Part shown: positions 1 through 41,011 of the stretch, piece by piece | Position numbering within the stretch: position 1 is the stretch's first letter | Layout of the letters: the number at the start of each line of letters is the position of its first letter | Origin: Runella sp. | GTDB lineage: Bacteria > Bacteroidota > Bacteroidia > Cytophagales > Spirosomataceae | Reading direction: 5' to 3' | Assembly (NCBI RefSeq): GCF_027484545.1 | Contig: NZ_JAIXST010000277.1 | Coordinates: 1 to 41,011, forward strand | Length of the DNA: 41,011 nucleotides | The notes under the pieces: generated by a model | Database searches by the model: none | What the model was told of the DNA's origin: nothing | The model's input: only the letters and a program-made list of their open reading frames with translations | Position numbers and translations under genes: made by a program

Positions 1-174
1 GATAGTGGCAATGTCATTCATAAGGTGAATGAAAATCAAAGTGGAGGGCAGGCAGGTTTTGTAATCAACCACGGCTTGACCGACAAAGAGCGCGAACTTT
101 ACGAGCGAAAAATAGTCCTTTTACAAGACGAAATCGCCTTTTTGCGCGGCTTGGTCAAAGCGCAGCATCAGTAA
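1..174 (+). CDS. C-terminal fragment of an uncharacterised protein (5' end outside window)
   Basis: Frame 1 is open from the first base to a TAA at 172-174 and gives 57 residues. The last 30 or so residues are rich in E, K, L and R with heptad-like spacing (ending LVKAQHQ), so a short coiled coil or amphipathic helix is likely. Such tails occur on several Bacteroidota helix-turn-helix regulators, but no DNA-binding domain lies inside the window, so this is only a suggestion. It converges on the response-regulator gene, with a terminator hairpin between the two stop codons. Confidence 0.6.
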   Translation, partial: DSGNVIHKVNENQSGGQAGFVINHGLTDKERELYERKIVLLQDEIAFLRGLVKAQHQ

Positions 175-247
175 AGCTATGGTTTCCCATTTTTAATACT
201 TTGAGTGGAAAATTTCAGTATTGGAGGCTGAGGTGTTGAAAAAAGAA

Positions 248-284
248 AATCGTCAGTCGGGGCTGCCTAAACCGACTGACGATT
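248..284 (-). terminator. Rho-independent terminator of the hemN-kinase-regulator unit
   Basis: A perfect 13-bp inverted repeat (AATCGTCAGTCGG / CCGACTGACGATT) surrounds an 11-nt loop. Read on the minus strand, the stem is followed by a T-rich run (TTTTCTTTT, from 249 down to 241), the classic intrinsic terminator layout. It sits 18 bases past the stop of the response-regulator gene. No T-run follows in the plus direction, so it probably serves only the minus-strand operon. Confidence 0.85.
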
Positions 285-301
285 GACAAACGAAGAACTA
301 T

Positions 302-1360
302 TTAATTCCTCATCCTTGCCAGTTTTTCATAGTCCAACACCGTAATAAGACTGCCTTTCATTTCGATGAGGTGTTCATCTTTGAAATCAGAAAGCGTACG
401 AATGACAGTTTCAGTAGCCGTGCCTACAATGCTGGCGAGGTCTTCGCGCGTGATGGCAATGGCAAAAGGCTTTGATTTGTCTTCCTGATACCGATTGGCG
501 AGCATGATAAGCGCTTCGGCTACGCGTTTGCGTACGGAGTTGTAAGCCAATTTCAACAATCTTTCTTCTCGTTCTCTTACTTCGTTAGAAAGCATTTTGA
601 TGAATTTAGTAGCTACATCTCGGTTGTTATAAAGCAAGCTGTTGAACTCATCTTTGGGAATAATGACAATTTCGCTGTCCTGCAAAGCCACCGCCGACTC
701 TTGGTAGGGGGTATTTTCCAGTAAATCCAAATAACCAAAAAAATCGCCCGGTTTGTGAAGTTCAACGATATATTCTTTGCCAAATTCGTTGGCTTTAGAA
801 TTTTTGATTTTTCCGCTTTTTAAGAAATAAACCGCGTTGGGGTAGCTGCCTTTCGAGTAGATGGTTTCCCGTTTTTTATAGACTTTCGTTTTCTTGTTTT
901 CAGAAAGTTTTTTGAGCGATTCAAAGGATTTGACTTCGTTCAAAAATTGATTTAAGCCATCTTCGGTGCGAGAATATTCACTTTTTAGAAGGTCGTTTTT
1001 GCGAAGACGCGTTTCAACGGCGCTCAAAAGTTCGACATCGTCATAAGGCTTGGTGAGGTAATCGTCGGCCCCCAGCGTCATGCCTTTTCGGTAATCGTTT
1101 TTTTCGGCTTTGGCAGTCAGAAAGATAAAGGGAATACTGGCTGTTTCAGATTCTTTGCTGAGTAAGTGAAGTACGCCATAGCCATCTAATTCGGGCATCA
1201 TAATATCGCAAATGATGAGATCAGGCTGCTGTTCCTGCGCCAGTTTGATTCCTTTCTTACCATTTTCTGCAGTGACCACGTTGTAATGTGCCAATTCAAG
1301 AATTTCAGTGGTGTTATCCCTCATATCGGGATTATCTTCAATCAATAAAATGGTTTTCAT
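302..1360 (-). CDS. Response regulator: CheY receiver fused to Crp/Fnr cNMP-binding and HTH domains
   Basis: 352 residues. Residues 3-120 are a CheY-like receiver with acidic D9, phospho-acceptor D52 (in CDIMMPELDG), T82 and K104. About 160-250 is a cyclic-nucleotide-binding-type beta roll and 270-345 a Crp-type winged helix. The recognition helix (ATETVIRTLSDF) keeps the E and R of the Crp/Fnr E-x-x-x-R signature. No N-terminal cysteine cluster is seen, so an Fnr-type Fe-S oxygen sensor is unlikely; input probably comes by phosphorylation. It starts 3 nt after the stop of the PAS histidine kinase, its likely partner, and lies in the hemN transcription unit. By inference it could bind the TGAC-N4-GTCA sites found upstream of hemN, ccoS and ccoI. 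Confidence 0.92.
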   Translation of the reverse strand: MKTILLIEDNPDMRDNTTEILELAHYNVVTAENGKKGIKLAQEQQPDLIICDIMMPELDGYGVLHLLSKESETASIPFIFLTAKAEKNDYRKGMTLGADDYLTKPYDDVELLSAVETRLRKNDLLKSEYSRTEDGLNQFLNEVKSFESLKKLSENKKTKVYKKRETIYSKGSYPNAVYFLKSGKIKNSKANEFGKEYIVELHKPGDFFGYLDLLENTPYQESAVALQDSEIVIIPKDEFNSLLYNNRDVATKFIKMLSNEVREREERLLKLAYNSVRKRVAEALIMLANRYQEDKSKPFAIAITREDLASIVGTATETVIRTLSDFKDEHLIEMKGSLITVLDYEKLARMRN

Positions 1361-1363
1361 TTG

Positions 1364-2605
1364 TTAACAGTTAGGGATTTCTACATACACCGTCGTTCCT
1401 CTATTGAGTTGACTCTCCAAACGAATTTCACCCTGCATGAGTTGAATATACTTCATTACAATGTTAAGCCCCAAACCCGTGCCTTGAATCGTTCCCGAAT
1501 TATGCGCTCTGAAAAAACGATCAAACACGTACGATTGATCCTGTTCAGGAATACCGATTCCCTGATCCTGTACTTCAAATTCAATACTGTTTTCCTTTTT
1601 GTAAGTACGTAAAAAGATGTTTTTACCTGCTTCTGAATACTTTGTAGCGTTAGACAACAAATTAATCAGCACATTTTTGAGCAGATGTCGGTCTATGCAT
1701 ACGTCCACATTGCCTTCGTGGATATACTGTATTTGTTGATTCTCTTTGCAAACCGAACGCATTTCTTCCACTAATTCCTGACAAAATTCAGAAAGGTTGA
1801 ATACAACGGGAACGTTACGAATCTGCCCTTCTTCAAGTTTGCCAAGTGACAAAAAGTCGTTTAGAATTTCGGTAAGATTATTGACTGTTGACTTAATGCG
1901 CTGAACGTGTTTTTGACGTTTCTCATCTTCATCGGCATTTATATAGCGTCCAATCAAAGAGGCTGAAGATAAAATAGTGGCCAAAGGCGTACGAAATTCG
2001 TGCGAGGCAATGGTCACAAATTTGGTCTTCATGTCGTTGAGCTGACGCTCTTTTTCGAGCGCACGCATCACTTCCTGTTTCGATTGCTCGATTTCTTCGA
2101 GTGCCTGCGCCAGTTCGCGGGTACGAAGCTGTACGCGCTCTTCCAAATCCGTATTAAGGAGTTGGATTTGACGGTGAGCTTCGAGCAACGCTTCTGCTTG
2201 TTTTTTACGGGGAGAAATATCAATAATAAAGCTCACCACGTAGTCACCATCGCTGGTGGAACAGGGACTCAAACTGATTTCGACAGGAAACTCGGTGTTA
2301 TCTTTACGTTTGGCATAGAGGTCCAAATTGCCTCCCATGCTCCGGGCCTTGGGGTGTTGCGCATAATTCATTCGATGGTCTACGTGCTTGTGCGCGTAGC
2401 GTTGAGGAATCAGCAGTTCAATTTTTTTGCCTACCAATTCGCCATCTTCGTATCTGAATAGTTCTTGCGCCTTAGGGTTAGCCAATTGGATAATTCCCCA
2501 TGAATCCACGACAATAATTCCCTCCGTCGCACTTTTAAAAAGTGCATCTAACATTTCGACGTGTCTTCTCATCGCTTGGGTTTGCTGAATAAAAACTTCT
2601 AACAT
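1364..2605 (-). CDS. PAS-domain sensor histidine kinase
   Basis: 413 residues from the ATG at 2605. The reading frame is open further upstream, but the extra 33 residues would overlap the end of hemN and look unlike the family, so I prefer this start, 40 nt after hemN. Residues 20-132 are a PAS domain, 134-195 a coiled-coil linker, and about 192-260 HisKA with phospho-acceptor H202 (SHEFRTPLA). HATPase_c runs from 305 to 411, with N-box NLLSNA, G1 DQGIGIP (347) and G2 GTGLGL (375). No transmembrane segment is seen, so the kinase is cytoplasmic and may sense a soluble or redox signal through PAS. It is almost certainly paired with the adjacent receiver-Crp protein. Confidence 0.92.
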   Translation of the reverse strand: MLEVFIQQTQAMRRHVEMLDALFKSATEGIIVVDSWGIIQLANPKAQELFRYEDGELVGKKIELLIPQRYAHKHVDHRMNYAQHPKARSMGGNLDLYAKRKDNTEFPVEISLSPCSTSDGDYVVSFIIDISPRKKQAEALLEAHRQIQLLNTDLEERVQLRTRELAQALEEIEQSKQEVMRALEKERQLNDMKTKFVTIASHEFRTPLATILSSASLIGRYINADEDEKRQKHVQRIKSTVNNLTEILNDFLSLGKLEEGQIRNVPVVFNLSEFCQELVEEMRSVCKENQQIQYIHEGNVDVCIDRHLLKNVLINLLSNATKYSEAGKNIFLRTYKKENSIEFEVQDQGIGIPEQDQSYVFDRFFRAHNSGTIQGTGLGLNIVMKYIQLMQGEIRLESQLNRGTTVYVEIPNC

Positions 2606-2645
2606 ACCAAATACGGAGGTTACGGTGATTTTTCCAAAATTTATT

Positions 2646-4007
2646 TTAAAATGTTTGACTGAAAATGGCAGTTTGGGGTACATCATCCCAAAGACGAGCA
2701 TCAAAAGCCATACTAATATTGCGTATAAAAGCCCTTCCTTTGGGAGTAACTTTTAAATGATAAGGCTCTATCAGGACCAGTCCATCTTTCTCGGGTTCTT
2801 CCAGCCGGGAAAGTGCTTCGTACAGTTCCTGGCATTGCTCTTTAGTATCAAACCAACCGGTTTCAAAGTGACACATCAATTGCAGGATATGACGACGCAG
2901 TATCAAGTCAGAACGAGTCAATATGTGACCTCTGAATGTTGGCAACTCATTGTTTTTCAGTCGCTCATAGTATTTTTCGACTGTTTTTTCGTTCTGTGCA
3001 TATCCCCACCAACAATCGCTGATGGCCGATACACCCAAGCCGATCAACAGGCGGGTTTGGGTGGTGGTATAGCCCATGAAATTGCGGTGAAGTTTCTTTT
3101 GCTCCAATGCTTCGTAAAGGGAGTCGGTTTTGAGCGAAAAATGATCCATACCGATGTCAGTATAGCCGGCCAATTCGAGTGCTCCGCAGCAAGCTTCGTA
3201 GATGGCTAATTTTTTTGCGGCATCGGGTAGGTCGGCTTCCGTAAATTTACGCTGACCCGGTTTGATCCAAGGTACGTGTGCGTAGCTGTACAAGGCAATG
3301 CGGTCGGGGCGCAGTTGAATTACTTCCCCAATGGTCTGAGTCATACCGCAAACTCGCTGTTGTGGTAACCCATATACTAAATCAAAATTGACCGAAGTAT
3401 AACCGATTTCTCGGGCTTTTTCGGTGACGTGTTTTACCTGATGGTAAGTTTGCGGGCGATTGATGAGTTCAAGAATAATCGGGTTAAAATCCTGAACGCC
3501 AATGCTGATTCGTTTAAAACCTAAGTCATATAAAGTTTGAAGGTGTTCATCAGTCGTACTGGCAGGATGCGCCTCAAATCCAAATTCGTGCTGTGGGTGA
3601 ATGTCTGCTTTCTCAAACAGGCCATTAATTAACGTACGTAAATTATCGGGACTGAAAAAAGTAGGTGTCCCGCCTCCTAAGTGAATTTCCCGAATTTGAG
3701 GACGCGCGGGCAAAAAATCAACGTAGAGTTGCCATTCTTTGAGCAAAGCAGTAATATAGGGCTGCTCGACTTTGTGGTTAACCGTAATACGGGTGTTGCA
3801 GCCACAATACGTACACAAACTTTCGCAAAAAGGCAGATGCAAATAAAGGCTGATGCCTTCAGTAGCGTTGCTCACCTCAAATGTATCTTTGACTAAATCC
3901 TTCCAACGGGATTCGGCAAGTTCAGTCTTGTCCCAGTAAGGTACGGTTGGGTAACTGGTATATCGAGGACCCGGTACGTTGTATTTTTGGAGGAGATGCG
4001 TATTCAT
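2646..4007 (-). CDS. hemN: Oxygen-independent coproporphyrinogen III oxidase (radical SAM)
   Basis: 453 residues from the ATG at 4007, matching the usual HemN length of about 455; an upstream in-frame ATG at 4052 would add 15 non-family residues. The radical-SAM cluster CxxxCxxC is at C61, C65 and C68, followed by C70, as is typical of HemN (FCESLCTYCGC). The N-terminus carries the conserved GPRYTSYPT. It decarboxylates coproporphyrinogen III to protoporphyrinogen IX without oxygen, supplying heme at low oxygen, which fits its link to the cbb3 oxidase. It is first in a unit with the PAS kinase and the receiver-Crp regulator. A TGAC-N4-GTCA operator and -7 promoter word lie just upstream. Confidence 0.95.
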   Translation of the reverse strand: MNTHLLQKYNVPGPRYTSYPTVPYWDKTELAESRWKDLVKDTFEVSNATEGISLYLHLPFCESLCTYCGCNTRITVNHKVEQPYITALLKEWQLYVDFLPARPQIREIHLGGGTPTFFSPDNLRTLINGLFEKADIHPQHEFGFEAHPASTTDEHLQTLYDLGFKRISIGVQDFNPIILELINRPQTYHQVKHVTEKAREIGYTSVNFDLVYGLPQQRVCGMTQTIGEVIQLRPDRIALYSYAHVPWIKPGQRKFTEADLPDAAKKLAIYEACCGALELAGYTDIGMDHFSLKTDSLYEALEQKKLHRNFMGYTTTQTRLLIGLGVSAISDCWWGYAQNEKTVEKYYERLKNNELPTFRGHILTRSDLILRRHILQLMCHFETGWFDTKEQCQELYEALSRLEEPEKDGLVLIEPYHLKVTPKGRAFIRNISMAFDARLWDDVPQTAIFSQTF

Positions 4008-4025
4008 GGTAAATAGGTATTTTAC

Positions 4026-4068
4026 CAAAAATGCACGGTATTGAAAAAGCAAAATATGACATTTGTCA
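4026..4068 (-). promoter_or_regulatory. Putative hemN promoter with Crp/Fnr-like operator
   Basis: The operator TGACATTTGTCA (4057-4068) is a perfect TGAC-N4-GTCA palindrome, with the same geometry as the Fnr/Dnr half-sites TGAT-N4-ATCA. Read toward hemN, its centre lies 29.5 bases before an 8-mer CATTTTTG (4033-4026), one base off the Bacteroidota -7 word TAnnTTTG. That puts the operator near -41.5, the class II activation position. The same operator, spacing and promoter word occur before ccoI. The start site is inferred, not measured. Confidence 0.6.
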
Positions 4069-4102
4069 GGCAGTGGATAAAAATATCAAGTACTGAGTGT
4101 AA

Positions 4103-4116
4103 TTGAAGTGAATCAA
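4103..4116. promoter_or_regulatory. Fnr-like palindrome TTGA-N6-TCAA between hemN and the HTH gene
   Basis: TTGAAGTGAATCAA matches the Fnr/Crp-family pattern TTGA-N6-TCAA exactly. It lies about 96 bases before the hemN start and 56 bases before the divergent HTH gene at 4173, so it could serve either. It differs in its inner bases from the TGAC-N4-GTCA sites and may be a second, weaker site or chance. Confidence 0.4.
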
Positions 4117-4172
4117 AAAGATTATTCTTGTGAAGCCGAATGAAAAGAGTACTGATTTAACATTAGGAACAG

Positions 4173-4544
4173 ATGAATAATACGGACGAAATTTATATGG
4201 AAAAGTTGGAGAAAATACAAAAAAGAATTTCTCCTGAACATCATGCCAATACCCTTAAAAGAATGGGATTGGCTGCAAGGATCTATGAAGGTATGCACAC
4301 CAAAGGGCTTACAAATCAGGAGTTTGCTTTTTTAATGGGTAAAAAACCCGCTGAAATTAGTCGTTGGTTGAGCGGAACGCACAATTTTACAACAGAAACT
4401 CTTTGGGAAATAGAGCGTGTATTGGGAATACAACTGGTAGCGGGAGCAGCATCTCCTACTCCCGACGCCTTGCGAGCATTCATTATTGAGGAAATACAAA
4501 AAGCATTTGAGCGATTTAATTGGCAGATGAGTGTGAATCAGTAA
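4173..4544 (+). CDS. Helix-turn-helix (XRE-type) transcriptional regulator, antitoxin-like
   Basis: 123 residues. A helix-turn-helix occupies about residues 48-88 (TNQEFAFLMGKKPAEISRWL), with the second helix carrying the contact residues PAEISRW. This is the pattern of HigA/XRE regulators in which the protein binds its own promoter. No toxin-sized gene sits immediately next to it, so it is either a solo regulator or an orphan antitoxin. It is divergent from hemN and lies just outside the safE-like remnant at 4560. The N-terminal 35 residues are lysine/glutamate rich and may be a helical extension. Confidence 0.75.
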   Translation: MNNTDEIYMEKLEKIQKRISPEHHANTLKRMGLAARIYEGMHTKGLTNQEFAFLMGKKPAEISRWLSGTHNFTTETLWEIERVLGIQLVAGAASPTPDALRAFIIEEIQKAFERFNWQMSVNQ

Positions 4545-4559
4545 AATCTAACCGGTGTG

Positions 4560-4612
4560 TTATTTAACAGCCCCATGGCAGATAGAAATTTCATCTACTT
4601 CCAAACCTAATA
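4560..4612 (-). pseudogene. Remnant 3' end of a second safE-like gene
   Basis: On the minus strand this stretch ends in TAA and encodes LGLEVDEISICHGAVK, matching the C-terminus of the safE-like protein at 11422 (LGLETREIPVCHGVVK) at 11 of 16 residues. By my hand alignment the DNA agrees at 37 of 50 positions. No open frame continues upstream with family features, so only the tail survives. It lies in the same orientation as the intact gene and marks the far edge of the block 4.6-11.4 kb. This suggests that block was inserted at, or rearranged with, a safE-like gene. Confidence 0.7.
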
Positions 4613-4684
4613 TCTTTAGGATTATTAGAATTTGGTGTGTTTCAAACGTATATTTTTTATGTTTGTAGCCCATACTATTCTCAA

Positions 4685-5467
4685 ATGCACCAATCTATTT
4701 CTAAAACCCTTTCTGAACTACCCGAAGACCGTTTTCGGATAGATGAAAATGTAATCGCACTCGCCGACGGTGCGGGCGGTATGGGTGTCTATGCAGGTGA
4801 ATGGGCATCTTATTTATGTGAACATCTGCCTTCTGAACCTTGGAATGATTTTAGTGCATTTGAAAAATGGTTGGATAACATCTGGGAGCAGTTTTTCGAC
4901 TTATATCAAGCCCAAAGCCAAAACACCAATTGGGCTGCCAAATTTATTGACGAGGGGTCTGCTTCGACCTTAATAGCGGTTTGGCCTCAATATCATAAAG
5001 CGGCGGTTTATGGCGACAGTGTACTTTTTGTGTATGATTCAAAACATGACAAACTTTCAGCTTCTCTTGCCAGTCCACTTGAATTCAATGAATCTCCCTA
5101 TTTGATTAATTGGCGCGAACCTGCTCTTGAAGTTGGGTTTCGACTTATTGATTTGCCCAAACAAGCTGAAATTTGGCTTGCTTCCGATACCCTTGCGCAG
5201 TATTTCTGGGGAACATTCTTGCAGTCGTCATCCAACTCCGACGACCAACGACAATTTAGAGAAGTTTGCCAATTACCTTCCCGTTTGGGCGGTTTGTGGG
5301 AAAACATAGCACGTTTGCCTTTACAATCTTTTGAAAAGGATGTGCTTCAACCTTTAAAATCAGCCTTGACCTCAGAAAATGGTTTTCGGGAATATGTCGA
5401 AAAATTACAATCGCAAAAAATGTTGGGGATTGATGACATGACACTCATTATCCATTCGTTGGCATGA
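4685..5467 (+). CDS. PP2C-family protein serine/threonine phosphatase
   Basis: 260 residues from the ATG at 4685; an in-frame ATG at 4637 would add 16 residues. PP2C metal-site motifs are visible: DGAGG (28-32), GSAST (91-95), GDS (110-112), SDTL in the place of SDG, and the terminal IDDMT with D250/D251. The enzyme should remove phosphate from Ser/Thr using two Mn/Mg ions. It is cytoplasmic, with no signal or membrane segment. Its stop overlaps the start of the PLD-like gene (ATGA), so translation is probably coupled. With the downstream vWA protein and the kinase at 8090 it forms a kinase/phosphatase/vWA set like the TerY-associated triads, with no Ter proteins in sight. Confidence 0.85.
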   Translation: MHQSISKTLSELPEDRFRIDENVIALADGAGGMGVYAGEWASYLCEHLPSEPWNDFSAFEKWLDNIWEQFFDLYQAQSQNTNWAAKFIDEGSASTLIAVWPQYHKAAVYGDSVLFVYDSKHDKLSASLASPLEFNESPYLINWREPALEVGFRLIDLPKQAEIWLASDTLAQYFWGTFLQSSSNSDDQRQFREVCQLPSRLGGLWENIARLPLQSFEKDVLQPLKSALTSENGFREYVEKLQSQKMLGIDDMTLIIHSLA

Positions 5468-6645
5468 ATATACAGGTACTTTTTACTAACATACGCCCCA
5501 AGTTAGTACAACATTTATCGTTGGCTACTGATGAGATTCGCGCGGCTATCGCGTGGTTTACGGATCAAACTATTGCGGAAGTACTGGTGGAGGCTGCGCA
5601 AAAAGGGGTAAAGGTCTCGTTGATAGTGGAAAACGACGAAATTAACCATCAATCACGGATTGATTATCAAACCTTACAGCAGCACGGCATCCAAATCATT
5701 TGGGCTGATGTAGTGACGGGGGGCAAAATGCACCATAAATTTTGCGTGATTGACCGAAAAAAGGTTTTGTGGGGTTCCTATAATTGGACTTACTGTGGTG
5801 CCATCTATAACAAAGAAAACCTGTCGATTGTGGAAGATGACCCCAATTTGGCCCAACTCTTTTTGGAGGAATTCAGTCAACTTTTAGAGGAGTTTGGCCC
5901 AAAAATAACCACGAATCCGCAGAAAGAGCTGATAAATAAGTCACAAGAGTGGCGGTTGGCTATCCAACTTTTAGAAGCCGAAATAGGGTATTTACAACAA
6001 CAAAAGTCTGATTATGAAACCGTTATTGAGCAATACTATTATCAGTTGAAGTCGGCTCTCGGAGATTTGTTGCTTCGGCATCTTTCGCTCAAAACCGAAT
6101 GGGCGAGGCGAGAGGCTGAGTTGACCGCCAAAAACCAAGATAAACAAAGATATGAAGGCTATCGTGTTGACTATGAGCGCGTAACTACTCAACTCTCGCA
6201 GGTCGAAGAAGTAGTTAAATTGGAAGAAGATACTGAGAGGAAGCTCAAAAAAATGTACCGTGAGGCGATTATATTGGGGCACCCCGACAAGTTTATGCAC
6301 GACCCCGCCAAGCAACAAAAAGCCCAAACGATAGCCACTGAATTAATCGCTGCCTACCAACGCCGCGACCTCGCCAAAGTGACCGAAATTTGGCAATCTT
6401 TGAAAGAGGGTACAGCTTTTGGTATTGATTGGGACAGTTCCAAAAGCAGCGATGATTGGCAGCAAATCCATGCCCGACTGCTCCTCCGACGCGAAGACTT
6501 ATTACGTGAAATCGGGTTGCTTGAAACGGATGAAATTGTGGTAGTGTACGAACAAATAGGTAATTTTGAAAAGCACTTTTCCGACTTGCGCATTCGATTG
6601 CAACAAGACATCAAAAACTTAGAAAAGCAACTCAAAGTAAGCTAA
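5464..6645 (+). CDS. PLD-family nuclease-like protein with coiled coil and J-like C-terminus
   Basis: 393 residues. Residues 1-140 are a phospholipase-D-like domain with one HKD motif (H90-x-K92, D97, then G104-S105-x-N107 and E118-N119). Single-motif members usually act as dimeric nucleases or phosphodiesterases. Residues 160-260 are rich in E, K, Q and L and look like a long coiled coil. Around 255-310 there is a J-domain-like stretch containing HPDK (HPD at 273-275), the motif that stimulates Hsp70, though the flanking helices are too short for me to call a full J domain. It overlaps the PP2C gene by 4 nt and is followed after 8 nt by the vWA gene, so an operon is clear. Substrate unknown. 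Confidence 0.8.
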   Translation: MNIQVLFTNIRPKLVQHLSLATDEIRAAIAWFTDQTIAEVLVEAAQKGVKVSLIVENDEINHQSRIDYQTLQQHGIQIIWADVVTGGKMHHKFCVIDRKKVLWGSYNWTYCGAIYNKENLSIVEDDPNLAQLFLEEFSQLLEEFGPKITTNPQKELINKSQEWRLAIQLLEAEIGYLQQQKSDYETVIEQYYYQLKSALGDLLLRHLSLKTEWARREAELTAKNQDKQRYEGYRVDYERVTTQLSQVEEVVKLEEDTERKLKKMYREAIILGHPDKFMHDPAKQQKAQTIATELIAAYQRRDLAKVTEIWQSLKEGTAFGIDWDSSKSSDDWQQIHARLLLRREDLLREIGLLETDEIVVVYEQIGNFEKHFSDLRIRLQQDIKNLEKQLKVS

Positions 6646-6653
6646 TACGATTC

Positions 6654-7622
6654 ATGCCGAATCTCATCAAATCCCAACTTTTACCCGCTGAACGAACGGC
6701 TGTACAGCAGCTTTTGCAAGCGGCAATGAGCCAAGTCGTACCTAAGTCAAAGCCTTATACTGCCTACATTACGCGCAAAACGCCTTCGGCTATGTTGTTT
6801 TTGATTGACCAATCGGGATCGATGGATGTCGAAATCGTTTTTCAGGGACAAACCACCACCAAAGCTCAAGCGGTGGCGTTGACGCTCAATTCGTTATTGG
6901 ACGAAATCCTCAATCGCTGCAACCGCGAAGGTGAATTGCGTGAATACTTTCAAATCGGTATCATTGGCTACGGAAATCAAGATGATGACGCCTATTCCGC
7001 TTGGCAAGGAGCCTTGGATGGGGAAGCATTTGTGGGGATGTCTCAACTGCGCGACCATTATTTGAGCATGACCCAGACCACCGTAGAACAAACCATTCGT
7101 GGGCGAATGATTGTGAGTCAAAAACCTGTACGTGAATGGATAACGCCTCAGTCGGGCGGACTTACGCCCATGAAAGCGGCCTTGGATTTGGCCGCAGATT
7201 GGCTTGAACAGTGGATTGTGGCTTTGGAAGACAAAGATTGTTATCCGCCTATTGTTATCAATATTACCGATGGTGAAGCAACCGATGGTGACGACACCGA
7301 ACTCTTGCAAGCGGCTCGCCGTATGAAAACCTTGAATACTGCCGACGGAAACGTGTTGCTGTTCAACGTTCACCTCTCCGATACAGAACATACACCCGTG
7401 CTTTTTCCACAGAATCCCGACGACTTGCCCGAGGATAATTACGCACAGTTGCTGTATCGAATGTCGAGCGAAATGCCTGCATCGTACAACACTGACATAG
7501 CCCGCCTCACCCAAAAAGACCTCCGTGGAGCTTACACGGGCATGGCGTTCAACGCCAATATCAATGCGTTGGTGTATTTTCTCCAAATTGGAACCACCAC
7601 CTCCATGGGACGAACCAAGTAA
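6654..7622 (+). CDS. von Willebrand factor type A (vWA) domain protein, TerY-like
   Basis: 322 residues. The vWA domain starts near residue 46 with the MIDAS motif D52-Q-S54-G-S56 (LIDQSGSMD), continues with T171 in GGLTPMKAAL, and has D206 in NITDGEATDGD, so all three metal-site elements are intact. No signal peptide or membrane segment is seen, so it is cytoplasmic. vWA proteins of this type occur beside PP2C phosphatases and kinases (TerY-P triads) and are thought to act as metal-dependent scaffolds or adaptors; that role here is inference. It is the last plus-strand gene of the PP2C-PLD-vWA operon, and the kinase follows after a small minus-strand toxin-antitoxin locus. Confidence 0.87.
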   Translation: MPNLIKSQLLPAERTAVQQLLQAAMSQVVPKSKPYTAYITRKTPSAMLFLIDQSGSMDVEIVFQGQTTTKAQAVALTLNSLLDEILNRCNREGELREYFQIGIIGYGNQDDDAYSAWQGALDGEAFVGMSQLRDHYLSMTQTTVEQTIRGRMIVSQKPVREWITPQSGGLTPMKAALDLAADWLEQWIVALEDKDCYPPIVINITDGEATDGDDTELLQAARRMKTLNTADGNVLLFNVHLSDTEHTPVLFPQNPDDLPEDNYAQLLYRMSSEMPASYNTDIARLTQKDLRGAYTGMAFNANINALVYFLQIGTTTSMGRTK

Positions 7623-7640
7623 ATACGCAACAATGTAGGC

Positions 7641-7800
7641 CTATGATTGAAAAAACGCAGGTGTGATTTTACGAAGCTGTAGAAAGGTATCTTGTAGATG
7701 GTCAAAGTCACCGTCTGTGGTGACGAGTTCGAGAAGCGAGGCAGTAGCCTCAATCGCTGTAGCTTTTAGAAATAATATTGGTATCAAAAAGCAAATTCAT
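7641..7800 (-). pseudogene. Broken PIN-domain (VapC-like) toxin
   Basis: The minus strand starts at 7800 with MNLLFDTNII, the typical PIN N-terminus with its first catalytic Asp, but stops after 16 codons. In another frame the DNA then encodes ATAIEATASLLELVTTDGDF followed by DHL and a short tail to a stop at 7641. That is the usual PIN C-terminus (a TTDxDF motif with the last acidic residues). The middle of the domain, roughly 80 residues, is missing and the ends are out of frame. The ATG overlaps the antitoxin stop (TAATG), the normal layout of such operons. Confidence 0.8.
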
Positions 7801-7997
7801 TACTTTGAAAGCATTTTGAGGGCTTGTTCGATTTCCTCGTTCGAAAGCTCCTCTCCCTTGATGTCGTAAAACTTCTTGGGGTCATAGCCGGTCTGTTTAC
7901 CAAATGCAGAAGTACCTCCTGCCGCAATAATCTCTTCGGCAGCGTAGGTTTTGGGAAGTTTGAGAAAATAAGGCTTGGTGATTGTTTTTGTTTTCAT
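7800..7997 (-). CDS. Antitoxin partner of the broken PIN toxin
   Basis: 65 residues, intact, ending in LSNEEIEQALKMLSK. Its TAA overlaps the ATG of the PIN toxin remnant (TAATG), so it is the upstream antitoxin gene of a type II pair. The N-terminal half (KTITKPYFLKLPKTY) could form a small beta-type DNA-binding unit. The C-terminal half is acidic and helical, as expected for the toxin-binding part. I do not recognise the exact antitoxin family; assignment rests mainly on gene order and size. With the toxin deleted it may be a relic, or may still give cross-immunity to a related toxin. Confidence 0.6.
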   Translation of the reverse strand: MKTKTITKPYFLKLPKTYAAEEIIAAGGTSAFGKQTGYDPKKFYDIKGEELSNEEIEQALKMLSK

Positions 7998-8089
7998 TGG
8001 TAATGCTGTTTAGAACTTAAAAAAGCAGTGCAGGTTTCTTGGTCAAAGCCTGTGATGCGAAGATACAAAACCGAAACGATTTTACAAAA

Positions 8090-10564
8090 ATGCCGTATCC
8101 TACTATTGGTGAATACAAAGATGCCATCCGATTGGCCGAACATAGTTTTGGTAGCCTCACCCACCTGCGCCCCGAATACGATGCTACGGGCGACCTGCAT
8201 TTTAGCTCGGGCAACTTTGCGGTAGTGTTTAAGATGCGCGATACCCGCACCAATCGCCCCGTGGCGGTGAAGTGTTTTGTGCGTGAGCAGCCCCTCCGCC
8301 GCCAACGCTATGAGCAGATAAGTGCGTGTTTGGATACCCTGCCTTACAGTCCTTACCTACTGCGCTATACCTACCATCCCGCTGAGATTTGGGTGGAAAC
8401 CGCTCTCAGCGAGCAGCGGGAATTTGAGGTTGTGACGCTTGATTGGGTAGAAGGCCATACTCTCTACAACTACCTCCAAAGCCGATGCGATGCAGGAGAC
8501 AGTATCGCCCTGCGAAAAGTAGCCGAAGCCTTTGACCGTTTGGCGCTATGGCTATTAGAGCAGCCCTTTGCCCACGGCGACCTCAAACCCGACAATATTT
8601 TGGTAACGCCCCGTGGAGAATTGGTATTAGTGGACTACGACGGTATGTTTACGCCCGACATGGCAGGACAGGAAGCTACGGAATTGGGCAGCCCCGCGTT
8701 TAGACACCCGCGCCGCAGCCTTAGTGATTTTGGCAAATACATCGACCACGTACCTATCTTGGTACTCTCACTGAGTTTACACGTATTGGCCGAACACCCC
8801 AATTGGTTAGAAACTTATTACCAAGGTGACAATCTTATTTTGACTGCGAACGATTTTGCTAACTCTGAAAGTTCGATTTTCCATACTATACGTACACAGT
8901 GCAGAGCGTGGACAACGCAAAAGCGACTCATTGGCCTTTTGCATGCCCTTATATTCTCTAAAAAGGAGACCGAAGTTCAGATTTATTTAAAACCTTTGTA
9001 TGATTACAGTGAGTTAGGGCTTGTTCCTTTTTTATTGGTAAGTAAAGATGGTACCAAAAAGTGGGGGTTTGCGAATCGCAGTAAGGAAATTGTGTTCGCT
9101 TGCACCTATGAATATGACTTTGTTGGTTCTTTTAGTGAAAATATATCAAGAGTAAAAATTGGCAATAAGGTAGGAATACTAAATAAATATGGACAGGAGA
9201 TTGTAGCACCCGTATATGATGAAATTGAGCCTTTTTTTAACGGAAAGGCAATAGTAAAAAAAGATAAGAAAATAGGGATGATAAATATTGATGGGCAAGA
9301 ACTAATACCTCCTTTGTATGATGAAATAAGTAGTTTCTGCGAAGGATTATCTATGGTTAAAATCTACGAAAATCCTAAGGTAGGATTAGACGGTTTTATA
9401 TCCTACAAAGCTGATAAAAGATTGAATCATTTAGGAAAGTATGGGTTTGTAAATATATTTGGTGATATAGTAATACCATTGGTTTTTGAATATGCAAAAA
9501 GTTTTGAAAATGGTATATCATATGTTGAAAAAGATGGAAAAGTAGGGTACGTAAATCAATTTGGAAAACTTATAATATCTTTAATTTATGATGAAATTGT
9601 TTCATTTGTAAAAGGTATATCCCCTGCAAAAATTAACAAAAAATGGGGGTATATAAACAACAATGGAGATGTTATTATTCCATTTGTTTATGATGAAGCA
9701 TTCTGTTTTTCAGAAGACATTGCTAAAGTGAAAAAAGGAGATTTATGGGGATATATTGATGATGAAGAAAATATAATAATTCCATTTATGTATGAAGCAA
9801 GCTTTAGTTTTTCTAATGGTTTGGCTAAGGTTAAAAAAGATGGAAAATGGGGAGTAATAGACAAGAAAAATAAAGATATTGTTCCATTTTTATACGAAGA
9901 TATACCGGTAATAATTGGGGAATTGGTAATACTGAAAAGTGGTTTTTTTTATGGCGTATTAGATATTAAAGGGCAAGAAATAATATCTTTCAAGTATGAG
10001 TCGATAAAAATCTTGGAAGAAGATTCTGAGGATAATAGTTTTTCTGTTGATAAAGAGAAAAAAATATTATCTTATCATTTTAAAGTCAAAAAAAATGGGA
10101 AATGGGGAATTATAAATAGAGATGGGAAAGAACCAGATCGTTATTCATTTTGGGTAGACTCGATAGGAAACTTTATAGATGGAGTTGCTATTGTGAAAAA
10201 AGATTATTTTTATGGTCTTATGGATAAAAATGGGAATATGGTTAAATCTCCTATTTATGAAGATTTAGACAGATTACCTAATTCTTTATTTAGAGGTGAA
10301 AGAGAAGATGATTGTTTTATTTTTAATATAAAAGGAGAAATTGAAGAGCATTTTAAAATTTCAAAAGAAAAAAGGAGATACTGGGCAAGGCAACTTCAAG
10401 GTAGATGCGGTTATATTGAGAGGTTTCAAGATGAAGAAAAAGTAATCATCCCTTTTTTATATGATGATTGTGAGGAATTTATAGATGGAATTGCTCAAGT
10501 AAGGCGCAAGGAATATGAATTTTACATTGATTATAATGGAAATGAATTTGTAGAGTTTGAATAA
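8090..10564 (+). CDS. Protein kinase with C-terminal WG repeats
   Basis: 824 residues from the ATG at 8090; an upstream ATG at 8039 adds a stretch of poor family fit. Residues 35-210 are a kinase domain: glycine loop SSGNFAVVFK, lysine K61 (VAVKCF), catalytic loop HGDLKPDN (D164, N169) and DYDG in place of DFG (182-185). The HGD form is common in bacterial kinases that lack the RD arginine. A helical linker runs to about 300. From 322 to the end there are about eleven WG repeats (WGF/WGY..G..ii.p.YDe), a likely ligand- or protein-binding solenoid. No membrane segment is seen, so this is a cytoplasmic sensor kinase. The tail is strikingly AT-rich compared with the head. It probably works with the PP2C and vWA proteins upstream. 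Confidence 0.85.
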   Translation: MPYPTIGEYKDAIRLAEHSFGSLTHLRPEYDATGDLHFSSGNFAVVFKMRDTRTNRPVAVKCFVREQPLRRQRYEQISACLDTLPYSPYLLRYTYHPAEIWVETALSEQREFEVVTLDWVEGHTLYNYLQSRCDAGDSIALRKVAEAFDRLALWLLEQPFAHGDLKPDNILVTPRGELVLVDYDGMFTPDMAGQEATELGSPAFRHPRRSLSDFGKYIDHVPILVLSLSLHVLAEHPNWLETYYQGDNLILTANDFANSESSIFHTIRTQCRAWTTQKRLIGLLHALIFSKKETEVQIYLKPLYDYSELGLVPFLLVSKDGTKKWGFANRSKEIVFACTYEYDFVGSFSENISRVKIGNKVGILNKYGQEIVAPVYDEIEPFFNGKAIVKKDKKIGMINIDGQELIPPLYDEISSFCEGLSMVKIYENPKVGLDGFISYKADKRLNHLGKYGFVNIFGDIVIPLVFEYAKSFENGISYVEKDGKVGYVNQFGKLIISLIYDEIVSFVKGISPAKINKKWGYINNNGDVIIPFVYDEAFCFSEDIAKVKKGDLWGYIDDEENIIIPFMYEASFSFSNGLAKVKKDGKWGVIDKKNKDIVPFLYEDIPVIIGELVILKSGFFYGVLDIKGQEIISFKYESIKILEEDSEDNSFSVDKEKKILSYHFKVKKNGKWGIINRDGKEPDRYSFWVDSIGNFIDGVAIVKKDYFYGLMDKNGNMVKSPIYEDLDRLPNSLFRGEREDDCFIFNIKGEIEEHFKISKEKRRYWARQLQGRCGYIERFQDEEKVIIPFLYDDCEEFIDGIAQVRRKEYEFYIDYNGNEFVEFE

Positions 10565-10571
10565 TAAATAA

Positions 10572-10937
10572 TTATTCCGCAAGAGTGGTTATTAAAAATA
10601 TTCCTTCACATAATTCGACTCCCTTAAGTAACTCTTGTAAACTTACTCGCTTTCTAAAATTTACTTGGCTATTAAGATATTCTATGTCAATATCTGCCTC
10701 GGAAATATCTGGAGAGATTGGGTAAATAATAGCAAAATTTCGATTAACACAGCCTGCCTCTAAGTTGATTTTGCAAATTGGAGATGAACCTTGATGTTGT
10801 GTATTCTTAATCCAAAATTGACCATAAAATAGATTATAACCTTTATTTGTAAAGGTTAGTAAATATGTGCTTTCATTAGGTATAATTTGTAAAATATCTT
10901 CATAGTATTTTACAAAAAAATTGTTGATTTTATTCAT
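10572..10937 (-). CDS. Uncharacterised small protein
   Basis: 121 residues, from an ATG at 10937 to a stop 7 bases from the convergent kinase stop. It is AT-rich like the WG tail next to it. It begins MNKINNFFVKYYEDILQIIP and has alternating hydrophobic strands and no signal peptide, cysteine cluster or known motif. Its length, compactness and composition suggest a real, recently acquired gene rather than a shadow frame. It could be an immunity-type or accessory protein of the kinase, but nothing in the sequence shows this. Confidence 0.55.
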   Translation of the reverse strand: MNKINNFFVKYYEDILQIIPNESTYLLTFTNKGYNLFYGQFWIKNTQHQGSSPICKINLEAGCVNRNFAIIYPISPDISEADIDIEYLNSQVNFRKRVSLQELLKGVELCEGIFLITTLAE

Positions 10938-11421
10938 AATATTTAAATGTTTTGCTCTTTTAGTTTAGTTTTATAAATCCTAAATACAGTTTTGTATTTA
11001 TACTTCTTAATTTTAAAATAGTATTTAACTTTTTTTAGCTCTTAAAATTTTTTATGATTCAAGAATTTTTTGTGTCATACTTCGCTTAAAAATAATTCCT
11101 TATACTCAAGAAGAGTAATTTTGTTAAATACTCTTTTTAAGAGTAAAAATGTGATTTGTCAATTAATTTAGCTGCAAATAATTACTGGTGAAATGACTTT
11201 AATTACACTGTTTTAAAAGTATTGTGATATGTATTATCCCTCAGACAAACGCAGATTAAAATACAGCGAAGATTGGCACAGAAACTCTCATTAACAGAAT
11301 TAATCACCCAAAATCTGCGGCTACCTGCGGTTTTTAACATCAGCGTAAATCAGCGGGCAAAATATAAACTAACTAATTAAACACTGTATTAATTACTTTT
11401 TTAAATAAATTATCCTTTTAC
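10938..11421. other. AT-rich intergenic region
   Basis: About 480 bases without a credible gene. The first 300 are very AT-rich, with two small hairpins built on the word TACTC/GAGTA (11103-11117 and 11129-11145). The part from 11246 to 11358 is a word-type palindromic repeat, listed separately. The region lies at the right-hand border of the accessory block, directly past the stop of the safE-like gene. Confidence 0.6.
11246..11358. repeat. Imperfect word-type palindromic repeat
   Basis: The left side carries CGCAGATTAAAATACAGCG and the right side carries inverted versions (AATCTGCGG, ATCAGCG, AATCAGCGG). Short words are thus repeated and mirrored around an AT-rich centre. It is non-coding and sits just downstream of the safE-like gene. 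It is probably one copy of a family dispersed in the genome; no second copy of the same words was seen in this window. Confidence 0.6.
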
Positions 11422-12123
11422 CTACTTAACAACCCCATGACAAACTGGAATCTCACGCGTTTCCAAACCTAACAGCGGCCAACCCGTTACTTCCAAACCG
11501 CGTAAAATAAGCAATACAGCCACTGCGGCTACAAAAACCGGCATGAGTCGGCGGGCGCGGTTGCGAAGAGAGGCGGAAAATAAATTTTTGACAAACGCCA
11601 CGGCACTCATGGCAGGCAACGTTCCCATTCCAAATAAAGCCATAAACAAAGCTCCTTCCACGGGACTACCCGTAGCAACGGAACTGATGAGGGCCATATA
11701 GACTAAACCACAAGGGAGAAGGCCATTGAGCATTCCTAACATGAACAGAGCCGAAAAACTGCGATTGTGGAGTAAACTTCCCAGTTTTTTCTTAACAGTC
11801 TGAACTCCTTTTTGAAGAAAAGAAGGAGGCGCTAATTGGTCGAGCCATTGGGAAGAATAAGCGACTGCGCCCAGCATAATCACGCCCGTTCCGATAGAAA
11901 GGCTGCGTTGCAATCCCGCCAGATTGAGGGCATTGCCGACGAATCCCAACAAAAAACCTAAAAATGCGTACGTAAAAGCACGACCTATGTTATACAATAA
12001 AATTCCCGCCAATTTCCCAAACTTCGACCGCTGATGCACCGGCAATGCCAACGCAATAGGCCCACACATACCAACGCAGTGCAGGCTACTCATCAGACCG
12101 AGGGAAAAAGCGAGATAAAACAT
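11422..12123 (-). CDS. SafE/DsbD_2-type membrane transporter of the cbb3 locus
   Basis: 233 residues with about six transmembrane segments. The N-terminus SLHCVGMCGPIALALP has the CxxxC pair typical of the DsbD_2 / sulfite-exporter-TauE-like family, whose members often sit in cbb3 oxidase loci. There they are thought to help supply copper or reducing power for assembly. A second hydrophobic half holds MLNGLLPCGLVYMAL, giving a pseudo-symmetric pair of P-C-G motifs. It is the last gene of the minus-strand ccoS-ccoNO-ccoP-ccoG-ccoH series, separated from ccoH by a palindromic repeat. A decayed copy of its C-terminus lies at 4560. Confidence 0.82.
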   Translation of the reverse strand: MFYLAFSLGLMSSLHCVGMCGPIALALPVHQRSKFGKLAGILLYNIGRAFTYAFLGFLLGFVGNALNLAGLQRSLSIGTGVIMLGAVAYSSQWLDQLAPPSFLQKGVQTVKKKLGSLLHNRSFSALFMLGMLNGLLPCGLVYMALISSVATGSPVEGALFMALFGMGTLPAMSAVAFVKNLFSASLRNRARRLMPVFVAAVAVLLILRGLEVTGWPLLGLETREIPVCHGVVK

Positions 12124-12128
12124 TTTTT

Positions 12129-12301
12129 AAGTGTCGAGTGTCAAGTGCAGAATGTCAAATTAAGAGTGTTGAGCGGTCCGCCGCTGCGGTTCAAATGCAG
12201 ACGGGGTCGCCCGTGCGGTGTCGAATAGAGAGCGTCGAATGTAAAGTTTAGAATATTGAGTTAATTTCTACTAGACACTCTGCACTCTGCATTTGACACT
12301 C
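12129..12301. repeat. Palindromic repeat between ccoH and the safE-like gene
   Basis: The left arm around 12136-12156 (GAGTGTCAAGTGCAGA) is mirrored by the right arm around 12273-12301 (TCTGCATTTGACACTC). The centre holds GC-rich direct repeats (GCGGTCCGCCGCTGCGG and a related word further on). It fills the whole 176-base gap inside the operon and touches the ccoH stop. Probable roles are mRNA processing or partial termination; it looks like a dispersed intergenic element. Confidence 0.7.
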
Positions 12302-12734
12302 AGATATTTACAGTTCCTTCGTTCCAATAGCCTACGCCGTTGGCTTTCCAATCAATTTTGAGTTGGTAGCGGCCTGCGGAGATTTTTTGAGTTGAGATAA
12401 ATTGGCTTCCCGATTGGCCGGGTTGGATGTCCAATTTAAAATCTTTACGGTTGTCGGAAGGGCAATAAAAGTAAATTTGACCGCTAATGCCTTTCATATC
12501 AGCAGGATAATGTATGGAAATGCCGGTTTCGGCTACCTCCCATTTGAGGGGAGTGGTGAGCTGCTTCGCATTATTTATTTTGTCAATTTTTCCCTGATAC
12601 TGAATTTCTTCAACGTAATAATCGTCGGTGACTAAGTCTATTTTTTGGATAATACTCATGCCGACTAACGCAAGTATCATCAGTACAAACAGGCCATAAA
12701 CGGCCCCAATGCCCGTACCCCAAGAGATTTTCAT
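12300..12734 (-). CDS. ccoH: FixH/CcoH family cbb3 oxidase assembly protein
   Basis: 144 residues. One N-terminal transmembrane helix (about residues 6-28, IGAVYGLFVLMILALVGMSI) is followed by an extracytoplasmic beta-rich FixH-like domain. Y38-Y39 in the early stretch DDYYVEEIQYQ is a family hallmark. CcoH stabilises the cbb3 complex during assembly. It starts 11 bases after the ccoG stop, in operon order ccoP-ccoG-ccoH. Confidence 0.88.
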   Translation of the reverse strand: MKISWGTGIGAVYGLFVLMILALVGMSIIQKIDLVTDDYYVEEIQYQGKIDKINNAKQLTTPLKWEVAETGISIHYPADMKGISGQIYFYCPSDNRKDFKLDIQPGQSGSQFISTQKISAGRYQLKIDWKANGVGYWNEGTVNI

Positions 12735-12745
12735 AGTATTAAAAT

Positions 12746-14158
12746 TTATTCTTCCGGTGCGATAAATGATGTTTTGAACTCCTCTAATTTTTCATGATTG
12801 GCATAAATCGCCAATGTGACTTCGGTTCTCCGATTTTTGAGTTCTGATTTCGGAATCGTAATAAACACAGAACCTTCTACCATCCCTGCTCCGTCTAAAG
12901 TAAGGCTGGGAATACCTGCAAACTTCAACGAACCTTTAGGAAACAATAACTTCATTTCCGGTTGGATATAATGGTTGGTTTTGTTGAATAATTTAAAGGT
13001 GTATAAATTGCTGATGGTACCGTCCGGATTTTCGATGTAACGAGACCCTGGAACCCGAAGCAGTGTGGTTTCAGTATCACTGCGGGTGAGGAGGGCATAG
13101 CCAAGTCCTACCCAAAGGGCCGTCAAAACAACAGCGTATGCAATGGTACGGGTAGTGACGCGTTTGCTTTTTCCGCTCGCAATGTTGTTTTCGGAATCAA
13201 AACGAATCAGTCCTTTAGGCAGATTCACTTTCTCCATAATGTTGTCGCAGGCATCAATACAGGCAGTACAGTTGACGCACTCCATCTGGGTGCCGTTACG
13301 TATATCAATTCCTGTAGGACATACATTGACGCACTGAAAACAGCTGATGCAATCGCCCGCAGTTCTTACAGTGCCTTTATGGAGTTTTTCGCGCGGTTCA
13401 CCACGTTTGTAATCATAGGCAATCACCACCGAATTTTTATCTAACAAAACTCCTTGCAAACGCCCATACGGACATACTACGGTGCAGGCTTGGTCGCGGA
13501 GCCAGGCAAAATTCAAAAAGAAAATGACAGTAAAAGCACAAATTCCCAAAAACAGGGTCAAGTGCTCCGAAATAGGTTCGGTTACGATGCGCCACAGTCG
13601 GTCAACGCCTACAAAATAACTAAGCAGGAGGTTGGCAATCATAAAGGAAACCGTTAAAAAAACGACTGCTTTGACTGCCTTTTTTATGATTTTATCATTC
13701 GTCCAAGGAGCTTTTTCGAGGGCCCGCTGCGCTTTCCAATCCCCTTCGATGACGTACTCAATTTTACGAAAAACCATTTCCATAAAAACCGTTTGAGGGC
13801 ACGCCCAACCGCACCACACCCGACCGAAAACGGTGGTAAACAGTACGATAAAGACAAAAAACGAAATCATCATTAACCCAAACAACCAGTAGTCCTGTGG
13901 GCCAATGAAGAGTCCGAATACGATAAATTTACGTTCTAAAATATTGAATAAGAAGAGAGGTTGACCGTTCACTTTCAGGAAGGGTAACCCAAACATAATT
14001 GTTAATTGAAAAATGGTGAACCAAACGCGGCGGTTATGCCATTTTCCGGTCGGTTTTTGCGGATAAAACCAATTTCGTTTCCCAGTAGCGTCATCTACTC
14101 CGGCAAAACTGTCACGGAATGATTCATCAAAATCGGGGTGTGTTTCGAGGGGTTGCAT
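12746..14158 (-). CDS. ccoG: Cytochrome c oxidase accessory protein CcoG (4Fe-4S, copper reduction)
   Basis: 470 residues. Several transmembrane helices flank two ferredoxin-type cysteine clusters (CISCFQCVNVCP and CVNCTACIDACD). The C-terminus is an immunoglobulin-like FixG domain. Known members reduce Cu(II) for cbb3 oxidase assembly. Early motifs such as CGWACPQTVFMEMVFR and CTVVCPYGRLQGVL are intact. It follows the ccoP gene after a 28-bp perfect palindrome and precedes ccoH, all minus strand. Confidence 0.95.
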   Translation of the reverse strand: MQPLETHPDFDESFRDSFAGVDDATGKRNWFYPQKPTGKWHNRRVWFTIFQLTIMFGLPFLKVNGQPLFLFNILERKFIVFGLFIGPQDYWLFGLMMISFFVFIVLFTTVFGRVWCGWACPQTVFMEMVFRKIEYVIEGDWKAQRALEKAPWTNDKIIKKAVKAVVFLTVSFMIANLLLSYFVGVDRLWRIVTEPISEHLTLFLGICAFTVIFFLNFAWLRDQACTVVCPYGRLQGVLLDKNSVVIAYDYKRGEPREKLHKGTVRTAGDCISCFQCVNVCPTGIDIRNGTQMECVNCTACIDACDNIMEKVNLPKGLIRFDSENNIASGKSKRVTTRTIAYAVVLTALWVGLGYALLTRSDTETTLLRVPGSRYIENPDGTISNLYTFKLFNKTNHYIQPEMKLLFPKGSLKFAGIPSLTLDGAGMVEGSVFITIPKSELKNRRTEVTLAIYANHEKLEEFKTSFIAPEE

Positions 14159-14195
14159 GTTGAGAATGTAGTTGGGAGTGTCGAATTTGCCTCAA

Positions 14196-14252
14196 CCCCA
14201 TCCTTCGGACACCCCTTCTCCAATTTGGAGAAGGGGTGTCCGAAGGATGGGG
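14196..14252. repeat. Perfect 28-bp palindrome between ccoP and ccoG
   Basis: Two 28-base arms (14196-14223 and 14225-14252) are exact reverse complements around a single base. The left arm begins CCCCATCCTTCGGACACCCC. The right arm ends at the base before the ccoP stop codon. It will form a very stable RNA hairpin in the operon transcript. There is no T-run after it, so it is a REP-like or MITE-like element or a processing/stabilising stem rather than a standard terminator. Confidence 0.9.
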
Positions 14253-15311
14253 TTATTTCGCAGCGATAGTACTATCTGTAACGGCAGCTTCTTTATAAAT
14301 TTCTCCTTGTGGAGCTTTAGGAACTGCGGGTTTTGTACCTTTCAAAGAGATGACGTAGCTGGCTACTTGTTGCATTTTGAGCGGATTCAATTGCTTTTCC
14401 CACGAAATCATCCCTTTTTCAGGAACACCGTATTTGAGGGTTTTGAAGATATTTTTGATGCCACCGCCGTGCAACCAATATTCGTCGGTGAGGTTAGGAC
14501 CTACGGTTCCTCCACCGTCGGCAGCGTGACAAGCCACACAATTGGCGGTAAAGATGGCTTTTCCTTCTTCAATAGCCTTGGCATCTGCCAGCAACGTAAC
14601 GGAGTTTTCGTTGATTTTAGCGGAGGCTTTTTCCAGAAAGGCCGCTTTCTTGGCATCTACAATCTGCGTTTCCTTAGCCAATTCGGCCATTGGCAAATCT
14701 CCAACATCGAATACGTGGTAGATAAGAAGATAAATCAAAGCAAAAGCAATTGTTCCCTGAAATAAGAAGGCTAACCAAGGCGGCATCCGGTTATCGAGTT
14801 CGTGAATTCCGTCGTAGTCGTGACCTTGGATTAAGATGCGTTGTTCGTCTTGAAGTTGTACACCAAAACCTGTCCAACGCTGCCACCAACGATCACTAAG
14901 GAACGGAGCAGAGTCACCGCGCAAATCTTCTTTGGACTCAGCTTCGGCTTTTTGAGGAGTGGAGATTTTACGAAGCAGCATCAGCACTTGTACCAATATG
15001 ACTACGATGGCGATAATAACCAAACCCAACAGCGAAATAATCAGGTAGTTGACCAATTCTTGATTGCCGGCTTTCTTAGGTTCTTCCTGTGCAAAAGCAG
15101 CCGCAGAAATGAGAAGCAACAGTACCGTAGATAATCCGCGGCGAATCGTGCCGTCTTCGAGCGGGATATTGCTTATGTTTTGAATGGTTTTTTTGTCCAT
15201 GCGAACAAGATACCAAACCAATCCTACAAATAGGGCCGCAAAAATCAGTAGTCCAATGAGCGGATAGATAGCCACTCCGTCAATCGTTTGGAGATAGTTT
15301 CTGAATTTCAT
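14253..15311 (-). CDS. ccoP: cbb3 oxidase subunit: CcoQ-CcoP fusion, monoheme
   Basis: 352 residues from the ATG at 15311, 4 nt after the ccoNO stop; an ATG at 15341 would overlap ccoNO. Residues 1-50 (transmembrane helix 14-36, then VRMDKKTIQN) resemble CcoQ. Residues 57-75 (RRGLSTVLLLLISAAAFAQE) read like a signal peptide, followed by a transmembrane helix (88-113) and the CcoP hallmark HDYDGIHELDNRMPPWL. The cytochrome c domain has a single CxxCH (C258-H262), whereas proteobacterial CcoP has two. The protein passes electrons to the CcoNO core. The internal signal-like segment looks like a scar of gene fusion. Confidence 0.9.
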   Translation of the reverse strand: MKFRNYLQTIDGVAIYPLIGLLIFAALFVGLVWYLVRMDKKTIQNISNIPLEDGTIRRGLSTVLLLLISAAAFAQEEPKKAGNQELVNYLIISLLGLVIIAIVVILVQVLMLLRKISTPQKAEAESKEDLRGDSAPFLSDRWWQRWTGFGVQLQDEQRILIQGHDYDGIHELDNRMPPWLAFLFQGTIAFALIYLLIYHVFDVGDLPMAELAKETQIVDAKKAAFLEKASAKINENSVTLLADAKAIEEGKAIFTANCVACHAADGGGTVGPNLTDEYWLHGGGIKNIFKTLKYGVPEKGMISWEKQLNPLKMQQVASYVISLKGTKPAVPKAPQGEIYKEAAVTDSTIAAK

Positions 15312-15315
15312 GTTT

Positions 15316-17460
15316 TTATTGTTTTTTGATGTCAGTACCAAGACGTTGTAAATACGCGATCAACGCGATGATTTCTGTGCTTGACTTGGCTTTGATACCG
15401 TCTTTTTTAAGGTTGGCTACAATTTGATCCGCTTGTTTTTGAGCATCGGCGGTGGCAAGGTTTTCGTATCCTTTTTCGTAAGGAACTCCTAAGGTTTGCA
15501 TCGCACTGATTTTGGCCGGTGTGGTACTCAAGTCCAGATCATCTTCCAGCAACCATGAGTATTTAGGCATAATCGAGCCCGGCGACATACTCGTTGGATC
15601 TTCCATGTGATTGTAGTGCCACGAATCGGGGTATTTAGCGCCTACACGGTGCAAATCCGGTCCAGTACGTTTAGAACCCCACTGGAACGGGTGGTCATAG
15701 ACAAACTCACCAGCTTTGGAATATTCTCCGTAACGTTCGGTTTCACTGCGGAACGGACGTATCATTTGTGAGTGACAGGTATAGCAGCCTTCGCGTACAT
15801 AAATATCACGACCGTGCAATTCGAGCGGAGTATAGGGTTTTACGCTTTCGATGGTAGGTACGTTGGATTCTACCATGAACGTAGGAACCAACTCAATTAC
15901 CCCTCCGATAATTACTGCTACTAAAGCGATAACGGTTAAAAGTACCGGTTTACGTTCAAAAATACGGCTGTGCCAAAACTCGTTAGCAGGTTGATGCCAA
16001 ATGGATTTAAGTGAAGCAGACCGTGCCTTTTCGTTTCTGATCAATTTGCCACTCAGAGCAGTCATGGCTAAGTTATACGTACCTACCAAGAATCCAACCA
16101 AGAACAATGTACCACCAACACCACGCAATACATAGAAAGGAACTAATTGAGTAACCGTTTCAAGGAAGTTAGGGTATTTTAAGAAACCCTCTTCGGTAAA
16201 TTCTTTCCACATCGAAGATTGTGTCCAACCTGCCCAATACATTGGAACAGCATAGAAGATAATCCCCAATGTACCAATCCAGAAGTGGAAATTGGCCAAT
16301 TTTTGTGAGAATAATGGCTTTCCGTACAAACGTGGGAACAACCAATACATAATCGCAAATGTCATGAAACCATTCCAACCAAGAGCTCCTACGTGTACAT
16401 GGGCTACTATCCAGTCGGTATAGTGAGCAATAGCGTTAACGTTTTTAAGCGAAAGCATCGGGCCTTCAAAAGTGGCCATACCGTAAGCGGTAACGGCTAC
16501 CACCATAAATTTCAACACAATATCTTCACGTACTTTGTCCCAGGCACCGCGGAGCGTAAATAAACCATTAATCATCCCACCCCATGACGGAGCAATCAGC
16601 ATGATTGAAAATACGGTTCCGAGTGATTGTGCCCAGTCGGGCAATGAAGTATAAAGCAAGTGGTGCGGACCCGCCCAGATATACAGGAAGATCAACGACC
16701 AAAAGTGAATGATGGAAAGGCGATAAGAATAAATAGGACGATTGGCAGCTTTGGGTAAGTAGTAATACATCAAACCCAAATAAGGAGTAGTTAAGAAAAA
16801 TGCCACTGCATTGTGACCATACCACCATTGAACAAGCGCATCCTGAACACCTGCGTACCACGAATAACTTTTCGTCAATGAAATCGGCAACTCAACGCTG
16901 TTGACTACGTGCAACATAGCGACCGTAACAAAAGAAGCCAAAAAGAACCAAATAGCCGCGTAGATATGCTGTGTGCGACGGTTAACCATGGTCATAACGA
17001 GGTTAATCAAGGCCGCTACCCAAACGACAGCAATCGAAATGTCGATAGGCCACTCTAATTCAGCGTATTCTTTTCCCGTGGTTAATCCCAACGGAAGTGT
17101 AATAGCTGCGGCAACGATGATCAATTGCCAGCCCCAAAAGTTAATGTTGGAGAGTAACTTACTGTACATGGGGGTTCTGAGAATACGGGGAGCCGAATAA
17201 TAAAGACCCATAAAAAAGCCATTACCCACAAATGCAAAAATCACCGCATTGGTGTGCAGTGGGCGCAATCGACCAAAGGTAGTGTAAGGAATATCAAAGT
17301 TTAGGGCTGGAAATGCTAACTGAAACGCGATGATTACGCCCACCAGCATTCCGACTATCCCAAACACGATAGAAGCAATGGCGAAGTTTCGTACGATGGT
17401 ATTGTCGTACTCAAACTCTTCCATTTCAACGGCAGAGGTAGTTTTGGAAATTGGTTCCAT
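15316..17460 (-). CDS. ccoN: Fused cbb3 cytochrome c oxidase subunits I and II (CcoNO)
   Basis: 714 residues. The N-terminal 480 or so residues form the 12-helix heme-copper subunit CcoN, with conserved histidine motifs such as QWWYGHNAVAFFLT, AHVHVGALGWNG and the metal-ligand HH in WAGPHHLLYTSLPDWAQ. About 490-714 is CcoO: one membrane helix, then a cytochrome c domain with CYTCH (C559-H563). The fusion of N and O is usual in Bacteroidota. It is the high-affinity terminal oxidase for respiration at low oxygen. It follows ccoS by 36 bases and leads into the ccoQP fusion gene. Confidence 0.96.
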   Translation of the reverse strand: MEPISKTTSAVEMEEFEYDNTIVRNFAIASIVFGIVGMLVGVIIAFQLAFPALNFDIPYTTFGRLRPLHTNAVIFAFVGNGFFMGLYYSAPRILRTPMYSKLLSNINFWGWQLIIVAAAITLPLGLTTGKEYAELEWPIDISIAVVWVAALINLVMTMVNRRTQHIYAAIWFFLASFVTVAMLHVVNSVELPISLTKSYSWYAGVQDALVQWWYGHNAVAFFLTTPYLGLMYYYLPKAANRPIYSYRLSIIHFWSLIFLYIWAGPHHLLYTSLPDWAQSLGTVFSIMLIAPSWGGMINGLFTLRGAWDKVREDIVLKFMVVAVTAYGMATFEGPMLSLKNVNAIAHYTDWIVAHVHVGALGWNGFMTFAIMYWLFPRLYGKPLFSQKLANFHFWIGTLGIIFYAVPMYWAGWTQSSMWKEFTEEGFLKYPNFLETVTQLVPFYVLRGVGGTLFLVGFLVGTYNLAMTALSGKLIRNEKARSASLKSIWHQPANEFWHSRIFERKPVLLTVIALVAVIIGGVIELVPTFMVESNVPTIESVKPYTPLELHGRDIYVREGCYTCHSQMIRPFRSETERYGEYSKAGEFVYDHPFQWGSKRTGPDLHRVGAKYPDSWHYNHMEDPTSMSPGSIMPKYSWLLEDDLDLSTTPAKISAMQTLGVPYEKGYENLATADAQKQADQIVANLKKDGIKAKSSTEIIALIAYLQRLGTDIKKQ

Positions 17461-17496
17461 ACTAAAGTTGAGGAGTTAGATGATTGAGGAGATGAA

Positions 17497-17643
17497 CTAT
17501 TTTTCTTTATCGTCAAATAAAATACGAATGGAAGGAGTACAGTCGTCGTCGTATTGACCTTGGCGAACCGACCATATAAAGGCTATCAAAAAACCGCCCG
17601 CTACCAGCAGACTAATACTTAAAAGGACAATAAGTGCGCTCAT
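17497..17643 (-). CDS. ccoS: cbb3 oxidase maturation protein CcoS
   Basis: 48 residues, from the ATG at 17643 to a TAG at 17497-17499. One transmembrane helix (about 3-24) is followed by the CcoS signature: the helix ends WSVRQGQYDD and the tail has DDCTPSIRILFDD. CcoS is needed for cofactor insertion into cbb3 oxidase. It is the first gene of the cco operon and stands directly upstream of ccoNO; the operator/promoter at 17703-17768 drives it. Confidence 0.9.
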   Translation of the reverse strand: MSALIVLLSISLLVAGGFLIAFIWSVRQGQYDDDCTPSIRILFDDKEK

Positions 17644-17702
17644 AGGAGTTGTTATTTTGGGGCAGAGAAACAAAAATGGGGATTTTCTCTACTGCTTTAG
17701 CC

Positions 17703-17768
17703 CAAAAGTACATTTGGAGAGAACGTAGAAAGATGAGGGAAGTCAGGGTTGAAAAGTGACTTTAGTCA
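17703..17768 (-). promoter_or_regulatory. Putative ccoS-ccoNO promoter with Crp/Fnr-like operator
   Basis: The operator TGACTTTAGTCA (17757-17768) is a perfect TGAC-N4-GTCA palindrome. The -7 word TACTTTTG (17710-17703, minus strand) matches TAnnTTTG exactly. Centre-to-box distance is 52.5 bases, 23 more than at hemN and ccoI (about two helical turns). That would place the operator near -64, a class I position. The predicted leader is about 55 bases. The rest of the 17644-17892 gap holds nothing further that I can name. Confidence 0.62.
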
Positions 17769-17892
17769 GTTGTTTGGGGGGAGGATTCAACGCTTTGTGT
17801 CAAAATAATGCCAATCAATGAACTAAAAACAAAAGGTGACTATTGATAAAAGAACCCCTCTTTTATTGAGAGGATAGCCAAAGGTTTGAAAG

Positions 17893-18654
17893 ATGAATAT
17901 TTTACTTTTTAAATTGGCCATGATGCCAATGGTGATTGGCTTTGTTACACTGGTAAGTCGCAAATGGGGGAATAAAGTCGGTGGGGTGATTGGCAGTATG
18001 CCTTGGGTAGCAGGTCCTATTCTGGTGTTTTTTATTGTCGAACAAGGCCGAGACTTTGGTATTCAGGCGGTTCCAGGTATCTTAATGGGTATTGTTTCGC
18101 TGGTAAGCTTTTGCTACACGTATGCCCTTTTGTCAAAACGTCGGCAATGGGGAGTTTCGGTGCTGCTTTCTTATCTGAGTTTTATTTTAACGGCACTTCT
18201 ACTTGATTTTTTACATCCTCCTTTATTACTTATTTATGGTATCGCTGTGGTAACCATCATTGTAGCACTGCGGTATTTTTCTGTTCCAAACGAAACCGAA
18301 AAGGTAAATCACTTATCAAGGCGATTGAAATATGATATACCTATCCGCATGTTGGTGGCTACGCTTTTTGTGCTTTTCATTACGGGTATTGCCAAACTGT
18401 TAGGGCCGGCTTGGAGCGGTATTTTGACACCGTTTCCCATCATTACTTCGATTTTGGCCATGTTTACTCATTATTTGCAGGGAAGTAAAGCCGCTATCAT
18501 CGTCCTGAGAGGAATTATGATTGGCTTGGTGGGATTTACTACCTTTCTGTTTCTGCAAGCTTATTTACTGCAGGAGTTCTCCATCGTAGTCTCCTTTGCA
18601 ATTGCATTTGTGGTCAATGCACTTATCAATCTTGTTGCCATCAAAGTCTGGTAA
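17893..18654 (+). CDS. Polytopic membrane protein of unknown function
   Basis: 253 residues with about seven hydrophobic helices and no recognised family. The N-terminal part (VSRKWGNKVGGVIGSMPWVA) and a segment near residue 170 (IAKLLGPAWSGILTPFPIIT) share the pattern of a G, a small residue, a proline and then a long helix. This suggests an internally duplicated transporter-like fold. It is divergent from ccoS, shares the 250-base regulatory gap with it, and converges on ccoI with 6 bases between stops. Whether it is controlled by the same operator at 17757 is open. Confidence 0.7.
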   Translation: MNILLFKLAMMPMVIGFVTLVSRKWGNKVGGVIGSMPWVAGPILVFFIVEQGRDFGIQAVPGILMGIVSLVSFCYTYALLSKRRQWGVSVLLSYLSFILTALLLDFLHPPLLLIYGIAVVTIIVALRYFSVPNETEKVNHLSRRLKYDIPIRMLVATLFVLFITGIAKLLGPAWSGILTPFPIITSILAMFTHYLQGSKAAIIVLRGIMIGLVGFTTFLFLQAYLLQEFSIVVSFAIAFVVNALINLVAIKVW

Positions 18655-18660
18655 ATCGCC

Positions 18661-21180
18661 TTATTTCAATAACTTATGGGAAGCGATTCGGCTTGAGATG
18701 GTGGTATAAAGTACAATTGAAATCGAACTGGCAGGCATCAATATCGCCGCAACAACGGGGGAAAGCGTCCCTGTCAAAGCAAAGCTGAGTCCGACAATAT
18801 TGTACAGCAACGAGATGATAAAACTCTGAACTACAATTCTCCGCCCCGACTGCGCCAATCGCACATACTGAGGAAGTTGTGAAAGCTGACTTCCCTGCAA
18901 AACTCCGTCGCAGGCAGGGGAGAAGTTGTTGATATTGTCCGATACTGCTACACCTACGTCGCTTTTTAGGAGCGCCCCGGCATCATTTAGACCGTCGCCT
19001 ACCATCAAAACGGTACGGCCCTGTTCCTGTAGTTTTTGAATAAACTGAAGTTTGTCGTCGGGTTTTTGATTAAAATGCAGTTGCGATGTGGAACCAAACA
19101 GATTGCCCAACATTTCTACATCCGTTGGTTTATCGCCTGACAGTAAGAAGGTTTGGTAGTGCTTTTGTTTCAGTGCAGTAAGTGTTTGGGGCAAATTGTC
19201 GCGGTACTGACTCTGAATCTCAAAATAACCCAAAACTCTGTCTCCAAAATAAAAATAAACGTGACTGGTGTTGTCGTCCTGTTTGGCAGAGGGGATCCCG
19301 GCAATGAGTGGCGAAGCAAATTGTGCAGAGCCCAATCTGATGAGGCAATCTTCTCCCAATTTTGCTTCAATTCCTTTTCCTTCAATTTCCCTAAAATCAC
19401 TCAATAGTTGCTCTTTAGGAACATGACTCAACGATTTTGCTATCAATCGACTCAATGGGTGAGACGACTGCTCGCACAATGTTCTGACAATCCGTTTTTG
19501 CATTTGTGAAAGCGGCTTTCCGATAAACTGAATCTGAGCATCGTCGGGCAAGGTCAAGGTGCCTGTTTTGTCAAATACAACCGTATCAATCTTTGAAAGA
19601 TTTTCGATGATTTGTGCGTTTTTCAGGTAAAATTTATGCTTGCCAAACATACCCAACATATTGCCGTTGGTGAATGTATCAGACAGCAATAACGCACATG
19701 GACAGGCGACAATCAGAATGGTTGTGATGGCGTTGATACCACGGGGCAAGTCTCCCATAAGTCCCCAATAAAGCAACCCTGAAATTCCTAAGCCTAATAG
19801 TGTCCAAGTAAAATAGCGGTTGATTTGGCTCACCATCGTACTTTGAGTGACCTGTTGCTTTTTGGAAAGAGAGTCATTGTTCCAAAGCTGCGTCAAATAA
19901 CTTTGTGATACACGTTTGGTAACTTCTACCTCAATCGCCCCTCCAACTTGCCGTCCTCCGGCATAAATGAGCTCATTTCGCGTCTTTTCAACGGGAATAG
20001 ACTCGCCCGACACAAAGCTGTAATCAATCATCGCCCGTTCGCTGATGAGTCGTACGTCGGCAGGAATCAATTCTTTGTTTCGAATCAAAATGCAATCACC
20101 CGGCTGTAAATCAGTCACTAAAATCTGGTGGTCAGTGACTGGTGAGCGGTGGTTGGCATCTTTATTTTCTATTTCTGAATTATCCAAGGCATCATTCCTG
20201 ACTTCTTCCTCCTGATTCCTCGCTCCTAATTTTGTCACTGCTACCGGAAAGTACGATTTATAGTCACGGTCAAAAGAGATAACAGAGTACGTTTTGTCCT
20301 GAAAATACCGCCCCAACAACATAAAAAACACAATCCCCGTCATGGAATCCAAGTAGCCAACGCCCGTTTGGGTGCTAATTTCGTAGAGACTGCGAACAAA
20401 CGTCACCAAAATGGCCAAAGCGATAGGCGCATCAATGTTGAGGTAGCGTTTGCGAATGGCTTTCCACGCTGATACAAAAAAGCCAGAAGCTCCGTAAAAG
20501 AAGACGGGCAAAGCCAGCAGAACGCTGAAAATGCTGAACATGGATTGCAGGCGGTGGTCGTTTTGCGTCTCGCCCAAACCAAAATAGTCGGGGAAACTCA
20601 TCATCATCACGTTTCCAAAAGCAAACCCTGAAATTCCGATTTTGTACAAAAGGGTACGGTTGGTCTTGGGCGCTTCGTTGGCTTCTACATCCTGTAGACT
20701 GAGGTAAGGCTCATAGCCGATATAGGTAAGCAGTTCGGCAAGTTTGCTGAGATTTATTTTTTGCTCGTCGAGTACAACCCGTACTTTCTTTTCGGGAAAA
20801 TTAACCAATGACGAAATCACTCCTTCGTGCAGTCGGTGCAGATTTTCGAGCAAATACACGCAGGAACTGCAATGCATTTGGGGCAGGTACCAATTGATAT
20901 GGGTTTGGCGACCGTCCGTAAATTCAATAATGCGGTCGTGGACTTCGGGAAGGTCTAAATAAGCGTATTTGCCGGCGTAGTAGCTTTTGTCAGGCGATAC
21001 GCCCGGGTTTTGAGTGAAGTCGTAGTAGCTGCAAAGTTCATTTTCCTGCAGTAATTCGTAGACCAATTTGCAGCCTTCGCAGCAAAACGGTTTGTCGTCG
21101 TGTACCACGATGGTATCTTCACAGTCGGCTCCGCAGTGGTAGCACTGCACTTCGACGCTTGGGGAAATGGATTGAGACAT
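18661..21180 (-). CDS. ccoI: Copper-transporting P-type ATPase of the cbb3 locus
   Basis: 839 residues. The order is: N-terminal cysteine-rich domain (C13-x-x-C16, CCEGC at 33-37), HMA-like motif MHCSSC (C104, C107), eight membrane helices with the CPC ion site at 493-495, DKTGT at 537-541, and a GDGLNDAGAL hinge. The N-terminal ATPase-associated metal-binding domain is typical of CcoI/FixI, which exports copper for cbb3 oxidase assembly. Residues 321-351 are an atypical low-similarity insertion. It is transcribed alone on the minus strand with its own operator; a 15-bp inverted repeat lies in its leader. Confidence 0.93.
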   Translation of the reverse strand: MSQSISPSVEVQCYHCGADCEDTIVVHDDKPFCCEGCKLVYELLQENELCSYYDFTQNPGVSPDKSYYAGKYAYLDLPEVHDRIIEFTDGRQTHINWYLPQMHCSSCVYLLENLHRLHEGVISSLVNFPEKKVRVVLDEQKINLSKLAELLTYIGYEPYLSLQDVEANEAPKTNRTLLYKIGISGFAFGNVMMMSFPDYFGLGETQNDHRLQSMFSIFSVLLALPVFFYGASGFFVSAWKAIRKRYLNIDAPIALAILVTFVRSLYEISTQTGVGYLDSMTGIVFFMLLGRYFQDKTYSVISFDRDYKSYFPVAVTKLGARNQEEEVRNDALDNSEIENKDANHRSPVTDHQILVTDLQPGDCILIRNKELIPADVRLISERAMIDYSFVSGESIPVEKTRNELIYAGGRQVGGAIEVEVTKRVSQSYLTQLWNNDSLSKKQQVTQSTMVSQINRYFTWTLLGLGISGLLYWGLMGDLPRGINAITTILIVACPCALLLSDTFTNGNMLGMFGKHKFYLKNAQIIENLSKIDTVVFDKTGTLTLPDDAQIQFIGKPLSQMQKRIVRTLCEQSSHPLSRLIAKSLSHVPKEQLLSDFREIEGKGIEAKLGEDCLIRLGSAQFASPLIAGIPSAKQDDNTSHVYFYFGDRVLGYFEIQSQYRDNLPQTLTALKQKHYQTFLLSGDKPTDVEMLGNLFGSTSQLHFNQKPDDKLQFIQKLQEQGRTVLMVGDGLNDAGALLKSDVGVAVSDNINNFSPACDGVLQGSQLSQLPQYVRLAQSGRRIVVQSFIISLLYNIVGLSFALTGTLSPVVAAILMPASSISIVLYTTISSRIASHKLLK
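20128..20220 (-). other. Possible in-frame repeat insertion inside ccoI
   Basis: Codons 321-351 add a hydrophilic segment (ARNQEEEVRNDALDNSEIEN and onward) before the conserved DLQPGD of the actuator domain, about 25-30 residues more than I expect there. On the minus strand the DNA has the word style of intergenic repeats (GGAGCGAGGAATCAGGAGG at one end, CCAGTCACTGACCACC at the other). This is read as an intergenic-type repeat that landed in frame. Confidence 0.4.
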
Positions 21181-21184
21181 AATT

Positions 21185-21233
21185 AAACCTTATAGGTTTG
21201 ACGAAAGATATTGATGATAAACCTATAAGGTTT
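21185..21233. repeat. 15-bp inverted repeat in the ccoI leader
   Basis: AAACCTTATAGGTTT (21185-21199) and AAACCTATAAGGTTT (21219-21233) are exact reverse complements around 19 bases. Each arm is itself nearly palindromic. The pair fills the predicted 5' untranslated region and ends 4 bases before the ccoI ATG, so the mRNA hairpin would crowd the ribosome site. Confidence 0.8.
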
Positions 21234-21236
21234 TAC

Positions 21237-21279
21237 CAAAAGTGCGTCATTAACCGCCGTCAGGCTATGACTAAAATCA
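21237..21279 (-). promoter_or_regulatory. Putative ccoI promoter with Crp/Fnr-like operator
   Basis: The operator TGACTAAAATCA (21268-21279) matches TGAC-N4-GTCA at 7 of 8 defined bases. Its centre is 29.5 bases before CACTTTTG (21244-21237, minus strand), exactly the spacing seen at hemN. The bases around the -7 word are also shared with hemN (GCAnTTTTGGTAAA in both). The predicted start is near 21232, at the edge of the leader hairpin. Confidence 0.58.
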
Positions 21280-21408
21280 GTTTTTTGCGGGATATTTGTC
21301 AGTATTAACCCTTCCTTTCTGCTTCCCGATAAGCGCGAACTTCGATTTTCGCGGCAGATAACCGCTCTTGGAATCATTTGCCGTTGATTTGCATAAAAAA
21401 CGACAACC

Positions 21409-22569
21409 ATGAAAACACAGGAAATTTCCTCTTCTCCAAGTACTTCAACTCAAGCTTCGGCATTGCGCCGTTACGACCTCGATTGGATACGCGTTATCTG
21501 CATTGTTATTTTGTTGTATTACCACGTAGGGATGATTTATGTGCCTTGGGGCTGGCATATCAAAAGCGTCGAAAAAAGTGAAGTGATGCGTTGGGTCATG
21601 ATTTGGCTGCATTATTGGCGGATGCCTCTGCTGTTTTTTGTTTCGGGAGCAGGTACGTATTTTGCCTTGAGTCGTCGTACGTATGGAAGCTACGCCGGTG
21701 AGCGGGTCAAGCGGCTTTTTGTACCATTGGTGTTCGGAATGTTTGTGATTGTTCCTCCGCAGATTTACTACGAACGTCTTTTCAATGGCGTTCATTTCAA
21801 TGGCTACGCCGATTTTTACAAAACCGTTTTTAACTTTGTTCCTTACCCGGAAGGCAGTTTTAGCTGGCATCACTTGTGGTTTGTAGCCTACTTATTCGTC
21901 TTTTCATTGATTAGTATTCCGCTGTTTAAGTGGATGAAATCTGCTGGTGGAACTCGTTTTATGGAAAGGGTGGAAAAGTTTGCGACGCGCAAAGGAGGGG
22001 CATTGTGGTATGTACTTCTAATTACTCTTAGTCAAGTCATTTTGCAGCCGTTCTACCCCGACGAAACGCATGCGCTCGTGGATGATTGGGCGTATTTTGC
22101 TTTCAATATTTTGTTGTTTTGGGGTGGGTACGTACTTGTCAGTCGCCCAAAGTTATGGCAGGTGATGAGTGACCAACGACGCATTTACGGGTGGGCGACG
22201 CTCATTACGACAGTCATTCTGTATGGTCTGTATATTTGCGTTCGGCTCATTTATCCCGCTTGGGACGATGCAACTTGGTATGATGTTGTTTGGGATATTA
22301 ATTCCTTCTGTCTTACGTGGTTTTCGGTTTTGGCAACGGTGGGATACGGGTATCGGTATTTGAATCGAAATCATCCCATTTTGGCAAAACTCAATGAAGG
22401 CGTTTATCCGTTTTATATTCTGCATCAAACTGTTATTGTCACTATTGGGTATTATCTGCTTAAGTATAATTTGGGCGTTTGGGGCGGTTTTTTGGTAATC
22501 AGTACATTGTCGTTGGGGCTGAGCGCAGGTTTGCATTGGTTTGTTATCAAACGAGTAAAAATTCTGTGA
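21409..22569 (+). CDS. Acyltransferase family 3 membrane protein
   Basis: 386 residues with about ten hydrophobic helices. The opening RRYDLDWIRVICIVILLYYH is the acyltransferase-3 N-terminus. It carries RMPLLFFVSGAGTYFAL in the second helix and FSWHHLWFVAYLFVFSL with the HLWF motif. The closing part (YPFYILHQTVIVTIGYYLL) is typical too. These enzymes transfer acyl groups from the cytoplasm to extracytoplasmic sugars or glucans (OpgC/OafA type). The true acceptor is unknown. It starts 228 bases from the ccoI start, divergently, and stands before an uncharacterised gene. Confidence 0.85.
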   Translation: MKTQEISSSPSTSTQASALRRYDLDWIRVICIVILLYYHVGMIYVPWGWHIKSVEKSEVMRWVMIWLHYWRMPLLFFVSGAGTYFALSRRTYGSYAGERVKRLFVPLVFGMFVIVPPQIYYERLFNGVHFNGYADFYKTVFNFVPYPEGSFSWHHLWFVAYLFVFSLISIPLFKWMKSAGGTRFMERVEKFATRKGGALWYVLLITLSQVILQPFYPDETHALVDDWAYFAFNILLFWGGYVLVSRPKLWQVMSDQRRIYGWATLITTVILYGLYICVRLIYPAWDDATWYDVVWDINSFCLTWFSVLATVGYGYRYLNRNHPILAKLNEGVYPFYILHQTVIVTIGYYLLKYNLGVWGGFLVISTLSLGLSAGLHWFVIKRVKIL

Positions 22570-22599
22570 TTATTCTTTGGTTTGAAATAAGCTTCTTAG

Positions 22600-23328
22600 A
22601 TGACCTACTCTACCAACTTACATTTTCCATTCGACGACGAAACGACCATAGATGTACTTTTTGAAGATGATACGGCTACGCTCATTCGGAAAAAAAGTTG
22701 GACTGCCGCTGAAATTGAAGAACAGGTGAAGCATTTTTGCTATACAGGCGAAAATCTTTCTAAAGACCCTACAGTGGAAAAAGCCAAACTGCCTCCGTTT
22801 GCGCTGGGTTTTTATAAGTTTATTTTTTTCAAAAACCGTCTACCCAATGAGGTTGAATTTTGGAATTACTATCTTGGACAGCATTTTAAAGTGGTTGACG
22901 AACAATACGTTCAATTTTTGCGAAAAAGACTCCCGAGAAAGTACTTGGCTGAATCCGTAAAAGCGCGAATGCTGCGAAGCTATCCTTCCCTGATTCGAGA
23001 CTTTCATTTTTTTATACTTTGTCAGGAATCTAAATTGTTTGAACGCGTAAGGTATTCATTAAGAGAGGATTATTTTGAAGGGATTGATTTGAATATTCAA
23101 TTTGCCGGAGTGGTATATCAGGTAGCGGTGATGCTTAACTCGGAGCGTGCCCGTGCTTTCAAAATTAAAAAATATACCCGGCGCTCCGAAAATTCAAAAA
23201 ATGAAGTTATTATGCTGTTTGATTTGTACAAAGAAGCAGGCAACCACAATAGCAAAGGTCGAATCAAGCTGTTTTCTGTCAAACACGTAAACGAATTATT
23301 AATCGAAATACAAAAACAGACCGAATGA
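22600..23328 (+). CDS. Uncharacterised conserved-looking protein
   Basis: 242 residues. No signal peptide or membrane helix is seen. The protein opens with an acidic beta segment (FPFDDETTIDVLFEDDTATL), then becomes basic with aromatic-rich helices (FALGFYKFIFFKNRLPNEVE, RKRLPRKYL, LIRDFHFFILC). I do not recognise the family. Its stop overlaps the start of the NagB-like gene by 4 nt (ATGA), so the two are translated together. Possible link to cell-surface sugar metabolism through that neighbour is inference only. Confidence 0.7.
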   Translation: MTYSTNLHFPFDDETTIDVLFEDDTATLIRKKSWTAAEIEEQVKHFCYTGENLSKDPTVEKAKLPPFALGFYKFIFFKNRLPNEVEFWNYYLGQHFKVVDEQYVQFLRKRLPRKYLAESVKARMLRSYPSLIRDFHFFILCQESKLFERVRYSLREDYFEGIDLNIQFAGVVYQVAVMLNSERARAFKIKKYTRRSENSKNEVIMLFDLYKEAGNHNSKGRIKLFSVKHVNELLIEIQKQTE

Positions 23329-24038
23329 ATTACCAAGTATTTTCTAATTACGAAACCCTCTCCGCGCACGCATCTCAATTTATTTTGGACTATGTCCGTC
23401 AAAAACCTACCGCTACGATATGTGTTGCCTCGGGTGAAACCCCTCTTTTGACTTTTCAGAAAATCGTTGCCAATGCAAAACCAGGCGATTTTGACCAAGT
23501 TACGTTTGTTGCCTTGGACGAATGGGTGGGTATAGCGCCTGATAATGCAGGCAGTTGCCGCTCGTACATTGATGCACCGCTCATCACGCAGTTAGGTATC
23601 AGCCCTGAGCGCGTTTCATTTTTTGATAGCTTAGCCAACGATTTGGAAGCGGAATGCCAACGCGTCAATGATTTTATCGCGAGCAAAGGCGGCTTGGATA
23701 TTATCATGGTAGGGATTGGAATGAACGGTCATTTGGGACTCAACGAGCCCGGAACTTCGTTTGATACCTACGCCCATATCTCTGAGTTGGAAGAAGTAAC
23801 GGCCTCCATAGGGCAAAAGTATTTTCAATCCGAAACTCCGCTTACTCAGGGAATTACGGTAGGATTAAAACATTTTTTGGAAGCCAAAGTGGCGATTGTA
23901 TTGGCCAATGGCGCAAAGAAAAAAGGAATTATTCAACGAGTTTTGGAAGAGCCTGTCAGCGAAAGTTTGCCCGCTTCGGCTTTGAAATTACATTCAAACA
24001 GCTATTTGTGGGTAGATGAATCCGCTAATCCTGCCTAA
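23325..24038 (+). CDS. Glucosamine-6-phosphate deaminase/6-phosphogluconolactonase-like protein
   Basis: 237 residues. Motifs of the NagB fold are visible: the sugar-phosphate loop CVASGETPLLTFQKIV, the catalytic region VALDEWVGI, and GIGMNGHLGLNEPG around residue 130, which favours GlcN6P deaminase over lactonase. It is about 25 residues shorter than typical NagB, and the C-terminal allosteric part is cut. The likely reaction is glucosamine 6-phosphate to fructose 6-phosphate plus ammonia. It overlaps the preceding gene (ATGA) and its stop overlaps the end of crtY on the other strand by 4 bases. Confidence 0.8.
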   Translation: MNYQVFSNYETLSAHASQFILDYVRQKPTATICVASGETPLLTFQKIVANAKPGDFDQVTFVALDEWVGIAPDNAGSCRSYIDAPLITQLGISPERVSFFDSLANDLEAECQRVNDFIASKGGLDIIMVGIGMNGHLGLNEPGTSFDTYAHISELEEVTASIGQKYFQSETPLTQGITVGLKHFLEAKVAIVLANGAKKKGIIQRVLEEPVSESLPASALKLHSNSYLWVDESANPA

Positions 24039-25192
24039 AATCGCTTGCGTAAAGCATCCAAAGCCCCTTTCGTGAACGCCCAAAGGGGTACAGTGGACAT
24101 AATTCGGAAGTCTTCAAAAATTGTGGTGTCTTCATCCAAAAATGCAAACAAACGCGGGGTAGGATTTTTCTGGTAAAGTGCCGTAAAAACGTCTTTGCCC
24201 AAAGCACGGTTTTTCAATAAAACATTCAGTAATGTACTGTCTAACCAGTCTTTAAAACGTTTTTTGAAATTCTTTTTGGGCAGAGATGGTTTGCCTAACG
24301 TCACTAAATCCTTCACTAATTGTTGCGTAAATCGTTGCGTTCGCTGAAAAGCATAACCTGTCGAGGCTTTAACATAACCACCCGATGTTCCTATCCTCAC
24401 AATATGTTCTCCAGCGTGATTGGGTGTCGGCTCATCGGTCATTGGAATGACGCCAAACTCTTCGTGCTCAATCGTGAAATTCTCAATTTTTAGAAACCTT
24501 TTTAGATACTTGTGCAGTTCAGCGTCGTATTCGGTAGGAGAGAGGAGTTTGTCTGAAAAAACGGTGTACTCCACCATAGCGCGGGTAGTGCTTTCGGGCA
24601 ATACATACATGAATCGCACGCCTGTACCGCGTTGTTCTACGCGATAGTCCATCATGGTCGGGCAAGTGGTGTCAAAGACCGGTTTGTCAGTTACGATTTC
24701 CCAACCCTTAAAGTGCTGAAGCATGTTATGACAATCTTCCAAGTCTAATTTAAGCGGCTTGATGCTGTCAAACACATAGCTGCCTAAATACTGATTTTCG
24801 GTCGTGATGACAAAGCCGCCGATGGGTGTGTCTTTCAGACGTTCGATACGTTCATTGACAAACTTGATGTTGGGATTGGTGAGAAGGTCGAGTTTAACAA
24901 AATTGTAGAAGTCTATTCCTTTTAGCCATTTATAGGAATAGTCTCCCAAATCAAGCGCATCCGAGAAATTAGTGCCGTGAAAATAGACTTTGTTCCATTT
25001 TCGGTGAACAATGGCATCAAAAGGGTTTTGGTTGTCTTTTTCCCAAAAACACCAAGTCCGGTCATTCTTGGTCTTGGTGTCTTGGTCAATAATCAGAATG
25101 GATTTTTCGCGCAGAACAGTCTGGTTCATATAATAGGCCAAACTCAATCCGGCCAGCCCGCCACCCGCTATGATGTAATCGTATTTTTGCAT
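24035..25192 (-). CDS. crtY: Lycopene beta-cyclase, CrtY type
   Basis: 385 residues. The N-terminal dinucleotide-binding motif is AGGGLAGLSLAYYM. The CrtY signature RTWCFWE is near residue 45, and the family motif IGTSGGYVKASTGYAFQRTQ lies near residue 267. It closes the ends of lycopene to make beta-carotene, so this organism is probably pigmented. No other carotenoid gene is in the window. It starts 7 bases after hicA, itself just past lipA, so the transcript may come from the lipA-hicBA side; this is an odd arrangement. Confidence 0.92.
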   Translation of the reverse strand: MQKYDYIIAGGGLAGLSLAYYMNQTVLREKSILIIDQDTKTKNDRTWCFWEKDNQNPFDAIVHRKWNKVYFHGTNFSDALDLGDYSYKWLKGIDFYNFVKLDLLTNPNIKFVNERIERLKDTPIGGFVITTENQYLGSYVFDSIKPLKLDLEDCHNMLQHFKGWEIVTDKPVFDTTCPTMMDYRVEQRGTGVRFMYVLPESTTRAMVEYTVFSDKLLSPTEYDAELHKYLKRFLKIENFTIEHEEFGVIPMTDEPTPNHAGEHIVRIGTSGGYVKASTGYAFQRTQRFTQQLVKDLVTLGKPSLPKKNFKKRFKDWLDSTLLNVLLKNRALGKDVFTALYQKNPTPRLFAFLDEDTTIFEDFRIMSTVPLWAFTKGALDALRKRF

Positions 25193-25199
25193 GGAACTG

Positions 25200-25388
25200 C
25201 TACCCGATTTCAGGAATACCGAGTTGTTTACAAACTTTTTTGCAGAGTATATTTTTCAATTCTTGGTGACGACCGATTGGGGCTTGGTGTCCATTTGCCG
25301 GATTATAGAAAATGGTATGGTCGCCTCCCTCTCTCAGCAGCATGCATCCATGAGCCTTCAAATGTTTGATAAGTTGTATTCGTTTCAT
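25200..25388 (-). CDS. hicA: HicA-family mRNA interferase toxin
   Basis: 62 residues. The compact HicA fold is indicated by KRIQLIKHLKAHGCMLLREG, then GDHTIFYNP with the catalytic histidine, and a C-terminal basic helix (KNILCKKVCKQLGI). HicA cleaves mRNA by a dsRBD-like domain. Its ATG overlaps the hicB stop (TGATG), so the two are translationally coupled. The order here is antitoxin first, unlike the classical hicA-hicB order, but this is common in other genomes. Confidence 0.88.
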   Translation of the reverse strand: MKRIQLIKHLKAHGCMLLREGGDHTIFYNPANGHQAPIGRHQELKNILCKKVCKQLGIPEIG

Positions 25389-25603
25389 CAGGCTACTTCC
25401 ACGATTTCTTTTCGAACTTGTCGCTCGCCTAATTGTTGCTCAAAAAGCCATTTTTGAGTGTCTAAATAGAAATCCAAGGCCGCAATCATATTGATTTTAA
25501 GTTCCTCAATAGTTTCTCCCTGTTCAATCACGGCAGGAAATTCTTCAAATTGGCCTACCCAGCCTCCTTCTTCGGCTTTTTCGATTACTGCGGTTAGTTT
25601 CAT
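25388..25603 (-). CDS. hicB: HicB-family antitoxin
   Basis: 71 residues. The HicB partial RNase-H-like fold is seen in KLTAVIEKAEEGGWVGQFEE and FPAVIEQGETIEELKINMIA. The C-terminal helix-turn-helix found in longer HicB proteins is absent, so this is a short form that may not bind DNA itself. It starts 12 bases after the lipA stop and overlaps hicA by one base (TGATG). Confidence 0.87.
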   Translation of the reverse strand: MKLTAVIEKAEEGGWVGQFEEFPAVIEQGETIEELKINMIAALDFYLDTQKWLFEQQLGERQVRKEIVEVA

Positions 25604-25615
25604 ATTGATTACAAA

Positions 25616-26494
25616 TTAAATCGGCACGTTCACATGCCGCTCAGAGTGATAGCTTGAACGTACCAACGGACCCGATTCTACGTATTTTAAGCCACGTTTC
25701 AGCCCTTCTTCGCGATACATGGCAAAGGTGTCGGGGTGAATCCACTCAATAACTTCGTGGTGCATTTTGGTGGGTTGCAGATACTGTCCGAGCGTAAGAA
25801 TGTCTAAGCCATGCGCTACTAAGTCATCCATTGCTTTTAACATTTCATCTTGCGTTTCTCCTAATCCCAACATAATACCCGATTTGGTACGTTTGCCAAA
25901 TTCTTTGGTACGACGAATCTGTTCCAAACTGCGTTCGTAGCGAGCTTGCGGGCGCACGGCGCGGTACAATCTTGCGACGGTTTCCACATTATGCGATACC
26001 ACTTCCTGTCCCGCCGAAATCATGCGCTCTAAGGCTTCCCAATTACTTTTTGTGTCGGGAATCAATGTTTCTATCGTAGTGGAAGGACTTAGTTCTTTGG
26101 TCAACACAACCGTTTGGTGCCATATTTCCGCTCCGCGGTCTTTCAATTCGTCGCGATTTACGGAGGTAATCACGGCGTGTTTTACCCCCATGGTTTTGAT
26201 GGCTTCCGCGACGCGACGCGGTTCATCTACGTCGTATTCGTTGGGTCGGCCGGTAGCTACCGCGCAAAAGGAACAACTGCGTGTGCAGACGTTGCCCAAA
26301 ATCATGAAGGTAGCTGTGCCTTCACCCCAGCATTCCCCCATATTCGGGCAGTTGCCGCTTTCGCAAATGGTATGGAGCTTATTGGTATCTACAATCGTCC
26401 GAACTTTTCTGTATTCAGGGCCAACGGGTAACTTTACTCTTAGCCAATCAGGACGTTTTTTGCGTTCAGAGGTAATTACTGGAAGTTCAATCAT
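25616..26494 (-). CDS. lipA: Lipoyl synthase
   Basis: 292 residues. Two iron-sulfur sites are seen: the auxiliary CX4CX5C motif ([12 protein letters not shown]) and the radical-SAM CX3CX2C (CTRSCSFC). The tail [13 protein letters not shown] holds the conserved serine that ligates the auxiliary cluster. It inserts two sulfurs into protein-bound octanoate to make lipoate. Length is within the usual range (about 290-320). It is the lead gene before hicB, hicA and crtY on the minus strand. Confidence 0.96.
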
Positions 26495-26502
26495 TGTCTT
26501 TT

Positions 26503-26575
26503 CGTTATCAGTTATCGGTTATCCGTTATCCGACAAAATTTTTACAAATAACGGATAACGATTAACGGATAACGG
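26503..26575. repeat. Word-type palindromic repeat between lipA and the upstream gene
   Basis: The left side has CGGTTATCCGTTATCCG, the right side CGGATAACGATTAACGG and GGATAACGG. The word GTTATCCG and its complement are repeated around an AT-rich loop. It occupies nearly the whole 82-base gap, so it may end transcription of the 26577 gene and delimit lipA. Confidence 0.75.
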
Positions 26576-26576
26576 C

Positions 26577-27335
26577 TTATTTTTTGTTTCCGAAGAACAA
26601 AGTTACGTAACCTGAGGTGAACAAGCTACGATTTTCGGCAAAAGGTATAATAACGGGTGCCTTGGAAAAAAGCTCAGTAAGAAAGCCGACTTCCAAACCC
26701 GTGAGATTACTTCGAAAGGCACTCAGTTCAAAACTGAAGGCGATTTTGGCATTGACTCCGGGAATAATCTTTGAATTTCCCAAGCCTTGTAAAAGATTTC
26801 CGGAACCTAAAATATTCCCTAAATCAGTGTGTTTGACGGGGTCATACGCTTCGGTACGTACTACACCGGGACGAACCTGATACTGAATGTAATAGGGCTT
26901 TAGAATACCTAATGAAGCCCCCACGGCTAAAATACCGTTAATAGAAATTCCTTCCTCGTTGTTGCGATTGGACAGTATAATTTCACGACCATACTGAGGG
27001 CGGAGGACAAACAGGTAGTTTTGCTTGCCGGGAGTAAACCGCGAACCGGTATTGCTGGATTGCGACAATTCTTTAGGGTGACGTACATTTACCAGATCAA
27101 GCCCTAAATAGCGATACTGGCGTCGCCCGAAAAGTTCGTTTTCGAGGCGCGTAGAATGACGGAAAACCAAACCTCCCAACAAGCCAGAGTTCGTATTGGT
27201 GGTAATACCGTAGGTAGTAATGGTGGAGTAGTCCTCTTCCTCTTCTTCTAAATTGGTTTTAGGACGGCGTTGCTGACTCCAAGCGGCTTGGGCAACCAGC
27301 AAAAGGGCGAAAGCTATAGTTGAAAACGATTTCAT
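26577..27335 (-). CDS. Secreted or outer-membrane protein of unknown function
   Basis: 252 residues from the ATG at 27335, chosen because it gives a clean signal peptide (KSFSTIAFALLLVAQAAWSQ, cleavage likely after WSQ or at QQ). A short glutamate run (LEEEEEDY) follows, then many alternating strands with aromatic residues (YVTLFFGNKK at the very end). This is consistent with a small outer-membrane beta barrel or periplasmic barrel-like protein. No family is recognised. A -7 promoter word lies 32 bases upstream. Confidence 0.75.
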   Translation of the reverse strand: MKSFSTIAFALLLVAQAAWSQQRRPKTNLEEEEEDYSTITTYGITTNTNSGLLGGLVFRHSTRLENELFGRRQYRYLGLDLVNVRHPKELSQSSNTGSRFTPGKQNYLFVLRPQYGREIILSNRNNEEGISINGILAVGASLGILKPYYIQYQVRPGVVRTEAYDPVKHTDLGNILGSGNLLQGLGNSKIIPGVNAKIAFSFELSAFRSNLTGLEVGFLTELFSKAPVIIPFAENRSLFTSGYVTLFFGNKK

Positions 27336-27366
27336 TATTCGTAGCAATAATTTTATCTAAACCTAA

Positions 27367-27374
27367 CAAAAATA
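27367..27374 (-). promoter_or_regulatory. Candidate -7 promoter element for the 26577-27335 gene
   Basis: On the minus strand TATTTTTG fits the Bacteroidota -7 word TAnnTTTG exactly, with an expected start near 27362 and a leader of about 26 bases. No convincing -33 element is present at the usual spacing, so this is tentative. Confidence 0.42.
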
Positions 27375-27749
27375 CTTTTCAAAGTCAAGTGAATGTACGT
27401 CAAAAAGGGTAAAAAAGTTGCGGACTCCTTTGCCGAATTAAACTATTTTAATGACTTTATGGTTCAGAAATTTTTTGTGAGCCGTAAATTGCATTCCGCA
27501 AAGCGAGAAATAGAAATTGTAATTCGAGTCTCTAAAAAAACGTGCCAACTGAGATTTCGCAAGTTACTTTTTCAAGCTGCTCATTTACAGTTCGGTACGA
27601 TTATTCATTCCCAAACCAGTAAGAATCAGATAATGCACAACCAAAAGATTTTGTTTGCCAACCTTAGAACACGGATTCAACTGATGGGACGGATAAAGAC
27701 GGATAGTGGAATCCATTTTAATCTGTTTAATCCGTTCTATCTGTGTTCT
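27375..27749. other. Divergent intergenic region without a credible gene
   Basis: If the amidase-like gene starts at 27750, this stretch is non-coding. The open frame that continues upstream through it has no family features. Its last 85 bases are a palindromic repeat. No exact plus-strand promoter word was found. Confidence 0.55.
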
Positions 27750-27750
27750 A
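27665..27750. repeat. Word-type palindromic repeat before the DUF1460 gene
   Basis: TAGAACACGGAT (27665-27676) is mirrored by ATCTGTGTTCTA (27739-27750) with one mismatch. Inside, the words GACGGAT and AATCTGTTTAATCCGTTC repeat in mirrored form. The right arm ends on the first base of the proposed ATG at 27750. An open frame runs through it by chance. Confidence 0.75.
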
Positions 27751-28544
27751 TGTTTTTGGTGGTGTTGACTATCAGCGCTTGGCGCATCATTGACCTTAAC
27801 CAAGCCATTTTCTCCGAAAAAATGCAATTGGACAAAGGAGTGACGAAGGCAGAAACGGTCATCATCATCGCCAAAAGCTTTGCAGGAAACCCGTATGTTT
27901 CACACACGCTCGAACAAACCCCCGAAAAACTCGTGTGTAATCTTTCCGAATTTGATTGTTATACGTTTGTGGAATCGGTGTTGGCTATGACCCTCGCTCG
28001 CCATCATCAGAAATCATACCTTGAATTTCAAACCCTACTGCGTCAAATGCGCTACCGTGATGGAAAGCTTGAGGGATATGGCTCTCGGTTGCATTATTTT
28101 TGGGAATGGAAGCAACAGGGGCAGGCAATGGGTTGGTATTTCGATGTCACTGAGCAATTGGGGGGAACTAAAGCACAACCGGTTATCAATTTTATGACAA
28201 CACATCGGGGTCTTTATCCTGCGTTGGAAGATGAAACAACATTTCAGGAAATTCAGCGAAGTGAAAAGAAACTGAGTGAAAATTTCTGGCACTATCTTCC
28301 TAAAAGTAAAGTGGGTGAAATAGAAACTCATTTACAGGAAGGAGATATTGTAGGAATTACTTCAGGTATTGCCGGTCTTGACTTCAACCACGAAGGATTT
28401 ATTGTCAAAAAAGGCAATCAGGCCTACCTCCTTCATGCTTCTTCTGATGCAAAAAAGGTAATGGTCTCCACAGAGCCTCTGGCCGATTATCTACAGAAAA
28501 TCAAGAAACACAGTGGTATTGTGGTGTTGCGAATCAAAGGTTAG
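27750..28544 (+). CDS. DUF1460 / N-acetylmuramoyl-L-alanine amidase-like protein
   Basis: 264 residues from the ATG at 27750, where a short hydrophobic N-terminus (MFLVVLTISAWRIIDL) could act as a signal or anchor. An upstream in-frame start at 27393 would translate a palindromic repeat and is unlikely. The NlpC/P60-like DUF1460 fold is indicated by the catalytic cysteine in FDCYTFVESVLAM, the YGSRLHYFWEW segment, and the histidine in FNHEGFIV. The enzyme probably acts on cell-wall peptides in the periplasm. Its stop overlaps the end of the nuclease gene on the other strand by 4 bases. Confidence 0.85.
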   Translation: MFLVVLTISAWRIIDLNQAIFSEKMQLDKGVTKAETVIIIAKSFAGNPYVSHTLEQTPEKLVCNLSEFDCYTFVESVLAMTLARHHQKSYLEFQTLLRQMRYRDGKLEGYGSRLHYFWEWKQQGQAMGWYFDVTEQLGGTKAQPVINFMTTHRGLYPALEDETTFQEIQRSEKKLSENFWHYLPKSKVGEIETHLQEGDIVGITSGIAGLDFNHEGFIVKKGNQAYLLHASSDAKKVMVSTEPLADYLQKIKKHSGIVVLRIKG

Positions 28545-29596
28545 TTCTTTGCCGAAAACCAACCGACGGTTGTCGTTGAGCTTTCCAGTTTTTTCTCCAG
28601 AGCATCAGGAAGTTTTGGAAAAAAATCAATTCCCGTCATTCGTTCAATTTCATCCACACTCATGACAAAGGATTTGAGGTTTTCGCTTGAAAATTCGTTT
28701 TTCATCACAAATCCAATCATACGCGGTTGATTGTCGGTGAGGCAAAGGGCAATTTTGTAATACATTTCAGGGACTGCAATTTCGTTGTATTTTCCGATGG
28801 TGGGCAATCCTAACTTTAATACCGGCCCCGTGACGATATACAATTCTTCGTCGCGCTCTGCCCATTGGCGAAATTTTTGTTCCAAATCATTCCAAATCCC
28901 GCGGTTAAAATCCGGCACTTGCGGACTGATATTGCTCATGTAAAAAGATTCCTGCTTCTCGTCGGTCGAAAGGTTAAAATCTCCGGCGGGTGCTAAGTGG
29001 CCACGGTCATACCCTGTACGTGTATAATCGGTCGTGACAGCCGAGCCTGTTTTGACGAGCGGATCCGGAACAAACTTATTCCCATCGCGGGAGAGGTAGG
29101 CGCGCGATTCTTCGCCGGTAAGTTTGTAGGCTACCCAATCGGCCTGTTCGTATTGTTCACGATAACGCAGCGTGTAGCGATCATGACGTACGATTTGGTC
29201 ATTGGAACCAATGGCAGGAAGGTTAAAATCTTTTGTTTTAGCAAAATCAGGGCCATTTGACGAAGAGGTTGTTTCGATTTCTTCCTCCTTCGATTCCGTT
29301 TGTTTTCCCAGTCCTATTTTGTCTAACAGCGACTCATCATCTTTGGATTTTGTACGATCATCAGAAGCTACGTCATCAGTACGGTCGTCGGAGGCGGTGT
29401 TGTCGGGTTCCGGAGCGCGGTAAGGGTTATCGCCCCGCTCGGCGGGTTTTCTGTCGTAGATAAACACACTTTTTACATCGTTCCAAAACGCCACCAAGGG
29501 TTTTGTGCGGCCGCGATAGTGCAATACAAGCCCTATGACAACAAAGAAAAATAATAAAAAGAGGGTATTCCCGAAACGTAAGCCTTTGCGCTGCAT
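28541..29596 (-). CDS. DNA/RNA non-specific endonuclease (NucA/EndoG type), membrane-anchored
   Basis: 351 residues from the ATG at 29596; an in-frame ATG at 29641 adds a poor N-terminus. A transmembrane helix (about 9-26, NTLFLLFFFVVIGLVLHYRG) is followed by an acidic, D/S/T-rich spacer of about 100 residues. The nuclease domain then has the catalytic motif DRGHLAP and the metal-site asparagine in NISPQVPDFNRGIWNDLE. It likely cleaves DNA and RNA with one metal ion outside the inner membrane, perhaps for nutrient scavenging. It converges on the DUF1460 gene. Confidence 0.9.
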   Translation of the reverse strand: MQRKGLRFGNTLFLLFFFVVIGLVLHYRGRTKPLVAFWNDVKSVFIYDRKPAERGDNPYRAPEPDNTASDDRTDDVASDDRTKSKDDESLLDKIGLGKQTESKEEEIETTSSSNGPDFAKTKDFNLPAIGSNDQIVRHDRYTLRYREQYEQADWVAYKLTGEESRAYLSRDGNKFVPDPLVKTGSAVTTDYTRTGYDRGHLAPAGDFNLSTDEKQESFYMSNISPQVPDFNRGIWNDLEQKFRQWAERDEELYIVTGPVLKLGLPTIGKYNEIAVPEMYYKIALCLTDNQPRMIGFVMKNEFSSENLKSFVMSVDEIERMTGIDFFPKLPDALEKKLESSTTTVGWFSAKN

Positions 29597-29735
29597 TATT
29601 TTCAATTCTGATGGTTGGGTACAAAACGCAAAGAACGCCATAGAAGGTCAAACAAAACAAAGATTTTTTGAATCTTCCCGAAAGTTTCCGCACTTTGAGC
29701 CTTATTTTCAATTTCAAATGGTGCGATTTTAGTAA

Positions 29736-30959
29736 ATGCAACAACTATCTATTATTGTCATTGGCGGCGGGGCTGCCGGATTCATGGGAGCAATTACCGC
29801 TGCCGAAACGTTTAGAGATGCAAAAGTTACGATTTTAGAGAAAAATCGGGGTGTTTTAAATAAAGTTCGGGTATCGGGCGGCGGGCGTTGCAACGTGACC
29901 AATGCCGCTCCAACCCTGCCGAAACTATTGAAAGGCTACCCGCGCGGCGCAAAATTTTTACGTCCCCTGTTTGAGATATTTAACAATCAACACACGATTG
30001 AGTGGTTTGAAAGTCGTGGCGTACCTCTCAAAACTGAACCCGACGGACGGATGTTTCCCACAACCAATGATTCAGAAACAATTATTGATTGCTTGCTTAA
30101 ATCAGCGCAGCGTGCTGATGTACAAATCAGGACGAGTGCCGGTGTTACCCAAATTGAACCCAAGCCCAGCGGTTTTGAGGTAACGTTGCAATCGGGCGAA
30201 GTACTTCACGCTGACCGTGTTTTGGTGACTTCGGGCGGGCACCCACAATTGTCGGGTTATGATTGGTTGTCGAGCTTGGGGGTGGAAATTGTTTCTCCTG
30301 TTCCTTCTCTGTTTACGTTTAACATTCCTGTTTCTCCTTTGAAAGAGTTGATGGGGGTATCGGTGGGGACAGTAGGGGTGAAAATGGCGGGCAGTAAATT
30401 GACCGAATCGGGACCGCTGTTATTTACTCACTGGGGCGTCAGCGGCCCTGCCATTTTGCGTTTGTCGGCATGGGGCGCGCGTGAGTTGTCAGACAAAAAC
30501 TATCAATTTGTGTCATTAGTGAATTTTACCAATAAGAAGCCCAATGAAATTCTTCAACAATTGACCGATTTTCAACGTGATTCGGCCTGGCGAATGAAGT
30601 TTATCACGACACAGGCCCCGTTTGGACTGCCTCAACGGCTTTGGAAACAATTGGTTGAGCTGTCCAATATTCCTGATACCATGCGTTGGACGGATTTGCC
30701 CGCCAAAAACCTAAACCGTTTGGTGGAGCATCTAACTAATTTTCAGTTGGATGTTCACGGAAAAACTACGTTTAAAGAAGAGTTTGTTACTTGTGGTGGT
30801 GTGAATTTGAATGGCCTTCATGCCAAGACGCTGGAGAGCCGCCAAGTGCCGGGCGTATTTTTTGCCGGAGAAGTCTTAGACATTGACGGTATCACAGGGG
30901 GGTATAATTTTCAAGCTGCTTGGACTACGGGGTTTGTGGCGGGGAGCCGATTGTTTTGA
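29736..30959 (+). CDS. HI0933-like FAD-dependent oxidoreductase
   Basis: 407 residues. FAD-binding signature IIVIGGGAAGFMGAITAAE at the N-terminus, the family motif VRVSGGGRCNVTN, and the C-terminal GEVLDIDGITGGYNFQAAW identify the HI0933 family of flavoproteins. Related members reduce unsaturated substrates (the BaiN group), but the physiological reaction here is unknown. The length is typical. It stands 44 bases before the FHA-led cluster and may or may not be cotranscribed with it. Confidence 0.88.
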   Translation: MQQLSIIVIGGGAAGFMGAITAAETFRDAKVTILEKNRGVLNKVRVSGGGRCNVTNAAPTLPKLLKGYPRGAKFLRPLFEIFNNQHTIEWFESRGVPLKTEPDGRMFPTTNDSETIIDCLLKSAQRADVQIRTSAGVTQIEPKPSGFEVTLQSGEVLHADRVLVTSGGHPQLSGYDWLSSLGVEIVSPVPSLFTFNIPVSPLKELMGVSVGTVGVKMAGSKLTESGPLLFTHWGVSGPAILRLSAWGARELSDKNYQFVSLVNFTNKKPNEILQQLTDFQRDSAWRMKFITTQAPFGLPQRLWKQLVELSNIPDTMRWTDLPAKNLNRLVEHLTNFQLDVHGKTTFKEEFVTCGGVNLNGLHAKTLESRQVPGVFFAGEVLDIDGITGGYNFQAAWTTGFVAGSRLF

Positions 30960-31003
30960 AAGTAGATAGAAAATAAGGAAATTAGAAAAATTTTTGCATA
31001 TCT

Positions 31004-31711
31004 ATGGATTTAAAAGACAATATCCCTGAAATTACCACTATTTCAATTGGTCGAGACAAACAAAACAATATCGTCCTCGACAATCCTCATATCAGTCGTC
31101 ATCACGCCCAATTGACTGTTTGCTCTCCAAACAGTTTCATAATAGAAGATTGTGGTAGCAAGCGAGGTACTTTTATTGAAAATGCAGGTACGCTTATGCG
31201 TGTTGTTCGCAAACTTATTGATATTCAGGATAAAGTATGGTTAGCTGATTTAGAGTTTTCTGTAGCTGATTTATTGCCTAAAGTAAAAGCTACATCAAGT
31301 GAAAAGTTAGATATAGAAAAAGACCCGCTTGATTTTACAGAAGAATTTGCCGCTTTACAAAAAGTATATGAAGATTATCCTATATTACGGAAAGACTGCC
31401 GCAATCGAGACAAGATGATACGGTTGTGGAGCGTAGTAGGAGGCTCGGTGATTGGAGTAGGCTCAGTAGCTACAGCAGGTACTTTTGGCGTATTAGCTGT
31501 ACTATCAAGCGCAGGTCTTAGTATGCTGGTGCCAACTTTGGCATCGCATTTACTTTCAACCGAAGAAAAACTGGAACTTATTGATAAAGAATATCGCCAA
31601 CGGTATCGTTGCCCTAATCCCAATTGCCGCGATTCGTTCGGCAATCGGGAATTTGAATTAGTAGCAAAACAAAAAAAATGTACCAAGTGCAAAGCAGTAT
31701 GGGTAAAATAA
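31004..31711 (+). CDS. FHA-domain membrane protein with C-terminal zinc ribbon
   Basis: 235 residues. Residues 10-90 are a forkhead-associated domain with G16-R17, S31-R32-H33-H34 and G51-S-K-R-G-T56, so the phosphothreonine-binding arginine and serine are kept. The usual asparagine of the S-x-N-G-T loop is R54. Residues 142-183 are glycine/serine-rich hydrophobic stretches (WSVVGGSVIGVGSVATAG and following), likely two membrane helices. The C-terminus carries a zinc ribbon, C203-x4-C208 and C226-x2-C229. It opens the cluster with two further reader/eraser genes and probably tethers phosphorylated partners to the membrane. Confidence 0.85.
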   Translation: MDLKDNIPEITTISIGRDKQNNIVLDNPHISRHHAQLTVCSPNSFIIEDCGSKRGTFIENAGTLMRVVRKLIDIQDKVWLADLEFSVADLLPKVKATSSEKLDIEKDPLDFTEEFAALQKVYEDYPILRKDCRNRDKMIRLWSVVGGSVIGVGSVATAGTFGVLAVLSSAGLSMLVPTLASHLLSTEEKLELIDKEYRQRYRCPNPNCRDSFGNREFELVAKQKKCTKCKAVWVK

Positions 31712-31778
31712 ATTTCTCCAATATTTTAACTTACCTTTTCTTTCCTCACTTGATAAAGTAGAAATAACATACATCACC

Positions 31779-32708
31779 ATGCAAAACATGACTACTTCCG
31801 ACCAACAAATGACCGACGTATTTCAAGCTGCACAACAAAAACTGTCAGTGCCAACCACATCCTCAACAACTAAACTAAGCAGTCGCCAAAAAGCTTTCAT
31901 ATCTACTGCAACTGTGTTATTGGGGGGCGGAGCAGCATTTGCGGCGGTTAAATTGGGGGTTATTCCTATAGATACAAATGAAACTATACCTCCGACAGAA
32001 ACTACTACAAATTCAGAATCAATCAGCTCCTATCAGCCTATTAAACATGACTACGTTTCGCCTGTTCAGAACGGTGTTATCAAACCTACTAAAAATATTG
32101 ACATCGCAGGTGGTATCAACGACAATTTGACTTTTGAAGATGCCTACAATGCTGCTCGTGAAGAAGTCGGCCCCGGTGGCATCTTCTCATGGCATGGTGA
32201 AGTATATAACACTTATACCGTAGAAGAATGGCGCGGGTTATCGCTGGCACAGCGTCAGGAGTTTTTAAGTGATGTAGGCTACAAGCCTACTGAAACAACT
32301 GAGGATTCTTCCGGTAGTGAGGGTAATCAAGAGCCTAACTACGTTGAAACTATGATTAACGGTCGGCCTGCTCTGGGAATAGACGACGACCATGATGGTG
32401 TAGCCGACGCCATTGTGATTATGGACATAGATAGCAATGCCATGATAGCGATTGTTGATAATGGCGGTGATAATCGGTTAGATACAGCCTTGCAAATTGA
32501 TATGACTACGCAAGAAGTAGTCAGTCAGCAACCTTTAGATGAGCCTTTTATGGCTGAAATGGAACGCTTAGAGGACATGAACGATGAACCTGTGTCAGAA
32601 GTAAACAATAGGAGTCTCGTCTCGTTGCCTGAGGAAGATACTTCCGAAGAAGAAGGTACTGACGAAGGAGGCTATATCAATGATGCTGAAATGCCCGAAA
32701 TGGAATAA
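31779..32708 (+). CDS. Membrane-anchored acidic protein of unknown function
   Basis: 309 residues. The cytoplasmic N-terminal 39 residues are polar, a single helix spans about 40-63 (ISTATVLLGGGAAFAAVKLG), and the rest is presumably extracytoplasmic. Residues 113-165 carry a conserved-looking block (FEDAYNAAREEVGPGG then FSWHGEVYNTYT and EEWRGLSLAQRQEF). Residues 200-232 are D-rich (GIDDDHDGVADA, MDIDSN), like a calcium-binding EF-hand-type loop. The tail is E-rich. Its TAA overlaps the start of the next gene (TAATG). It could be a scaffold or stalk for the neighbouring kinase system; no enzyme motif is seen. Confidence 0.72.
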   Translation: MQNMTTSDQQMTDVFQAAQQKLSVPTTSSTTKLSSRQKAFISTATVLLGGGAAFAAVKLGVIPIDTNETIPPTETTTNSESISSYQPIKHDYVSPVQNGVIKPTKNIDIAGGINDNLTFEDAYNAAREEVGPGGIFSWHGEVYNTYTVEEWRGLSLAQRQEFLSDVGYKPTETTEDSSGSEGNQEPNYVETMINGRPALGIDDDHDGVADAIVIMDIDSNAMIAIVDNGGDNRLDTALQIDMTTQEVVSQQPLDEPFMAEMERLEDMNDEPVSEVNNRSLVSLPEEDTSEEEGTDEGGYINDAEMPEME

Positions 32709-33307
32709 TGACAACCTTTAAAAATACCATCCTTCCCTGCCAAAAATGTGGCAAACTTATCGCCGTCAAAGTGAGAGATTTTGAAAACGGCGCGATTCAG
32801 TGTACCCACTCTGGCTGTGGTCATATCAACCAGCTTACGCAAGCGTTTTACGATGAACGCATTTTGTTAGGCTTGCCTTCTTTTGGCCAATTGGTCTATC
32901 AACAAGACCCTGCACTACGCTATCCACTTCGGGTGGGTGTCAATACCGTGGGTCATTCGTCGTCGTGTACTGTTCATACCGAACGGTTCATGCACGATGG
33001 CAAGTGCTATCTTAGCAGAAAACATTGCACGATTGAGGTATTGTTTGATAAATGGGAGGGGAAATTACGCTATACTTTGCAGGATGGAGCAATAGAGCCT
33101 GAAAGTGGTCAGTATAAAAATAGTTTAAATGGGACACTTCTTAATGGTTATTTGCTTCAAAATGGTGACAAATTGGATATACTGGACCAAGGTCTGGTGT
33201 GTTTGGGTGGGGTAGATATATTTCGGCTGGAAGCTTACTTTATTCCACCATCTATGCTGCAAACCTACTTGATGTCAAAATCATTCGAGCCTGATGAAAC
33301 GCAGTAA
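32708..33307 (+). CDS. Zinc-ribbon plus FHA-domain protein (soluble)
   Basis: 199 residues. A zinc ribbon comes first: C11-x2-C14 and C32-x4-C37. The FHA domain covers about 70-175, with G82-H83-S84, S103-R104-K105-H106 and S139-L-N141-G142-T143. The key phosphothreonine-binding residues (R/S, H, N) are thus all present, more canonical than in the FHA protein at 31004. No membrane segment is seen, so it is cytoplasmic. It overlaps both neighbours (TAATG start; 14 nt with the phosphatase gene), so it is in the operon and probably links kinase-phosphorylated partners to the phosphatase-caspase protein. Confidence 0.87.
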   Translation: MTTFKNTILPCQKCGKLIAVKVRDFENGAIQCTHSGCGHINQLTQAFYDERILLGLPSFGQLVYQQDPALRYPLRVGVNTVGHSSSCTVHTERFMHDGKCYLSRKHCTIEVLFDKWEGKLRYTLQDGAIEPESGQYKNSLNGTLLNGYLLQNGDKLDILDQGLVCLGGVDIFRLEAYFIPPSMLQTYLMSKSFEPDETQ

Positions 33308-34898
33308 CGCTATGTCAATGAAAATTCAAATTGAAGAACCACTTATTTTTTCCTTAACAGGTCAGCGTGCCAACAATGAAGATTTTGTGTATCCTACCGC
33401 TCCTACGTCCGATACACGTCTGTTCATGGTATGCGATGGTATAGGAGGGTGGGACAAGGGCGAAGTAGCGAGCCGATTGGTAGCTGAGGCCATTGCCGAT
33501 TATTTTCAACAATACCCTCCTGTTGCCGTGACAAAAACTTATCTTATTGATACAATCACTCACGCGCATTTGGCTTTGGCCGAATACCTCCAACAAAATC
33601 CACTTCTCAGTCGAGTGGGAAGTACGTTGGCGTTGTTGTACTTGGACGAAGGTGGTGTAACGGTCGCGCACGTGGGTGACAGCCGTGTGTATCACCTGCG
33701 CAAGGGGCAGATATTGCACCAAACCCAAGACCACCGATACGTATTGGAGTTGGTATCGGAAGGTATTATTACCCAAGAACAGGCTCAAACACACCCCCGT
33801 CGTAATAGTCTTAGTCGCTCAATAGGCGTAGAATCGAATAACCTAAGCTTAAAAATAGATAATCCGACTGTCAATTATTTGACTGATATACAGGCAGGAG
33901 ACTACTTTTTTTTGTGTACTGACGGGGTATTGGAGCAACTGAACGAAGAGAAATTGAAAGAAGTTTTTAAGAATCCGTCCTCTCAAAAAGGAATGTTTCA
34001 GATAGAACAAATTTTGTCTATTTGTCAAAACCAAACCCGCGATAATTACTCAGGCTGCTTAGTCTCCATTCGTGATGTAATAAAAGAAGAAACTTTCTCC
34101 ACCGTATCGCTGCCTGCCAAAAAGAGTCTTCGGGCATGGATTGGGTTGGCAATTTTGTGGTTTTCGCAGTTATGTTTTGCCCAAAATGGCTCTACCTACG
34201 CCATCGTAGTAGGTATTGCTGATTACAAAATAACAGACTATCGCACGGGCGATTTAAAATTTGCGGATAAAGACGCACTCCGCTTTGCCGATTTTCTGAA
34301 AAGCCCAGCGGGAGGAAATGTTCCCAATCAAAACATAAAGGTCTTAACAAACAAAGTTGCCACGCAAAAAGCAATACTAAACGCCCTAAAACTATTTGAA
34401 CAGGCAACTGACCAAGATCGCGTGATTTTTTATTTCTCAGGCCATGGACTCAATGGAGGGTTTATTCCATACGATGTAAAAAAGAATGACCCCGCCTCAG
34501 TTTTAACTCACCGCGACGTAAAAAATCGCTTCAAATCCTCCGCTGCCTCAACCAAACTTTGCATTGCAGATGCCTGTTTGTCAGGGAGTATGACAATCCA
34601 ACAAGCATGGAATATCCCCGAATCGAAAACCTTGCCTAAAAACGCCGATGTAGTGTTGATGCTCTCCTCTCGCTCAACCCAGAGTTCGGTTGAGAGTGGC
34701 GTAGCACGGGGAGGATTGTTTACTTTTTTCTTGCTCAACGGTTTGCGTGGTAAAGCTGACGCAAACCACGACAAAACTGTAACAATTAAAGAACTCTTTC
34801 GCTACGTGTCTCCGTTACTAAAACGCAATACACCCAATGGCCAAGCTCCGATGTTTTATGGAAAGTTCTCTGATAATTTGGTACTTTCGTATCTTTAA
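33294..34898 (+). CDS. PP2C phosphatase - transmembrane - caspase-like protease fusion
   Basis: 534 residues from the ATG at 33294; 33312 and 33318 are other possible starts. The PP2C domain (about 10-265) keeps ANNEDF (26-31), DGIGGW (48-53), GSTLA (109-113), VGDSR (127-131), CTDGVLEQL (208-216) and RDNYS (249-253), so it should be active. Then comes a hydrophobic segment (281-296, AWIGLAILWFSQLCFA) and a C14 caspase-like domain, with the catalytic histidine in FSGHGLNG (H384) and the cysteine in IADACLSGS (C428). The chain thus joins a phosphoprotein eraser to a protease. If the hydrophobic part spans the membrane, the protease faces the periplasm. The segment looks like a former signal peptide. 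The role as effector of the cluster is inference. Confidence 0.9.
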   Translation: MKRSNAMSMKIQIEEPLIFSLTGQRANNEDFVYPTAPTSDTRLFMVCDGIGGWDKGEVASRLVAEAIADYFQQYPPVAVTKTYLIDTITHAHLALAEYLQQNPLLSRVGSTLALLYLDEGGVTVAHVGDSRVYHLRKGQILHQTQDHRYVLELVSEGIITQEQAQTHPRRNSLSRSIGVESNNLSLKIDNPTVNYLTDIQAGDYFFLCTDGVLEQLNEEKLKEVFKNPSSQKGMFQIEQILSICQNQTRDNYSGCLVSIRDVIKEETFSTVSLPAKKSLRAWIGLAILWFSQLCFAQNGSTYAIVVGIADYKITDYRTGDLKFADKDALRFADFLKSPAGGNVPNQNIKVLTNKVATQKAILNALKLFEQATDQDRVIFYFSGHGLNGGFIPYDVKKNDPASVLTHRDVKNRFKSSAASTKLCIADACLSGSMTIQQAWNIPESKTLPKNADVVLMLSSRSTQSSVESGVARGGLFTFFLLNGLRGKADANHDKTVTIKELFRYVSPLLKRNTPNGQAPMFYGKFSDNLVLSYL

Positions 34899-34912
34899 AC
34901 ATCCATATATTA

Positions 34913-35137
34913 ATGATAAATAAAGACCCCAAGCCACGTCCTAATCATCGAAAATACTTAGAAACCCTTCGCCAAATGACAGAAGGAGAGCGATTGTTAA
35001 AAGCATTTGAATTATCAGATTTTAGTCGAGCACTTTTTAAGGAGGGGCTACGGAATCGCTTTCCCGAAAAAACACCCGAAGAAATCCATGAACTTTTCTT
35101 AAAAAGATTGGCTAAATGTCACAATCAGAATTATTGA
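34913..35137 (+). CDS. Small protein paired with a nucleotidyltransferase
   Basis: 74 residues, rich in R, K, E and L, with no membrane segment. It starts 14 bases after the phosphatase-caspase stop and overlaps the next gene by 22 bases, so the two are translationally coupled. The helical text (LLKAFELSDFSRALFKEGLR and FPEKTPEEIHELFLKRLAKC) resembles the small proteins that precede AbiEii-like nucleotidyltransferases in many genomes. It may be the antitoxin or cofactor of that enzyme. Confidence 0.7.
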   Translation: MINKDPKPRPNHRKYLETLRQMTEGERLLKAFELSDFSRALFKEGLRNRFPEKTPEEIHELFLKRLAKCHNQNY

Positions 35138-35685
35138 ACTACGCTTTGGGTCTTCTCAATGCCAACGAGATTCCTTATATGGTGACAGGTTCAGTTGTAT
35201 CAAGTTTGCAGGGTGAGCCTCGTTTAACTCACGATATTGATATCGTTATTGTGTTGCATCCTCGCTTTGCGTATGCATTTGCCGAAGCATTTCCGACAAA
35301 CGTGTTTTATGTCAATAAAGAAAGTGTAAAAGATGCCATAGTACGCCAAAGTATGTTCAATGTAATAGACAGTACCTCGGGCAATAAGGTGGACTTTTGG
35401 ATACTTACCCAAAGTGAATACGATCGAGTACGTTTTGGACGTAGGCAAAAGGTGAAGGTATTGGGTATTGAAGACTTTTATGTGACAAGCCCTGAAGACA
35501 CTATTGTAAGTAAATTGCTGTGGGCAAAAATGGCAGGAGGAAGCCAAAAACAACTGATAGACGCGACTCGGGTCTATGAGTTGCAATATGAAAAGTTAGA
35601 TATAATACACATTGAAGAGTGGGTACAGAAACTGGAACTTATAGCCGAGTGGAATGCCCTTTTGAGTAGTGCTGACCCTATTTAG
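35116..35685 (+). CDS. Nucleotidyltransferase-fold protein (AbiEii/DUF6036-like)
   Basis: 189 residues. The N-terminus has the nucleotidyltransferase motif G25-S26 in YMVTGSVVSS and the metal-binding pair D40-x-D42 in LTHDIDIVI. A third acidic residue lies in KVDFWI near residue 95. The fold is that of toxin-type or metabolic nucleotidyltransferases such as AbiEii. Target unknown: tRNA and proteins are both known substrates of the superfamily. The 22-base overlap with the 74-residue gene makes a toxin-antitoxin-like pair likely. It lies inside the phospho-signalling cluster and may be an independent addiction module or part of its output. Confidence 0.78.
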   Translation: MSQSELLNYALGLLNANEIPYMVTGSVVSSLQGEPRLTHDIDIVIVLHPRFAYAFAEAFPTNVFYVNKESVKDAIVRQSMFNVIDSTSGNKVDFWILTQSEYDRVRFGRRQKVKVLGIEDFYVTSPEDTIVSKLLWAKMAGGSQKQLIDATRVYELQYEKLDIIHIEEWVQKLELIAEWNALLSSADPI

Positions 35686-35723
35686 ATACAATAAATACAA
35701 CTGGAAGATATCAAACACAAGCT

Positions 35724-37730
35724 ATGACCTTAAAGTCTAATAAACTATTCAAAATATTCCTTCTGTTATCTCCTTTATGGGCGGCAACCGTTGCTGGGTT
35801 AGAGAGCTGCCAATGGACTGACCCAGTACTCAAAACCCTTAAAAATTGTACGTTGCCTACTGACATTAACATTGTTACAGACGCTGTTGACCCCAAAAAA
35901 TATACATTTTCTTTGGCCAGTACTACTACAGATGTGAAGACCGTAACATGGAAAGTATTGAGTGGTTCGACAGTTTTGGTTCAATCTACCCTCACCTCTG
36001 CTCAATCTTATGCCTACACTGCTTCTACTAATGGAAGCTATACGGTAAGTGCGGAAATAGAAACCGTTTGTGGAGAAAAAAAGACATTGAGTAAAGCAAT
36101 AACTATAAAAACTTGTGTCCAACCAACTGCCATAACAACTACAAGTGTTAGCAACAATACTTACACTTATGGGCTGACTACTACTACACCTGCTGATGTA
36201 AAAACCGTCACTTGGAAAGTATTGAGTGGCACTACTGCTCTCGTACAAGAACAACGTACTGATGCTGGTTCATTCAGTTATACTTTTGCTTCCTCGGGTA
36301 GCTACACCATTAGTGCTGATATTGTAACTACGTGCAACGAAAATTTGAATCGTTCCTTAAGTGTAAATATTACCGTGTCAGGAGTTTCATCAGCTGCTAA
36401 TTTTAAAGCATGGAGAAACGGCGGGGGAGCAAATGATGTAGGTAACGGTGTTGCAATAGATGGTTTAGGAAATGTGTATGTAATAGGGAACTATGGTTCT
36501 TCTATCGCTTTTGGTGCCACTACTTTAAATGTGGCAGGTAGCAATGATGTTTTTATCGCTAAATACAACAGTAATGGTGATTTAGCATGGGTGCAGAGAA
36601 TAACAGGGGACGGAACCGATGAAGGAAAAGGGATTGCGGTGGATTCTAATGGAGATATTTATGTGATTGGTCAGGTAAGTACCAATGCTGGCTTTTTCAA
36701 TACAACTGCCAATGTGATTGTAAACACCCCTGTTAGAAAGCAAACCGGCGGCCCTACTGATATATTTGTGGCAAAGTATAATCGAGATGGTCAAATGCTT
36801 TGGAATAAACTCTATGGTGGCGGTAGCCCGGACCAAGGAGTAGGAATTGCCCTACATTCTTCTGGGATTTATATTACAGGCTTTTTTAGCGCTCAGTCTG
36901 CTACTTTTGGGGCAACAATTATTCAAGCTTCGGGAATAGAAGGGAAGTATGATGCTTTTTTGGCTAAGTTGAACATCAATGGAGATGCCCTTTGGGCAGT
37001 TTCCTGCGGTGGTTTTGAAAACGACTATGCCAGTAGTGTTGCCGTAGATACAGACGGAAATGCCTATATAACGGGAAACTTTTCTTCTCCTGCCACTTTT
37101 CGTTCTGTTTCCGGGGCTTCTACGGTATATTCTTCAAATACAACCCCTGATATTTTCATTGCTAAATACAATTCTGGTGGTAATTTAATGGCTTTTCATA
37201 ATTCCAATTCAGGGACTCCTGCTTTTGGTAGTAGTGTAGCAGTGAGTGGTAGTTCTGTCTATGTAACGGGTACAATACAAGGCTCAAATTATGGGAGTAC
37301 CCTCGTCAGTTATCGTGGCGGAGGCGATATTTTTCTGGGGAAATATAGCCTAAGTAACCTGAATGTAGAATGGGTAAGAACGGCTGGTGGATCAGGTACA
37401 GACGCTGGAAATGGCGTAGTAATAGATAAATCAGGAAACGCCTACATTACTGGGCTGGTAAGCGATAATAGTTTGTTTGATAATACTTCCGTTAGGTCGT
37501 CAGGAAGTACGGATGTATTTTTGGCGCAGTATGATAGCAATGGAAATTTTCGATTTGTAAAAACGACTGGGGGTAATGGCGCGGATGGAGGTACTTCCAT
37601 AGCAATCAATAATACGGGGAATTTATTATTACTTAGTGGGTTTTATAGTAGTTCTTTTATATTTGGTACTCCGCCTGCTTTAACCTATTCGGGCGGATTG
37701 GATATTTTTGTGGCAAAGTATCCAGATTAG
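35724..37730 (+). CDS. Secreted protein with two PKD-like domains and a 7-repeat SBBP propeller
   Basis: 668 residues. The N-terminus (LFKIFLLLSPLWAATVAG) looks like a signal peptide. Two PKD/Ig-like domains follow (about 40-215); both contain DVKTVTWKVLSG, showing internal duplication. From about 225 to the end there are seven repeats of 58-70 residues with the SBBP pattern (GG..D.g.gia.D..GN.Yv.G... / DvF.AKY). Seven such units fit a closed seven-bladed propeller. It is probably secreted or surface-bound and binds glycans or proteins. A remnant of another gene's repeat follows its stop. It lies directly before the receptor kinase, whose propeller is of a different repeat type. Confidence 0.82.
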   Translation: MTLKSNKLFKIFLLLSPLWAATVAGLESCQWTDPVLKTLKNCTLPTDINIVTDAVDPKKYTFSLASTTTDVKTVTWKVLSGSTVLVQSTLTSAQSYAYTASTNGSYTVSAEIETVCGEKKTLSKAITIKTCVQPTAITTTSVSNNTYTYGLTTTTPADVKTVTWKVLSGTTALVQEQRTDAGSFSYTFASSGSYTISADIVTTCNENLNRSLSVNITVSGVSSAANFKAWRNGGGANDVGNGVAIDGLGNVYVIGNYGSSIAFGATTLNVAGSNDVFIAKYNSNGDLAWVQRITGDGTDEGKGIAVDSNGDIYVIGQVSTNAGFFNTTANVIVNTPVRKQTGGPTDIFVAKYNRDGQMLWNKLYGGGSPDQGVGIALHSSGIYITGFFSAQSATFGATIIQASGIEGKYDAFLAKLNINGDALWAVSCGGFENDYASSVAVDTDGNAYITGNFSSPATFRSVSGASTVYSSNTTPDIFIAKYNSGGNLMAFHNSNSGTPAFGSSVAVSGSSVYVTGTIQGSNYGSTLVSYRGGGDIFLGKYSLSNLNVEWVRTAGGSGTDAGNGVVIDKSGNAYITGLVSDNSLFDNTSVRSSGSTDVFLAQYDSNGNFRFVKTTGGNGADGGTSIAINNTGNLLLLSGFYSSSFIFGTPPALTYSGGLDIFVAKYPD

Positions 37731-37731
37731 A

Positions 37732-37788
37732 GATAAATTCGAGAACAGCCGTGGCGAAAGTGATTTGTGGATGGTAAAGGTGAGGTGA
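37732..37788 (+). pseudogene. Orphan last repeat of a lost kinase-propeller paralogue
   Basis: Translation gives DKFENSRGESDLWMVKVR then stop, matching the end of the kinase at 37886 (DKSENSRGGSDYWVVKVK then stop) at 13 of 18 residues. It begins two bases after the stop of the SBBP gene, with no start codon. This is the tail of another gene of the same kind, whose body has been lost or replaced. The rest of the gap to 37885 holds nothing I recognise. Confidence 0.8.
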
Positions 37789-37885
37789 GGATTGTGGCAA
37801 GACCAACGATGCAATTAATAGTAAAAAGACATTATTATTCTGATAGTTGAATAAAGTAAATGCCACATTATCAGTAAAATAACAA

Positions 37886-40270
37886 ATGACCCAGACCTTT
37901 ACCACCTTTCAAGAATTCAAGAAACGCTACCCGATTCAGTTTGCGGAGAAAGGTACGTGGTTGGGAAGTGGTACGTATGGCAAGGTGTTTCGGGTAGAGG
38001 ACCAAGTAGAAACCGAATGGGTGGCCGTAAAAATCAGTGAGTACCGCCAAAACGATACCAAATCCCTAAAAGCAGAAGTAGAACTCGCCCAAAAAGTGCC
38101 GCGCCACGCCAATATCGCCCGCTATGATGCTTGCTACCGCCTCGAAACCGATACGGGTATCAGCGATTTTGCGGTGATGAAGTACTACTCCGACGGCAAT
38201 TTAGCTGACCTGCTCAAACGTAGTAAACTCACCGACAAAGAACTCCGCGACATTGTATGCGGTACGCTTGAAGGACTAAAACATCTGCATCAGCAGCGCA
38301 TTGTTCACCGCGACTTTAAACCCGCTAATATCCTCATTTCGAGGGATAACAGCGGCAGATTTATTCCCAAAATCGCTGATTTTGGTCTTAGCAAACTCGT
38401 GAGTCAAGACGAAATAGATAGTTCTGATTTTGATTTGAGCGATGGGCGCGGCACACCCTCCTATAAAGCCCCCGAGCAGATTGAGGGCGGACGCGTGAGT
38501 TTCAACTTGGACTTGTGGGCGTTTGGCGTGATTTTGTACGAAATGCTGACTGGCGAAAAGCCGTTTAGCGTAGGTACGCAGTCAAGCGAACCTACCCTGA
38601 GGCGAGAAATAGAGCGCAAAATCACCTCTGCTCAACTTCCCGACCGCCTCCGCACCTTACCTGAGCCTTACCAAGGCATGATACGGCGGTGCTTGGTCAA
38701 AGACATTCGGCAGCGCGTACGTAAAGCGGACGAATTGTTAGCACTATTGGACGAACCCATAAAGCCACCACCGCCGCCCAAACCTGTTGAAAAGCCAAGC
38801 GTTACTCTTACCGACCATACAGACGTTTATGTAAAGCCCAAGCGCGTGGTGCAGGAAACCAAGACGGATGTGTATGTGCCGAAAGCCATTGTTCAAACCC
38901 CCGAAATTCAACCCAAATCTAAAAATACGTGGCTTTGGGGATTGATTGGGGGGGTGACGGTAGTTTTATTAGGGATTTGGTTGCGGCCAAAAGAGAAAGT
39001 TGAGTTTGAACAAGCTGCTAAAATTTGGGATAAAACCCTTGGAGGAAGTGGTTCTGATTGGCCTGCTGATTTGATTGCTACTACTGATGATGGTTTTGTG
39101 ATTGTAGGAGGCTCAGTGTCCACTCTTTCGGGAGATAAATCTGAAAATAATAAAGGAAAAAATGACTATTGGGTAGTAAAGCAAAATAGTGCTGGTCAAA
39201 AAATTTGGGATCGAACCCTTGGGGGGAGTGGTGAGGATTACGCTTCTGCTATTGTTGCCACCATAGATGGTGGGTTTGTGATTGCAGGTATGTCTAATTC
39301 TCCCCTTTCGGGAGACAAATCTGAAAACAGTGAAGGCGGGCAAGACTATTGGGTGATAAAGCTTAATAGTAATGGTCAAAAAGTATGGGATAAGACCATT
39401 GGAGGGGATAGTTATGATGGATATCCTACCATTGTTGCTACCGCTGATGAGGGTTTTGCTATAGCAGGAAGGTCAAAATCTAATATTTCGGGAGATAAAT
39501 CTGAAAATAGCAGAGGGGAAAATGACTATTGGGTAGTTAAACTCAATAGCAACGGGCAAAAGGTTTGGGATAAGACCATTGGCGGGAGTGGTTATGATAA
39601 TATTTCTGCTATTGTTGCCGCGGATGATGGCGGTTTTGTAATAGGAGGAACATCTGACTCTAATATTTCTGGTGATAAATCTGAAGGAAGTAAAGGAGGA
39701 GAAGACTATTGGGTAGTTAAACTCAATAGCAATGGGCAAAAAGTATGGGATAAAACATTTGGGGGAAATGATAGAGATAGATCTAATTGTATCATTGTTA
39801 CTGACGATGGGGGTTTGCTAATTTCAGGGGCATCTAATTCGATTAATTCTGGTGATAAATCTGAAGGAAGTAAAGGAGGGGAAGACTATTGGGTAGTAAG
39901 ACTTAATAGTAGTGGTCAAAAAGTATGGGATAAAACATTTGGGGGGAATCTTGAGGATAATGCGGATGCTGTCGTTGCTGTTAATGATGGTAGTTTTGTG
40001 GTAGGGGGAACGTCCAATTCTAATACTTCGGGAGATAAATCTGAAAATAGCAGAGGTGGTGAGGACTATTGGGTAGTAAAAATAAATAGTAACGGGCAAA
40101 AAATTTGGGAAAAAACTCTGGGAGGAGCAGGTAGTGACAATGTTGCTACAATCATTGCTACTGCTGACGGAAGCTTTGTGATTGCAGGAGGATCATATTC
40201 TCCTATCTCTGGCGATAAATCAGAAAATAGCCGTGGTGGAAGTGATTATTGGGTAGTAAAAGTGAAGTAG
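37886..40270 (+). CDS. Transmembrane Ser/Thr kinase with seven-repeat extracytoplasmic propeller
   Basis: 794 residues. The kinase head covers 25-290: glycine loop GSGTYGKV (27-34), K49, HRDFKPAN (141-148, RD type), ADFGLS (164-169) and APEQ (195-198), so activity is expected. A proline-rich linker (KPPPPPKP) follows, then one transmembrane helix (about 348-366, TWLWGLIGGVTVVLLGIWL). Residues 379-794 are seven repeats of 60 residues each (KVWDKT.GG...D...IVA..DGGFVI.G.S.S..SGDKSE...G..DYWVVKLNSNGQ), fitting a seven-bladed propeller sensor outside the membrane. The organisation recalls PknB/PknD-type receptors. The tail is AT-rich relative to the head. The same head sequence starts again at 40894. 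Confidence 0.9.
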   Translation: MTQTFTTFQEFKKRYPIQFAEKGTWLGSGTYGKVFRVEDQVETEWVAVKISEYRQNDTKSLKAEVELAQKVPRHANIARYDACYRLETDTGISDFAVMKYYSDGNLADLLKRSKLTDKELRDIVCGTLEGLKHLHQQRIVHRDFKPANILISRDNSGRFIPKIADFGLSKLVSQDEIDSSDFDLSDGRGTPSYKAPEQIEGGRVSFNLDLWAFGVILYEMLTGEKPFSVGTQSSEPTLRREIERKITSAQLPDRLRTLPEPYQGMIRRCLVKDIRQRVRKADELLALLDEPIKPPPPPKPVEKPSVTLTDHTDVYVKPKRVVQETKTDVYVPKAIVQTPEIQPKSKNTWLWGLIGGVTVVLLGIWLRPKEKVEFEQAAKIWDKTLGGSGSDWPADLIATTDDGFVIVGGSVSTLSGDKSENNKGKNDYWVVKQNSAGQKIWDRTLGGSGEDYASAIVATIDGGFVIAGMSNSPLSGDKSENSEGGQDYWVIKLNSNGQKVWDKTIGGDSYDGYPTIVATADEGFAIAGRSKSNISGDKSENSRGENDYWVVKLNSNGQKVWDKTIGGSGYDNISAIVAADDGGFVIGGTSDSNISGDKSEGSKGGEDYWVVKLNSNGQKVWDKTFGGNDRDRSNCIIVTDDGGLLISGASNSINSGDKSEGSKGGEDYWVVRLNSSGQKVWDKTFGGNLEDNADAVVAVNDGSFVVGGTSNSNTSGDKSENSRGGEDYWVVKINSNGQKIWEKTLGGAGSDNVATIIATADGSFVIAGGSYSPISGDKSENSRGGSDYWVVKVK
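39020..40267 (+). repeat. Seven 180-bp coding tandem repeats in the receptor kinase
   Basis: Six full 180-base units and a final 168-base unit encode the 60-residue propeller repeats in constant phase. The most similar stretches are the joints, DYWVVKLNSNGQKVWDKT, and the SGDKSE motif. The similarity is high enough to allow repeat gain, loss or exchange by recombination between units. Confidence 0.9.
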
Positions 40271-40309
40271 AAGATAGGAATACAAAAAATGTAACACTAA
40301 CTATAAATA

Positions 40310-40591
40310 ATGGACTGTCAGGGAGTTATTTTTAGTACACACGCTACTGCAAGGATGTTTGCTCGCACTATATCCCAAAAAGACGTAGAGTATGTACTTA
40401 AAAATGGAATAACGATTCAACAATATCCAACAGATAAACCTTTTCCAAGTGCATTGTTATTAGGATTCATCAATGATATTCCCCTGCATGTAGTGGTAGC
40501 ACAAGATGAGGATAGTACGTGTATTGTCATTACTGCGTACATTCCAGATGCGTACATTTGGGATGATGATTTTAAAACAAAAACTAAATAA
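40310..40591 (+). CDS. DUF4258 family protein, toxin-like
   Basis: 93 residues. It shows the DUF4258 pattern: an early FSTHATARMFARTISQKDVE segment with a conserved His/Arg pair, and a terminal CIVITAYIPDAYIWDDDF. DUF4258 proteins are small RNase-toxin-like partners of YgiT/MqsA-type zinc proteins. The next gene starts 4 bases after its stop. It lies between two related kinases, 39 bases after the first. Confidence 0.8.
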   Translation: MDCQGVIFSTHATARMFARTISQKDVEYVLKNGITIQQYPTDKPFPSALLLGFINDIPLHVVVAQDEDSTCIVITAYIPDAYIWDDDFKTKTK

Positions 40592-40595
40592 AACT

Positions 40596-40838
40596 ATGCA
40601 ATGTGTATTTTGTAAGACTGGGCAGACAGTGGAAGATAAGACCTTGATTACGTTGCAACGTGGGGCGGCTATCATTATCATAAAAGAAGTACCTGCCGAG
40701 GTTTGTAGCAATTGCGGTGAGGCTTATTTGTCGGCTAGGACTAACCAAAAAGTCTTGAACTTGGCTGAAGATGCAGTGGAAAAAGGAGCGGAGTTGGAAA
40801 TTATTCGTTACCCCGATACGTACAAAGAATTAGTTTAA
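40596..40838 (+). CDS. YgiT/MqsA-type zinc-finger antitoxin-like protein
   Basis: 80 residues from the ATG at 40596; the open frame runs further upstream into the DUF4258 gene, but that part is out of family. The zinc site consists of CVFCKTG near the start and CSNCGEAYLS, with the YgiT spacing. The C-terminal helix (NQKVLNLAEDAVEKGAELEI) is the usual linker; no full DNA-binding HTH is visible. It is the expected partner of DUF4258, with antitoxin second. Confidence 0.83.
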   Translation: MQCVFCKTGQTVEDKTLITLQRGAAIIIIKEVPAEVCSNCGEAYLSARTNQKVLNLAEDAVEKGAELEIIRYPDTYKELV

Positions 40839-40893
40839 GACAATATTGAAGTAAAAAATGGTGATTAACACGTATATTCATTGATATAACCCG

Positions 40894-41011
40894 ATGACCC
40901 AGACCTTTACCACCTTTCAAGAATTCAAGAAACGCTACCCGATTCAGTTTGCGGAGAAAGGTACGTGGTTGGGAAGTGGTACGTATGGCAAGGTGTTTCG
41001 GGTAGAGGACC
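40894..41011 (+). CDS. Start of a second Ser/Thr kinase (truncated by window end)
   Basis: The 118 bases are identical to 37886-38003, from the ATG through the glycine loop (GSGTYGKV). Identity starts at the start codon; the bases upstream differ between the two copies. It is therefore a second gene with the same kinase head; its body lies outside the window. The preceding 55 bases (40839-40893) hold no feature I recognise. Confidence 0.9.
   Translation, partial: MTQTFTTFQEFKKRYPIQFAEKGTWLGSGTYGKVFRVED

Follow-up and report, generated by a model that had tools for sequence, protein, structure and literature searches.

What system is encoded where a membrane protein kinase, two FHA proteins and a PP2C phosphatase joined to a caspase-like protease lie together within 10 kb? 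This question is raised by the end of the window, as we call the whole 41,011-nucleotide stretch of Runella sp. DNA analyzed here. The features of this region are as follows.

31004..31711, + strand, FHA1 (FHA profile match, 55.6 bits)
31779..32708, + strand, P2, a core gene for a new-family membrane protein
31812..31814, + strand, codon of P2 Thr12 (TDVF), a predicted phosphosite
32708..33307, + strand, zinc-FHA, or FHAzn (FHA profile match, 25.9 bits)
33299..33301, + strand, codon of FHAzn Thr198, a predicted phosphosite
33294..34898, + strand, PP2C-caspase fusion in one open frame (PP2C_2 and Peptidase_C14 profile matches)
34913-35137, + strand, antitoxin-like gene (weak profile match, below cut-off)
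35116-35685, + strand, nucleotidyltransferase-like gene (weak profile match, below cut-off)
35724..37730, + strand, SBBP beta-propeller protein (profile match)
37886..40270, + strand, membrane Hanks-type kinase (Pkinase profile match, 171.9 bits)
38819..38866, + strand, kinase juxtamembrane stretch with both TDVY motifs (T312, T327)
40310-40591, + strand, DUF4258 gene (profile match)
40596-40838, + strand, YgiT/MqsA-like gene (profile match)
40894..41011, + strand, exact 118-bp copy of the kinase start, truncated at the contig end

FHA profiles matched both of the readers claimed in a sequence-only reading of this DNA. However, that reading left out P2. The overlapping starts said to link the two reader genes and the fusion gene do exist, but the partners are P2, zinc-FHA and the fusion (P2/zinc-FHA at 32708, zinc-FHA/fusion at 33294-33307), and FHA1 lies 67 bp from P2.

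We chose 35 related loci by matches to the PP2C-caspase fusion protein; therefore, only the counts of the other parts are informative. FHA1 was found in 34 loci, and P2, the kinase and, after tblastn, zinc-FHA in all 35. All six parts (FHA1, P2, zinc-FHA, PP2C, caspase and membrane kinase) were present in 30/35 loci by ORF calling and in 33/35 after tblastn, which added FHAzn in L047, L058 and L064 and PP2C in L064, all hidden by ORF picking. The 30 complete loci were all on one strand, and 29 had the gene order of the window. Loci of two short contigs, G206:C438 and G207:C236, are not among the 35. Relatives were also found outside the bacterial family (L114-L119, L160 in a Saprospiraceae MAG and L161 in a Prevotellaceae MAG). 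When genome_contigs was scanned with a single protein, no relative came up. Thus, writer, reader and eraser genes occur together in a fixed layout, the co-occurrence that the sequence-only reading had proposed to check. Judged by gene content and order, the cluster is a real unit, a kind of kinase-PP2C-FHA envelope signaling whose mechanism we infer below. It also looks undescribed, as had been suggested: no account of the gene set was found in the titles and abstract openings of the matches listed, mainly from freely accessible literature.

The PP2C-caspase fusion was confirmed in the window, with PP2C_2 matched at residues 24-226 and Peptidase_C14 at residues 302-526 (71.9 bits). An internal signal-peptide-like segment lies between them at about residues 279-297. 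Neither active site is lost in all relatives, the outcome that the earlier reading had set against itself: the caspase dyad (H384/C428 in the window) was retained in 36/36 stand-alone relatives and in the R. aurantiaca fusion, and all four PP2C motif patterns were present in 37/40 PP2Cs examined, the window among them. Foldseek matched the caspase fold to MALT1 and metacaspases (best E 3.3e-10), and a PDB sequence search with the caspase part gave nothing at E 0.01. Orthocaspases are reported to cleave after positively charged residues (PMC6426788). Among the loci scanned, the fusion was seen only in the window and R. aurantiaca (L036 = L142), and the others have two genes. The caspase was not found in L072, in 4/17 loci of the paralogous type-B branch and in 2/8 outside loci; in L160, only a fragment of 141 aa is present, and PP2C is followed there by a papain-family gene.

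The stand-alone caspases begin with a signal-peptide-like segment. At a hydropathy cut-off of 1.8, hydrophobic N-termini were found in 28/36 caspases versus 0/40 PP2C and 0/37 FHAzn proteins; 8/36 caspases were below this cut-off, as was the segment of the R. aurantiaca fusion (1.75). With a 19-residue hydropathy window, no segment of either fusion came up to 1.6. Because the stand-alone forms begin in this way, the caspase is predicted to act outside the cytoplasm, and given the separate genes, the membrane is predicted to lie between the phosphatase and the protease. The proposal that FHA proteins pass a signal to a PP2C-caspase chain is thus not supported, as such a chain was seen in no locus read other than the window and R. 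aurantiaca.

The kinase domain of the membrane kinase covers residues 1 to about 290, with P-loop, HRD and DFG, and is followed by a transmembrane segment (about 347-365) and a propeller-like C-terminal ectodomain, in agreement with the transmembrane kinase with a propeller sensor described earlier. The ectodomain had no convincing similarity to those of 13 relatives, whereas their kinase domains were 67-92% identical. As for the second kinase said to start at the contig end, kinase-start sequence is present, but it is the 118-bp exact repeat of 37886-38003. This is either a tandem duplication or an assembly repeat, and a search of the assembly gave no additional near-identical copy.

P2 had no match in Pfam, NCBIfam or PADLOC, and its predicted structure (mean pLDDT 67.5) gave no PDB fold match at E<=0.001. 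From alignments and hydropathy, we read P2 as a single-pass protein with a cytoplasmic tail containing T12-D-V-F, a transmembrane segment at about 39-57, a predicted extracytoplasmic domain (GPGGIFSWHGEVYNTY..EEW), an Asp-rich part and a conserved C-terminal Y[IV]N; hydropathy flags 208-226 as well. In counts from related, partly near-identical sequences, with the patterns picked after inspection of those sequences, TDx[FY] was found in 29/35 P2 tails (shuffle mean 0.63, maximum 4; 6/35 tails had no motif) and 68 times over the 35 kinase juxtamembrane segments (shuffle mean 0.76, maximum 4). At least one motif was present in 35/35 of these segments and two or more in 31/35, and it was absent from all 35 kinase domains. 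The window kinase has TDVY at T312 and T327. For type-B kinase segments the signal was weak (20/29, against a shuffle maximum of 18). The TDx[FY] threonines of the kinase juxtamembrane segment and the P2 tail are predicted to be phosphosites for FHA1.

The N-terminal FHA domain of FHA1 retains G16, R17, S31 and H34, with R54 where Asn is usual. In aligned relatives, G, R and H were present in 33/33 sequences with the region and S in 32/33. A hydrophobic stretch begins at about residue 149 by hydropathy, and the C-terminal Cys-rich part can be read as Zn-ribbon-like. Zinc-FHA consists of a 4-Cys motif, an FHA domain and a C-terminal T198 (DETQ). Its GR arginine is replaced by H83, and T, H, I, V or L stands there in 32/32 type-A sequences, the window included. 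Intact motifs, which had been claimed for every part, were found in the kinase, PP2C and caspase but not in zinc-FHA, which in these alignments lacks its phosphate-binding Arg. Both the four Cys and T198 were kept in 32/32 type-A sequences, and all 32/32 end in D.T[QE]; the type-B C-terminus has a differently placed Thr in 19/22 (shuffle mean 3.5, maximum 10). The invariant C-terminal Thr is a further predicted phosphosite for FHA1.

An ECF sigma gene was found near 31/35 type-A loci, an anti-sigma gene near 32/35 and a TPR protein gene near 34/35. The six parts in fixed order, the constant catalytic domain with a variable ectodomain, the kept Thr motifs and the nearby sigma pair lead us to lean, on balance, towards a trans-envelope phosphothreonine signaling operon. 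In such an operon, the kinase ectodomain would respond to a ligand or to a change in the envelope and so switch the cytoplasmic kinase, which would phosphorylate the TDx[FY] threonines in itself and in the P2 tail as well as T198 of zinc-FHA. Membrane-anchored FHA1 would bind these phosphothreonines and gather the parts at the membrane, and PP2C would reset them. P2 would carry the phosphorylation state over the membrane to its extracytoplasmic domain. The exported caspase-like protease would then cut a protein of the envelope, for which P2 and the single-pass anti-sigma AS6 are candidates, and the cut would let the ECF sigma factor change gene expression. In the window, the segment that joins the caspase to PP2C would be its former signal peptide and may act as an anchor or be a site of signal peptidase cleavage. 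The most specific version is unlikely as a whole: the caspase would be the signal protease outside the cytoplasm, and the kinase/PP2C/FHA1 switch would act via P2 so that the outer part of the anti-sigma is cut and the ECF sigma freed, with lineage-specific codes (TDx[FY] in type A, T[VI][ILV]-like in type B).

Kinase, PP2C and FHA protein in one locus are also the parts of the type VI threonine phosphorylation pathway (PpkA-PppA-Fha, TssL), in which the membrane protein TssL is phosphorylated on Thr14, a residue of its cytoplasmic part, in a PpkA-dependent way and is bound there by Fha (PMC3953482). There, too, the FHA ligand is a membrane protein's Thr close to the N-terminus; in the window, this ligand is predicted from the motif. 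The operon could thus control, in trans, a type VI secretion system encoded at another place in the genome. TssC (PF17541) lies within 45 kb of 22/44 type-B P2 loci, including one in the window's own genome (C291), and occurs in 28/38 type-A genomes. However, 0/39 type-A P2 genes are within 45 kb of TssC (fragment G206:C438 assigned to type A by hand; 20 P2 rows were left out, as second copies or further pieces at counted loci and, for one of them, as lying in an open frame of just 34 aa in G196). Moreover, 10/38 type-A genomes had no TssC match and the VipB model PF05943 matched 0/61 sampled genomes, and we consider such control decidedly unlikely. Unlike the type VI pathway, the type-A operon lies away from TssC, also occurs in genomes without it, and adds zinc-FHA, the P2 family, a caspase predicted to be exported and the ECF sigma pair. 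A conflict or cell-death system, in which a caspase set free by the signal would kill the cell or process a defense effector, is quite unlikely. Predicted immunity systems of bacteria do include caspase domains, in some cases along with ECF sigma and TPR genes (PMC8195603), the kinase ectodomain is variable, and the kinase matched PADLOC mad6 at 206.8 bits. But this match is confined to the kinase domain (profile 53-325 of 659), no other mad gene was matched by ten window proteins among the best 25 PADLOC rows, the caspase is predicted to be exported, and the layout is stable across a bacterial family. The nucleotidyltransferase and DUF4258/YgiT pairs, once taken as the sign of a conflict locus, do not point that way either: none of these three proteins had a tblastn match in 86 related loci, and for the antitoxin-like gene a single relative was found, in the corresponding position in R. 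aurantiaca. We rejected these genes as members because they are not conserved in the 86 loci; by these searches, the DUF4258/YgiT pair is a private insertion.

Phosphorylation and proteolysis may also proceed as proposed with the sigma pair a mere conserved neighbor, the output being post-translational envelope remodeling. The type-A pair is convergent, in most cases with a variable gene for a secreted protein between it and the operon, and the pair was found in 8-9 of 17 type-B loci, leaving about half without it, and in 1-2 of 8 outside loci. The promoter search gave TATATTGC-like boxes upstream of FHA1 and TATCTTCG upstream of SIG7, and their comparison showed no shared -33 element. On the other side, the pair is on the operon strand in several type-B loci, downstream in L123-L126 and L132 and upstream in L120, L121 and L127. 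With the type-A SIG7 model, sigma genes by or in such rearranged operons (L121, L123-L126, L132) scored 164-183 bits, whereas three other ECF-like genes reached 23-30. Intermediate scores were obtained for L120 (82), L127 (94), L114 (57) and L160 (64 bits). We regard remodeling as the sole output as doubtful.

Among known systems, the EACC2-caspase systems (PMC8195603) share caspase, ECF sigma and TPR in one neighborhood and have a variable part, possibly a kinase or extracellular sensor. The available part of that paper describes no PP2C/FHA set, and the caspase here is separate and predicted to be exported; EACC2 systems carry DUF1822 TPR genes, whereas the two TPR proteins scanned here had no DUF1822 match. 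The EACC1-caspase/NTP-dependent conflict systems (PMC7159879) share the caspase family, and some neighborhoods have an active kinase, PP2C and vWA; a profile search of the ten window proteins found no vWA or MoxR match. Membership was rejected for EACC1 (caspase_w_EACC1 model, 80.4 bits against a cut-off of 140) and for MADS (NCBIfam Mad6 model, 123.3 against 460). The KKP kinase-kinase-phosphatase module (PMC11341870) likewise uses a Ser/Thr kinase and a phosphatase as a regulatory unit; it is prophage-encoded, and the available part of the source mentions no FHA, P2 or caspase.

For the signaling operon that we favor, exact candidate threonines can be named (P2 T12, kinase T312/T327 and FHAzn T198). 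Bacterial caspases gain defined partners in a setting other than cell death, and in Bacteroidota a threonine-phosphorylation gene set is found in two contexts, in the neighborhood of type VI secretion genes and away from them. Should the sigma link be true, this would be a phosphorylation- and protease-gated pathway from envelope to transcription.

In the window's genome, a TPR remnant, two propeller proteins and the sigma/anti-sigma pair are on contig C70, linked to the window contig C114 by synteny only. The TPR gene is cut short there by an insertion sequence, so the local copy of the system may be impaired. The region upstream of SIG7 has AAAAGGT / ACCTTTT words, a possible terminator or operator. 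The SBBP propeller protein of the window is probably secreted, and a relative of it is located between caspase and kinase in L036, L040, L041 and L042.

The gene cluster is real and conserved, and we established its gene set, order, motifs and branches. The PP2C-caspase fusion protein was searched against 222 family genomes, of which 104 matched at E<=1e-20, paralogous PP2Cs included. We took stretches spanning at most 20 kb around 35 of these places; in 34 of them PP2C and caspase both matched on the same contig, and one (locus L072) was picked by PP2C alone. P2, a membrane protein of a new family, and the kinase were each found in all 35 loci, and the first FHA protein (FHA1) and the caspase in 34 each. 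ORF calling detected the zinc-FHA (FHAzn) in 32/35 and PP2C in 34/35 loci, and both reached 35/35 after tblastn, which raised the number of complete six-part sets from 30/35 to 33/35. The two incomplete loci were L062, without FHA1 where its contig ends, and L072, without the caspase. All 30 loci complete by ORF calling were single-strand, and 29 followed the order FHA1-P2-FHAzn-PP2C-caspase-kinase (exception, L043). Related loci were found in Spirosoma, Larkinella, Fibrisoma, Rhabdobacter, Persicitalea and Arsenicibacter, among others. Of the ORFs scanned, none outside the window and R. aurantiaca joined PP2C and caspase in a single frame (L036 and L142 denote the same R. aurantiaca locus).

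Domain searches bore out an FHA protein, a second FHA protein, PP2C plus Peptidase_C14 in one frame, an SBBP propeller protein and a Pkinase with propeller-like C-terminus. The gene list of the sequence-only reading omitted the second gene, P2 (31779-32708), which belongs to the constant gene set; P2 had no match in Pfam, NCBIfam or PADLOC. The second kinase that this reading placed at the contig end proved to be 118 bp that repeat the beginning of the first kinase gene exactly. No near-identical further copy of this start was found in the assembly (7.12 Mb, 354 contigs), the next match being a 44%-identical kinase on contig C291. The six-part gene set was not described in any title or abstract start in the literature searched, and the set of the window's branch (type A) is apparently undescribed so far. 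Elsewhere in the window, the product of 8039-10564 matches protein kinases weakly (35.1 bits) and contains seven WG beta repeats; WG-repeat proteins also lie close to P2 in locus L119 (6335-8892).

When the window was compared with 13 relatives chosen from the 35, identity was 67-92% in the kinase domain, 41-67% in PP2C, 47-69% in the caspase and 31-65% in the outer part of P2. The kinase ectodomain gave no convincing local match to the same 13 relatives; matches mostly covered 3-11% of its length, and L044 reached 20% identity over 37%. Such a constant kinase domain beside a divergent ectodomain is the pattern commonly left by a sensor that changes.

All motif patterns were set after the sequences were seen, in sequences related to each other, and on this footing the predicted phosphosite motif TDx[FY] occurred 68 times between the kinase domain and the membrane helix of 35 type-A kinases (at least once in 35/35, two or more times in 31/35), against a mean of 0.76 and a maximum of 4 in composition shuffles; in 2/35 kinases without a helix above the cut-off, a fixed 150 residues served as the segment. 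Elsewhere in these kinases it was found 0 times in kinase domains and 8 times in C-terminal parts. The type-A P2 tail carried it in 29/35. In the paralogous branch (type B), the C-terminal Thr of the zinc-FHA lay within T[VIQL][VILFM] in 19/22 (shuffle mean 3.5, maximum 10). Type-B P2 tails fitted a stricter pattern in 15/31 (shuffle 2.3, maximum 7) and a looser one in 19/31 (6.75, maximum 13), and the type-B kinase segments fitted a loose pattern in 20/29 against 10.0 (maximum 18) in shuffles, a weak signal.

Type-A FHA1 kept G, R and H in 33/33 covering sequences and Ser in 32/33 (L072 is without the region). Its Asn position held N in 24, H in 5, R in 2 (the window being one) and K in 2. 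By contrast with the mostly intact GR motif of type-B zinc-FHAs, the GR-motif Arg was absent from the type-A zinc-FHA in 32/32. The later motifs of this protein retained their Ser, Arg, His and Asn, and its four Cys and C-terminal Thr were kept too (32/32). With this combination, the type-A zinc-FHA probably serves as a phosphorylated ligand or a scaffold rather than as a canonical reader. In the proposed mechanism, the kinase would phosphorylate its partners, FHA1 would bind them and the caspase would act by cleavage, each on its predicted side of the membrane. The nearest worked example is the Agrobacterium type VI secretion system, where phosphorylation of TssL at Thr14 depends on PpkA and Fha binds to TssL (PMC3953482).

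Catalytic H and C were present in 36/36 stand-alone caspase relatives. A hydrophobic N-terminus (13-residue mean at least 1.8) was found in 28/36 caspases, versus 0/40 PP2C and 0/37 FHAzn proteins. The matching place in the fused proteins reached 1.90 in the window and 1.75 in R. aurantiaca, with maxima elsewhere in each protein of 1.49 and 1.48. On inspection, the sequence CFA/QNG at this place resembles a signal peptidase site. The predicted caspase structure (pLDDT 83) matched MALT1, metacaspases and caspases. A 2012 survey of prokaryotic caspase homologues noted helices at the N-terminus as possible signal peptides; the words "phosphatase" and "FHA" are absent from its main text (PMC3501461).

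Most of the 35 loci had nearby genes for a TPR protein (34/35), an anti-sigma-like protein, AS6 (32/35), and an ECF sigma factor, SIG7 (31/35). The typical layout in the loci drawn out was kinase, TPR, often a secreted propeller/PKD/lectin-like protein, then convergent AS6 and SIG7, and the output may run through the sigma factor. The window takes up the whole of contig C114 (41,011 bp). Contig C70 of the window genome carries the TPR gene, two further propeller proteins, AS6 and SIG7, and may continue the operon of C114, as judged from synteny with R. aurantiaca only. The TPR gene start on C70 is interrupted by insertion-sequence genes, with transposase-like ORFs, by ORF reading, at L140 (G000:C70):53-1703. 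Upstream (5') of SIG7, type-A loci share the words AAAAGGT and ACCTTTT plus a TATCTTCG box, candidates for an operator, a promoter or a terminator. For a caspase accompanied by genes for an ECF sigma factor and a TPR protein, the nearest genomic precedent is the EACC2 set (PMC8195603).

P2 score and gene layout set types A and B apart; P2 loci were split at 249 bits, and the fragment G206:C438 was additionally assigned to type A. Threonine-phosphorylation control of type VI secretion is closest to the type-A operon in working, but linkage did not support membership. The type VI secretion protein TssC in its Bacteroidota form (PF17541) was found in 81/222 genomes and lay within 45 kb of 22/44 type-B loci, the C291 locus included, versus 0/39 type-A P2 genes; 28/38 type-A genomes had a TssC match and 10/38 had none. 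Seventeen type-B loci contained FHA1 (17), PP2C (17), kinase-like (17), P2 (15), FHAzn (14 by ORF count, tblastn adding more), caspase (13), AS6 (9) and SIG7 (8) genes. The type-B locus of the window genome (G000:C291; L056, L057) encodes an FHA protein, two P2 proteins, a zinc-FHA, a long PP2C and a divergent kinase, and C291 also bears a 1207-aa Por-secretion-tail protein, a PorV-like gene, a ClpB/ClpV-like ATPase and TssC. The ATPase adjoining TssC scored 750.9 bits with the ClpB model and 632.4 bits with ClpV1, both below cut-off. No secretion-system match was found in 9/11 other ORFs tested beside TssC (one of the nine is a transposase), so only part of a type VI cluster was recognised. 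In each of the genomes G190 and G187, a single contig bears a pair of TssC genes that fall into different score classes and are separated by about 31 kb; G208 has three, each on its own contig.

The P2 profile matched 66/222 family genomes, 33/390 genomes of the order sample (five outside the family) and 5/395 of the phylum sample (one in another order). Eight P2-picked loci beyond the family contained FHA1 (8), PP2C (8), kinase (8), zinc-FHA (7), caspase (6, one being a 141-aa fragment in L160), SIG7 (2) and AS6 (1). Two divergent loci are L160, from a Saprospiraceae MAG, and L161, from a Prevotellaceae MAG. PP2C of L160 is followed, at the position of the type-A caspase, by a papain-family protease (Peptidase_C1, 64.8 bits; 12942-14384), perhaps the replacement of one exported cysteine protease by a different one; in the same locus, the long N-terminal extension of P2 is a candidate nucleotidyl-cyclase domain. 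The P2 C-terminus YINDGDV is nearly identical between L161:9665-10630 and the type-A P2 proteins of Spirosoma and Larkinella, the remainder being far diverged.
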